Shown: positions 1-64,000 of the stretch, in pieces
How positions within the stretch are numbered: the first letter of the stretch is position 1
How the letters are laid out: each line of letters starts with the position of its first letter
From: Utricularia gibba
Taxonomy: Eukaryota; Streptophyta; Magnoliopsida; Lamiales; Lentibulariaceae
Direction: 5' to 3'
Assembly: GCA_002189035.1 (NCBI GenBank)
Contig: CM007989.1
Coordinates: forward strand, 4,805,001 to 4,869,000
DNA: 64,000 nt
Translations under genes and position numbers: made by a program
Notes under the pieces: model-generated
What the model was told of the DNA's origin: nothing
The model's database searches: none
What the model saw: the letters and a program-made list of their open reading frames with translations, nothing else

Positions 1-1868
1 TCTTATTACCATATCTTAGTTCTAGATTGATTTTTTTTCCTCAGTTTTTTGATCTTACTCGTTGGGTTGCTCTAGGGAAGCCATGCTGTAATCTGCTGTA
101 GGTTTATCAGAAGGTATGAATCGGGATGTCGTCCAGATCCCATGCATACTGCGGTACGTGTGAATTATGTTTATGATAAAAATTATTCATATCACAAGAA
201 ATACAGTTGAAATAAATTAGGTATTATGAATTTAGTCATTTGTTCATTTATGTAATCCTGTTTTAATCATGCTTATTTTTCAAATTTAATATGATCTTTA
301 TTATCAAGTCATCTCATGACCGGCATACATGTAGATTCACTCGATCGGTGAGCAGGAACCGAACTCCCCTCGGATGCTATATCCACTTCGAATAATAAAC
401 CACTTTTCTGGGAACCCCCTACGGGGGATGCTGTTGTACAGCGCAGAAGTGCTCACATGCATACCCTTGAACTTGCATTTCTAAATGCAAAATGCAGTTC
501 CAAGTGATTCAATTGCGGTTTTTTAAACACTAGTTGAGATGTTATTGATGTATTTTCATATATCAAAATTAAAAATTAGTTAGTATGGGTTTTGTATATG
601 GAGTAGATTAGTGATATATATGGAAGAGACTTGTATATGTATGTTTTATCAACAAAAAATATGCACTAATTTTTCAATTCATCTGGAAACTGCTGATGTA
701 TTACAGTGAAATTAATTCAAAGTATTTCTTATGCTGTTCGTCTCTGATATTCTTTGATAGATGGCCTTCATGGACATTATACATCTCCACTTTTTGTCTT
801 CAATTGCCTTCATAGTTGACCAAGACGATCATTGTTTTCATTGGTGATTCAAAGATAATGGAATTTTCTTTGTCACATTGATGATTCACACAAGCCTTAA
901 TCGTTGTTCACCAAACCCATTCTTTGGGATGTAGAGATCAAGGCTTGTGAATGTTAAGCTAAAAGTTACCAAGGATGATAAAAAAAAAGATTATATTGTG
1001 GAATGATAAATCTTTTTATTATATTTTTTTATGTCACAAAAGCATGTGGGACTCTAAATACTCACTTGATGAAGTGAATTAAATTTAAGAAAATATGAAT
1101 TTTAAAGTTTAGGTTACCTATGTATTTAGCATTATGTTAATTTTTTTTTTTTTTGTTAGAAGAGTTTGATTATTGAATTTTTTTATTATGCTTTATGAAA
1201 TGATAAAATTACCCTTATTTACTAAAATATCAAAATTCACCTTTTCAATTCATGGATTTTCATTGTAAAATTGATTTGTTAGAAAAATCCAACATAATTG
1301 AAAACATAATTCATAGAGTGATTTTATGGGAAAATCTACCATAATTGACAAAAGATGACCTTCCCACTAAAATTGGTTGATTAGATGATGGATAAATCTA
1401 GACAATTAGAAAAAGATGATTTACAACTACTCTACTTAGTGATAAAAGACAATAATGTCCTCATTGTATTAAAAAAAATATATGTCAATAAAGATGGAAG
1501 ATGGAAATCAGTTTCATGTGGCTCTCGAAGAACATTTGAAAGAATTGTTCTCTATGACGAATTTACGTGCAAATCCTTATATAAAATCAGAAATTTAGAA
1601 TTGGAAAAGAAATCATAATTGTGAAGAAAAATTGATTATGTTAGGTTGTAGATTTGAAAACATACATAATAAATGTTGTGATTGACTGTTGCTATGTACT
1701 TATATTTGATGTTTTGACATATTATGTATTTAATGTTTTTACTTGGTCCAAATTGAACTCCTATTAGATCCAACTCAAAGCAACTTTGTATGATAAATCA
1801 TTGCGTTGATAGTTTCACCCCACAAAATTTTAGGTAAGTTCCCTTAAAATAAGAAACATTTTGTCATA
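1..1868. other. AT-rich stretch left of the copia element, no gene recognised
   Basis: No protein family is recognisable on either strand. The part from about 300 to 520 is less AT-rich than the rest and holds a short perfect hairpin at 415-427 (CCCCC, loop TAC, GGGGG). It could be the 3' UTR of a gene that lies left of the window. A 77-codon open frame at 1385-1618 is lysine-rich and AT-driven, resembles no family I know, and is probably chance. Confidence 0.4.
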
Positions 1869-1873
1869 CCCAT

Positions 1874-2116
1874 TGATGAATCAAAGGAGTGAACAGAAGG
1901 CATCAACGGTTACCATCAAGTGACAATCAGGGAACCAAATCAAGAAAATCCAGATTCCTTATTAAGAGATGATCCTGCGCCTGCTCCCGAAAATCATGCT
2001 TTATTTCCTTTTTATTCATTAGACTCTCCTTTTAAATAGTTCATTTACAAACAAATAATGTAAATCTTCTTTGAATCTTGAATGAGAATATTTCCTCATC
2101 ATTTAGCATTTCTTCA
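1874..2116 (+). repeat. 5' LTR of the copia element
   Basis: This 243-bp LTR begins TGATGAATC and ends TTCTTCA. Its right part (about 1910-2116) is nearly identical to 7975-8179, the right part of the 3' LTR. A motif ending TTTAAATAG near 2040 may serve as the TATA region. TG and CA termini and the adjacent primer-binding site fix both borders. Confidence 0.9.
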
Positions 2117-2129
2117 TGGTATCGGAGCT
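2117..2129 (+). promoter_or_regulatory. Primer-binding site of the copia element
   Basis: TGGTATCGGAGCT directly follows the 5' LTR. Plant copia elements normally carry TGGTATCAGAGC here, complementary to the 3' end of initiator methionine tRNA. This copy has one change in that core (A to G). Confidence 0.88.
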
Positions 2130-2195
2130 CTCTTATGAGAGTAACTTCCTTTGATCCTCACACCTACCGTTCAAGTTTCTACACTAAGAGATCTC

Positions 2196-5100
2196 ATGGC
2201 TACCCTCTCCCTCAAAGTTGGCAATTTTTTCACGATCAAACTCAGTTTCACTAACTATCTTCTTTGGCAAGAACAGGTCCTAGCTTTGGCTGAAAGTTAA
2301 AATCTTGTCAGCCATCTTACGGGTGAAATACAACCACCCTCCCAGTCTACAACCCCTTGACAGGACCCACAGGCGACGTCCCACCTCCACAAACCGCTCC
2401 CTACCTCTCTTGGTGGCAATCTGATTGTCTACTTTGAGGTTGGATTATTGGTACCCTTTCAGAAAATTCACGTGGCCTTGTAATAGCTCTAGAAACGTAC
2501 GCTGTTGTTTGAGCTGCACTCAAAGATGCTTATGCTGAAGATTCTGAGGAGCGTACCTTTGTACTTCAACACCAATTAACCTACCTACAAAAAACAGACT
2601 CAACATCCATGGAAGACCACCTCCGCCTCTTCAAACAATTGTGTGACTCTCTCACCACCATTGGAAAATCCGTTGCAAATGCTGAAAAAAAGTATCCCTT
2701 CTTCTTCATACCTTAGACCACTCTTATGACGCCTTTACCACTATCATGCTAAAACACCCAAGACCCACATATTGAGTTAATTCCTCAACTTCACAGCTAT
2801 GAGCTTTGACACAAATTTTCTCATCATTCTCCCTCATCCCATACTACCTATCAAGCAAACTGACAAAAACCTCAATCCAAAACCACTCGAAACACCTTCT
2901 CATCTATTGGTTGTGGCTTTCAAGCTCAAAGCCCCTCACACTAATCCACAAATTCACCAATAGCTAGCCAAGCTCGCCCTCCACCTTCGGGTAGACGTCA
3001 CATGACAACCGAACAACGTGAGTTGTATAAATATGAAACTTGTCAGATTTGTGACAATGCAGGACATGTTGCCAAAATTTGTTGGTACCTTCCTGATGGC
3101 TCGTTTGGTGCCTCTTCTGCCCATGCCTTCCAAGCGCTTCACTTGGATGGATCGGTGGGCCCCACTGAATGGGTGTCTGACACGAGAGTCTCTGCACGCA
3201 TGATAGATAACTCCTCTCTTCTCTCCTACATTACACCACCCGATGCCCATGATGCAGTTCTTATGTGTGATGGCTCTCCTCTACCCATCCTTGGTATGGG
3301 CAATGCCACTATCACCCAAAATTCTACTTCTATATTTTTAAAGAAGGTTTTGTATGTCCCTCAACTCACATCTAATCTTTTATCCGTTAGTCAACTTACA
3401 AGTCAATATCCTATTACTTGTGAATTTACTAACCATTTGTTTCTTGTTAAGGATCGTCTGACAGGCCAGATTCTAGTCATCGGGATACGAAGGGGTGACA
3501 TCTATGTTGTGTCTTCCTCTCCTAAGTGTTACCTTGCTACTCGTTCCAATAAAGCATATGTTGACTTATGGCATCAATGCTTAGAGCACTCTCATATTGC
3601 AACTATTCGTCATTTACACAAACAAAATTTAATTTGCATCTATGGCTCTTGCACTCATAAATTTTGCAGCAGTTGTCAACTTGTAAAACTTAGCAAACTT
3701 CCCTTTTTGCCTTCTAAAACCCCTACTAGTCGTCCCTTTCAGAAAATTCACTACGATTTATGGGGTCTTGCTTTGGTTTTATCTCTTCATAAATTCAAAT
3801 ACTATGCTTGTTTTGTTGATGATTTTACCAAATTTTTTTGATTTTTTCCTTTATGCCATAAAAGTGATTTTTCCAATATTTATTTTGATTTTGAAAATTA
3901 TGTGGATCGTCAATTTCAACAAAAAATTCAAGTTTTTCAATCCGATGATGGTGGTGAATTTCTTAATACTCGCTTAAGTGCTCATTTTTCAAAACACGGC
4001 ATTCTCCATCAACTCTCATGTCCTCATACCCCTGAACAAAATGGTGTGGCTGAACGTCGTCATCGCACCATTCATGAGATTGGAATGACCATGCTTTTTC
4101 ATAGTGCTACTCCTCTCTCTCTTTGGGTTGATGACTTCCGTACTACTGTTTGTATCCTAAATCGTGTTCCCACTTGTTCTGCAAAATTCACTTCCTTTCG
4201 AAATGCTTTATCATAAACCTCCCACTTTTGATGATCTTCGTGTCTTTGGTAGTCAATGTTTTCCATATCTTTGGACAGATTCTGTTAAAAATAAGGATCG
4301 GTGGAGCAATAAGGAAGGAAAAATAAGGTTGATGGAAAGTGGGATATTGTGAGTTGATTGAGTCTCCCATGGCGGCAAATTCCTGATTTTTTGGTAAGTG
4401 CAACATCGATGCAAATCAAGAGCAAATCAAGGAAGGAATCACCTGATTTATCTCAATCAAATCTTTGTTAGGAAAGTTCTAGGCTTATAAATAATGGTGT
4501 GTGCTGCATGTGTTTGTACATTGAAAAAATCAATCAAGTATTTTTCTTCTCAAACTTTTTCTTCTCCCAAACCCTGCTACGCCCAAAGGCCCTACACCTC
4601 CTACTGTTCCTGTTTCTTCCCTAGAATTCCTGCATACTAACAAATTTTCTCCCAAATCATTGCCTTATGTCTTTATTGGTTACAGTGAACATTACAAAGG
4701 CTATTGGTGTTATCATCCCTCGACACATCGGATCTTCACCTCACGCCTGTTGTCTTTGACGATTGGGTCCATTTACCTACTTCTTCCTCATCCTCATCCT
4801 CATGTGACTGGGCTTTCTTCACCTCTTTCATTGCCTTCATCTTCCCCTCCTTTACTAACTCTATCACCCATTCATTCCCTCTCCCCTCCGCCTGCACCGT
4901 CTCACCCAATGATGGCTCGCTCCCGTCATGGGATTCTCAAACCTAACCCAAGTTATCAAGCCTATGCTGCCCTTTTACCTTCTATACCACTCGAGCCCAA
5001 AACACTCTAGCAAGCCCTATCTCATCCCGGTTTGCGTAATGCCATGCAACTTGAACTTGATGCTCTACATCGTAATCACACATGGGTGCTTGTTACCCCT

Positions 5101-6500
5101 AACATGCATGTCATTGGTTCCAATTGGTTTTACAAAGCCAAGCTCAAGCCTGATGGTTCACTTGATCGCCTAAAAGCTCACCTAGTTGCTAAGGGGTACA
5201 ATCAAATTGATGGCGTAGACTACATAGAAACGTTCTCCCCAGTGATCCGGACTGCCACCATTCGCCTTGTTCTCACAATTGCCCTTCAGCATAGCTGGCC
5301 TATCCACCAACTTGATGTCACCAATGCCTTCTTCATGGTGATCTTCAAGAAACCATTTACATGGCTCAACTCCTAGGTACGCTTTATCCTCACCTCTTCA
5401 CCCATGTTTGCAAGCTCCAAAAGTCTTTATACGGTCTTAAGCAAGCCCCTCGTGCTTGGTTCAACAAGTTTAGCTCTTTTCTTCTTCACCTTGATTTTTA
5501 GTGCAGCTATGCTGACTCTTCTCTCTTTGTTCGTCATTCTCCTCTTGGCGTTGTTTACCTCCTCCTTTATGTTGATGACATGCTCTTAACAGCCAGTTCT
5601 GAGTCTCTTCTTCAATCACTTATCCTTGCTCTTGCCACTTAGTTTGCCTTAAAAGACTTGAGGTCTCCCCATCATTTTCTTGGTATTGAAATCCATCCCT
5701 CTCTGACTGATCTTCATCTTTCTCAGACTCACTATGCCCTTTCCATCCTTGAGAGGTTCAACATGCAAGATTGTCATCCTAAATCCCTGCCCTTGCCCCC
5801 TAAGGATACCTCTCCGATGGCTGGCCCCTGCCTGGTCCTCAACCCTATCGAGCTCTTATTGCCTCTCTTCAATACCTCACCTTTACTTGTCCTGACCTTC
5901 AATTCTCTGTCAACTACCTTTCTCAGTTTTTGCAACACCCCACCCACCATCTTCTCTCCCTTGCCCATTGTGTTCTTCGTTATGTTAAGAGTACTCTTAA
6001 CCATGGTGTCCTCCTATCCTCCCATCCATGCCCGAACCTCCACGGCTATGCTGATGCTGATTGGGCTACTTGCCCGTTCACTCGTCGTTCCATCAGTGAT
6101 TACTGCATCTTTGACAACACCCTTATTTCTTGGTGTTCTTTCAAGCAAAAGACTGTTTCTCGCTCCATCACTAAAGTTGAGTATCATTCGATGGCCCACA
6201 CTGCTGCAGAAAATTCATTGACTTTGTTACTTGTTGTGCGATCTTGGAGAATTGCCGTCTACTCCACCAACACTCTCATGTGACAACCTCAATGTTGTTC
6301 ATATGACTATGAATCCTGTTCTTCATTGCCGCAGTAAGCATATTGAGCTGGATTATCACTTTGTTCATCAAAAAGTCACTGAAGGTCTCTTAATCACCCG
6401 GCATATCCCTACCTCGTCTCAAGTGGCTGATCTATTTACAAACCCCTCACCAAGTCCATGTTGGTCAAGTTTCTTAGCAAACTCACCCTCTAACCACGGC
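2196..6500 (+). pseudogene. Broken copia gag-pol polyprotein
   Basis: Fragments run in copia order across several frames. Gag starts at the ATG at 2196 and soon hits stops. A CCHC zinc knuckle (C-x2-C-x4-H-x4-C) lies at about 3044-3085. The protease active site near 3175 is mutated: the expected D-S/T-G-A reads D-T-R-V. The integrase has its His/Cys zinc finger (about 3570-3690) and its catalytic core up to about 4215, with a stop at 3841. Reverse transcriptase spans about 5030-5780, including the YVDDM catalytic motif near 5565-5580. RNase H follows at about 6040-6450, with ADADWA and CDN-type motifs. Frameshifts separate most segments and an insertion interrupts pol near 4300. No complete product can be made. 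Confidence 0.9.
4294..4640 (+). mobile_element. LTR-like insertion inside copia pol
   Basis: The copia reading (…VKNK before, KFSPKS after) is interrupted by about 340 bp with no pol homology. The segment has LTR features: a TTATAAATA box near 4482 and a CT-rich tail (4543-4568). The most LTR-like part is about 4325-4570. I could not find a target duplication and the borders are approximate. It may be a solo LTR of another copia family, or a rearranged patch, since the last 70 bp look different. Confidence 0.45.
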
Positions 6501-6516
6501 CTCATTTGCGGGAGGC

Positions 6517-8179
6517 TGATGAACCAAAGAAGTGATGATAAACGGAAATTTCCTAATATCGTTGAAAATAAAAAAAGAAAATCCGTATCAAATAAATTTA
6601 TAATCCCTAATCTATACAAAATACAAATTTGGAAAACTTGTATAGTGGATATCGGGGTCGATCACGATGAGCTTGTGCTTGCTAAGTGTTTTAGTACATG
6701 CATAACTTCGGATAACAGTAGGTCTTAGTCTAAGCTCGGACTAACAGTGGTAAACAAATTCAGTAAACAAGGTAAGTAAGCAATATCAGGTTTCTACGCT
6801 AAGGTAACAGGTACTGGTTTTGACTTAGACTAATACGAGGACGCCTTAAGGGTCTGCGGGTGGTGTTATGCTAAGCTTCCTAACTTAATTTATTATCTTC
6901 CTACACTCACAACTTCAAATAACCTAAGTCTACCCAGGTCATTCATCATATTTTTGGCTTAAGCTAGTCTCCAATATCATAACCAACATTGCAATTAGGT
7001 CTACCCGCATGCAAGGCATATAGAACTAGGTCTACCCGGTTCTACTGGTTCTACCCTGGACTAACACCGACTGATCCTGTCTTGGTTTGTTGGTCTACCT
7101 CTAAACCAAGCATCTAAGTTGTGAAACTACTTGCTCCCCTCCTTAGGTCTACCCATGGTTTGTTAGGAACAAGAGTTAAGGAAGACAACTAAATTTCATC
7201 ATCAACCTAAACACATACCACCCACTTCTCCTTAAGGCATCCCTAAGACTCTAGCCACTCATGCTTTGGAAATAAAACACGATTTCATTCATATAAGTTG
7301 GCCAAAATGGCAGAAACATTGTAAACAAGTAAATGCAAAAAGTTGAAATGTTCAGAAAACTAGAAAGTAAATAAAGATTGTTCTTCCTCCCGTTAGCTAC
7401 TGTTCACCGCCCAGAACAGTAGCACTAGACTGGGCTCCGGTGCTATTCTTGGTGATGAAGGCCTCCCTTCCCCTTCTGGTTGGTGTTTTTCCCATTGGGG
7501 AAGAAGACCCCCTTGTGTCCCCCTCTCTATGTTCTTCCCGCTCTCCCCTTTTTCGAAAATAAATTTCCCATTTCCTTCACTCCATTGCACTGTTGCTGTC
7601 TGCTAGTACTGTTCCCGACCGCCAGCACTGTTCTCAGCCTGAACTTGCAGACTGCGGTGGCGGCAGAACAGTGCTCTTTGTCCTTCTCCAGATTTTGCGC
7701 CCCTTTTTTGCTTGTTTTACACGTTTGCAAGTCTGATTTTCAACTCATCTCCCTACTGAACTTACTGAAACATTAGTAACAAGAGTTGTGGACTAAATCA
7801 AAGGATTTAGTCCACTTTTCAACATAAGCACATAGGATTAACATAAACACCACTAAAGTATGAAAAACCACATTTATCTAACCTAAATCATGATAAAATA
7901 TAGCTATTTTGTGTTATGAATTTTAGGAAAAATGTGTGTTATCATTTATTCAGCGACAATCAAGGAACTAAATCAACGGTTACAATCAAGCGACAATCAA
8001 GGAACCAAATCAAGAAAACCAGATTCCTTGTTAAGAGATGATCCTGCACCCAAAGATCATGCTTTATTTCTTTTTTATTCATTAGACTCTCTCTTTAAAT
8101 ACTTCAGTTACAAACAAATAATGTAGATCTTCTTTGAATCTTGAATGAGAATATTTCCTCATCATTTAGCATTTCTTCA
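6517..8179 (+). repeat. 3' LTR of the copia element, split by a nested element
   Basis: The LTR begins TGATGAACC after a purine-rich tract (TTTGCGGGAGGC, 6505-6516). It is broken after 19 bp by the insert at 6536-7944 and resumes at about 7951, ending TTCTTCA at 8179. The resumed part has a short tandem duplication of an ACAATCAAGGAAC-type unit that the 5' LTR lacks. Confidence 0.85.
6536..7944. mobile_element. Family S1 copy A: solo-LTR-like element nested in the copia 3' LTR
   Basis: It begins TGATAAACG and ends GTGTTATCA, the same termini as the copies at 41841, 44170 and 51047. No protein domain is found inside. It reads in the same direction as the 51047 copy and opposite to those at 41841 and 44170. 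The target is the host LTR: AGTGA precedes it (6531-6535), and an AGCGA that aligns with this host sequence lies at 7952-7956, after 7 extra bases. The duplication is therefore imperfect. Open frames inside (for example around 7400-7780) are not convincing genes. Confidence 0.75.
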
Positions 8180-8184
8180 CCCAT

Positions 8185-8340
8185 GATAGTTTGATTTCTT
8201 TTCTTGCACGTTCCATTTGACTGGGGTATATAAGGTACTGTAAACTACTATACAATAATAGTTTTCTAATATAGAAATTTCAATTCATATGGAATCTATG
8301 ATAATACATGAATAATCAATGAAGAGTACTTTAAATTTTT
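8185..8340. other. Short unassigned spacer
   Basis: This is AT-rich DNA between the copia target duplication and the minus-strand copia relic. Nothing is recognised in it. Confidence 0.4.
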
Positions 8341-9620
8341 TGCTTACAAGTTATCCTAGTTGAGCATGTTATATGAAGTTGTTCGCATGTGAAACACATA
8401 TTTGATAATTATCTTTCTGTTCAATATCTCTAATTTGGTGTTTCCCTTTCCTAAGATAGCTATGCATACTCCATCAGTGATCTCTATTTTTTCATAGTAA
8501 TGAGATATAAGTTTTAAAGATAGAGATGTCATTAGAAATGTAATTAGATGATCCACTATCTAGAAGTCAAGTCAGCTTATTGATGAACTTTGTTGTAGTT
8601 GTCAAAATTGTAGTTTTTCTTATGGTTAAGATATCGATATAGTTAGAAGATATTTCATTTTCTTGTAAATTCTTAAAGTATATATTTACCAAAACTCTAA
8701 CAAATGTCTCTATGATTGACATTTAGGTTTCCATTCTTTGTAGTTAGTTATCTATGAATTTGGACGACAACTTCCTTTTTAAGGATGTATACGCACTCAT
8801 GATGCCTCTTTTTATTGTAGAAATCACATACATTTTTTAGATTCCACCAACATTCTTTTGATATATGCAAGTTGGGTATTTTACAAATTGAACATATTGT
8901 GAGGCTTTTACTTTTTACTTTTGCTTTATTTCCAGTCATGAATGCTGATGAATTGTATGCTCCTTTGTTGCATTTTTTTACTTTCAATGTCCCAAATGTC
9001 ATGGTCGCAAATGCCTTATCCTGCACATCTTGTTGTTTCTAATGAATTTCTATTTCCAATGTTTCTCCATTAATTCATTACTAATGAATCTTTTCAAACA
9101 ACATGTAGCAATCAAGGAAGGCACTGTGGAGTTGTAGGTATGATGTAGAGCATTTAATATTACATCCTTCAATTTGTCTTCATCAAGAATTTATCCTAAA
9201 AATTTCAATTTTCGAACTCCATTCTTTATCACATCAGCAGGTGTCTAGATGGAGTCATGTGGAGATAGTTGATTTGAGTGGTTCGGCTCTCTACCTTTCC
9301 AAGGTAGATTTTTTGAGCGGCATTCATGCTTTTTTAGATGTTTCACAATTCAGAATAATCTCATATGCTTCTTCAATAATGATTGCATCACGCATTGCAC
9401 ATATTCTGTTTTTTTTTTATTTGTAGACTTTGAGAACTGATGGATCATTGGTTCTACTTCATATAAGTAGTCCCATAAGTCTTGGTGCATTAAATGATTT
9501 TTCATTTTCTCTTTACAAATCAAATTTTTCTATGGATCTTTTCCATCAAATGTGGTTGGAGCTTGGAGACTCGAAGAAGTAGTATACATTCTTCAAGCAA
9601 TGAGTAGAAGTAACAAATTT
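8340..9620 (-). pseudogene. Decayed copia gag-protease relic
   Basis: On the minus strand, scattered frames read like copia Gag and protease. Near 9540-9590 there is a Gag-like FDGKDP-type stretch. A zinc-knuckle-like segment lies at about 8845-8905 (C-x2-C, H, C, slightly off spacing), followed by a second Cys/His cluster. The part at 8356-8556 resembles the region after the copia protease active site (DHLT… to a DVL-YVP-like end). No integrase or RT follows, so the 3' half is missing. Both LTRs are unrecognised. The similarity is weak and rests on motif order. Confidence 0.5.
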
Positions 9621-9892
9621 TGCAAGTGAAGAAGGCAAGAATGGACTTGTCTTCACATCTGATTCACCCAAAGGAGTTTAGCATCTCTCTGACATGCAAA
9701 GAGAAAGCTTATAAAGAAAAATTTGAGTATTATAGATAGACATGTTTAGCAAATGGGGTAGATCAACCAGTTCAACACAATCATTTCTATTTCTATTTAT
9801 AGTGTTTAGCAGAATTCCACATTCAAATGAATATTAGCTAAGTTAACATTGTTCTATCAGATTTGTTGTCCTCAAACATAAATTAGTCACTT

Positions 9893-10375
9893 TGTTGAAG
9901 CCCAATCAAAATCTCACATAATTACTGCATCTCAATGTCCTATCACTCTAACCCCCAATCTCAATATTCTTTTTCCTAATTGTTGTGTCGCGCTCGCTTG
10001 ACTTGAGATGAATGTTCTCATCGTGTTCTCATCATGCACGAGCATTCTCTCTATGCGGGAAAATGCCTTGCCTTCCATGTGGGAGCCATTACCTTGACTC
10101 GGGTACCTGCGGTTGGCTTTGGTGGGCTCTTCATTTGCCCTAGTGAACACACGCAAGCACAATCTACAATGCCTCTTTGTGGTCGACATGCAATCTCTTC
10201 CAGTTCCAGAGCCTTGTTAGTATGCGAGCATTTCTGCTTGCGGATCTAATTATAATACAACAGTTGGTATAAATATTGGGTTTGTGTATTGAGTAGAATA
10301 ATAGTAGATTTTAGAAGACCTTTATATGTATCTCAAAATATCAATAAAAAAGATACACGATTTTCTCCAATTCTT
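9893..10375 (+). mobile_element. Probable copia-type solo LTR
   Basis: The segment starts TGTTGAAG and has late LTR signals in order: a TATAAATA box near 10269 and AATAAA near 10343, about 75 bp apart. A perfect 5-bp repeat CACTT flanks it (9888-9892 and 10376-10380). The right terminus as defined by that repeat is not CA, so either the end has mutated or the duplication is a coincidence. Small open frames inside, such as 10034-10249, are probably not genes. Confidence 0.5.
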
Positions 10376-10442
10376 CACTTAGCCCTTTAAGAGCAATGGA
10401 GTTGATAAGTAACCCAAAATCGGGTTCAGTTCCCAGGTTTAG

Positions 10443-10718
10443 CTAGCAGGATTTCCCTCTGGAATCCACTGGTTTAGTGGACATGTAGAGATTGTAAATG
10501 CTCTTGTACCTCTGCTTCTTCATTGCTCTGACCTCCTCCGTGACCGTGACGCCATGCTCACCTCCTCTTTTACTGCTCCTGTCCACCGCCGCCGCCGTGT
10601 GTTCGATATCCTCGTCTCCAAACAACTCCATCAACATCCCTGCAACAGCCCTTCTGAAACCCTCGTCGAGACACCTCAGTTCCCCAACTCCGGATTGCGT
10701 TCGACGCTCGCGAGCCAT
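10443..10718 (-). CDS. Small hydrophilic protein of unknown function (91 aa)
   Basis: This is an uninterrupted 91-codon frame from ATG (10716-10718) to TAG (10443-10445). It is markedly GC-richer than its surroundings and has gene-like codon usage. The product is charged and soluble, with no signal peptide or membrane segment. A basic and tyrosine-rich C-terminal stretch (KKQRYKSIYNLYMS, about residues 67-80) and a Leu/Met helix near residues 24-34 stand out. An AT-rich region followed by a GC-rich possible 5' UTR lies upstream (10720-10930). An out-of-frame ATG sits 17 bases before the chosen start. A possible acceptor (TTTACAG near 10747) means it could instead be the last exon of a longer gene. 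I do not recognise the family. Confidence 0.55.
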   Translation of the reverse strand: MARERRTQSGVGELRCLDEGFRRAVAGMLMELFGDEDIEHTAAAVDRSSKRGGEHGVTVTEEVRAMKKQRYKSIYNLYMSTKPVDSRGKSC

Positions 10719-10949
10719 TCCGATCGACCGGTCATGGGCTGCCTGTAAACGAAGAGTTGTGATGATCTGAGCTGAGCTCCAGCCGCCCCTTGTGGTTGTC
10801 TCTTTTATCTTGCTTTGAAAAGCGCGTTGTGGAAAGCGGGGGCACAGGGAGAGAAGCTTCCGTGTTGGTGACCTGAAGCGACGTGGAAAGGACCAGCGGC
10901 GTCTCTTTATCAAATGTTTATTCATTAAATAATTATAAAACAAACTTGT

Positions 10950-12360
10950 CAAAGCGCAAATAGGAATAGAAAATGACTGGTGGGCAATCAGCTGAGCAGT
11001 CTGACTTCTCTTAGTCCTTTTTCCATTTAAATTATTTTCTTTTAAAAAAACTGCAAATAAATGGCCTTTGACTTTTGGAATCACATTGTCAACCATTAGT
11101 TGCCTAGGTTTCAGAATTTATATCCAAATGAGTGTTATTTTTGTAGTGAATAACGCACATTTTAAAATGGTCTTATTGACTAACCAGTCACATTGATGAA
11201 TCTGATCCATTGGTGAAAGATGGTTTGGTATTTTACTATAACAAAAATAATAAAATAATATAAATGTTGACCGATCAAACATAACTTATTCGATTTGATA
11301 TAAAAAAAATAATGTATATTGGCAACATGCTGAAATTAAATTTTCTAATACAGATGTAATGTTTGTTTTTAGACAACCATCTTTGAATTTTTTATCATAA
11401 TTTTGAGACAATAAAAAAGAAGATAGTAAGTAGCTTCGGTAATAGTGCACCCACATAAAAGTAAGTACTCTTTTGTTAGCATATGAAAGGCTGTTTTGCA
11501 TTAAATAAAATATAATAACCTTCCATTTGGGAAGAAGCAATATTTAAAACTATAGATTACTTATCAATGTATTTTATTTTTATTTACTACCTAGTTCATG
11601 ATAAAACATAAATTCATGTTCCAGATGAGTTTAATTAATCATATCATATGAAAACACAACCTTTGTTTGAAAATGAATTCCGCACTTGTAAGATTAATTC
11701 TATTCATGTAAAATTGTTTCTACATTCCAAATATATACAATAGTGATTTTACAATCAATTCACTTCTCACAAAAGTATGGAAGTATAGTTATTTTGAGAC
11801 AATTAATTTTTGAAAGCTAACTTGATATGTGAATACAATTATAATCATTCTTTTTATAAGAAATTACAATTAATACGCATAAATTATTCATCGCATTTGT
11901 AATAATAGAATAAACGCTTTACTTTATAATGTTTAGTTTTCTATCTTGCTTTTATAATATTAATATACATAGATTTAAACTGTCGTAATAATATAATTTA
12001 TGAATTGTTAAAATATGGTTACTAATAAATATAGATAAATATGTTATTTACGTATAAAAATCAATTTTCAACATATATCAATTATTATTGCTAAAATTGT
12101 CAATTTTAATATAATTAATTCTCTAGCGATTTTTTCAAACTTGCTTGCAATATTATCTCTTCAACTATCAGTTTGTTTTTTTTATTTTTATCAACAAATT
12201 TATTGTTTATGTTGAATATTTCATAAAAAAATTCTATCAATTTTTTAGGTTATAACAAAAAAACATATTTTTTAAAATTTTGAACCATGGAAATTTTGAT
12301 AAATTTTATATAATATTGCATATTTTATATAAAAATGGATATTTCAACCTTGGGCACAAA
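10950..12360. other. AT-rich intergenic DNA
   Basis: I see no coding signal, RNA gene or clear element. The minus frame at 11286-11540 is AT-driven and resembles nothing known. Base composition becomes very AT-rich from about 11,640 to 12,340. Confidence 0.4.
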
Positions 12361-12365
12361 TCCCT

Positions 12366-13491
12366 TGTTGCGTGTCGTTTCCTCAACAAATTTTAAATAT
12401 TTTAAAACGTAAAACACTAGAAAGCGTAGTCGTCCTTGCCTCGGTTTTCACTGATTTCTTCCGAATAACTGGTTATAGAAGCAAAGAATAGTCTACTCTC
12501 CCTTACACTCTGATTGACAAGGAGGCACGGGAATAGCCTCATGTGATTCCCCTTGGACGATTAGGAAGACAAGAGGATTGCCTTTGATTGCCTTCAAAAC
12601 CGAATTGTGCACGTGTGCCCAGCTGTTGCCAATGGCCAGTGGCAGATTCGAGGTCACAACCTGTCCACTGTCGCGGTACCTAGGCCACAAACAATCTGCT
12701 ACTTCCCTCGAACCAGCAGGGTTGGAATTGGTGCTCTTCACCTTGATCTTCATCAAAATCCGCGAGAAGTGGCCTACTACTCATGTACCTTGACTAAGAG
12801 TCGTTATAGAAAGACTGCAATAAGATGCGTGGAAGTATGCAGAATCCGAATTGAATTCAGTGAAGAACCGAGTGTATTGCTCAGGACTTGGAAGGAAACT
12901 TCATCTACTTCCAGAAACTAAAGGTTTTTAGCCCGAAAGGGCCATGGAAACAGAAACGAAAAGAAACTAAGTGTTCTTCCTCCTTGAGAAGAGGAAAAGA
13001 ACTCAAAAGTTCTAAGTACAAGGAAAAATGTTCAAAAGTAATAAACTAAGTGCTCCAAGTGGCTTTTATATGACTTCCCACGTGCATTAACTCTTTTGGG
13101 TTCCCTTCCCATCATTCATTCTGTCTTGCGTGCGCCAGCAGCCTTTCTTTGCGTGCAAGTTTGCGCCCAATAATTGATGCAGACTCTGGCATGCCGTAAG
13201 TCATGGGCCTTGACCAGTGTCAGTCTTCCGCCCACAATCATTCCAACTTGCGTACAAGGCACGAAAACTCAGAGTCTGACCACCTGCAATACTCCTGCAA
13301 CACTCCTGACAGTCTACTGACATGCCTCGGTCAAAGTGTGAGAAAAAATGCATCAAATATACATAAAATGGGAAAATAGTAATTTTCTAGTAAAAATCAA
13401 ATAATTAATAATAAGACTTCTAATTGGGCGACTTAGCACTTAATTAATACATAATAATATCTAAATAATAACTAGAAAATGACACTTAACA
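12366..13491 (-). mobile_element. Family S2 copy F: solo LTR (1126 bp)
   Basis: It begins TGTTGCGTGTCG and ends ACTTAACA. It is flanked by TCCCT (12361-12365) and TACCT (13492-13496), a 5-bp duplication with one mismatch. It is a close relative of 39000-40220 along its whole length. No protein domain is present. A CATATAAAAG box read on the minus strand (about 13063-13072), conserved in the other copy, suggests the LTR is transcribed on the minus strand. Open frames inside are non-coding by this reading. Confidence 0.82.
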
Positions 13492-13549
13492 TACCTACTG
13501 AACAAGTTAGTACAAGAAATACAATTTGTCAAGATGCCACAAACCCAAC

Positions 13550-13872
13550 AATACGATGCTTATATCATTGATTTTTTTTAAAAAAAAATTCAAAATACAA
13601 GCACTACAACACTTCACTACTGTGCTCGGGTGTTAATTCTTTTCTTTAAAAGTATTCGTAGTGTAACATCCTCAACATGATATTACGGCGTTTGCGTCTT
13701 TAATTTTTTTTTTTTAAAAAAAAGTATTTGAAGTGCAAGCATTATAAACACGTCATTACGATGTGCACATCTTTAATCTTTTATTGAAAATATTCGACGT
13801 GCAAAGTAACGCGAACACTTTTCAAGTAATGGTGCCTGCACCTTTAATTCTTTTATTTTTAAAGAATAATAT
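13550..13872. repeat. Degenerate tandem repeat, unit about 70 bp, 4-4.5 copies
   Basis: Four units follow one another, each with a variable head (…CACTTCACTAC…, …GATATTACGG…, …GTCATTACGATG…), the tract TTTAATTCTTT, a T-run then A-run, and a closing TATTCGTAGTG-like end. Closing motifs occur near 13660, 13733, 13800 and 13865. Divergence between units is high. A partial unit may start near 13551. Confidence 0.65.
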
Positions 13873-15400
13873 TTTTTAATACATTAAAAAATTACAAATT
13901 TACGCAGGTCTAAAAATTACTGGACTTGTATTCGTGTCTAGGACTAGGTATTTTGATAATATTCTATATAGATTTAATTATTAAATATCCAGCAAAATAA
14001 ATTATCGTTTTTTTAAAAGACAATGTTGTTTTTTCAAATTATTGATTTTTGTGTAAATTAATCCTATATATATTTAGTATTCAACAAATTTAAACATTTT
14101 ATCAAATTAGCAAGATGAAAAACGAGTGTTGTTGCTATTTTAATTAGCTGTGTTAAATACCTTGTAATATCAACATTGTTGGAGCAATGTTCAAAATTCA
14201 AAAAAGAAATTCCATTTTGGATTGGGTTTATAAATCGAAATCTTAAGAAAATTTTGAAATATTTATTTAAAAATAAATCAAATTTTCGATAAAATTTAAC
14301 ACGTCGTATCGAAAGGTCACTACCAAAAAGGCATCACTATTGGACTGATTTGAAGACACGGAAATGGGCCACGTGGATGGCTCTAAAGTAGGCCCATGAA
14401 CAGTGTAGGGATACCCGATACACCATGTTAGAAGGGGGGCCCACTGAAGGAATATTATATTTTCTGTGTGTTTTTTTGCTATTGTTTTCCATTAAATAAA
14501 TAAGAAAGAAAGAAGCCGGCGCATGGGGGTACGCAAGAAGATGAGCAGCAAAGTGATGGACCATTTTGCCTTTACAGGGCTCCAAGCCTCAAAAGCTTTA
14601 TGGAAATATTCTCTTTCAATCTTGTCATAAGGTGGTCATGCCTCCTCTATGCCTTTCTGCTATTCTGAGAGTCACAGGTGATGAACTATCTCCTCCACCC
14701 AGTTACTCAGGCGTTGGATCTGCGATGTCTCACTGGGTGTCGTTCATTGATCATGAAGCCCCGGATTACGTCCATTCTCAAGGCTTAGGTGATGCGTGGA
14801 AGGAAACGTCCCACGGATTCTGCATGTAAAGGAGCGAGGATTGATCATTCATGAATCCGGCTACCTGTCGCGTCGTCCCTCTTTGAAAAACCTTGCATCA
14901 GCTACAGAGAGCCATGACTACTGTGCCTTGCTCACGCTTCCTTCTCAAACCAGTAGCTTCTTTTCTTCTTTCCGTTCCCGGTTGCACAGCCTCTGCTTTA
15001 GTACCCGTTTCAGGAATCAAAATATTGCCTCTTTTCTTGTGCTCTGCGCCCCGTCTTTCAGCCCCTTTCTCTTCCTGTGGCTCAGTTCTATGAATCATGC
15101 CCAAACATGCCGTACGCCTTCGGAGGCAGGACGGTTGCCTACCTGAAACGAACAAATACTGTTTGAAATAGTGTGTTGAATTCACGATCCGAATGACAGT
15201 GTATGAAACTCAGATTGTTGAGAGAAGTGAGTTCCACGTTCGCCAGTCGTGGAGCCAATGTCATTACTTCTAGTTAAGTATCCTCTTGAGACACTCACAG
15301 TAACACGTATCAAATGAAGGACTGAATGTGATGGAGTTTAGTTTAGAACACCATTGAGCAGTCAAAGGATCTCCTTTTTAGGAGGAAGGGGATTCGGGAG
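13873..15400. other. Intergenic DNA upstream of the pectinesterase
   Basis: The stretch 13873-14330 is plain AT-rich DNA. From 14340 to 15180 the sequence is less AT-rich and carries several overlapping open frames. The one most like a protein begins at an ATG at 14914 and runs about 60 codons to 15093. It is rich in Ser, Leu, Phe and Arg, like an organelle-targeting presequence, but ends without a mature domain. It could be a first exon, a relic or chance. I do not call a gene here. Confidence 0.35.
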
Positions 15401-15410
15401 GTGGTTGAGA

Positions 15411-15499
15411 AAAAAGACAGATTTGGGACACGGGTCGACATGAGTGTCAAGGATTGGGGGATTTTGAACTAAAAGACAGATTAGGGACACGGGTCGGCA
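15411..15499 (+). repeat. Direct repeat upstream of the pectinesterase gene
   Basis: A 22-bp motif (GACAGATT, variable base, GGGACACGGGTCG) occurs at about 15416 and again at about 15475, spaced 59 bp. The intervening DNA is not repeated. It lies 180-260 bp before the start codon, in the likely promoter. Confidence 0.6.
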
Positions 15500-15674
15500 C
15501 TTTTGTTAGGGACAATAGCACATTAGACCCCCTCTGTCACTCATTCAGACTGCTCTCTCAAATCCCTCTCTTCCTTCACACAACACACACATTTCTTCTT
15601 CTTCCTCAGGAGCCGCGCCTCGTTCCCCCTAACCCGCCTCTGTGGCTTGTTGCAGCTACAAAGCAAAAGGAAGA

Positions 15675-16947
15675 ATGGAAGAGAAAACGTTGGTAGCATT
15701 TGCAGTGGTGTTGCTGTTGCTGAGTACTGCATCCACAGGGGTTGATTCCAAAGGCCATCATCGCAGGAACTTCAATGTGCTGAAACTTGGGGGTGAAGAA
15801 GAAAAGTATGTTGCCTGGCTGAAGAAGATGGGTTCCAGAAACCATTCTTCATCTTTCATGGAGGCTAAGAACAAACTGCAGCCCTGCAAGTTTATTAGAG
15901 TCAGCAAGGATCCGAAACAGGGGGATTTCACTACTTTGAACAAGGCCATAAGCTCCATCCCTCTGTTCAATCCTTGCAGAGTGGTTATTTCTGTTGCTCC
16001 TGGAACTTACAGGTACCTCAGCCTATCATGAGCATTCAATGCTATTATTTGTCTATTTATTTTGTTGAACTTCTGCAGGGAAAAGGTTGAAATACCTATA
16101 ACAATGGCTTATGTTACTCTCCAAGGATCTGGAGCTAACAGAACAATCATCCGCTGGGATGATACTGCTGATAAAATTGGCTCAAATGGGCTGATTTTGG
16201 GCACTTACGGCTCCGCGACGTTCGCAGTAAACGCACCTTATTTCATAGCAAAAGACATCACCTTTAAGAACAAGGCCCCTCCGCCGCCCCCGGGAGCTAC
16301 TGGGAAACAAGCGGTGGCTCTCAGGATATCTGCGGATATGGCGGCGTTCATGAACTGTAAATTCATCGGAGCGCAAGACACGCTTTACGACCACCGCGGC
16401 CGCCATTACTTCAACAACTGTCACATTCAGGGATCCGTGGATTTCATATTTGGAAACGGGCTGTCGCTGTACGAAAACTGCCATCTCCGAGCGAAAACTA
16501 AAAATTACGGAGCTCTAACAGCCCAGAAAAGAGAGAGCATGCTTGAAGAAACGGGCTTCTCGTTCGTCAACTGCAGAGTAACCGGGTCCGGGGCGATGTA
16601 TTTGGGTCGGGCATGGGGCACTTTTTCACGGGTGGTGTTCGCTTACACCTTCATGGAGAAGATCATTACACCCAGAGGATGGTACGATTGGGGAGATAAG
16701 CAGCGGCAATTGTGGGTTCTCGAACCGAACTCCATAAAGATTCGATTTTTACTCCCATTTCACTGATTTGTTTTTGGTGCGGGGTAAAATATACAGGACT
16801 GTGTTTTACGGGCAGTTCAAGTGTTCGGGTCCTGGAGCGGAGCACGGCGGAAGAGTCCCCTGGGCGAGGGAGCTGACGGAAGAAGAAGCTCGCCCATTTG
16901 TGACCCTTGATTTCATCGACGGCCACCAATGGCTCCCAGATTCGTGA
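15675..16947 (+). CDS. Pectinesterase (PME53-like, no pro-region), 3 exons
   Basis: This gene encodes a 373-aa pectin methylesterase (family CE8), which removes methyl esters from cell-wall homogalacturonan. Exons are 15675-16012, 16079-16711 and 16797-16947, all with GT-AG introns (66 and 85 bp). An N-terminal hydrophobic signal peptide (about residues 5-22) directs secretion, and no PMEI inhibitor domain precedes the catalytic domain. Catalytic features are present: KQAVALR (Q190), QDTLYDH (Q212, D213), GSVDFIFG (D234) and LGRAW (R290, W292). Most family members have LGRPW; Ala is seen in the PME53/PME68-type group, which this protein resembles along its length. The start was chosen as the first ATG before the signal peptide. 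An AATAAA at 17200 may end the transcript. Confidence 0.93.
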
Positions 16948-17199
16948 TCCTATTCTTATTCCTCGCTGGTTTCCTACCTGTAGTTTTGTATTCCATGTCA
17001 TCATTCCTTCCTGTGTCGCCTGGTGCTGTTGCAATAATTTATCCATGTCCATTTCCATGCCCATGGCCATGCCCATGATGGTACATCAGAAGGACTGGAG
17101 CAATGAATTATTCCCGCATAACCTTAAAACCAGTCATGGCAATTGCTACCCCAACCCCAACCCCCAGATCCTTTCAAAGATGCAGTAGTAGTAATCGTG

Positions 17200-17205
17200 A
17201 ATAAA
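17200..17205 (+). terminator. Possible polyadenylation signal of the pectinesterase gene
   Basis: AATAAA lies 253 bp after the stop codon, a common distance for plant 3' UTRs. Plant signals are loose, so this is only a likely candidate. Confidence 0.45.
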
Positions 17206-17935
17206 CAAACCAAACCTTAACGGGAGCTGGAAGATTATTAAGAAAAGAGAGTTGGAATGAAAGGCAGGCATGGAGTGCTACTGCTGCACCACCCCTTCCT
17301 TCTGAGCAAGTTGGGCAAGCAGATAAGTGGCTTCTCATTTTCCTACACTCTTTTTTAACACTAAACCATCGCCCTCACTTCACAAATCTAACTTTCCTGT
17401 CCGCTATCTATGGAGATCGCTCGGGCTTTCTCCTCATCATTGATTTTGTTTATTTGTTTGTTTGGGAAATTAGTAATTTGTAACTACCAATCTTTTTAAC
17501 TCAATATGTTCCACGAGACTTAATAAATCAAAGTTACAATTCTAGATATCTAAATATCAAATTAAACTTCAATTTTCACGGAAAGATGTAAAAAATGTTG
17601 GAAAACCATCAGAATCAATTCTATTATAATTCTGAATAGACTTAATTATGTATTCTAAACATATATTAAATTTATTTTGCTTGATTAATTTTTGAAACTT
17701 AATTTACTTCTATCAGAAACATGGAATAATAAGTTTTCATGAGAATTGATTTTTAATAAGTGATTCAAAAATTAAAATTACAGTCATATTCTTATAAATA
17801 ATTATAATTAAATAATATTATAAATAATTTATTTATTTTAATTTTTAAATAATAATTTAATATAAATATACTTAAATTAAAGTAATTACATAAATTATAT
17901 TTTAAAAATCATATAATAATTTTATAATTTAATAT
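17206..17935. other. Intergenic DNA, increasingly AT-rich
   Basis: Nothing is recognised. From about 17500 to the foldback element the sequence is almost pure A and T. Confidence 0.4.
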
Positions 17936-17944
17936 AAAAAATAT

Positions 17945-18687
17945 GAGAAATTTAAATTTATCATTAATGTTTATTTTAAAATTCATTTTGATATCAAAAT
18001 TTCAAGATTTCATTTTTACCATTAAACATATATAACTTGTTTCATTTTTGTTATCACACTATAAATTGATTTAAAAATATTGAAAAATTGGTTCAAATTG
18101 GTTTACACCAATTCATACAGAAAACCAACAAAACAATATATTCAAAAACAACATAATCATATATTCATCAATAATAAAACCATACACTTATGAAAAACAA
18201 AGCACTATTCCAACAAAAAACAGAGAGTTTAAAAAACTTCTCTTTAGTTAACTTACTTCATAGTCATGCTTAGCTATATAAATATACAAAAAAGATTCAA
18301 AAGCTAACCCACAAACACAGGAACATCATAACTCTATACCCACAAGCATATGAACGGCATAATTCTATTTTCTCCACATTAACTAGAGAAAAGTTGGTTA
18401 GACTCTCTGCTTTTTCATGATGTAGTGTTTTGTTGCTTATGAATGCATGATTTTGTTGTTCATGAAGTATGGTTTTGTTGTTTTTGAATGTATTATTTTG
18501 TTGTTTTGCTGCATGAATCGATCTAAACCGGTTCAAACTGGTTTTTCAATATTTTTAAACCGGTTTATAATTGATGACAAAAATAAAACGAGTTATACAT
18601 GTTTAATTGTAAAAATAAAATTATAAAAGTTTGATGGCAAAATTGAATTTTAAAACAAACATTAATGGGAGATTTGAAATTTTTTCT
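17945..18687. mobile_element. Foldback element with long inverted arms, probably Mutator-like
   Basis: Two inverted arms, about 17945-18273 and 18366-18687, pair over more than 320 bp and enclose a loop of about 92 bp. The arms share a CATTAATG end, an AAAATATTGAAAAA tract, repeated AACAAAACA-type units of about 30 bp, and an inner AGAGAGT motif. AAAAAATAT occurs directly on both sides (17936-17944 and 18688-18696), a 9-bp duplication as made by Mutator-like elements. No transposase frame is present, so it would be non-autonomous. Because the flanks are AT-rich, the 9-bp match alone is not proof. Confidence 0.72.
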
Positions 18688-18696
18688 AAAAAATAT

Positions 18697-21600
18697 TTTT
18701 AAATTCTATTTTTTTAAAACAGAATTATTAATAATATGGATAAATATGTTATTTATTTACTAAAATCAATTCTAATTTTTTTATATTTCAAACATAACTT
18801 CATTTTACAATAATTATTTTAAAAAAATAGTTGGAAACATATATCAATTCTCATTGTAGTATAATTCTTAATTCTTCTAAAATCAATTCTGAAGTTTTTT
18901 TTTTTTCAAACATAGCTGCATAGTAATCCCACAATGGGCTAAGTGATCACCTCTCCCCTCAAAAAGACGAATATCAAAATTGAGATAATGTTCAATTTGC
19001 ATTTATATGTGAAAATCGATTCATTTCTTTCAAAGTTTAAACATAGGCCATTACACTGGTCGGGATACCCATTGAGTGCTATCTTCATTGTTAATGATGA
19101 ATATGTTACAATCAAGTTGACAATTTTACACATACAAATATCGAACTAAGCTTCAATTTTAATAAAGAGACACTTAGACTGCGAAAAGTGGCTCGGAGGG
19201 CACCTCCTACCTTCTAAAAAATGAACATGTTCTATCTAGATTCCATTAAGAGATGGTTAGCACCGAGACACTATAGATGGTAAAATTATTTAAAGAAATT
19301 GCAAAATGTTAAAAAATTAAATTAAATAATATATATTCTTTCATTATTATATTTTCATTCTTCAATCTTCAGCTTCTAAATTTTCATTAATATCATTTTT
19401 TAAATAATTATATTTATTTATTTGAAACTTTGATTGAATTAAAAGTTAATAAATGATTTTATATTGTCTCAAAATATTCTTTAATCTTCCTTTAACATTG
19501 TTTTTACCTGTTTTATGCATCAATTTCACATTGTTTTTGAATGATTTTGCATTATTTATACTAATTTGAGTTTTTTTTTCGCAGAAAAAGTATATTCTGT
19601 TAATTTTAAAATATTTTCAATTAAATTTGAAATGTACAGGGCTAAAAGGAGGCCCAAGAGCCATGAAATGTTTTTATTTAGCCCAAAGTACTCAACTAAA
19701 AGATTTGGAAAAAATATAAAAAGAAGAATATTACAAGATTAAGAAATAAGATTTTATTCAAACCCATAAAACAAGTATAACATGATTTGAATATCATTCC
19801 TTGGGGATTGACTCATTGAAAATATCATGCATTACTCGAATAAATGAGATTAAACCCATATTGGGGCTAAGTAATTGATTTAGTTCCAATATGTAGTAAA
19901 ACACCCAAACTATGCTAAAATATGAAATAAAATGCTAATTTTATGAGATTACGCAACAATTTTACTAGTTAAAATCATTGAAAATTATTTGTTATTACAT
20001 ACAAGGGAGAAGAACTTTTATTGTTATGAACTACATCTATATTCATTATGTTTCATTGTTTGATACTAGATTTTTAGTTTTGTCTTTTGTTTTTTATAAT
20101 TATATTGAAAAAAATCCACAATGGTCAATTCTTATATAGACGATTTTTGTTTATTATTTCAACAATTTTTGTATATTTACAGAATTATTATAGAAGGCTA
20201 TATTTAAGACTTAGTATTTTTGCAAATCTAATGTAAGTTATATTTTATATAATTATAATATATATTATTATATTAATGACTCTTATTTCTCATTTTTAAA
20301 TTCGAATCGATATTTAGATATTTTCAGATTTCATTTACGATTTCTAGACAATATGCATTTTTTCAATATTTAATAACATCCTAATTTCAAATTTTGATGT
20401 ATATTTTATCAGATCTTTAAATTAATAATTTACCATTATTCTCTCTTCCCTCTCCTAATCTCTCACTGATCCAAATGTATCATTTATTAGTATCATATTA
20501 ATTTTGATTTTTCGTTCTAATGCATTTCAAGCCACAGAAAGAACTTCCATGCAACGTCTTGCACACATGATCTACAAATAAATCCCACGGTTGTTCTTAT
20601 CCCGACTTCATCGCAAGTACTAGGTGCACACACAATGTAGGGATTCTCTTTGAAAAATAATCCTCCTAAGTCCTAACATTATCTATTACACACAAGATCA
20701 AAATTTCACACATAGTATGGTTATTTCTCATACACAGTGCCATTGTTAATTTTCAAAACCATCCGAATATAGGAGGACTTTGTGTGATTAAAAAGAAAAA
20801 AAAAACAAGATATTTTAGGGAAAGAAAGGAAGTTGAATGTCAGCTGTGGTCTTTGTAATGAATCGGAAGCAGGAGCAGCAGGAGGAGACTTGAATGTGGC
20901 ATTTAGGGTCTCACCCACATGCCGTAAGTTCCCCTCGTTCTTTCACTGTCTCTTATTATTTTGCATCCCAATTGCCATTTCTTTTCTGGCACTGCCTCGA
21001 TCCAAGTACCGCACCAACTCCAACTCCTCCTCCACTCCACTCCCGCCACAACCAAAATCCCCCACCCTTTTTCCCCTTCCTGCTATAATTACATATGAAC
21101 ATAAAATCATATATCAATATTTGAAATTAAAATAAATATATAAGAAATTACAAATCATCAATAAAAAAGTTAGATCTCATTTTTTATAATGTAATTTATA
21201 TTTTTTATATACTTAAATTTCATATATGATCGTTCAATTTATCGAATTTTTAATTTCAATAATACTAATTACTATTTTTCAAACTCAGGTACCCCTTCTA
21301 ATCTATATTGTATTATATTGTATAGTTGAAAGCCTAAAACTGAATGCACATCCAAACAGTTATATGATTTAAGTTAAATAAATTTGTTGGGCTTATAAAT
21401 TTAGTTGTATTAATTGTGTTGTATTGTGATTTTAAATTGTAAAAATATAAAAATCTTCTTTTATAATAATCAAACATTTTAATCAAAATCAACACCTGTA
21501 TCATAATCAAATTGATCATTCTGAGTATTAGTATGTTGGATATAAATTGAAAATGAATTGGATCATAAGGGATTGCAAACTTCAAGAAATTGATGCAGCC

Positions 21601-22180
21601 CTCTTTTGAACAGTGGACGTCAATTAATTGGTACAAGAGCAACAGTGCTTTTCCTCCTCTTTTAAGTTTTTTTTTTTAAAAAAAAAAAACAAACACAAAG
21701 GAGGGTTAATGTGTGGGACCACGACAACTGTAAAAAAAAACTAAATCGACACGGTTATTACCGTGGCCCAAGGCGACCGCGACAGGGTCGTGTCATCAAT
21801 TTTATGTAATAAAAATGAAATGGCGGTTGTCACGTTTGCGTGAAGGGTTAAAAAAAAAAAGAAAATTGGAGGGGTTGTTACTTTTAAAACATAGGACCAT
21901 GATACGCCGGTAGGAGGATTATGAACAGTAACACCCCGAGACCACCCCCACCGTTTCTACGGTGGTCCAGGTGGACCCGCCCCCTCCCCGCCCCTTGCGT
22001 CTCAAGTGTTTGATGTAAAATTTATTACCCAGTATACTGAATAAATGGCTTCATTGTTATCATAGGTTGGTTTTATTTTCAAATTGAATGGCTGCATGTA
22101 CAATTATGGATGAGTGAGGACAACCGCACTCAATCATGCTCCTCCCACTTTAAATCCACGTGTACGGTAATCATTGGCTC
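18697..22180. other. Intergenic DNA
   Basis: This is mostly AT-rich with no recognisable gene. Less AT-rich islands occur at 20820-21080 and 21700-22000; both carry short open frames without family resemblance. The second island has G/C-rich patches and is bounded by A/T homopolymers. No RNA gene is seen. Confidence 0.4.
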
Positions 22181-22183
22181 CAA

Positions 22184-22203
22184 TACACACACACACACAC
22201 ACT
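22184..22203. repeat. (AC)n microsatellite, 10 units
   Basis: A perfect AC run of 20 bp. Confidence 0.85.
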
Positions 22204-23730
22204 CTTAGTATTTCGAGGGAGTCCGTTATTTACCGGAGGGGAGCCCCAATGTCCTTTTGTTATCAACTGGAAACAACCCTTGGATGCAAATAATTAACAT
22301 TTTCTTTTTAAGAAATTAATATTAAATTTAATTTATATGAATTCAATTATTCAATATAGAAATAAACAAGGACGAAACATAGGCCCACTCCACCTAATCT
22401 ACTATAAAAAAAACCCTACAGTAACATTTATATTTACATTCATTACAAAAAATTACGATTTGGGTTTCGGATAAATAAAATTGGATTGGATGTTTGTGAA
22501 TTCCTTCTTTTAATGGGCAAGAGCCGGCGGGGAAAACGAAAAAAAGGTCAAAAAGGGATGGACGGGCACGTGTCGACGTCAAGGGAGGGACGACAACCGG
22601 TGAACCGGTCATTGGATCCCTCGAAAGGGAAAAGCAGTGGATAGAAAAAGAAGCTACAATCTGAAACCTTTCCCCTTTCCGTAAGCAACACAAGTCTAGG
22701 GATGGGATTAGCAACTAATTAATTGCATATTAAATCAATAACCCAACTCATGACGACCCTCGAAATGCTGGCGATCTCCGCCGTACATCTGGTAACCATC
22801 GGACGGTGAGCGTCCATGTCATGACGCCCACCCGCAACAAAGAGGCATAAGAGGCTGGAGCGGGAATGCGGAAAGGCGAACTATTCGCCAGAATCTGAAG
22901 AATATTCCGATCCACATCACAAACGTGTTCTCCCTTATGCGCGCTTTTCTTGAAAATACCACGGAAAATGATCATACCACTTTTCAAAGTAATATAAAAA
23001 ATTAATATCGAAATTCATCAATTTCATGCCCAATCGCATAATGATGCCATGTGCATCTTAAAAACGATACTATTTTATAACTGAACTCTCAAATATAAAC
23101 ATCATGTATATAATCTTTTGAACTATGGTTATCAAAATTCTCTTTTTATACGAGTTTCTTTAATGAATCTTATTTTTCTTATTTAATCTAAAAACATATA
23201 CTAAACAAAATAATATTTAAACCACATGCTATATTAATTCTAATCAAATAGCACTTGGATAATTAATGAAACTAAAATACATTCACCCAAATTTCTCTTT
23301 CTTGTTTTATTATATAATTTATTAAATAATTTAAATAAGAAGATTTTATAGTTGGATATGTAAATATTTCACAATTAATATTACATAATTTTTTTATTTA
23401 GTTATTCATTTATGATGAAAAAAGTTTTTTTAAAAATATTATTTGAGGTTAAATATGATAGTATACTTTCTATTACAAAAAAATGTTTTTTTAAATATGT
23501 ATTTTGAATTTTTGATTAATATTATATTTAAATATGACTATATTTAGCAACGATCAATTAAAATATAATATGACACCAGTAATGGTACTAGATAGTGGAT
23601 GGGGGGGGGGGGGTTATGTAATATGCTGTAGTTGAGGTGGAGTGGGAGTGAATATGAGAAGAGTGTAGGGACTGAATAGCAAGGTCGCCCACAACTTACA
23701 TTTATCGTTGGTGTCGGCCAGGGCCTTTCC
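22204..23730. other. Region upstream of the GRAS gene
   Basis: Two mixed-composition islands (about 22500-22700 and 22745-22985) stand out from AT-rich DNA. Each has a minus-strand open frame of 80-106 codons that does not resemble any family. They may be distal promoter, or remnants. A run of about 12 G occurs near 23602-23613. Confidence 0.35.
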
Positions 23731-23734
23731 CTCC

Positions 23735-23742
23735 TATAAATT
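23735..23742 (+). promoter_or_regulatory. TATA box of the GRAS gene
   Basis: TATAAATT lies 126-133 bp before the start codon. It predicts transcription starting near 23765 and a 5' UTR of about 100 bp that is CT-rich and ends in an AC-rich tract. Confidence 0.6.
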
Positions 23743-23867
23743 AGAAAACCAATTGGCTTCTTCCCCTTGAGAACAAACTCTGACCCACCCCCACCCCACA
23801 CACACACAACCTCAATGCAGCCTTTCTCCCCATCTTGAGGCCTTGTGTTCTTTCCGCCCACAACCCC

Positions 23868-25592
23868 ATGTCTTCCGGCGGACCTCCCGATTTCTACTCC
23901 TCCGCAACAAGATCAGCAGCCGCCTCTTCACTGCTCCCCACCGTCGCATCCCCCGTCTACAATCCCTTTCTCGCGCAGGAGCACCACCACTTGCCCTTGC
24001 AGTCGCCGATGATGGGGCAAGATTCACGGGCGCAGATCCGCCTGCCGGAGTTTCTTGGGAGGAGATCTCTCCTAGATATTCAGCAGAATCCGCAAGCGGT
24101 GGGTTTTTATCTACGGAACGCGAAGAAGATGAGGCCTCATTACGAGATTTCTCCTCAGACTTTGTCGCAGCACACCCCGCTCCCACCGGAGTTTTCGAAC
24201 CCGAGGTACGGGATCCCGATTTTGCGCCAACAGAGGCCGCACGATTTCACTTCTTCCAACGCCAATTTGAACGGGCAGTTTACCAGTACCGAGGAGACGC
24301 AGAAGAGTTTGATGAATCACCGGCTACAAGAACTGGAGAAAGAGCTTCTCAAAGATGAAGAAGAGGATGAATCTGTCTCCGTCGTTACCAACACCGAATT
24401 ATCGGTGGCGATTCGGAATCTGATCGACCCGGCGCAGAATACAATTTCCCCGTCCCCCACTTCGCCTTCTTCTTCCTCCTCCTCCGCCTCCGTTACCCAG
24501 CCTTACCCCTGTCATAAGCAAGCTGTAATCGACGCCGCTGTCGCTATCTCGGAGGGGAAACTCGACGCCGCTGCGGAGATTTTCTCACGCCTACTTCAGG
24601 AACCCAAGCGGAGCCTCGCTGGTTACATGGTCTCCGCCTTTAAATTCCGTGGTAGTTTTAATTTCCCGTCGATGACGATGGAGGAGTATTCCGTGTCGAC
24701 ACAGATGTTATATTGCGTTTCTCCGTGTTTCAAGCTCGGTTTCATGGCTGCAAATCTCGCCATTCTTGAAGCCGCCTCCGTGGAAAACCTCTGTTTCCAG
24801 AAGATTCATGTCTTGGATTTCGAGCTCGGACAAGGCGGACAGTACGTTCATTTGCTCCATGCCTTAGCGGCGGCGGAGACCGGCAGCAAATCACTGGTGA
24901 TCACCGCCTTCACCTACACCGGCGTCGGAGAGGAGAAATTGAAAGCCGTCGGAGAGGGACTGAAAGCTGTGTCTCAGAAAGTTGGAATTTCTCTGGTTTT
25001 TCACGCTAGGGATTTCAACATCGGCGCAATCAGCCGCGAGAAGCTAGAAATTAACTCCGACGAAGCACTCACCGTGAATTTCGCCTTCAAGCTACACAAA
25101 CTGCCGGACGAGAGCGTGTCCGTCGAGAACATCCGCGACGGCTTGCTCCGCCGCGTCAAGACTCTGTCCCCCGCGGTGGTCACAGTGGTGGAGCAAGAGC
25201 TAAACACCAACACGGCACCCCTGACCACGCGCGTTCGCGACGCGTACGATTACTACGCAGCCTTAATGGAGTCCCTCGACTCCACCATCTCCCCCGAGAG
25301 CCCCGATCGGGAGAGGATCCTCGACGCGATCGGACGGAGGATCTACAACTCGGTGGCGTCGGAGGGTCGCGAGCGCGTGGAACGATGCGAGGTGTTCGGC
25401 AAGTGGCGGTCCCGGATGAGCATGGCCGGCTTCCAGCCGCTGGTACTCAATCCACGCGCCGCCAATTCACTCCGAGCCAAACTCAACACGGGGACACGTG
25501 TCAATCCGGGATTCACTGTTGGCGAAGATGCCGGCGGTATATCATTCGGGTGGAGGGGGAAAACCCTGACCGTCGCGTCCGCTTGGCGCTGA
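23868..25592 (+). CDS. SCL8: GRAS-family transcriptional regulator, SCARECROW-LIKE 8 type
   Basis: This intronless gene encodes a 574-aa GRAS protein, a plant-specific nuclear regulator of transcription. The variable N-terminus (1-210) has Ser/Pro/Gln-rich stretches, an acidic patch (LLKDEEEDES, 160-169) and a poly-Ser run near 201-206. The conserved GRAS domain (about 214-574) shows the VHIID-type motif as IHVLD (313-317), flanking leucine-rich segments, a RVERCEVFGKWRSRM block (503-517) and the terminal SAW motif (571-573). The N-terminal start MSSGG and the overall layout match the SCL8 group. The frame is open a little upstream, but the ATG at 23868 is its first methionine codon. The coding region is strongly GC-rich against the AT-rich flanks. 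No lesion is seen. Confidence 0.9.
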   Translation: MSSGGPPDFYSSATRSAAASSLLPTVASPVYNPFLAQEHHHLPLQSPMMGQDSRAQIRLPEFLGRRSLLDIQQNPQAVGFYLRNAKKMRPHYEISPQTLSQHTPLPPEFSNPRYGIPILRQQRPHDFTSSNANLNGQFTSTEETQKSLMNHRLQELEKELLKDEEEDESVSVVTNTELSVAIRNLIDPAQNTISPSPTSPSSSSSSASVTQPYPCHKQAVIDAAVAISEGKLDAAAEIFSRLLQEPKRSLAGYMVSAFKFRGSFNFPSMTMEEYSVSTQMLYCVSPCFKLGFMAANLAILEAASVENLCFQKIHVLDFELGQGGQYVHLLHALAAAETGSKSLVITAFTYTGVGEEKLKAVGEGLKAVSQKVGISLVFHARDFNIGAISREKLEINSDEALTVNFAFKLHKLPDESVSVENIRDGLLRRVKTLSPAVVTVVEQELNTNTAPLTTRVRDAYDYYAALMESLDSTISPESPDRERILDAIGRRIYNSVASEGRERVERCEVFGKWRSRMSMAGFQPLVLNPRAANSLRAKLNTGTRVNPGFTVGEDAGGISFGWRGKTLTVASAWR

Positions 25593-25733
25593 TGTTACTT
25601 TACTCTTGGGATCCACTTGGTAATAACGAATTAACTTTATGCTTTGCAATTATCATCGCCATTCTTTAAATAATATATAAACCCTCTTTTCCTCACCCCC
25701 AATTATTATTTTATCAACCATGAAGTCAACCCC

Positions 25734-25736
<3 letters not shown>

Positions 25737-25775
<39 letters not shown>
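25737..25775. repeat. (AC)n microsatellite, about 19 units
   Basis: A 39-bp perfect AC run 145 bp after the GRAS stop codon, probably just outside or inside the 3' UTR. It is likely to vary in length between individuals. Confidence 0.9.
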
Positions 25776-25780
<5 letters not shown>

Positions 25781-27830
25781 TAAATGTTGCTAGTGGGCCG
25801 GCTGGATTTCCATTTATAATTCACATACACTATTTCCGTTCTCTTCTTGCTCCCCTACTTTCAAATGCCACAACGAGATATATATAGAAGGTTTAAACGA
25901 GGCTTTTTTTTTTTTCTCGGAATTTCAAAGTTTATAGAAGGAAATTTGCGCAAAAAAAAAAAAGAATGAGAAATACAAATAGAATGAAATCATTACTCTC
26001 TAGTTCCAAAAACAGATGGTATAATAAAAGACTTGATTCAAGAGGTTAATAAAGAATAAAATAGGTATTATGATATTTTAAAATTAGGAATATTTTTAAC
26101 TGTCCACCTTTTAGTGTTCGTTAGTTCTCCATATCGGGGAAAGATTAATTTTTTTAGTGTAGTGAATTTGGAGGCGTTTGAGGTTGAATGCAACCTTAAT
26201 GCACAGTGTCGAGGGAGTGAAGGAAAGATTCTTGCAGTATTGGGTCAGATGGGAGTGGGGCCCGGAGTGTCGGTACTTGTAGTTTTGTGTGTCGTGTGTA
26301 ACTTTCTTAATAACATTTAATCCGGAATTGTAATTCATTTGGGAAATAATTGACTTTTTTAGGGGGTTTGAATTATTGAATATAATATTAATATAATTAG
26401 GAAGAAAATGGGGGCCAAGTAGAAAAAAAAAAAGTGTGGATAGCAGGGGCAGGCATTAAATGCACATTCCGAAAAACAAGGTGCAAGATATTTTAAGTGC
26501 AGGGGTAGGGGCGGCTCTTCCTTGTACTTGGCGCCCCGGTTTCCTCGGCCACTCCATTGACCTCAACCTCAAAGCCCACAGTTTGTGTTTACTTTTTTAA
26601 AATATATTTTTGTAATACAAAAATACGATCCCTTGAAGGAGGAAAAGGAAAGAGGTATGCCATGCGCTTGGATGAAATACCAAACTATCTATCATAACTG
26701 TTCAAAATTCAAAATTTCTTTTTGAATGTTCATACAAAACACATATTTCAACTACATTTTAATAATATTTTCCATCGAAAAAACAATCTAAATCTGAAAT
26801 TTAGATGAAATTTAAAACTCTACTATAATAGGAATTAAACAAAAACTGATTTGACTATGGTTTCCTCATTAGCTCACATTCTTCTGATTTTATTAGTCTC
26901 GTGGAAACATTAAATCCCTTCTTACTTATGAGGGGTCTCTCTTCTTATGTTTGAATTTAAAAAATAGAGTAGAATAAAAAAACCACAAATCAAATCAGTT
27001 CAAAAAGAATAAATTAAAAAATATATATATAATGTGGAGAAGTGGGATGGGAGATGCCCTTGTGTAAGGGCCTGGACGGAGGCTCTATCCGAGGGAAGGC
27101 ACTAGAATCACTACCTACAGGGATGGGATGGTACTTGAGTTATTTTGAAAACTATACACTATAAAAAAAACCTATTTAGAAAACTATCTATCGTATGAAC
27201 TGTGTGTATATGAATTTAGAAAACTATCTATCTTATTGTTTATATGTATATACGTATTATAAATGTAATAATTTGTATTTTATTAATATGCAATATACAT
27301 TTACAAAAAAATGGAATCTACATACTTTTTATTATAATATTTACAGAAAATATTTTTGTTTTATGAAACCTGTATACATAAAATCAAAATTATTAACTAA
27401 AAAAATATTCATTATAAAAAAAGAATTGGTTATTATTACACACAAATAATAATATATTACTTATTTAAAATAGAAGTTTCAAAAACTTTTTATTAAATTG
27501 TTAGGACAATCTTAAATTTTTTTTTAAATAAATATTTTAAAAATTTTGAAAAACAATTATTCTGGTTTTCAAAATCATAAATCTTTATTCCTTCAAATCA
27601 ATTCTAAAAATTTAAAAGTATAAATTCATTTTCAAAAATTTTATTATTAAACACATTATTATTAAAGTTTCAAAAATTCGTATTTCCAAATATTTATAAA
27701 TTCAAAAAAATATTTCAGATTAAACAAAAATGCCCCCCCCCCTCAAAAAAAAATGTTCTCCATTATAAGATCCATGATAATTTAATCTCTACTATTAAAT
27801 AAAAAGTAAGTCACTAAAATAAAACAAAAA
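25776..27830. other. Intergenic DNA
   Basis: No gene is recognised. Two less AT-rich patches (26150-26330 and 26450-26600) hold no convincing frame. From 27190 to 27830 the DNA is extremely AT-rich, with a short C-run near 27732-27741. Confidence 0.4.
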
Positions 27831-27834
27831 AAAA

Positions 27835-27985
27835 TCGATTAATTGTGTAGTCACTGCAATCGAGTAATTGTGGTGACCTACCTATTTTCAAATACTATTT
27901 ATATAGTCACCGCAATCGATTCATTGCAATGACTATGTAAATAATGTTTTAAAATACGTAAGTCAGTGCAATCGTTTGATTGCTT
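27835..27985. repeat. Palindromic tandem repeat, cluster 1
   Basis: Units of roughly 60 bp contain GTCACTGCAATCGAGTAATTG-like cores. One core at about 27906-27933 reads GTCACCGCAATCGATTCATTG and on to CAATGAC, an imperfect inverted repeat. Between cores lies an AAATANTATTTA spacer. The same units recur at 29850-30056. Confidence 0.6.
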
Positions 27986-28826
27986 TGGGACTCTTAGGAG
28001 ATGTATACTTATCACTAAACATGCTTATACAAGCCATAAGTCAAACAATTAACACATAAGATTTAGGTCTATCTGGATTCTTGTTTTTCCCCAAATTTTT
28101 GGTCTAACTCTAATTATGGTTGTTAATATGAGTTTCACTACTTACCCTTCCTAGATCTATACTAATTTTTTATGAAGTGGTGTGATTTATTGTTGATTAA
28201 GTCTAAAGATTGACTAGCACAAAACTCCCCTTTTCACCCGAAGTCACCCCTAAATGCTTAACCACTCATGCTTAAGGTAAACGAAAATACAAAAGAAATC
28301 ATCATCCATATTGTACTCATCTCACAGTCGACTACCAGAAAATAAAAAAACAGGAAATTTAAAAGTTCAACAGAAAACTAAAAACGTCACTAACTACTCT
28401 TAGCTAAGAGTAGTATTTCTTGAAAACATAAAATAGTCTTCAAATATCAGCTTCGTTCTTGGTTCGTCTTCCTCCTAATTCCTCCCATAAACCTTCTCCA
28501 TAAAGAATGTCGCGTGTGTCCAATGTGAGTGATATTTTTATCTCTCCCTCTTGTACCTCTTTTTGTCCAAAATTCAACTTTTTCATTCATTTGATTTTGT
28601 GTGTACTCCTTTTGAGACTTCTGCATCATCTTTTGTCACTACATTGTTGTTATCCGACTTTTTAGGATTAATGTTACGACATGTGCTACATTGATCAATG
28701 AAAACTATTAGAAGATTGAATTATACAGTACTATGCGTAAAAATATGGAATTATACAGTAAAACTTAATTTTTGTTGCACAATATGAATGTTTTTCATAT
28801 ACTCAATCACTCAAAAATATGTGTTA
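27986..28826. mobile_element. Family S1 copy D: truncated solo-LTR-like fragment
   Basis: This matches the inner and right part of the 51047-52223 copy, from the GATGTATACTTATCACTAAACA segment to the AATATGTGTTA end. The left 290 bp are missing, and the junction lies exactly where the palindromic repeat cluster ends. The right end has lost the terminal TCA. A minus frame at 28447-28629 is not convincing. Confidence 0.7.
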
Positions 28827-29214
28827 AAAATGTGGAACAAAGCAGTTAAACTTAAATCTGCATAATTTTTTAAAAATGTATAATATTTATTTGTAGAACC
28901 TTATGTAATATTACTTAAACAATTCTATTCATTATTCATAAAAACATTAAAATATGGTACTAGTATGTATAAATAAATTACAAACAGCATTTATAAATAT
29001 ATAAGTCTATTAGATTTATATGATTTATAAAAATAAAAAATTATAAACATGTAATAAAATACAAATTTCAATGAATTTTGTAGTAAAATAGCAGAGCAAT
29101 ATCTATATATATTTGAAAATTATTTCTTATTGTATATATTTTAAATTTAAAAAATATTTTTTTATTTAGTTCATTCCATTTGAGAAAAAAATCTTTAATA
29201 CTACTTGCAAAAAA

Positions 29215-29590
29215 AAAAGTAAAATACGAATTTAAAATATAAAAATAAACAATCTATCCAAATAACATTTAATAATTAGATGATATATAATACAAATTTA
29301 AGATATAACAAAAAATGTATACCTTCGAAATAAGACTTTGAGATTGGGTGATACTTAATGTACATTTAAAATAAAAATAGACACTCAATGTAAATAGTAT
29401 TATAGTGAATGATGCATAACAAATATAAAATACAAAAATAGTAAGTAGATTCAAATAACACTTTAGAATTAATTAATTCATAATAGAAATTTAAAATAAA
29501 ATAAAATATACTCTATTCAAATAAGAAATAAAAATTGAATGATATATGATATAAATGTAAAATAAAAACATAGGTATTCTAAAAACATAG
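29215..29590. repeat. AT-rich tandem repeat, unit about 63 bp, 5-6 copies
   Basis: Each unit has ATTCAAATAA, then GAATGATATATAAT, then AAATTTAAAATAAAAA, with substitutions. Repeated blocks start near 29248, 29320, 29380, 29447 and 29512. Confidence 0.55.
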
Positions 29591-29849
29591 GTATAAATGC
29601 AAATAACATGCAATGTTCAAATGATTTATGTAAGAAAATATATTTCATATTCTTTATTTCAATAAAAGAGTTTAAGTATTAAATAATAAATATAATTTTT
29701 TAAAGTAAATTTATAATTTTTTGAAAGAATTTATAAATTAAAATACTAAATAATTTATTTATCATGCTTTAAAAATATTTATTCAACAATTTTCATAATT
29801 TAATAATTTTTCGAGTAAATGTAAATTATTATCTGTGAAATTAAACAAT

Positions 29850-30056
29850 TACACTGACTTACCTTTTTAAAAATATTGTTTTTATAGTCACGGCAATCGA
29901 GTAATTAAAATTATTTTCCTGTTTTAAATATTATTTACGTAGTCTTTGTAATCAACTAATTACAAGGGCTTAACCATTTGAAAATATTATTTACATTGTC
30001 ACGACAATCGTTTAATTGCAATGAAAATATTATTTACATCGTAATCAACTAATCAC
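29850..30056. repeat. Palindromic tandem repeat, cluster 2
   Basis: Further units of the repeat at 27835-27985: GTCACGGCAATCGAGTAATT, GTCTTTGTAATCAACTAATTAC and GTCACGACAATCGTTTAATTG cores, separated by AAATATTATTTAC spacers, with a period of about 60-65 bp. Confidence 0.6.
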
Positions 30057-30990
30057 ATGGTTCAAAATCCAAAACCGAGATTTACGAATTGAATCGTAAC
30101 CGAAATTGTGGTTACTGTTCGTAGGTGCTTTATAGCCATCCATATGAATCCTTATGGATGTCTAGAATTGAAATTTTTAATAAATATTAAATATTTAAAA
30201 AATTGATTTTTATTCTAAATAAAAATAATATATACATACGTAAATTTATTTTTTTCAATTATATTTCTAATAAATTATTTTTAGTTTAACTCTTTAATAT
30301 TTCTGAGAAAATATTTTTTTATTATTAAAAAGTTAATATATTTAAAGAATTTAATCTTACAGTTCACAGAAAAATGAAAAATAATAATGTTATATTAACA
30401 TAATCTGTAAAATAAATAATTTGGTAATAGTTTAATATAATAATATGAAATAAATAAATTTGATATAAGTTCAATATATAATAAATAATTTGGTATATGT
30501 TTAATATATAATATAATACGAAATAAGTTAATTTAACTAAAAATTAATAAATATTTTTATCGTCCATTTTGTAATTCGTATGATTGTTTTTTATGTTCAA
30601 TTTTGTAATTAATATAAAAAACATGATTCAGTTATTAAAAATTTGAAGCGATACCTACAAATTAGAGGATTTCGTAGCACGTCAAAAAAAATGATACGGA
30701 ATATTTTTCTAGTAACGGCACCTACGAAATAAGTACTTTGGTAGGATTCAGCCATAATAATACGAAATAATTTAATTTTATTGGAAAAAAAAAATATTGT
30801 TGTTATTTCTTTTGTAATTTGTATGTTTGCTTTTATGTTTAATTTTATAATTTTCGTAAAAAATGTCAATTTGTTATTAGAAAATTAAGCGACATTTGCA
30901 AAATAATTAGATTGTCACTATTGAAATATAATACTACAAAATATGTCAAATCTTTTGAAAAAAAAAAATACAACATTGTTACTGACTCTT
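30057..30990. other. AT-rich DNA with a small tandem repeat
   Basis: A unit of about 37 bp (AAATAAATAATTTGGTATATG followed by TTTAATATATAA) is repeated about three times at 30408-30535. The motif CACCTACGAAATA near 30720 recalls motifs at 32882 and 33505 upstream of the neighbouring transposon-like gene. No gene is seen. Confidence 0.45.
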
Positions 30991-30991
30991 T

Positions 30992-32442
30992 TCATTTTAT
31001 TCCCTTTCCTTTGGGTTTGCCTCTACCTATTCCTTTATCTTTGCTTGTGCCCGCAGTTGTAGAACGTATGTTTCTTTGTTGAGCCATTGCTATAATATCG
31101 TTTTCATTCAATTGAGCTTGCAATCTGTGAAGTTGTAATTCTTCCTTTAACACCTGTATTTTTTCATTCAGCTTCATTATTTCCAATTGAAAGTTGATAG
31201 ATTTTTGTTGTCCAGCAATCAATTCATTGACTTTCATCTTCAATTCAACCTTGTATACAGATTGGTGTGCTACCAAGTCATCTATTCTGTTTTTGTTTTT
31301 CTGAATCTGAAACTTCAGATCTGTTATCTATAGAAGAAAAAAAAACTAAATTAGAAAACATAAAAAAACAACTATCACATTTATTAGCAAAATTAGTTTC
31401 ATTTTTATTACCTCATTTTCCATTCGTTGAATGTGTTTAAATTGGTTTAAAATGAGTTCTTTGTCATGTTGGCGTGCAACCGAGAGCTCCTCATTAATAT
31501 ACATTTCAGCTTCCTCATGAATAGGCACTTCATTCTTCTCATCTCCATTTTCTTGTTCAGAATTCTCCTATACAAAAAATTTTTTATATTGCAAACCTTA
31601 TTTATTTGAAGAGAAAATTAAAAATTTAAATAATATTCCTACTTTATTTACCTGTTGTTCATTGCTATTGATGTTTAGCTTAATGGGTTGTTCATAAACA
31701 ACAAGCTGATGATGATTTCGCCTTGATATTGGTGTAGACCGCCACTCAACGACACCATGAATGTTTCGACATGCTGTCATAGTGTTAAATAAATAAGTAA
31801 AATAACATATTTGAAAAATAATGTAAATTAACAAGACTTACTTCGAATTTGAGCAGACTTCGGGATGATGTCTTCAATCATATATCTCTTTGATTACAAA
31901 AGACTTTTTAATGCATGTTTAGTTTCCTCATTCACATTGATTTTTTTCAATACGAGAATTTATAACATCATCCCCTGGATATGTCAATGGATAATGCCTT
32001 GAGATTTCAAAAGATGAAGGTGGTACAATCCATAAAAGAAGTTTATGCTATCGTGCCACAGTTCTAGGTATGTTTTGATAAAATCTATTATTTGGTAATT
32101 CTTGAAAATACCATGTTCCAGTAGCAGCTTTTTTTGGAACAGATAGTGCAAAAAATTTGACAATGAAGTTTCCACATATTCTTCTTCACACAAGTGTAAG
32201 AAAGCTAAGATAATACTATAGGAAGATGGTGCTAAAAACCCAATAGGCAATCTCAAGTAGTTGAGCACATCAAGAGCAAATGGATGAATAGGTAGCCTAA
32301 GACCAGCATCAAATGTTTTATGAGACACAAGCCAAGCATTGGGATGTTCATGAGGGGGATTGGCATCAAGAGGTGTGTTTTGCGGAGCAGGAATTGTCAA
32401 CCAATCGGTTGGGATGAAATATTTAACACGAAATCTATCCAT
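30992..32442 (-). pseudogene. Transposon-derived gene: gypsy-type transposon domain plus coiled coil
   Basis: Four minus-strand exons can be read. Exon 1 (32442 to about 31851) encodes an N-terminal domain with a GLRLPIHPFALDVLNYL motif, as in the plant 'putative gypsy-type transposon' domain (Pfam Transposase_28). A stop at 31984, a frameshift and another stop damage its last third. Exon 2 (about 31780-31652) and exon 3 (about 31568-31411) are polar. Exon 4 (about 31328-30992) is a long coiled coil with heptad Leu/Ile/Lys, ending in a basic GKPKGKGIK tail. Introns have GT-AG borders and T-rich 3' ends. Exons 2-4 are intact. It may be a retroelement accessory gene that has become solitary. 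Confidence 0.6.
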
Positions 32443-32779
32443 TATCTAATCAATAAAGGATATATAATAATAATGAAATTCTAAAAATAAGGAAATGAAA
32501 AACAACAAAACAAACATGATATTAACAATGAAAAATGCAGCTAAACCCAACTAAATACATAATTATATGAATTTTTAATAACTAAACCCAACTTAATATA
32601 TAACGCATACTGCAGCAACAAATGCATAGAATACATTTCACAAAAATAATGTAAGTTGCAACAACAAGATTACCCGATTTTAAGCCGACGAATTTTTGGT
32701 TTTCAGAAGCGCGACGACCCTGATAAGAAGAGACTTTGTATGTAGCAAAAGGTGATGTAAACTAGGTAGGTTTGTGCAC

Positions 32780-34120
32780 TTATATTGTGGACGCCAACTT
32801 TTTCAGAAAAACATATTGCATAGAATAATTCACATCCATATATGTCTAAATCAATTGTTTAAAATAATTAAAAAAATTGCAGCACCTACAAAATACTCAT
32901 TGTTTGATGGGCCGTCTCAAATTTCAAATTTTCAGTATTTTAAAAATGATAAACAAAAAAGGTTATGCATATATTTCATCGACATCTATGCATTACGTGT
33001 GTTTGTATGTACCTTCTCAAAATCCAACGATGTTTACATTTTCTTAAAAAATGAACAGAATTTATTTCACATTTCATTGTTCTAAACCCATAATTAAGCT
33101 ACACATTTTAAATTTTAGTAGTTTTTGTTCATAGTAATGAAGTTTACCATCACCAAAATTGCAACGATAAAAATAATAAAAATCACGTTTCTTTCCAAAT
33201 ATATGTTCAATATTTTTTTTATAAAACATTATAATATTTGACATTTAAATTAGAGAACACGATACATTAGTGTCTAATGTAAATGTGGATGATTATTTAT
33301 AAACTTAGTGTCATTATGTTGCCATTGAATTATACATTTGTAATTTCAGATTTTTGAACCAATTTTTTTAAATAAAAGTTCGATACAAAAAATATTTTGT
33401 ATCTAATGGACGTCAATTTTAATTGTAAATTATTTAATAAATAATTTACATCCGTAAGTACATTTGAGACTGTTTCCATAAATTGTTTTTGTCGCCCCTA
33501 CAAAACGCAATGTTACATATGTGCCATCCAAAATTTCACATTTGCAACATATTAAAAAGGCGGGAATATTTAAGATATTTTATTTACCCTAAACCCTAAA
33601 ACCCTGAAAACCCTAAACCACGAAGTGGAAATTTATGTTTTCTTTAATACAAATGGTCCTTGATGATGACGTTTATCAGCATAAATGTTGTAATGCGCTG
33701 AATATTCAAGGTATGATATAAAAATTAAGTTTTATACACAAGTATATGTATATTGTATCTCAAATGTTTTCCTTTACTAAACGTCACAACATTTGAGATT
33801 AAGTTAGATAAGAACTTACATTCGTATCATATTTTTGCTAAAATTGTTTTAAATTAGAATGTGATTGTACGTCAACATTACACTTATAATTATGTGTTTT
33901 AGCATAAAATTATTTAAAATAATTACGCACGAAAAAATATTTTTTAAAATATGGATGCCAATTGTAATTGGAAATCATTTAATAAACAATTAACATCCGT
34001 AATCAAATTTAATAGTATTTCAATATTTTGGTGGCCTCTACAAGAAACATTTTTATGTATTTCCCGTCCCTTTAAATTAATTTAAAAAATCAAAATAAGC
34101 GCCATACAGTATAAATAAGT
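32780..34120. repeat. Degenerate tandem repeat, period about 0.55-0.62 kb, three copies
   Basis: A block reading GTGGACGCCAA, then about 45 bp later ACATCC, then 55-60 bp later CCTACAAAA-like, occurs near 32787, 33408 and 33952. Copies 2 and 3 match best: both read ATTTAATAAA, then AATT and ACATCCGTAA. The array lies between the two transposon-like gene remnants. A cluster of CCCTAAA/ACCCTAAAA telomere-like motifs sits at 33586-33619. Confidence 0.5.
33586..33619 (+). repeat. Interstitial telomere-like (CCCTAAA) motif cluster
   Basis: Four imperfect CCCTAAA units in tandem (ACCCTAAACCCTAAAACCCTG and on). Such telo-boxes occur in plant promoters and transposon ends. Here it lies upstream of the 32442 start on the minus strand, about 1.1 kb away. 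Confidence 0.6.
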
Positions 34121-34261
34121 TGTTTCGTAGGTATTGTCAGAAATTTATCCATTTATTTTAAAATAAATTCAATGGCATAATTAAAATGTGACATTTCGTA
34201 AGTGTATGTCTAATTGAAAATAAATGGGACGGCTCTTTAGAAATCAGAGACTCCTTCTAAC

Positions 34262-35440
34262 AATCTTGTAGGCATACATAATACTCCCATAAGGCATGTC
34301 CCTAACGTATGGAAGGCTGGCCTATTCGATTGTCATTAATATAATTTAGAACATCATTAGGATACTGTAACCCTTCAAGGAAAGTCCGCATCTCACCATC
34401 AACATTGAGTGATGGATCATCCCTATTAGTTGTGATGTATAACCAAGTGTATGCAAGAGTATACTAGCAAAAAATGACTTACCGGATTTTTCATTGATTT
34501 GTGAGGTGAATCATCAATTAATAAGGTATTGTGACGGTCATATCTTGTATTCAATCCATTATTGACAACCCATACACGACTCAACTACTTAATGTAAACC
34601 GTGGTGCTAGGATTATTGTGAACACGTACGCCGGTGTCCGTCGTCATGGTTTGGTCCCATACGAAAATGAGATTGTCAAATAATGAAGGTGGAAAGACCC
34701 ATTTAGTGATTGCTTGTAGTTGCTCCCTACAAAATAAATCACTTACAAGTGTTTGCACCAATTATAAATACCAACAAAAAACAAAATGCAACATACGTAC
34801 CCCCACGGGATGACCATAAGACTACATCAAAATTATCCAAACACCACCTAATAAAATCACGGGCATGTGGACGTAGAAAGACTGCATAATTTGCATCAAA
34901 AGTTACCTATGATATCTCACAAATCATGAATACACATAACATCCAAAAATAAGTATTGTGTTAACGTACTTGATCGGCCATATATGATTTTATCTGGAGG
35001 GATTCGTGACCTTGATGCTCCAGCCCTGTAAACGATGTCTTCTAGCACACCATTTACATCCAAGATAATCAGATTTCGTTGAGGCTCAGAGGCACTAAAA
35101 GGAGGTGTGGTATATACCCAACAACTCTCATGCCAATCCAACTTGTAGTAAAGTTCTTCATTCTCCTTTGTTATAAATTCAAGTCTGTCATCAACATCAT
35201 CAGGACCATGTGTGAGCTCATCCCCTTCAACATCATTCCCATCTTGTATCCTCTCATTCATAGACAAGTCTTCATTCTTTTGGAAGACTCGATGATTTTT
35301 CAACACACCACACCAATAGCGTTTTGTCCCCGTGCATCCACAAATGGTGGTAAAATGTCAACAAAACTCCTTTGCATACTTGAGAAGAGGAGAATAGCAT
35401 CTTGTATATCCCTCTTGGACAAGGTATCAAATCCTACAAT
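34262..35440 (-). pseudogene. FCP1/NLI-type HAD phosphatase, broken
   Basis: Minus-strand exons read in the order expected for an FCP1-homology (NLI-interacting factor) domain. An acidic leader (35306 on) leads to LIILDVNGVLED near 35045-35080, the HAD motif I with Asn in place of the second Asp. Next is RPHARDFIRWCLDNFDVVLWSSR (about 34801-34880), then an exon with WDQTMTTDTG and the LLIDDSP motif (about 34490-34730). A final exon has FLEGLQYPNDV and GQPSIR (about 34262-34450). A TAG at 34585-34587 and unclear junctions mark decay. An exon at about 35310-35435 in another frame may link it to the transposon-like domain upstream. Plants have an FCP1-like subfamily with D-V-N at motif I, which is why I favour that group. 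Confidence 0.68.
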
Positions 35441-35639
35441 AAAAGTAAATTTATTAATAATATATTCAACAAAAATGTTGAATAAGAATATTCAACATGA
35501 TAAATGTAAAAATATTCAAAAAGGGTATTAAAAGAGTGGATTAAAAAAAACACTCAATAATAATACCTTCAATAAAAAAATTCAATACAAATATGGAATA
35601 TTTTTATTCATATTTCTTCTAACAATACAAAGCAAGATT

Positions 35640-36140
35640 TACCTTTCGCCTTGCCTACTTCGCTCGAATTAGTGTAAATTTGAGGAAATTTGGTTTCCAT
35701 TGGAGGACATATTCAAACAAAACTTGTCCACTATTCTTCAAATCCTCTTCTCACATCGTTCACTAGCACCAACCCTTTTATCCCTTTTAAGGTGTAGTGG
35801 TTATTGTTTACAGTCCTAGAGCATACACTTACAGCAAAAAAATAGCGAAGTTCCACATCAAGACATAACTCCTCACAAATACTAACAAAGGCCAACACAT
35901 ATGAGATAGATCTTGGAGTCAAATGAGATAAAAGAATCTCTAAACATTCTAATATTTCTTCTAAAAAGGACAATAATGGTAAGCGCAAACCACAACGAAA
36001 ATGTTCCGTGCTTTAGGCAAATCCCATTGGACCCACACGGTTTGAAATTTCATTCTCAATCAACTCATCTGGTTCTTTGCCCCAAATCTCATATTCATTC
36101 GGTATCAAGAATCTAGTTCTCAATTTTTCAGAAGTGTGCA
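35640..36140 (-). pseudogene. Second copy of the gypsy-type transposon domain
   Basis: From an ATG at about 36140 the minus strand reads FLIPNEYEIWGKEPDEL, then HFRCGLRLPLLSFLEEILECL and SISYVLAFVSICEEL. This aligns with FIPTDWL, GLRLPIHPFALDVLNYL and LAFLHLCEEE of the 32442 copy, in the same spacing. Stops at 36013-36015 and two near 35715-35730 break it. It ends at a possible donor (AAAG then GTAAAT, about 35643) whose partner acceptor (TTGTAG, about 35436) leads in frame into an exon that runs toward the phosphatase exons. Confidence 0.6.
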
Positions 36141-36144
36141 TCTA

Positions 36145-36830
36145 AGAACACCCATAGGAATTGTATAAAAATTCAAACTACAATAATTCAATATGGTACT
36201 ACAAATTGGAACATAGATCAGTAACCCATGGTGGAAAATAAATCACTTACCTTATTTAATTTAAATAACACTCCAAGTAGGTGATGGGACTGTGGGGGGT
36301 TCCGGTCGCTTTCGGCTGGAGGGGGGGGAGGGGAAAGAGGTAGGAAAATTTTCTTATCAGATGGGTGGTGATTAGGGTTGTCTTACTTGACAATGTGGGG
36401 AGTGGGGTGGTGATGTGTAGCACTGTATATGGGTGCGTGGGGATTTGGTTTAATACACCAAATCATAAGATAATGATTAAGCGCAATGATATCCCTACTT
36501 TCGTAGGTTGTCGGTAATAGCTTCCGTTGTTTTCAGACAAGGTGTGTGCCGCTTGTTTGAATCGATGCGAACCCATCGTGTAATTAATACTCCAATTTTG
36601 AGGCACCCAGAATCGCTAATGTGGGCGAATGGCACAAGAAATACAAAATTAGGCACCCCTACCCGAAATTTGGGGATTGCGCAATCTTTGAAAGTATTCT
36701 TAATTTTCATAAATATAAAAATATGTTAGTGCATTAATTGGAATATAAAAATCTGAAAATGAAATGATTTTATATATCCTAATTACTAAAAAATTATTTC
36801 AATAAATAAAGAATATTTGTCTATCGCTTA
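36145..36830. other. Unassigned DNA with a G-rich patch
   Basis: The stretch 36285-36440 is G-rich on the plus strand (several runs of G). Overlapping frames at 36495-36730 on both strands are not convincing. Shared CACCCAGAATCGCTAATGTGGG-like wording near 36603 recalls units of the adjacent minisatellite. Confidence 0.35.
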
Positions 36831-36834
36831 GACC

Positions 36835-37245
36835 ATTTTCTATACACCCATATTGCCTCGTGTGGGTGTCTGGAAAGAGAGTCGGATATCCTTTTCTAGG
36901 CACCTACAAGGCCTTGTGTGGGTGTCTTGAAAGAGTGGGTAAGGCCATTTCCAGGCGCCCACTTCTGTTATACGGGTGCCTGGTAAGGAGTATTTGAGAC
37001 AGTTTTCTAGATACCCTCTTCCCTAATGTCGGTGCCTCGGGAGAGTGTACAAGAAAGATTGTTGGACGCCACCTACAAAATAATGCATTGTGTGGGTGTA
37101 TGGGAAGTGTGATTTCCAGGCACCCACTTTGGTTATATGGGTGCCTGGGAAGGAGTATATGAGACATTTTTCCAGACACCCTCTTCCCTAATGTGGGTGC
37201 CTTGGAAGGATGTTTGCGAGTCTGCGATCGAATTCCAGGCACCCA
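36835..37245. repeat. Hairpin-forming minisatellite, unit about 57 bp with a higher-order period of about 167 bp
   Basis: About seven units carry CAGGCACCCAC and TGGGTGCCTGG motifs, which are reverse complements, so each junction can form a hairpin. A three-unit block starting at about 36951 (CCAGGCGCCCACTT) recurs at about 37116 (CCAGGCACCCACTT), including TAAGGAGTAT/GAAGGAGTAT and CCCTCTTCCCTAATGT. Long minus-strand frames through it arise from the repeat and are not genes. Confidence 0.75.
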
Positions 37246-37353
37246 CTTTTAATTAAAAACATGAATACAACATTTTCTTATAAAGTAATATTATTTCATG
37301 GAACACTAAATGTTTCCAAATTAGGAGTCTTCAATTTCATCTTCACTTGAACT

Positions 37354-37920
37354 CTAGGATAAGGTTTGATTTCTTTTCACAGCCTCCAGCCAATCCTTTA
37401 GACAAATGTATGCCTCTAGAGTCTCTACGTTCAATCTGGAGCGCTTGTGATTAAGAACTCGTCCTCCTGTACTAAACGCACTTTCAGATGCCACTGTAGA
37501 TGCTGAAGATGTTAGAAGATCTTTGGCCATTCTAGCCAAGATATGGTAAGTAGTAGAATTTGTCTTCCACCAATCCAATATATCAAAGTTGTCATCATCA
37601 ATACACTTAACAATAGGAGTATTATTGTAAAGTGTAAGTTGGTCAACAGAGTTTAGTGAGGATGATGAAGAGGAAGACACAAATGAACTATGCTTCCTAT
37701 GAATAATGTCCATTGGATTGCGACTACCAAGTGTCGAATTGTTACATGCTTTAGGAATATGAACACTAGGATCACTATATTTTCTCAATGGTGAGCTACA
37801 TGAAAATATTTTGATAGATCTTTCACAAGGCTATCAATAACATCTTTATCCCCATCCATCTCATAAATATACATGCAAGCATAACTGAGCACTATATGGT
37901 CTCAACCATCCTGAAAATAG
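37354..37920 (-). pseudogene. hAT-family transposase, C-terminal fragment
   Basis: The minus frame 37788-37354 ends with the hAT dimerisation domain: FDILDWWKTN, then ILARMAKDLL, the ASTVASESAFSTGGRVL core, and SRLNVETLEAYICLKDWL. Upstream to about 37920 another frame continues the protein (MDGDKDVIDSLVKDLSKYF-like), separated by a frameshift. The BED zinc finger and catalytic core are absent and no terminal repeats were found. The family is the zinc-finger BED / RICESLEEPER type of plants. Confidence 0.85.
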
Positions 37921-38029
37921 AATTCTAAATTCATAGAGATATTGCAAGGCCATGGTTATTGGTCATCAACTTTAAACCATTCTTTATTTATTAGATCAAT
38001 AGGGAGTGTTGTAATACTTGTATAACTAT

Positions 38030-38480
38030 TTTAAGTTGACGATATCTTAATGAATGGTACTTTCATAGTTGAACATCATAAAGGAGTACAACTCTTGACA
38101 GATCCTTTCAAACTGAAGGATTTTGAAAATCCAAAATATTTTCTTGGACTCAAAATTCCTAGATCTTATTAAGGAATCAATCTATGTAAGAGAGAATAGA
38201 CATTAGATATGTTAGACAAACATAGTCTTTTTCGAGTTAAGCCAAAGACTACTAAAATAAAAACATGATAAAGATATGTTAAACATCCTTATACTTTTTT
38301 TAGGATCCTCATGCATATAGATGACTAATCCAATGGAAATAAGAGTTAATCGTTTGGGATTCCACTGACTGAATATCAAACAATGTTTTGTACTGCATGA
38401 GCTCAATGTCCAATAAACTAGAATAACCATGTTGAAATGTGACCATACCTCTGCACTTCATATGCCAACAAGTCCATTAA
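38030..38480 (+). pseudogene. Copia reverse transcriptase/RNase H relic
   Basis: Broken plus frames read TDPFKLKDFENPKYFLGLKI, then GINLCKRE and TLDMLDKHSL, as in copia RT just after the YVDD site. Further on PLTEYQT and AQCPIN-like remnants follow. Stops are frequent. No LTR or target duplication was found. Confidence 0.65.
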
Positions 38481-38999
38481 TGCATGAAAAGACTAATTAA
38501 TTCTCTTTTGACTAGCATTTTATACTCGTGGTGATCATATTTGAGAATATATAAGTTAAATAAATACATTCAATCAGAAACGCAAGTTGCTAATTTATTC
38601 AATGAAGGATTTAGTATTTCAAGACATTAGTCAAAGGTAATAAAAATATACTTGTTGAATGCATTTTGATAACCCTATATATAAGTAAAAACAATAATGT
38701 AATTTTTGAATAGAAAAAAATAATCAATTCTTCTTGTGACTTTCTCTTTCTTTTAGGTTTATGAGAGGTTCTCCTTATGAGTTTCTCCCGCTTTTGGGTT
38801 TCTCATAGCTTTCAATCAGTTGGATATTACTCTGAATTCTTGTTTTCTTAGTGAAAAGTACTTTATTCTAGTGTAATACAAGATAATTATTATTTATGTA
38901 ATTTTTTTTCATGCATATAACTTATTGCTGCTGGTGCAAGTATGGATCATGACAGTCATAGTATTAATAGATAAATACATGTTGATGAAGATATATTAA

Positions 39000-40220
39000 T
39001 GTTGCGTGTCGTTTCCTTAACAAATTTTAAATATTTATAAAACGTAAAAAACAAAAAACTGTAGTACGAGTATCGATCTCAGAGAGTTGTTTTTCATGAA
39101 AAGTGTTTGTAAGAAACTTTCACAAAATGTCATGGTTTTGCAAAAAGGGGTTTTTGAGATAAAGAAATAAAAGTTAAAACCTAAATGATGGGCCTTGACT
39201 ATAGGACGTTTTTTCTGGGAATGAGATTCCATCTCCTTCCTTTGTCCATCCTTGCCTCGGTTTTCACTGATTTCTTCTGAATAGCTGGTTATAGGAGTAA
39301 GGAATAGTCTACTCTCCCTTACACTCTGATTGACAAGGAGGCACGGGAATAGTCTCATGTGATTCCCCCTTGGACGATTAGGAAAACAAGAGGATTGACT
39401 TCAAAACTGAATTGCGCGCGTGTGCTCAGTTGTTGTCAATGGCCAATGGCAGGTCCGAGGTCACAAACAATCCACTACTTCCCTCGAACCGGCATGGTTG
39501 GAGTTGGTGCTCTTCACCTCAATCTTCACCAAAATCCGCGAGTGGCCTACTACTCATGGACCTTGACTTGGAGTTGACTGCAACAATATGCTGGAAGTAT
39601 GCAAAATCCAAATTGAATTCAACGAAGAACCGATTGTATTGCTCAAAACTTGGAAGGAAACTTCATCTACTCCCAGAAACTATAGGGTTTTAGCCACAAA
39701 TGACCATGAAAACAGAAATGAAATTAAATAATAAGTGTTCTTGGAGGAAGAACTCAAAAGTTCTAAGTCTAGAAATAAAGGTTGAAATGTTCGAAATTAA
39801 GTGCTCCAAGTGGCTTTTATATCACTCCCCACGTGCATTAACTCCTTTGGGTCCCCTTCCCATCATTCATTCTGTCTTGCGTGCACAAGCAGTTTTCCTT
39901 TGCGTGCAAGTTAGTGCCCAATCATTGTTGCAGACTTTGACATGCCGTAAGTTAGGAGCCTTGATCAGTGTCAGTCTTCCGCCCACAATCGTTCCAAGTC
40001 GCGTACAAGGCATGAAAAGTCAGACTCTAACCACCTGCAATACTCCACGACAGTATCCTGGCATGTCTCGGTCAATGTGTGAGAAAAAATATAGAAAATA
40101 TATACAAAATAGGAAAATACGAATTTTCTAATAAAATTCAAATACTTAATAATAAGACTCTTAAACACTAGATTAACACCTAATAATACTTAATAAATAA
40201 CTAGAAAATGACACTTAATA
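39000..40220 (-). mobile_element. Family S2 copy G: solo LTR (1221 bp)
   Basis: It begins TGTTGCGTGTCG and ends CACTTAATA (the other copy ends TTAACA, so the terminal C is mutated). It is flanked by a perfect ATTAA duplication (38995-38999 and 40221-40225). A GATATAAAAGCC box is read on the minus strand near 39815-39826. This copy has about 140 bp near its left end (about 39050-39230) that the other copy lacks. No protein domain is present. Confidence 0.85.
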
Positions 40221-40225
40221 ATTAA

Positions 40226-41835
40226 TGAAACTAATGACTTTCGACGCATCATTCCTCGACATTGGAAATGCGAAAGAGGCGAGTGTATGCCAATCCTTTG
40301 TAGTATAAGTTTTTTGTATAACAAAGAAGGAAAATGTTGGACCTCATTCTCCATGTACCAATTGCTCACAAAAGCATTATCTTCCAATTAGTTGCTATTG
40401 GCATTCGAAAGCCTAATTCACCATCTTCATAGGCAAATGTCACATGTAGATGGTATATCCCTCCAAGAAACATTAACAAAGCATCCGCAAACTATCTATG
40501 CCGAATAATATTGGAAATATTGTAGAAAAATAGAATGATATATCCTTTAATGATCCTAATAGAATTTCAAAATTCCAATTTTTTTTGTGTGTAGCAAATC
40601 CTTTCTAACAAAATTTATTAATTACATGAATAAGCTTGTTGGTCCATTTATTGTTTTATTAAACTTTAATCAATAATTTTCATTGTTTACCTCAAGATGA
40701 AGACTTTCCTTAAATTCTGGCAATGGTTTTCAAATGCATTTACTGAGTAAGCCTCATTCAAAATCTAAACTATTCTCTTTGATATCCATCATGAACAAAG
40801 GATAGATAGAAGAGGAAAGTGAACTATAGTTGAGACTGTTTGCTTATAGCAAGAAGACACTTACTCTTATAGAATAACTTTGGATTTGTCAATGATATTG
40901 CCCAAGAAGCGGGCCATCCCAAAAGGAGAAGTTCGTGCATGAGAGCATTGAGACAACTTCATCTAATTGATGTAATTTGTATTTTTATATTACAATTTTA
41001 ATTTTTATAGTATGTGTAGAAATTTTTTTGAGTGGTGCTCTTAGATAAATACCACTCACATGTATGTGGTTTTAACTATATTTGACATGATCCATCTTTA
41101 TCGTGAATATAAACACTTGGTTTTTATATAGAAAGATTCAGTTATACATCTTTATTTAGGGGAGCTAAAATAAGATTAGATTATGAGTGTTTTGGAAAAA
41201 GCTTATAGTTTACCAAAATGTGAATGAGATTATTTTAATTTTAAATGATGTTTATAAAACTTCTATACTTTTTAAATAATTGTACTAAATGATATTTATT
41301 TCTATTTTTTATCTTGTAATAATTTTATTGATTATTCAAATTACTTTCGAGAACAAGTATCTTAAATCCAATTGTAAATATTTGACTTGTGGGTTGTGGT
41401 GTTGCATTTTGAGATGATGTAAACAACGATAATAGAGTTGTCTATGACCTAATTTGACGTGAAAAGATTTGACCCATACACAGATGCATGTTTATCTATT
41501 ACATGTTTTGCTATATAATGGATCATCTAGGAGTTGAATTGTCAATGTGTAGTGTATTAGATATTGCATACGAGTTATTTTCTATTGGTCATGATATTAT
41601 TCATGTACTTTCCTAAACTTTAGCATTAACACAAATATGTGAAATGACAATCCTGTTTTGTTCTCAATAGTTGAGCCCTATAAAAGTCTTGAGTTGGCTC
41701 ACCTTAACTCTTGTTACCTCTTGTTATGTTATACTAGAAGATTCATCCTCTTTAAAAAACTTGAGAGGTTTATCAAGTTGTAACACTTTTATCTTTAAGT
41801 GCATTTCTTCATGGTCATTGTGGTCCTCTTATTAG
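40226..41835. other. Intergenic DNA
   Basis: Nothing recognisable. The start (40226-40500) is of mixed composition and could be part of a decayed element. The rest is AT-rich without long frames. Confidence 0.35.
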
Positions 41836-41840
41836 GTCTA

Positions 41841-43085
41841 TGATAACACAAAAACTTTCATGTTTTAGGATAAGATAATCATAGCTTTTTAATTATGCTT
41901 TCGTTGCTTATTTTATAGTTTTATTTATTTCTATATAACTTATGAAATATGTGATTTTTATGTGTTAGTATGCTAAATCCTTTTATATAACCAACCCAAT
42001 GTTCTAATCCAATTGTGAGTCTATCACCAAGTCTTAAAATAATGGAAAGACACAAAGGTTTCATGCAAGTCAGCATGTAGTAGGAGGAGCAAAAGGCAAT
42101 GGGTGCACTTCTCTCACACCTGTATGCAACTCAAGAGCAGGACCAGTAGTGGTGTCAAAGATTGTACTTGCTTTGGGAGTAAGAAAGAAGAAAAAAATAT
42201 GGAGAGAGAATTAAAAAAGTGAGCTTGAGCAAGAGCGACACATAGAAGGCTTCTCGCAAAAAAAGCCTCCTCACCTACTAGAACACTACTACCATCTAGT
42301 TTAGCGTTATTATTCCATACTTTAAACTATAGCTAACGTGAATTAGAACAATTCTTTACTTCATTTTTGTTTGCTGAATGTTTTTTTTTTGTTTCTATGA
42401 TTGACTTTCTCACAATGTTTCTTTTACTTTAGGTTTTTAATCTTAATGACATTACGTTTTATCCTCCAAGTATGAGTAGTTAAAACTTAGGAATATCTTA
42501 ATGTGTAGAATGGTGATATGGAGCTAGGGTTAATAATGTATATGATTTTTGTTTTTAATTTTTTTTTTATCATTCAATAGGTAGACCTTAGGGGAGAATA
42601 AGTGACTTCACAATTCATATGTTTGATTTAGAGGTAGATCAATAAATCAAGGCGAGAGCAGTAGGTATTAGTCCAAAGTAGAAATATGATGAATGACCTG
42701 GGTAGACTTCGTTGTTTGAAGTTGTAAGTATAAGGATATAGTAAATTAAATTAGGTATATTAATACCACGTCACTTGCATTGTCTTAAGGCATCTTAGTA
42801 TCATCCTATACTCAAAACTAACACTTTTTATTTCCTACTTTGCAACTTGACTTTACTTAATGAGTTTTTCTATTACTATTAGTTTAAGCTTAGATTAAGA
42901 ACAACGTTTATTCTGAATTCTGCATATGCTAAAACATTTTGCAAGCATCAGCTCCTTGTGATCGACCCTAAATTCCATTTTACATTTTAGGTTTAATTTG
43001 TATCATGTGAGGATTATGATTTATAAATTTATTTGATACAAAGATTTCATTTATTGTAATGATTTTAGGAAAATTCCGTTTATCA
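41841..43085. mobile_element. Family S1 copy B: solo-LTR-like element (1245 bp)
   Basis: It begins TGATAACAC and ends GTTTATCA, the reverse of copies A and E. It is flanked by GTCTA (41836-41840) and ATCTA (43086-43090), a 5-bp duplication with one change. It shares the CTCCTTGTGATCGACCC segment near its right end and GGTAGAC motifs with the other copies. No coding domain. Confidence 0.8.
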
Positions 43086-43090
43086 ATCTA

Positions 43091-44164
43091 ATATTAGTTA
43101 TTCCTACATTATGTATTCCTTATTAATCATCTTATAATATAGAGTGTTTTTTGCATTAGACCTATCTTGTATACTCTTATTAAGTTTATTCATACTTTAT
43201 ATCAAAAAACCTTGAATCTAAACTATTGAAGAATTATCCTTTGAAGTTTGCATAAGAAATTCCTTGTATAGATGAATATTTTTTATGGCTAATGAGTTGT
43301 AGATATCACACATGTGAGATTCTTAAATTGATGTAATCTTTCATACCTATGTCCGTTTTTGGAAGCCTTCTTTTATATGCTAATCGTACCGTGATTTTAT
43401 AAGCTAGTGAAAAAAACTGAGTAATTAATTGCCCTAACTTAGAACTTGACCTTCGCTTTGAATACAAGTATAATAGTTAATAACAATTTATTTGCATCAT
43501 GCAATGCGGAAATTTCGTGTGAATTAATGGAATCTTTTCACATGGGGTTCACATTTATTTGGAGAAATTCAATCAGTGAGCAGTCTTATGCATTTTAACA
43601 TCAACTTTAGAAAATGCTTGCTACCTTAAGACTTTAAATGTAAAAAAAATGTGACATTTATTCACGTTTTTTTATGGCACTTGTACATAAAGAAAAGAAA
43701 ATGTATACCATACCACATCATTGCTCTTATGGTTCATTGTAGATCACATACATTATTGAAGTGTAAAATAAATGAGCCACATCTAGTATGTTGAAATAAA
43801 TATACACTCCAAAAAAATTAAAAAAAAAATACAAGATGCACATTATTAAGTGCAATTTAATGCTAATAGAATTTACCTTGCACATGTCTCTATTTTTGGA
43901 TGCGTATGTGATGTTAAAAGAGCAATCTCTTGTGATGTCAATATTGAAATATATATCAATTGGTGGTAGACATAACAAAGAAAGTAATGTTAGTGACGTA
44001 CATATAGTTTGGGACATGAGTTTTGCTTAAATGTATCAATGAGTAACTAACAGGGAATATTGATCCAAATTTATGACAATCATGCTATACTAACTATGGC
44101 TAAGTTTAGGTGATTTCATATTTAAGCCAGATATATTTACTCCATGATCCATCATGTCATTTAT
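43091..44164. other. Intergenic DNA between two S1 elements
   Basis: AT-rich, without a recognisable gene or repeat. Opposite-strand frames at 43727-44030 overlap each other and look accidental. Confidence 0.35.
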
Positions 44165-44169
44165 ATAAT

Positions 44170-45548
44170 TGATAACACACATTTCACTAGTGTTTTTAAG
44201 TTATAAAATTGATATGTTTAATGATAGAATTAGGAATTTTAATTATGATTTTAATATTTTGTTAACTGTAGTGTTATTTGTATTTTTATGCATAATATAC
44301 ATGATTTAATCTATATTATGATTTCTAATATTCTTCTAAGTGTTAGCAGCAACATTGTGGATCACATTTTGCAAGTTTATGAGCACAATTCGAAGGGGCA
44401 CAAGACACAAGGAGAAGACATGATTAATATTCAGCCGTCTACAATCTGCAGGTTCAAGCAGGAATAGTATAGATGTCAGGAACAATGGACTGACTTTGGA
44501 AAATAAAAAAAGAGATGTGAAGATATTTTTGAAGAGGGGAGAAGGAGGAGAACACTATCAGACACCAAGAGGGGGGGGGGGAGGAGGGGAGGAAGAATAT
44601 AGAGGAAGGAAGACAAAGACGATTTCTCTAGAAGGAAGACCAAAGACTTGAAGAATAACATCAAAGACTCAATTCAACACTACTGTTCCAGGCAGTGAAT
44701 AGTAGTAGATTGCGAACAAAACACTCAAGTTTATCTTTAGTTTGATGGATATTTCGTTACTTTGATTGTTGTTTTACAATGTCTTTGTTATTCTCTTCAG
44801 TTTATGTTAATGATATCATACTTTATCTTTCATATATGAGTAGCTAAAACATTAGAGATGTCTTAAGGTAAAGTATGGTGGCGTGGATCTAGAATTAATA
44901 ATGAAATTTTTGTTCGTTTTTTAGTTCTTGTTTCTGTGATTCCATGGGTAGACCTAAGAAGGGAAAAAAGTAACTTTGCAACTAAGATGCTTGATTTAGA
45001 GGTAGACCAACAAGCCAAGACGAGAGCATTAGATATTAGTCCAGAGTAGAACCAATAGAACCGGATAGACTTAGTGCTATATACTTTGTATGCGAATAGA
45101 CCTAATTGCAATATTGGTAATGATATTGAGGACTACCTTAACTGAAATATGATGAATGACATGAATAGACTTAGGTTGTTTAAAGTTGTAAGCATAGAAA
45201 CATAAAGAATTAAATTAGGCATCTTAGCACCACACTACCTAAAGACCCTTAAGGCATCTTCGCATTAGTCTATGTTAAATCTAGTAATTGTTACTTTCAG
45301 CGTTGAGACCTAATTTTTTTTATTGAACTTGCTTACCTCGTTTAGTTCGAGCTTGGACTAAGACCACTATTATTCCGAATTTTACATCTGCAAAAACACT
45401 TTGCAAGCACAAGCTCCTTGTGATCGACCCCGAAATCCAATATATAAGTTTTCTAAATTTGTATTTTGTATAGATTAATACTTATAAATTTATTTGATAC
45501 GAAAATTTTATTTTATTGTAATGACATTGCTAAAATTTTTATTTATCA
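44170..45548. mobile_element. Family S1 copy C: solo-LTR-like element (1379 bp)
   Basis: It begins TGATAACACACATTT and ends TTTATCA. It is flanked by a perfect ATAAT duplication (44165-44169 and 45549-45553). A CTACTGTTC-to-GAATAGTAG motif (44680-44706) and the GCTCCTTGTGATCGACCCC segment (about 45413) also occur, inverted, in copy A. A G-run lies near 44571-44581. No coding domain. Confidence 0.85.
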
Positions 45549-45553
45549 ATAAT

Positions 45554-47640
45554 TTATTCATTGAAGTTCCCATGAAAATACACACATATTTTCTAAGAAA
45601 AATGTAGTCATTATGCATATGGAAAGAGAGTATTAAAAGAAGAATTATCTTGTTAAATATTTGGGCTAAAGGCAAGAAATGAAGAAATTTATATCAAGAA
45701 CAATGTCGCATTTATAAAGTTATATGAGAATTGCGGATTTTCATTCATGTTTGTGCATTGTTTCAAATGGAAAAGTATTCAATAGTCGCTCAAAGAAATC
45801 ATTTCATCATATCAACAAAGGTGAAAATCAAAATCATATCAAGTTTAGTAGATTCATATAGAGATGTAAAAAAAGTTTCGAATGCAATTACAACGGAAGA
45901 AAAAGTGGTTAATTTATCGAGAAAATTTTTGAAGTCATTAAATATTGAACCAACTAATGGATAAAAATATTTTTATTATACATATCACTTTATTAGATTG
46001 ATTCTTTATATAGTATGATACTCGTTGGAGGATAATGGTTGTCGCAACATATGACGCATAATTGTTATGAAATTTATAATTCCAATTCAAATAGATAAAT
46101 AAATGATATTTCGTCGAATGTCATGCAAGTATTTAATACATTACATTTTATCACTCTAATTATATCCTTAGTAATGATATTCATTTTTTCTTTGTAATTT
46201 ATCTAAGGCCAAACTTCTTCAGGTTTTTAGATCGATGTACGAAAATGATTGATGTTAAATTTTGGTTCTCTTTGATTGTTTTACATTAGATTTACATATA
46301 AATAACCAACGTTATTCTTGTAGATCATAAATAACCATCTTTATGCATAAACAGAAGCTTTAGCAACATTAAATTTAAAAACTTTCTGTGAATTTGGAAC
46401 AATAATAGAACATTCAAGAATCACTCCAAAATTGAATAATGAACATATTCTTTTATACAAAGAACTTATCTATATTGACATCTTTTCACCTTATTCATTA
46501 GGTAAATAATGGAATATTTTTCTTTTCTTAAAAGATGATGCCAAAGGATGCATTATAGAGTTATGTGTACGTTATATTATTTTGAAAATTTATGTGAAAT
46601 GGATTGCATGCCACTTACATTGAAATATTTCAATGTATACAATCTCAATTCAAGGTCATGAACATTGAAGGTCCAAGAATTAATGAAAATAAATATATGT
46701 AATTCTGTTGTATTAGGAAAATTTAATTATGTGAACTTATCATTAATTATATTAAGAAAATATAATAATTGAAATATGTAATTTTGATGAATAATATGAA
46801 AAAATTAAAATATTTTTACATTTTTTCTTTTGAAAAAGGTTAAAAATTAAAAAATTACTTTCAGAAAACCAGAGTTTTTTAATAGGAAATTTTATAAACT
46901 TTCTGAAAGGATATATGTTTTTTTTCTGAAGAATTTATTTTTTAGATACATTTATACGTTATATACAGTATATGAAAGTTATATTATTGAACTTTTATAT
47001 TTTTCAAATAATTTTATAAAATATTTTTAACTATATATCATGTTTTCAAAATAGTCAGCGAATATTTTTGAAAAAAAAGATTTTTGTAATACAATAGATA
47101 AATTATCAAACAAAGAATTCGATTTGATTTTCAAATTGGGTTTTCAATGGAATGGATATTTCATGGATTTTATTTCGAAATCTGATTTGGAAACACAGTT
47201 CTAACATATTGACCCTGCATTTAGGGTGATTGATTGAACATTTTTCCGAAATAAATTGCTTTGTGTCATTAACAAGTTTTTTATTCTTTAATGCAAATAA
47301 ACTTAAACATGTAATATTTTTATCAACTTAAAAAGTATGCTTGTAAGAAACCCAGATATTAGTTATCGTGTTTTTAAAATGATGAATAATAATAACTATC
47401 TATTTGCCTGTTTTCATTGTGATGAGCCTGGGCGCGCTCTTCTACTTGGTGTAGTTACTCAACTGCACACGAGGTATTTATTAAACGCTCCAACGTTGGT
47501 GGAGATTTTCGGCGTACGACTTCGTTAGGAAAGCGTAATCCTCGGAAGGGAGGAGGATTTGTGTCCATAATTCTTACAAATTTTCCCATAAACATATTAT
47601 TTTCCGGAAGTTAATTGCAGTAAATTTGGTCAAAAAGGCA
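45554..47640. other. Intergenic DNA
   Basis: AT-rich. A plus-strand frame at 45731-45964 (about 77 codons) lacks family resemblance and has AT-driven composition. From 47400 composition rises toward the polygalacturonase-like gene. Confidence 0.4.
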
Positions 47641-47690
47641 ATTGACACTCCTTTTTTTGAAAAAACGAATGTTGCTGCGATTTCGTCAAC

Positions 47691-47698
47691 TATTTATA
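47691..47698 (+). promoter_or_regulatory. TATA box of the polygalacturonase-like gene
   Basis: TATTTATA lies 58-65 bp before the start codon. It predicts a very short 5' UTR of about 30 bp. Confidence 0.55.
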
Positions 47699-47755
47699 CA
47701 GGATGCCCCCGTCGCTCTCGGAAACCCAAATAAATTCCTATCTCGACCGCGCGTC

Positions 47756-49501
47756 ATGAAGCATCATCTCTCCCTTGCAGCGGCGTTGGGGTTTCTCTAC
47801 ATTGTCGCCGCCGCAGCCGCGCTGCCCGACGATGAGAAACTCAATTACCAGGCGATCGCCTCCTGCAGGAAACACGCGGCGGTTATCACCGAGTTCGGCG
47901 GGAAAGGCGACGGGAAGACCGTCAACACTGAGGCGTTCGTCGCAGCAATCAAGCACCTGGGCGGGGTCGCCGCGGACGGCGGCGCTATCCTCATCGTCCC
48001 TCCCGGAACATGGCTCACTGGATCTTTCAGTCTCATCAGCCATTTCACTCTTTACATCCACAAGGACGCTGTTCTTCTGGGATCCGAGGTTGGTATCCTC
48101 GGATGGGCAAGTATTTCGACTACAGATATCCGATAACTCTCCATTTGATTTTTTTTGGTAGGACGAGTCCGCGTATCCGTTGCTCGATCCTCTTCCGTCC
48201 TACGGAGTAGGCCGAGACGGTGGGAAGAGATACGCGAGTCTCATCTGGGGGACGAATCTGACTGACGTCTCCATTACAGGTACCCCAAACTACATGATTA
48301 CGCCGTAATTAGTTTTTTCTTATAATTTTTGTAATTGTGATTGGGCAGGGGGCAACGGGGTGATCGACGGCCAGGGCGCCATCTGGTGGAAAAAAATCAA
48401 GAACAAGGAGCTGGAGAACACGAGACCTTATCTGATTGAATTGCTGCACTCCAACAACGTGCAGATTTCCAATTTAACCCTGGTTAACTCCCCTTCATGG
48501 CATGTTCACCCCACTTACTGCAGGTAAAATTTTTTTGACGTTCTTTCGATCCTGATCTGTTCCTGAGGGCTGAGGGTTGGATGCGAATGCAGTGACGTCA
48601 TCATCGAGCACATTACAGTGATTGCTCCCGTAGACTCTCCCAACACCGACGGCATCAATCCAGGTAAAAGATAATAAACTTACTCCACCCCTTTATTTTG
48701 ATCCTTTATTTTAATGAGGTCGTTGGGTTTTTCTGTGTGTCAGATTCTTGCAACAACACGAGGATTTGGGACAGTTCTGTGGTGTCTGGGGACGACTGCA
48801 TAGCGGTGAAGAGCGGGTGGGATGAGTACGGAATCGCGTACGGCATACCGACGGAGCACCTGAGCATTAAGCGCTTCCACTGCAAGTCTCCAGACAGCGC
48901 AGTCATCGCCCTCGGGAGCGAAATGTCGGGGGGCATACGCGACGTTCGTGCAGAGGACATCTTCGCCGTGGACTCCCAATCGGGAGTGCGGATCAAGACG
49001 GCACCCGGCCGCGGCGGGTACGTGGAAGATATTTTCGTCAGAAACTTCCAGATGTACTCGATGAAGTACATGTTTTGGATGACCGGCGCGTACGGTTCGC
49101 ACCCCGATGGTCACTGGGACCCGAAAGCGATCCCCGTCGTGAAGAACATCAATTATATGAACATGCTGGGAACCAACGTCACAATGCCGGGGCAACTCGC
49201 CGGAATTGATGATAGTCCTTTCACCGGAATCTGCATTCAGAATGTGACCGCGGGGTTGGCCAAGGGGACGCTTGATTCGCAGTCGTCGTGGTGGTCCTGG
49301 GAGCAGTTCAATTTGCTGAAGAAGAAAGATTTGCCGGCCTGGAATTGCACGGACATAGAAGGAGTATCGAATAACGTTGTGCCCAAGACGTGCGCTTTGC
49401 TGCCGCAGAAGAACGTGGACTGCAGTTTCCCGGCGGATGTATTGCCCATTGATCAAGTAGAGCTTAAAAGCTGCGCCGTACGATTGTACCGTGGGCATTA
49501 A
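47756..49501 (+). CDS. Polygalacturonase-like glycosyl hydrolase family 28 protein, 5 exons
   Basis: Exons 47756-48088, 48162-48279, 48349-48523, 48593-48663 and 48744-49501 join in frame to 484 aa, all with GT-AG introns of 69-80 bp. Residues 1-22 form a signal peptide, so the protein is probably secreted to the cell wall, where GH28 enzymes hydrolyse homogalacturonan. Key GH28 residues are present: NTDG (226-229), SGDDC (247-251, Asp249 and Asp250) and RIK (315-317). The usual GHG motif with its active-site His is replaced by ALGSEMSGG (288-296). A plant subgroup of 'probable polygalacturonases' shares this change, so activity on pectin is uncertain. Codon usage is GC-rich and no lesion is seen. 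The ATG is the last in-frame Met before the signal peptide. Confidence 0.92.
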
Positions 49502-51041
49502 TCCAGTTTATTTACAAAGTGGATACTGTGTGTTTTTATTATAAAAACGTCAATCTTTTTTTTTTCGTAAAAAACCAAAATTTTATTTTATAAAATGATA
49601 TACGGTATTTTTTTAAGAAAATTATATTGACGCCATATCACAACAATTTCATGTTAATGTCAATTTAATTTTTAAAATGGTTAAATGTTAAAATTTCATA
49701 AATCACATTTTCTTTTAAATTCTTCAGCCATTAATTAACAAATTTGAAATCCAGAATTTTTCATCAAATTTCTGTAAAATGTTTTTATAGAAAAAGTATA
49801 ACAATGTATTTTGAAATAACATTAAATGTGTTTTCAGATAATTGTAATACTTTACAATTTCATATTATGACATTGTAAAAACTAGTTAAATTTTTATTTT
49901 AAATTTTTGGCACTTTTCAATTCTATTAATATGTAAAGACTTTTAGAGTATGTTCTAATATTATTCTCATTTTTCATTTCCCTTATCCTTAGAATGAGAA
50001 TAGTAATAATTTCATTTTCCTTGTCATTTTAAGAAGTAAAATACACAATATAACATGTTATGTTTGAAAAAGAAAAAGGTAAATTTAATAACAATATAAA
50101 TAATATATTTAGGCTAATAACGCAATGTATTTTTCAAGAATGTCGCTTAATTTATTTTGCAACCACATTCAGATAAAGGCCAAATTAAGTAATGTTGTTT
50201 TATTGACAACGGGCTCATCGGCCACTTGAATTCCAATCGGAGGCTATTGATAGAGACCTACCTTGCTTATAGAATGCATGAAGGTTGATATTTATGATTA
50301 GTTTATTTGTATTTATTTCCATGTAATGCGAATTCTGAATTATATTTAAAAATTGAAAGTCTTCAGTCCTTGTTATCATAAATTTCACTCAACATTAAAT
50401 TTCAATAAAAACTGGTTAAAAGTAAAAGGAAACAGGAAAGCTATGATAGATACATAACCAACAACAAATGCACAATGTTGATTTACAAAAACATAAATAT
50501 ATTTGTATGAAATTTCAATGAAATTTTTTATGTTTTCATTTAATTTGTATGAATCTCGGCATCGTGTTTTGCCACAAGGACGGTGCTTCATGCTTGAGAG
50601 CCAATAATACTAAATTAAGATAATGAGGTTATTTTGTTTTATGTGATCAATGAAGCTAATAAATGTAAATAGGCCCCTTGACGTTCATTACATCATGCAC
50701 ATCATTCTCATTTTGAAAGTATTATAAAAAAACATAAAAAAGCTAATAAAAACATAAACACATCTAATGGACATTTTACTTGATTGGTGAATCGTTTTTG
50801 AAGGAAGTGTCAATGCTAAAGAAGTCCGAAAACAATTCATGATAAACTGATTTTGATGAACAAATATAGAGCAATATGTCATACAAGATCTTCCTCAACA
50901 GCTAATTGTCATCAGCTAGGATTATATTTTTTATTTAATCTCATCATTTTCTAGTCCAACTCTTGATTCTGATCACAAAAGTCTTGAAACCACAGGGATC
51001 AAGCCACTTATTTTTTACTTGTTTCGTTATATATTCAGTTC
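49502..51041. other. Intergenic DNA
   Basis: AT-rich. Nothing recognised beyond the likely 3' UTR of the polygalacturonase-like gene in the first few hundred bases. Confidence 0.4.
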
Positions 51042-51046
51042 ATGAT

Positions 51047-52223
51047 TGATAAACGAAACATTTTATGCAATATCGTTAATTTACAAATTTTCCTCTCAAA
51101 TAAAATTTATAAACCTAATTCACATCAAATCATATGAAAAATATGTGCATAGTGGACTAGAGTCGAACACAATGAGTTAAGTGCTTGCTATGTGAAAGTT
51201 AATGCATGCAATAAGTGTCACATTGATAAATTTGGTTTAACCAGGACTAAGGCAGAGTTGCGATAAAATACAGTAAAGAACAGTAATAAACTTTTGAACT
51301 CGATTATTCTTGAAATGAAATAAATGATGCCTTATGACTTTTAGGGGATGTATGTTTATCACTAAACAAGCTCACAAAAACCATAAATCAAATAACTAAT
51401 AAACAAAGTCTAGGTCTACCCAGCTTTTGTTTTTCTCCTAATCTTTGGTCTACCTTTAATTAGGGTTGTTAAGATGTATTTCACTACTCCCTCCTGGATC
51501 TATCCTACTTTGTTAAGGAAGTGATGTGATCTATGGTTAATAAGGTCAAATAATTGACTAGCACATTATACCTCTTTGGTACCAAGACACCTCTCTAAAC
51601 ACTTAGCTACTCATAACAAGGGAAAGGAAAACGTTTTCATACCATATCTTAAGCAATATTCTGATCTCAAAGTTAAACAACAATAACATGCATTGCATAA
51701 TAGAAATAGAAGATACAAATGGTTAACGCAGTAAAACTAAAGTTAGTCTTAGCTAAGAACAGTTCATCAATAATGGAAAAAAATCTTCAAAAGAGAAATT
51801 TGTTCTTCTCTTTGTCTTCCCCCTCCTTCCTCCAGAAAAATTCTTTAGAAAGCAGTGTCATGTGTCTCCAATGGGAGGGATCTTTTTGTCTCTCCATCTT
51901 GTCCTCTTTTTGTCCAAAATCCTCCTTTTTCCATCTCCTTAGATTTTGTGTTCTTCTTTTCATACTTTTGACTTATCTTCTATCACCACACTGTTCATAT
52001 CTAGTTCCTTGGGATATGTGTTGCCGACATTTGCTGTATTGTTCAAAGAAAACTATTAGAAGTAAGATTGAGACTAAATCGTACATTTAATCCCAACTAA
52101 GACTAAAATAACACAACTACGATACTATACGTAAAAATATAGAACTAAGTAGTTAAACTAAATTTTTGTAGTACAGTATGAGTCATTTCACTGTATTCAA
52201 TCACTCAAAAATATGTGTTATCA
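51047..52223. mobile_element. Family S1 copy E: solo-LTR-like element (1177 bp)
   Basis: It begins TGATAAACG and ends GTGTTATCA. It is flanked by a perfect ATGAT duplication (51042-51046 and 52224-52228). It is related to copies A-D along its length, and copy D is its closest relative. The plus frame at 51719-52090 lies inside it and is not a gene by this reading. Confidence 0.88.
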
Positions 52224-52228
52224 ATGAT

Positions 52229-54092
52229 ATTTGATTCAATTTATCTAAAAAAGTCAACCGGTTTTATCAAAAGCTGTTGTGGGTTTGCTTCCAGCGACAT
52301 CTTCTACACATGTATCTAAAAATATTGGAAGCCATCTGGATATCTTTTCTCATTGTGCATTACCCTTGAATCTAACTGTTGCTCTGTTTAATTGCTTTTC
52401 TTTATTCATTAAAAGAATATAACTAAAATAAACTCAAATAATAGAATTGTGTAGAAATCAGAATGTTAGATACAACTAGTAGAAAAATTTGGAGTAAATT
52501 TATCATAATAATTCTCATGCATAAAACAAATACTAGATGTAGAAAACAAAAATCTTAACATCTATTTAATATATCAAAATCGTATGAGAAGATAAGCAAT
52601 TTTCGAACAACTTACAATTAACATAATCCATCTTATCCCATTCTTAATCTTGACCAAAGGAAAGTAAGAACAAAGAAAAAAATAGCATCAACCTAAAAAT
52701 ACCCAATATTGACGAGAACATGATTTGAATTTCTTGTGATAGGGCTTTGATATTCTTTAATGAATTGAGAACATTGTGAATAGAAAGATAAATTCATCTA
52801 CTTTTTTAAGGAAGAAATTAAATAAAAAGATAAAAATCAGTATCCATCTCATTTCATTTATTGTTTGAGAATACTTCTATTCTTGTAGTTGTTGAAGTAG
52901 AAGTTAATAAAGGTGTGTAGAACATCTTATTACAAATGAGTTAAATGTTTTTTTTAATAGTGGTATCTCTTGAATTTTTTTTATTTTTAGTGTACTTTAT
53001 AAATTTTATAAATGAATAAACTAATTTAAATATACCTAGATATCTATAAATTATTAAACTAATTCGCTGGGTAAAATATACAATTTCAATATTTGTCTAA
53101 TTATATTGACTAAAGAGACAATGCATTGAAGATAGCGAACGTACTTAATATTGCTATATGTTGTTATATAATATGACTGGAACATCGATATATTTATGTA
53201 ATTGATTTGTAACAAACCATATTATTATTTGTTTATAAATGATAAAAATGTTAGATGTAAAAAAAGATATGATATAATAGAGTTAATTATCATATTGATT
53301 TTCATTTGTAATAAGTCATTATAAATCAATCTCTCAAATGAATAATTCATCAACTCCTCATTTTCACTCACTTCTAGTCCTTTTTTGTTATAGTCAATGT
53401 CATATTGTGTATTCTATTGAACAAATGACTATTTTTTTTTCTATTTTGTCAAATTATATTTTATAAATATTATTTGTAAAACATATATAAATGAATAAAT
53501 GTTTTTTTATTTCAAGTGTACCTAAACGTAATGTTACTTACATTACATATCCAAACTTTTATATTACTTCAAATATTTTTAAACATTCATTTTCCTAAAT
53601 AAAATATGATCTTAACAATTTTTTTGACCATTTATTGCAAGTATGTGCATAAAAAAATAGTTAAAAATAGAATGATTACAAAGTTTAATATTTCATCATA
53701 TATATTATTCTATGTCATTTCTTTAACAAATTTATATATATATTCTATTTTGTGTTACCATTCTTGAAAAATAAAAAGTTAAAAAGATCATTGTATACAA
53801 TAAAATTATCATATCAAATAAAATCATAATCTCAATTCACTCAAAAAAAGTATTCAAATGAAAATGTTTAATTAATAGAAGTTGGAGATGAATAAACTCT
53901 ACTTCTAATGTTTTAGTAAGATGCAAAAAATCACAAATATCCAATATATCAAATCTTATTTAATATTATCAATAATCTATTGAATCAATAAGTAAAGTTA
54001 AGTAAAAAGCTAAAAGATAAAAAATATTAATTTGATACCAGCATAAAAGTAATTCAAGTGGAATTGATTGACCTCTTATTCTTCTTTAAAAT
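52229..54092. other. Intergenic DNA
   Basis: Very AT-rich, with no gene, RNA or clear repeat seen. Confidence 0.4.
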
Positions 54093-54097
54093 CCATA

Positions 54098-54630
54098 TGT
54101 TATGGGTAAAATCGGTATCAGAGGCGAGATCGATTTTAGGGTGATAGATGAGGTCGAGGATATCGCGCTCAATTACATTTTTCACAGTTGTTTCGGCCTG
54201 ATTGATTGAAACAAGAGTGGGCGAAGATTTTTACGTGGAAACCGCCGGACGACGGAAAAACCACGGAGCTATTGAAGCTCGCCGAAGAATATTTCCACTA
54301 GGAGGTGATCAAGAAGATGATACAAGCCCCAGAGTTTTTAGCATCCAACCCCATTTCCATTATGGTTCCTTCTATTTATAGAAGAGCTCGTTCTGGCCGA
54401 ATCCTGACGTCTACCAATATCGGTTGCTTTCTCCCCCTGCTATACAATCTCGTTTTTCAGATATCGGCCACCTGTTATGCCGTAATTCGACCGCTTTTCA
54501 GACTATGCCATATGGCCATATCTGTCAGATTTCTGATAGATATCGGTCTGTCGTCTGGCATTCTCCCTTCAAGATCTCTTTCGGCAGCCTTTGAGGAGCC
54601 GATTACACTCTATTGATTTATCCCCCATCA
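54098..54630 (-). repeat. 3' LTR of the gypsy element (533 bp)
   Basis: On the plus strand it reads TGTTATGGG to CCCCCATCA. A TATAAATA box read on the minus strand (54373-54380) confirms orientation. A purine-rich tract, AGAGGGGCTGAA on the minus strand (54631-54642), abuts it as the polypurine tract. Its right 150 bp match 60447-60597. Confidence 0.88.
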
Positions 54631-54851
54631 TTCAGCCCCTCTGATTTGCCAATATTGGCTCTTTCGGGACGAGTCGAAGAATCAGAATCACTACAATGCC
54701 AATTTCTGAGGTGCCGCTTTCCACGAATGAGCTGCAGACTGCTTTGGCCCGACACCTCCGTCACGTGTCAGCTCATCAACATGCCACGTTTTTTCCCGCT
54801 CATTTTGGGTACCTCAAACGTCACGTCGCTTTGTCTCTTGAATATCTCTGT

Positions 54852-54860
54852 TATAAATAT
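54852..54860 (+). promoter_or_regulatory. TATA box for the antisense ORF of the gypsy element
   Basis: TATAAATAT lies on the plus strand, inside the element and opposite to its own transcription. It is followed by a CT-rich stretch and, about 75 bp on, by ATG-containing leader sequence with a possible donor (CAG then GTATCC, near 54980). This would give the antisense ORF its own promoter and a 5' UTR intron. Confidence 0.5.
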
Positions 54861-55141
54861 GCGCAGCTCCTGTCTTTTCTCTCCTTTGCTTTCTTTGTTC
54901 CCTCACGAGATTCCAGCGTTCTTCGAACTCCGCCATGCTCGCCGCCGTGTTACCCACCGGAGACTACACATTTTCCAGGTATCCACGCCCTCTCTGCAAC
55001 TTTTTGCATTTCTGAGTCTGCCTACCTTTCCGTTAGGTCTTCGAATCTTCTTTCGCCCCATTCTCACTTTTTCTTAGGGTTTCCACTCTTTTCTTCCAAA
55101 TCCCTTGAAAAAACTTTCCTTTTTTTATTCCTAAAAACGAT

Positions 55142-56920
55142 ATGGGTAGGAAATCTAGTGAGTTGAATATACCTGCTATTCGGTCCAAGTATTCGATTCC
55201 TGAGGAATACGTCATTTCCCAGGCGAGGGATAGCCAAATCCCTTGGGGGTCTGGGGAAGGACCCCTCTCCCGTTTCAACCTTCCAATCCCCCTCGCCTAC
55301 TTAGAAAGCGGCCCCCGCTTTCCTCTCCATCCTCTACTTGTTCAATTTCTCAACATGTTTTCGATTACGCTCTATTGCCTCGCCCCCTAATTCGATTTTC
55401 TGCTTCACAATATTTCTCTTCTATTCGGCTGGCATGGACCCGAACATGATGCTAGTTGATTTCTTCCAACTTTTCAAGTTCGCTGTTCGCAAGGCGAAAC
55501 GCCTGATGCATGGCTTCTCCCACTTCCAATTTCGTCGGTTTGAAGACCACCCCGACTTCATTTTAAAAGCTCCCGATACTCACCACGACTGGTGGTCTTC
55601 TTTCATCTGGGTCGCTCCCCCATTGGGGGCTAGATGGAATTTTCCAGTTAAACCCCCAACCCCTTTCAAAGTAAAACTCTTTGGTCGTTTCCGCCCCTCT
55701 GACAAGTCTCGTAGGGAGGTATATCATAGACTGGGTGACTGTTCGATTAGGTTCGAGTCTCGGGCCTCAATGCTCTCGCGTGATTCCTTACTGGCCTGCA
55801 GGATCCTTGGTCGTAATCGGGATGGGTAGTGGCCTGACTTCGTTATTCCTCCAGGTTCTGAATTAGAATACCATCACCTCCTACAATCTCCACCTCGTAT
55901 CCCTCCTGAGTCGGCAATGCCTCCCGCTTCTGATCCAATAGCCCCCACTCCCTCTGATTCGGTTCCCGAATCCTCCGTTCGACCCTGCTTCTCCGGTTTT
56001 TGTATGCAGCGGAAGAGATGGCACAAAGGAACGCCCTGGAGGATTCAGTGATGGCACGTTTTTCAGCCGAGATGCGTCGAATGCAAGAATTGGATGCGGT
56101 TCCTTCTGCGCAGGTTTGTCTGATTTCTGGTGGCCCGTTGCTAAGAGTATCTGACTCTAACCTTTTGACATTCCTCCCAGGCAGATTCTCCCTCAGCTCA
56201 CTCAGATGCTGCCGGTCATCTTCCGAGGATCAAGTAGTTGAGGTTTCCGGGACTTGGGAATCAACTCCTCCTCCGTCGGTAAAAGGAAAAGAAAGGCTCC
56301 CGCCTTCACCGATGCCCACCGACAGTCCCGTTCTCGGCATTGGATTTATTTCGGTCGGTGCATCCACATCGGTTCCTCTGAGTAATGCAGGGGGTTTCTA
56401 CTCCTCCCATTGAGGTAAGGGAGGATCCCGCTCTTCCCCCTCTTCATTCCCCTTGGAGCTGCGAAGGGCCTTAGAAGAGGCTACTCCCAATCCTTCGGGA
56501 GTTCAGTCGGAAATTATACTTAAAGGAATTTGACATGTATTCTCGCTCTTTTTTGGGATCATATATATCCGGTTCCTAACTTACCGATTGTATCTTAGGC
56601 TTTGACCTTCAGATGGGGGATGGCCAAGGAAATGGGATCCCATTCGGAGGAAGTCTCAGCTTCAAGCTCAAATCGCGGCTCAAGATGCCAAGATAAAGTT
56701 AATGGGGGAAGAAAGGAGTGTATTGAGAAGTATTGACGACGCCAACTCCGTGAAAGAGAGTTTTAAAGTGCAACACGAGGTAGCGGAGGCAGAGTTGAAA
56801 CAAGCCAAGGATTGCGCTTCGGTCTTGGAGGCGGAGCTGCTCAACATGGAGGCATCTCGCAGGAGACTTTTGGGGGAACAGCCCCATAACATCCACTCCC
56901 CATCGATCGAATGGGCATGA
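55142..56920 (+). pseudogene. Antisense ORF of the gypsy element: transposon-domain protein with coiled coil
   Basis: Read on the plus strand, against gag-pol. From the ATG at 55142 the product begins MGRKSSELNIPAIRSKYSIP, then RFPLHPLLVQFLNMFS. A frameshift near 55390 moves it to another frame with MLVDFFQLFKFAVRKAK and a WWSSFIWV motif (to 55829). This is the same 'putative gypsy-type transposon' domain seen at 32442 and 36140. Later frames are Ser/Pro-rich (55850-56410). The C-terminus is a coiled coil (about 56650-56885) rich in Glu, Lys, Ala and Leu. Such extra ORFs are known from Tat elements and their role is not known to me. The end is cut by the deletion that joins it to integrase near 56880. 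Confidence 0.7.
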
Positions 56921-59450
56921 GAATGGTAGAGAGGTCAAGCCGTTTACTGGTTTCCTTGGTATACTTGCATGGTATTGGCATACTCTGCATTTCTTCATCA
57001 TTTTGGTAATATCCCGCTTCATCATTGGCCAATAATATCCGGTTCTCAAAACTTTCCTACATAAGGATCGTATCCCAACATGGCTGCCGCATTCCCCTTC
57101 ATGCAGATCGGTGATAAGTTCTTGAGAGTGCCTTGTCCCGATGCACCTCAATAGGGGTCCATCTATCGATCTTCGGTAGAGAATTCCGTTCACCAGTGTA
57201 TATCTAGTGAGAGTGCCTTTTTCCCCGTTTTGCAGGTATCGGATGTAGGGCGATGTCCAATCTTCAAGGGGGCTCAGCTGCGGAGAGATGTCATTTTCCA
57301 ATCGTTGGGTAATATGATTCACTGTCTGCGAAGTTACCGAAGGCTGATCCCGTAACCGGATCGTCACGCTCCCCTCCTTTAATTCCGGAAAACCCGCTGC
57401 AAATCTGGCGAGGCTGTCCGCAGATCAAATTTGACGTGCGACATGTGACAAGGTGTACTCTTTGAAGGTCTTTGCTAACTCCTTTACCTTAGTACAGTAT
57501 AGAGCCATCATGGGATCATGGGTTTCATATTCACCCGAATACTGTCCTTGTACTAGCCGTGAGTCCGTATAAGCGTCGAGCTCTACAACACCAAGCTCCT
57601 TGGCAATTTTCATCCCTTCAACCAAGGCCTCATATTCGGCTACATTGTTGGAGGCAGGGAATACTTCACCGTGATGTAGATATGTTTTTTGTCCCAAGTT
57701 CGGATATCGATTCCTCCACCGGCCCGGTTGTATGTGGAGCTGTCGATGTACATTGTCCATCGGTCGTTGCTTTCTACGAAACGGTCAATAGGTCTGGTCA
57801 TTTCGACCACGAAATTGGCAAGAGGTTGGGGCTTGATTGCTGTTCTCGACTTAAACTCAATATCCATCGTACTCAATTCGACCGCCCATTTGGCAACCCT
57901 TTCAAAAATCTCTGGTCGAGACAGGATATTCTTCAGAGGTTGATTTATGAACACCACGATGTGCCGATCTTGGAAATATGACATCAACTTGGTGACCGCC
58001 ATCTTTAGTGCCAAGATGAATTTTTCTGTCACCGTGTACCGGGTTTCAGCCGGTAGTAGGACCCTCCTCACATAATACACCGGCAAGTGTTTATCTTCCG
58101 AGATGGTCGTCAAGACTGCGCTGACTACAACGGGCGATATCGACATATAAAGTTCCAGAGGCTCCCCTGCCTTCGGAGCCACAAGAAGCGGGGGTGATGA
58201 GAGACATTCCTTGAGTTTTTCGAAGCCAATCCGGCAATCTTCGCTCCATTCTAAAGCATTTCCCTTTCGCAGGACCTTGAAGAAAGATGCCGACTTATCG
58301 GCTGACCGAGATATGAAACGGCTGAGGGCAGCCAATTTACCCGTGAGACTTTGGTACTCCTTGACTGTCCGTGGGGTTGCATTTCGCATATAGCTTTAAT
58401 CTTCTCGGGATCGGCTTCGATTCCTCTCTCCGATACATAATGCCCAAGGAATTTTCCACTTTGTACCCCGAAGCAACATTTCAGTGGGTTGAGTTTTAAC
58501 CCATACGACCGACATAAAGAGAAATAGGAGTCCAAATACGCTAAATGGTCCTCTTCATTCATAGATTTCACGATCATATCGTCAACATACACTTCCATCG
58601 AGGTACATAGCAACAACCTCTGATAAGTTGCTCCAGCATTCTTCAAACCGAAGGGCATCACTACATAGCACCAAACCCCATCCTTGGTATAGAAGGTGGT
58701 TTTCGGTTGGTCCTTCTCGGCAACGAAGATTTGATGATATCCCGAATAGGCATCCATGGTGCTCAGGAATCAGGATCCAGCAATAGCGTCCACCAGCTTA
58801 TCAATCTTTGGCAAGGGGTAAGGATCCCTTTCGCAACAGGCATTGAGGTCGGTGAAATCGACGCACATCCTCCATTTTCCCCCGGGCTTTGGGATGACAA
58901 TTGGGATGGCTACCCACTCGGAGTACTGGATCTCCTTTACGTATCCAGCTTCGCGGAGCTCCCTCGTTTTTTCTTTGATAATTCGGCACTTCTCCTCGGA
59001 GAAATGCCGTTGCTTCTGTCGAATTGGTTTTGCCCCCGGTTAGGTATCAATATGATGCTCAGCAACGAATCGATCAATGCCTACAAAGTCTACAGCAATC
59101 CAGGAAAAAATATCGGCATTCCTTATCAAAAGCTCAGCTAACCTTTTCTCGAATTCGGTGTCCAGGTTAGCACCAATGCGGGTTGCCTTATGCGCATCTC
59201 CTAGTTGCACCCACTTGTACCCCACCGGTTTCATTGCTTGTATGGGAGGTTCCCATGGTTCCTTGCCCACCATCATCACTCTCGGCTTTTTCGCATAGGG
59301 ATCCCGACAGAAAGATACATAGCAAGACCGGGCAGCTGGTTGGTCGATATCCAACGTGCAGATGCCCCTTGGTGTTGGAAATTTAATTTTCAGATGCACA
59401 GTTGAGGGTAGCATACTGAGTTGATTGATGTCTTGATCCCTATCGTGGCT
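56880..59450 (-). pseudogene. Gypsy pol remnant: RT, two RNase H domains, partial integrase
   Basis: Minus-strand order: a post-protease linker (59414-59040), RT (about 59040-58400) with the CVDFTDLN-type block and a YVDDMIVKS catalytic motif, then RNase H (58389-57640) and a plant-type second RNase H (57760-57425; NNVAEYEALVEGMK and YTDSRLV motifs). Integrase (57367-56880) has its H-H-C-C zinc finger and enters the core at PFDRWGVDVMG, where it is cut off. A short gap in RT removes residues just before YVDD. Stops lie near 59040 and 58770. The protease domain is missing between gag and the linker. Confidence 0.85.
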
Positions 59451-59507
59451 CGGGACTCTGCCAGCTCGTGGAGCTCCCTCTGCTACTTTTGATGGGAACT
59501 TCGGATA

Positions 59508-60446
59508 TCAATTGCCTTCGTTCCAGGTCCGGTCGTTACGTCCTCTTTTCCGGTCCATCATCGGTGCAGGGTTCCGCACCGCATTGTTTATTCCCCTACC
59601 AGCATGATATTGCTCGATCATCCTCTTCATTACTCGGCAGTTGGCAGTATCATGCCCGGTGGTCCTGTGTATCTCGCAGTAGGCATCTGTTCTAGTGGGT
59701 TCCACTTGATATACCTCACTGCGCTTATTCGGCCTGGGGCCCCGTATAGGTTGGGTCTCTTGCTGTGGGACCGGATGAATCTCCACGCGGTTTTTCATCT
59801 CGGCCCTGAGGTTGTCGTCAACCTGGATGTATTTCATAATTTTCCTTAGCAATTCTCCGAGATTCTTTTGTGGGGACTTTGATAGACTCTTTCCCAGTTT
59901 CGACATTCCTAAGGCCCGCTTCATTATTTCCACCCTTTCTTTTAAATCCAACTGGACATCTTGTGCCAGGTAGTTGAATCGGTCGATGAATCTTCGTAAG
60001 CTCTCCTTCCTGTGATCGTATCGAATAGAATATAAGGCTGCCTTTGAAGGCGGGGCTTCGATGTTGACAGCATATCGGGTAGTAAAGAGTAACACCAACT
60101 CTCGATAGGATGCCACACTACATGGTTCTAATTGTTTAAACCAAGTTTTCGCTCCCTTTTGGAGTGAGCAAGTGAACAGCTTACATTTCATGGCTTCCGA
60201 ATGTCGAACTGTGGACATCCTCATATTGAAGTCGGTTACATGTGATATGGGGTCCCCCATTCCGTCATACATGGGTAGTCCGTCCGGGACTTTGAATCCC
60301 CTCTCGGGTTCTTCCCCGATTAAGTCATCCGAGAAAGGGTCATAGCGCAGCTTTGTGGTTCCAACTGCTCCTTCAACTCCGCTCTTTAGGGCCAGATCAA
60401 TATCGACCAGAACATCCCCTCTCCCAATGCATACATTCTGATCGAA
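59508..60446 (-). pseudogene. Gypsy gag, N-terminally truncated
   Basis: The open frame runs without a stop from the deletion point at about 60446 to 59508. It shows the Gag capsid-like region (PMYDGMGDP near 60260, then WFKQLEPCSVASYREL and LRRFIDRFNYLAQ) and a zinc finger of the Tat kind, C-x2-H-x4-H-x4-C (YCEIHRTTGHDTANC, near 59630-59680). Its N-terminus, leader and primer-binding site are gone. Confidence 0.85.
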
Positions 60447-60597
60447 AACGTAATTCGACCGCTTTTCAGATTGTGCGATACGGCCATATTTGTCAGATTT
60501 CTGACAGATATCGGTCTGTCGTCTGGCATTATCCTTTCAATATCTCTTTTGGCAGCCTTTTAGGAGCCAATTACGCTCTATTGATTTATCCCCCATC
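60447..60597 (-). repeat. 5' LTR of the gypsy element, truncated
   Basis: Only 151 bp survive. They match the right end of the left LTR (from CGTAATTCGACCGC to CCCCCATCA) with several substitutions. The other ~380 bp of the LTR were lost together with the adjoining leader. Confidence 0.85.
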
Positions 60598-60602
60598 ACT
60601 AT

Positions 60603-62205
60603 ACTTTTTAATCTTTTGGTTTAAATTCTATTGTTGTGTTGCATACTTGGAAAAATATATCCATTTTCCTAGTTTTAAATTTTTTCAAACTTGTCTTAAC
60701 TTTTTCTATGTACTATTATGCCTTGAATCTAGCTATCATTATATATAGTTTACTTTTTGTTGTTGCTAAATGATTTATTAAAAAAAATTTCCCATTTTCC
60801 TTGTGCACTTGCCCAATTGATATTTTGTTTCCACCTCATATTTCATAACATGTGTTTTGTATTTTATGTTGTAAATCGAAATATTGCTGCAATATTACTA
60901 TTTAGAATATGGAAAAAAATAATGTCAACTAAATCAGTCCACTTTTTGAAAAGAAAATAAAACAAAAATAAGTTTGAAATTGTTAAAAGCCATACTAAAA
61001 TCAAAGATTTTTTCTAGTAAATAAATCCTTATATAATATAAAATTTCTAACATAATATATATCATAATACGTCTAAATGGTAAAATAAAGACAATTGATT
61101 CTTTAATTCATCTAGTGACATATTACTTTTAAAATTTTATCATTATAACTAAAGATTGATCATACGTTTGATATGTGATGTAATAGTTTTTGATATTTCT
61201 ATTGAATAAAATGTTTATCATGATGAAAGAAATCTATATGTTATACTAAATTAGTTACACTTTCAAAATGACAACAGTAGTTTTGATCAAATGAATGTAA
61301 AGATGGAGAAATTCATGCTAATGATGAAAGAATATTTAAAGTTAAAGGAAATGAAGAAAAGAACAATTAAAACACAAGACTATGATTTTTTTTTCACAAC
61401 TTGTATATTTTTAAAATTTTTGAATAAATATTTGAAATTTTTTTTTGATGGATGAAATATATTTACTGCATATGCAATGTTTTATGTTATATTAAAAATG
61501 AAATCTAAATATAAATTAACGATATTCAATATATTTTTCTAAATTATATTTTTGAATATTATATATATGGCATGGTATTGCAATATTATTTTAATATTAT
61601 ATTTGAACCAATTTTATGCCTTTGAAAAATTGTATCATGTAAATTAAACTCACACATTTTTATCAAATACAATATAAGAAATTCTAATTATTTTTAATTT
61701 TATTGTTAATAATTTAAATACAAGGTTTATTTTTCTCACATATGAGTGATAACTGATAAGATGGGTAATTGTCTAAAATATACAGCATTAATCTATAAAT
61801 AAAAAAATAACTTATTTCCCTAATTAAAAGTAAAAATGATATTCTGAGGATTTTTTTTTTAATTGGAGACTAAAAATAAAAAAATATACGTTCATGATAT
61901 TCTGTCCGATGAAAAATTATTAATAGCTGTCTATTTTTATTGTCCGATTTACTAAACAGACATACCTATCTTGAAATATTTAATATATTTATCATGATTC
62001 TTACAAATACACATGGCTATTTGTATATTTATTCTTGATATTTATCACGAACGACAAATTTACATTCAAGATATTTAGACAATATTATTAATTTGAAATA
62101 TCTAGGAAATATGGCATAGAGCATTCAGTGGCCAGCACGACAAAAATCCTCTATACTCTTCCATTGTGTGTTTCCTAGCAGCACCACAACATATACAAGC
62201 AACAA
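60603..62205. other. Intergenic DNA
   Basis: Very AT-rich, with no gene or clear repeat. Short frames just after the gypsy element (60603-60960) are accidental in appearance. Confidence 0.4.
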
Positions 62206-62211
62206 GTAGAC

Positions 62212-62217
62212 TTTATT
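62212..62217 (-). terminator. Possible polyadenylation signal of the MYB gene
   Basis: AATAAA on the minus strand, 183 bp after the stop codon. Confidence 0.4.
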
Positions 62218-62399
62218 CCTTCCTGTTCAACAAGAAACACACGAGCGCAGATACTGTGATACAGCGACCACAAAACGCCCGCATCCGCATCGGCGAAGCG
62301 AGCTTCTGCGGACTACCGGTCAACACTGATCGTAAGACCGAAGCAAACGTCAGGGACGGGACTTACATTTACATACATACAACACGGAAGAAGCCTAAG

Positions 62400-63861
62400 T
62401 TAAGCTGCATTCTGGGATGGGATTCTTGTGATGGGATCAGACGCATCAACCTCATATGAAGAGAGTAGGCGCCTCTGAAAAAGGTCATCGGCAAATATTG
62501 AGATGCGATGGATGGGAGGTGGAATATTGGGATAAACGAGCAAAGATGAACACTAGCATACAAATCTATGCCATGCTAAAGCAATACTCACATGATGTTC
62601 AAATTCCGGACTGGCCAAGTTGAATGAAAGATTTCTCATCAACAACAGCACCTGTAGGGTTCAACAGAACACACTGGCTGAAAGGTATATGATGAAATTT
62701 AATAGACATTTGCATTCAAAATACGCTAGAGATTTGAAAACAAGAAGGATGATTTCCTAGAGTTTACAGTTCCATGGTGAAAAGAAACATAAAGCCATGT
62801 TTAGCCAGCTGTGGAAAATTTCACACCAGCTCATATCAATGTACACTATTCGCAGTTATGCTTATTATTGAAATATAATTGATCTAGATGTATTCATACC
62901 GTTTCAATGTCAATCGCGTCCATCTTCTTCAACTTTTGTAAATGCCCACTTGTGTTTGGATCAAAGATGGAGCCTATGAAACTGTATACTTGGCCGAAAT
63001 CTGGAAGAACTGTTTTCACGAAAACAAAAGCAAGATTACCAAGGCATGATTGACTGAAAAACGAAATCCACCAGAAAAATGAAGATACTAAAATGGCCAG
63101 ACGACCACATTGCGAAATTGGAGATCAAGTCAAGGAAATGCAGTAGGTATCAAAAATTAAAAATGATCTTCCTAGTGGCACATGCTAGATCACCTGCAGT
63201 CTTTGTTCTTGGGGTGCTTTCAATGCTTCCAGATGAGTAAACATTAAGCAATGGCTGGCCAACATATCCGCTTTCACCTGGAATAAAGCACTCTTTTTGT
63301 ACAGTTCTTCTGGTAATAAAGAAACTGCCAAGTATTGTCAATCTGCCTATAACAATTTTTGTGTGAAAATAGAAACCTTTAACCGGTTTTCCCGTCCAGC
63401 TTGATGCGGTTAAAGCAGCCTCAGGATGTAGATGCGCAGCAGACGAATCAGGTCTCCATAAGGATCTGGGGTCAGGTACACTGGTGGATGTTTGGGCTGA
63501 TGGTACTTCTGAAGTCACATAGGCATAAAGCAGGCTAAGAGAAGATACTACAAAACAATAAATTTTACATTCAATAGTCACAGTTTGCTTAGATACCGAT
63601 TTTAGTAGCCTTCTGAGGATATGGATGTGCTGCTTTCCGTTTAGGCCGAGGTGGAGGGAGATGCTCATGTGTTCCACTCTTCTGAACTTTAAGAAAATAC
63701 TTTTGAGCATGGCTGCGTATCTGCAAAAGTATAAAATCCTCATAAAAAGGACACTAAAGCAGAAATGAGGGAGTCAAAATGTAAATTGAAGGGCACTACT
63801 TACCTGAATTACTGTTTTTGATCCAATAAACGCTTCTATCTTCTTCCAATCCCGTTCAAAA
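62400..63861 (-). CDS. RVE8-like (LCL subfamily) MYB-related clock transcription factor, 5' end outside the window
   Basis: Seven minus-strand exons join in frame: 63861-63804, 63720-63597, 63508-63377, 63277-63194, 63009-62900, 62651-62592 and 62474-62400, all with GT-AG introns and a TAA at 62400-62402. They give the last 213 aa. The first two exons hold the second half of the single MYB repeat ([19 protein letters not shown], then SHAQKYF) and the [16 protein letters not shown] tail. The last three exons encode the conserved C-terminal block ([39 protein letters not shown]). Both blocks mark the REVEILLE 4/6/8 group, known to act in the circadian clock with LNK coactivators. Which member it is cannot be decided. 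The start codon and first half of the MYB domain lie beyond 64000, since 63862-64000 reads as intron. Confidence 0.92.
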
Positions 63862-64000
63862 CTTTAGTTCGGAAGAAACACATCAGAAACAAATGAGAGT
63901 TTCAGAAAACTACAAGATGATTCTTCGTCCACACAAGCACTATTCCATTTTACACTATAAGCCTTACATACACCAAGAATTCAGCCAGAAATCAAACCCT

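Follow-up and report, generated by a model that had tools for sequence, protein, structure and literature searches.

A fusion of T28 and FCP1-like domains carried by hAT, PIF/Harbinger and MULE elements of Utricularia gibba

The described systems closest to the gene reported here include: (i) VANC of the Arabidopsis VANDAL (MULE) elements, a DNA-transposon accessory gene that lies beside the transposase gene, has as targets short motifs often found in tandem repeats of non-coding element regions (PMC5735166) and, in its KIU form, bears a captured Ulp1 domain (PMC13317346), (ii) the Retand LTR-retrotransposon, in which an antisense ORF has a transposase 28 domain (pfam04195) (PMC7264820), and (iii) the retroelements of bdelloid rotifers, several types of which have captured ORFs in common (PMC5408684).

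The U. gibba gene resembles VANC in its place beside the transposase gene of a DNA transposon, in the short-motif repeats of the non-coding element parts and in having a host-type enzyme domain, as some VANC forms have captured one too. It differs in that the domains are T28 (PF04195, "Transposase_28") and an FCP1-like domain, DUF1985 is not reported, and the carriers are hAT and PIF/Harbinger as well as MULE elements. The comparison extends only to how the two may work; anti-silencing by sequence-specific demethylation of its own family is not shown here. Retand likewise has T28 in a mobile-element accessory ORF, but is an LTR retrotransposon, whereas the present carriers are terminal-inverted-repeat DNA transposons in which T28 is fused to a phosphatase-like domain. 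In the rotifers, as here, one and the same enzyme-like accessory ORF accompanies elements of more than one class; those elements, however, are retroelements and the ORFs are a GDSL esterase and a DEDDy exonuclease, whereas the carriers described here are DNA transposons of three superfamilies. The literature searched, which did not extend to subscription papers or Repbase, yielded no description of a phosphatase-bearing accessory gene common to three superfamilies of DNA transposons.

The window copy and its hAT carrier

The window, a 64,000-nucleotide stretch of the genome (G000:C1:4805001-4869000), carries on its minus strand a five-exon gene that joins T28 to an FCP1-like phosphatase domain (Table 1), the last exon ending at about 34262. 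The T28 match spans 35731-36012 (-) with an E value of 2.1e-9, its 37.9 bits lying above the PF04195 cut-off of 26.2. The donor of exon 1 is the GT straight after ...GCGAAAG, the acceptor ...TTGTAG precedes 35433, and the phase 1 intron between them leaves the reading in frame across the junction (GKAK-G/FDTLSK). Exon 3 reads FLRPHARDFIRWC..LWSS and, taken alone, falls just below the PF03031 cut-off of 21.8 bits. Exon 4 carries WDQ and LLIDDSP. The spliced protein of a second hAT family, group B, scores 32.6 bits to PF03031 and exceeds both Pfam cut-offs; PF04195 and PF03031 are the only families that Pfam reports in this full protein, with no DUF1985. A PDB sequence search gave nothing beyond a weak match to UBLCP1 (E 0.043), and the structure predicted for T28 (pLDDT 47.5) is too poor to show a DNA-binding fold. 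The window copy itself is broken, with three stops in exon 1 (GFA(stop)ST, EE(stop)WTS and V(stop)ICPP), a frameshift in exon 2, a single in-frame TAG in exon 4 and a TAG near 34302 that ends exon 5 early.

Table 1. Features of the fusion gene and its carrier in the window
Feature	Coordinates	Strand	Evidence
Remnant of group-A hAT element	30118..37781	-	blastn of full element G000:C213:3031118-3042338 against the window
hAT transposase C-terminal exon (dimerisation domain)	37354..37830	-	PF05699, E 6.4e-25
Non-coding motif-rich stretch, AGGCACC/GGTGCCT, candidate target array	36597..37245	-	motif count
Fusion gene exon 1: T28 domain (PF04195)	35643..36140	-	PF04195, 37.9 bits; donor common to other readable families
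Exon 2: linker, coiled-coil-like stretch, motif I LDVNG	34970..35433	-	122 genomic matches; acceptor seen in all element groups
Exon 3: FLRPHARDFIRWCLDNFDVVLWSSR (motif II)	34801..34881	-	PF03031, 20.5 bits, E 4.2e-4
Exon 4: WDQ ... LLIDDSPHKSMKNP (motifs III/IV)	34483..34726	-	sequence; matches across groups; donor read
Exon 5: C-terminal part (..TFLEGL..)	34262..34422	-	sequence; aligned to last exon of group-B gene
Second T28 gene of group-A element, N-terminal exon	31984..32445	-	PF04195, E 6.6e-11, 42.7 bits
Coiled-coil-like ORF downstream of second T28 exon	30992..31327	-	open reading frame conserved in C213

The carrier is an 11.2 kb hAT element (group A) that was defined by comparing 20-kb flanks and is common to several copies, with the order hAT transposase, motif-rich stretch, T28-FCP1 gene and second T28 gene. 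Its ends are shown by two copies: the C213 copy (3031118-3042338) is complete (TIR TAGAGGTGG/CCACCACTA; TSD CGTTAAGG, 8/8), and the C142 copy lacks the transposase and retains its TIRs (TSD ATTGTGTT, 8/8). Both have ends of the form TAGAGGTGG...CTA with an 8-bp target duplication on both sides, which meets the criterion for hAT. Several ORFs of the C304 copy match zf-BED (PF02892) and the hAT RNase-H fold (PF14372) in Pfam. The second T28 gene is collinear in C213, C142, C304 and C414, and a hAT dimerisation exon lies 1.1-3.2 kb upstream on the same strand in many close copies of the fusion gene.

The window remnant covers element positions 3125-11083 at 86-90% identity, its homology beginning at 37781, within the dimerisation exon. 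It lacks the 5' 3.1 kb, which include the N-terminal part of the transposase and the 5' TIR, as well as some 140 bp at the 3' end, the TIR there included. No TIR or TSD is present on this doubly truncated copy, and its assignment to hAT rests on homology to the complete copies. As anatomy, the window feature is very likely a truncated, decayed copy from a hAT family that encodes a BED-finger transposase and accessory genes, one of them the T28-FCP1 fusion. The coiled-coil-like ORF probably supplies the second T28 gene with its C-terminal part; its joining to the N-terminal exon is inferred.

An earlier note, made from sequence alone, had placed a T28 exon, donor, acceptor and FCP1-like exons on the minus strand of 34262-36140 and judged the copy to be broken. 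These claims held, with correct coordinates; the span held only in part, as the feature is larger and adds the dimerisation exon upstream and the second T28 gene downstream of the fusion gene. The gypsy-type label failed. A gypsy/LTR retrotransposon, as the name of PF04195 would have it, is rejected because the carriers end in TIRs and have hAT, PIF or MULE transposases.

Two further repeats are recorded in the window. Four plant telomere-type units (ACCCTAAA) lie within the element remnant at 33586-33617. The stretches 42387-43087 and 44774-45551 are two diverged copies of one repeat, which also interrupts the second T28 gene region of the C304 copy and adjoins the D451 copy.

Genome-wide association and further carriers

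The junction of T28 to FCP1 is no local accident. Across the 100-Mb assembly searched, the FCP1 exon has 122 matches and T28 at least 150. T28 lies on the same strand and no more than 1.5 kb upstream at 83 of the 111 listed FCP1-like places, and downstream of or opposite FCP1 at none of the 111, a co-orientation that rules out a chance junction. The position of the T28/FCP1 intron/exon junction is identical in four element types. The earlier note had suggested looking for other copies with both domains adjacent and for shared termini and target duplications around them; many such copies exist, and both the termini and the duplications were found. Most of the diverged T28-FCP1 copies remain untyped by carrier element, eight of them having been fetched.

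Three further families, a second hAT, a PIF/Harbinger and a MULE, are shown to harbour the five-exon fusion gene as well, and each of them has distinct ends and a transposase of its own. Group B, the second hAT family (TIR TAGAGGTGGGCACG; TSDs 7/8), has its transposase convergent with the fusion gene and 38% identical to that of group A. Group C is PIF/Harbinger, with a DDE_Tnp_4 (PF13359) transposase and, in three copies, TIR GGCCTCGTTTGTTAG at TTA(A), which satisfies the 3-bp target criterion of this superfamily; the candidate for a second, Myb/SANT-type ORF in group C is a reverse-strand ORF without a Pfam match. In C2 (L042), a lone further PIF-like copy, the ends read GGGCGCGTTTGGTTG and TAG flanks both of them, judged by eye only. 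Group D is MULE by a PF10551 match of 29.6 bits (cut-off 27.6), with TSDs of only 7/9 and 8/9 and long, imperfect TIRs. The arrangement is shared by at least two insertions in every group except C2; thus, chance nesting is unlikely. Apart from the B and C arrays and inserted copies of other repeats, no long DNA similarity was seen between carrier groups outside the coding exons.

Certain copies show later events of their own. At L040, a group-B hAT is inserted into a group-C PIF/Harbinger element, one carrier of the fusion gene thus lying within another. In one MULE copy, the stretch L045 3624-4515 belongs to an insertion of about 1.2 kb just upstream of the T28 part, probably another transposon, and window positions 27985-28826 are about 76% similar to it. 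A group-B copy (L039 5145-5222) has two TGA stops at expected Arg codons, as CpG decay of methylated DNA would give.

Conservation of the gene and its host relatives

Selection on both halves of the gene is shown by comparisons between groups, in which every exon has pS of 0.70-0.84 and pN of 0.23-0.48 (0.71-0.75 in a shuffled-codon control). Synonymous sites are saturated while the T28 and FCP1 halves are both conserved; thus, the fusion gene has been kept by selection. The sample is biased in that only detectably similar copies can be compared, yet saturation with a conserved protein still requires long constraint. Close copies give dN/dS of about 0.4-0.8, indicating that most copies decay neutrally.

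In a tree, every group that has two or more members forms a clade with 100/100 support, and relations between groups are weak. Neither a single origin within hAT (p-AU 0.19) nor one within PIF (0.51) is rejected, and the number and direction of transfers are therefore undetermined. The fusion gene is very likely an ancient accessory cassette carried by hAT, PIF/Harbinger and MULE elements.

Four plant HAD/FCP1-like host genes (L053-L056, LDVNGLLAD motif) share the homologous domain with the transposon protein, read LDVNG or LDLNG at the position of motif I and have introns at the same positions, after GR, WSSR and NP. Unlike the transposon gene, they have no T28 found beside them, are low in copy number and contain extra introns; identity to the transposon protein is mostly about 30-55% over aligned pieces and is higher only at motif I. 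They were retrieved with a probe sequence modelled on this plant family, the matches themselves being the data. Their DxN motif and matching introns indicate the capture of an intron-containing gene from the host HAD family, which supports the earlier proposal of a mobile element that captured a phosphatase gene. Two other sources are rejected: C451:1554139 is really another decayed T28-FCP1 copy, and the host PF03031 genes L049, L050 and L052, with DLNET or DLDET motifs, are too distant.

The DVNG of the window copy was correctly noted to lack the second Asp, but this is not a peculiarity of the transposon copies, nor a sign of decay, as the host HAD family has the same motif. Since all four host genes have DxN, the second Asp was most likely lost before capture. 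The catalytic DxDx(T/V) motif is thus absent from transposon copies and host relatives, and the nucleophile Asp of motif I is present in all listed copies but one. With the second Asp missing and no activity data, catalysis is doubtful, and an active phosphatase is not claimed.

Repeat arrays, a proposed mechanism and its rivals

The candidate targets are arrays in the non-coding parts of the elements, near the fusion gene and often internal rather than at element ends. Enrichment of a (C)CAGGCACC motif, often palindromic, is shown in groups A, B and C. Within the window, 9 of the 11 copies of AGGCACC/GGTGCCT fall in the motif-rich stretch, partly as inverted pairs; the remnant has 9 against 0.24 expected, and the remaining 56 kb of the window has 2 against about 2.6. 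Counts per element are 8-11 in group A, 12-13 in B and 5 in C (0.2-0.7 expected), and neither the element flanks nor the host genes exceed chance. The arrays of B and C consist of palindromic tandem units (e.g., CCAGGCACCGCAATGGCATGTTTGCGGTGCCTGG in a 56-bp unit, 8.7 copies). A 34-bp palindrome has 45 genomic matches and its reversed control none, and, of 20 palindrome clusters, 13 have a T28 or FCP1 match no more than 3 kb away, where 1.1% would be expected from the share of the genome that lies so close to such a match.

These counts carry reservations. Proximity of arrays to the gene is partly expected, as the arrays travel inside the elements; AGGCACC was chosen after looking, inspection and k-mer ranking having been applied to the very elements that later supplied its counts; and the arrays of B and C, possibly of shared descent, may not be independent. 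The search yielded no motif shared by all five groups: the repeats of C2 and D differ from AGGCACC, and the MULE arrays on either side of the gene (L045 2786-3453 and 6487-7197) are built on CACTGTAAT, not CAGGCACC. What is informative is that the motif and the fusion gene are both shared by elements whose transposases differ.

The best overall explanation, favoured by a modest margin, is an ancient T28-FCP1 accessory cassette that acts on its element in the manner of VANC. The protein is proposed to bind the motif repeats, often palindromic, that lie in non-coding DNA of the element encoding it, DNA binding being inferred; the phosphatase-like domain would engage the RNA polymerase II transcription or silencing machinery, its target also inferred; and the element may thereby stay transcribable, an effect that is again inferred. 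Taken by itself, this mechanism of array binding with action on transcription or silencing falls slightly on the doubtful side, there being no expression, binding or methylation data. Against it, the motif is absent in C2 and D, and the arrays could serve the transposase instead.

Two rival explanations remain possible. In the first, the protein aids transposition, by binding the ends or shaping the transpososome, and the arrays are binding sites of the transposase type. The location of the arrays in non-coding element parts is in favour, and arrays to which an element's own proteins bind are frequent in DNA transposons. By contrast, the motif is common to two hAT families and a PIF family, whose transposases differ, and the arrays are not concentrated at the ends. 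In the second, the phosphatase-like domain regulates transcription without array targeting, for example by acting generally on the C-terminal domain of polymerase II. The FCP1/NIF similarity and the nearly invariant nucleophile Asp support this reading; the Asn that replaces the second Asp of DxD in transposon copies and host family, and the lack of activity data, count against it.

Passive capture of a host phosphatase fragment (Pack-TYPE or transduplication), with no role for the element, is very unlikely. Gene capture is common among plant DNA transposons (PMC13317346, PMC8903248), and most copies read are damaged, the close ones with the dN/dS given above. However, both halves are conserved despite saturated synonymous sites, and the gene is multi-exon and lies in transposase-encoding elements across three superfamilies. 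An unrelated T28 insertion that split one ordinary phosphatase gene, the outcome that would have refuted the earlier proposal, has the window read alone as its sole support and is all but excluded by the 83 of 111 places alike, the shared junction position in four element types and the host genes without T28.

The VANC-like cassette may also be read more boldly. T28-FCP1 and the palindromic arrays could form a portable anti-silencing cassette, a gene with its cognate target, exchanged among hAT, PIF/Harbinger and MULE elements, with the host phosphatase-like domain as effector; this is put forward only as a possibility. Most of what is known of accessory genes for escape from silencing in plant transposons comes from VANDAL/MULE elements. 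A selected accessory gene present in three superfamilies, with a phosphatase-like domain captured from the host and a candidate target motif, would open two questions to direct test: do unrelated transposons exchange modules for evading defence, and are phosphatases of the transcription machinery among the targets of the contest between transposon and host?
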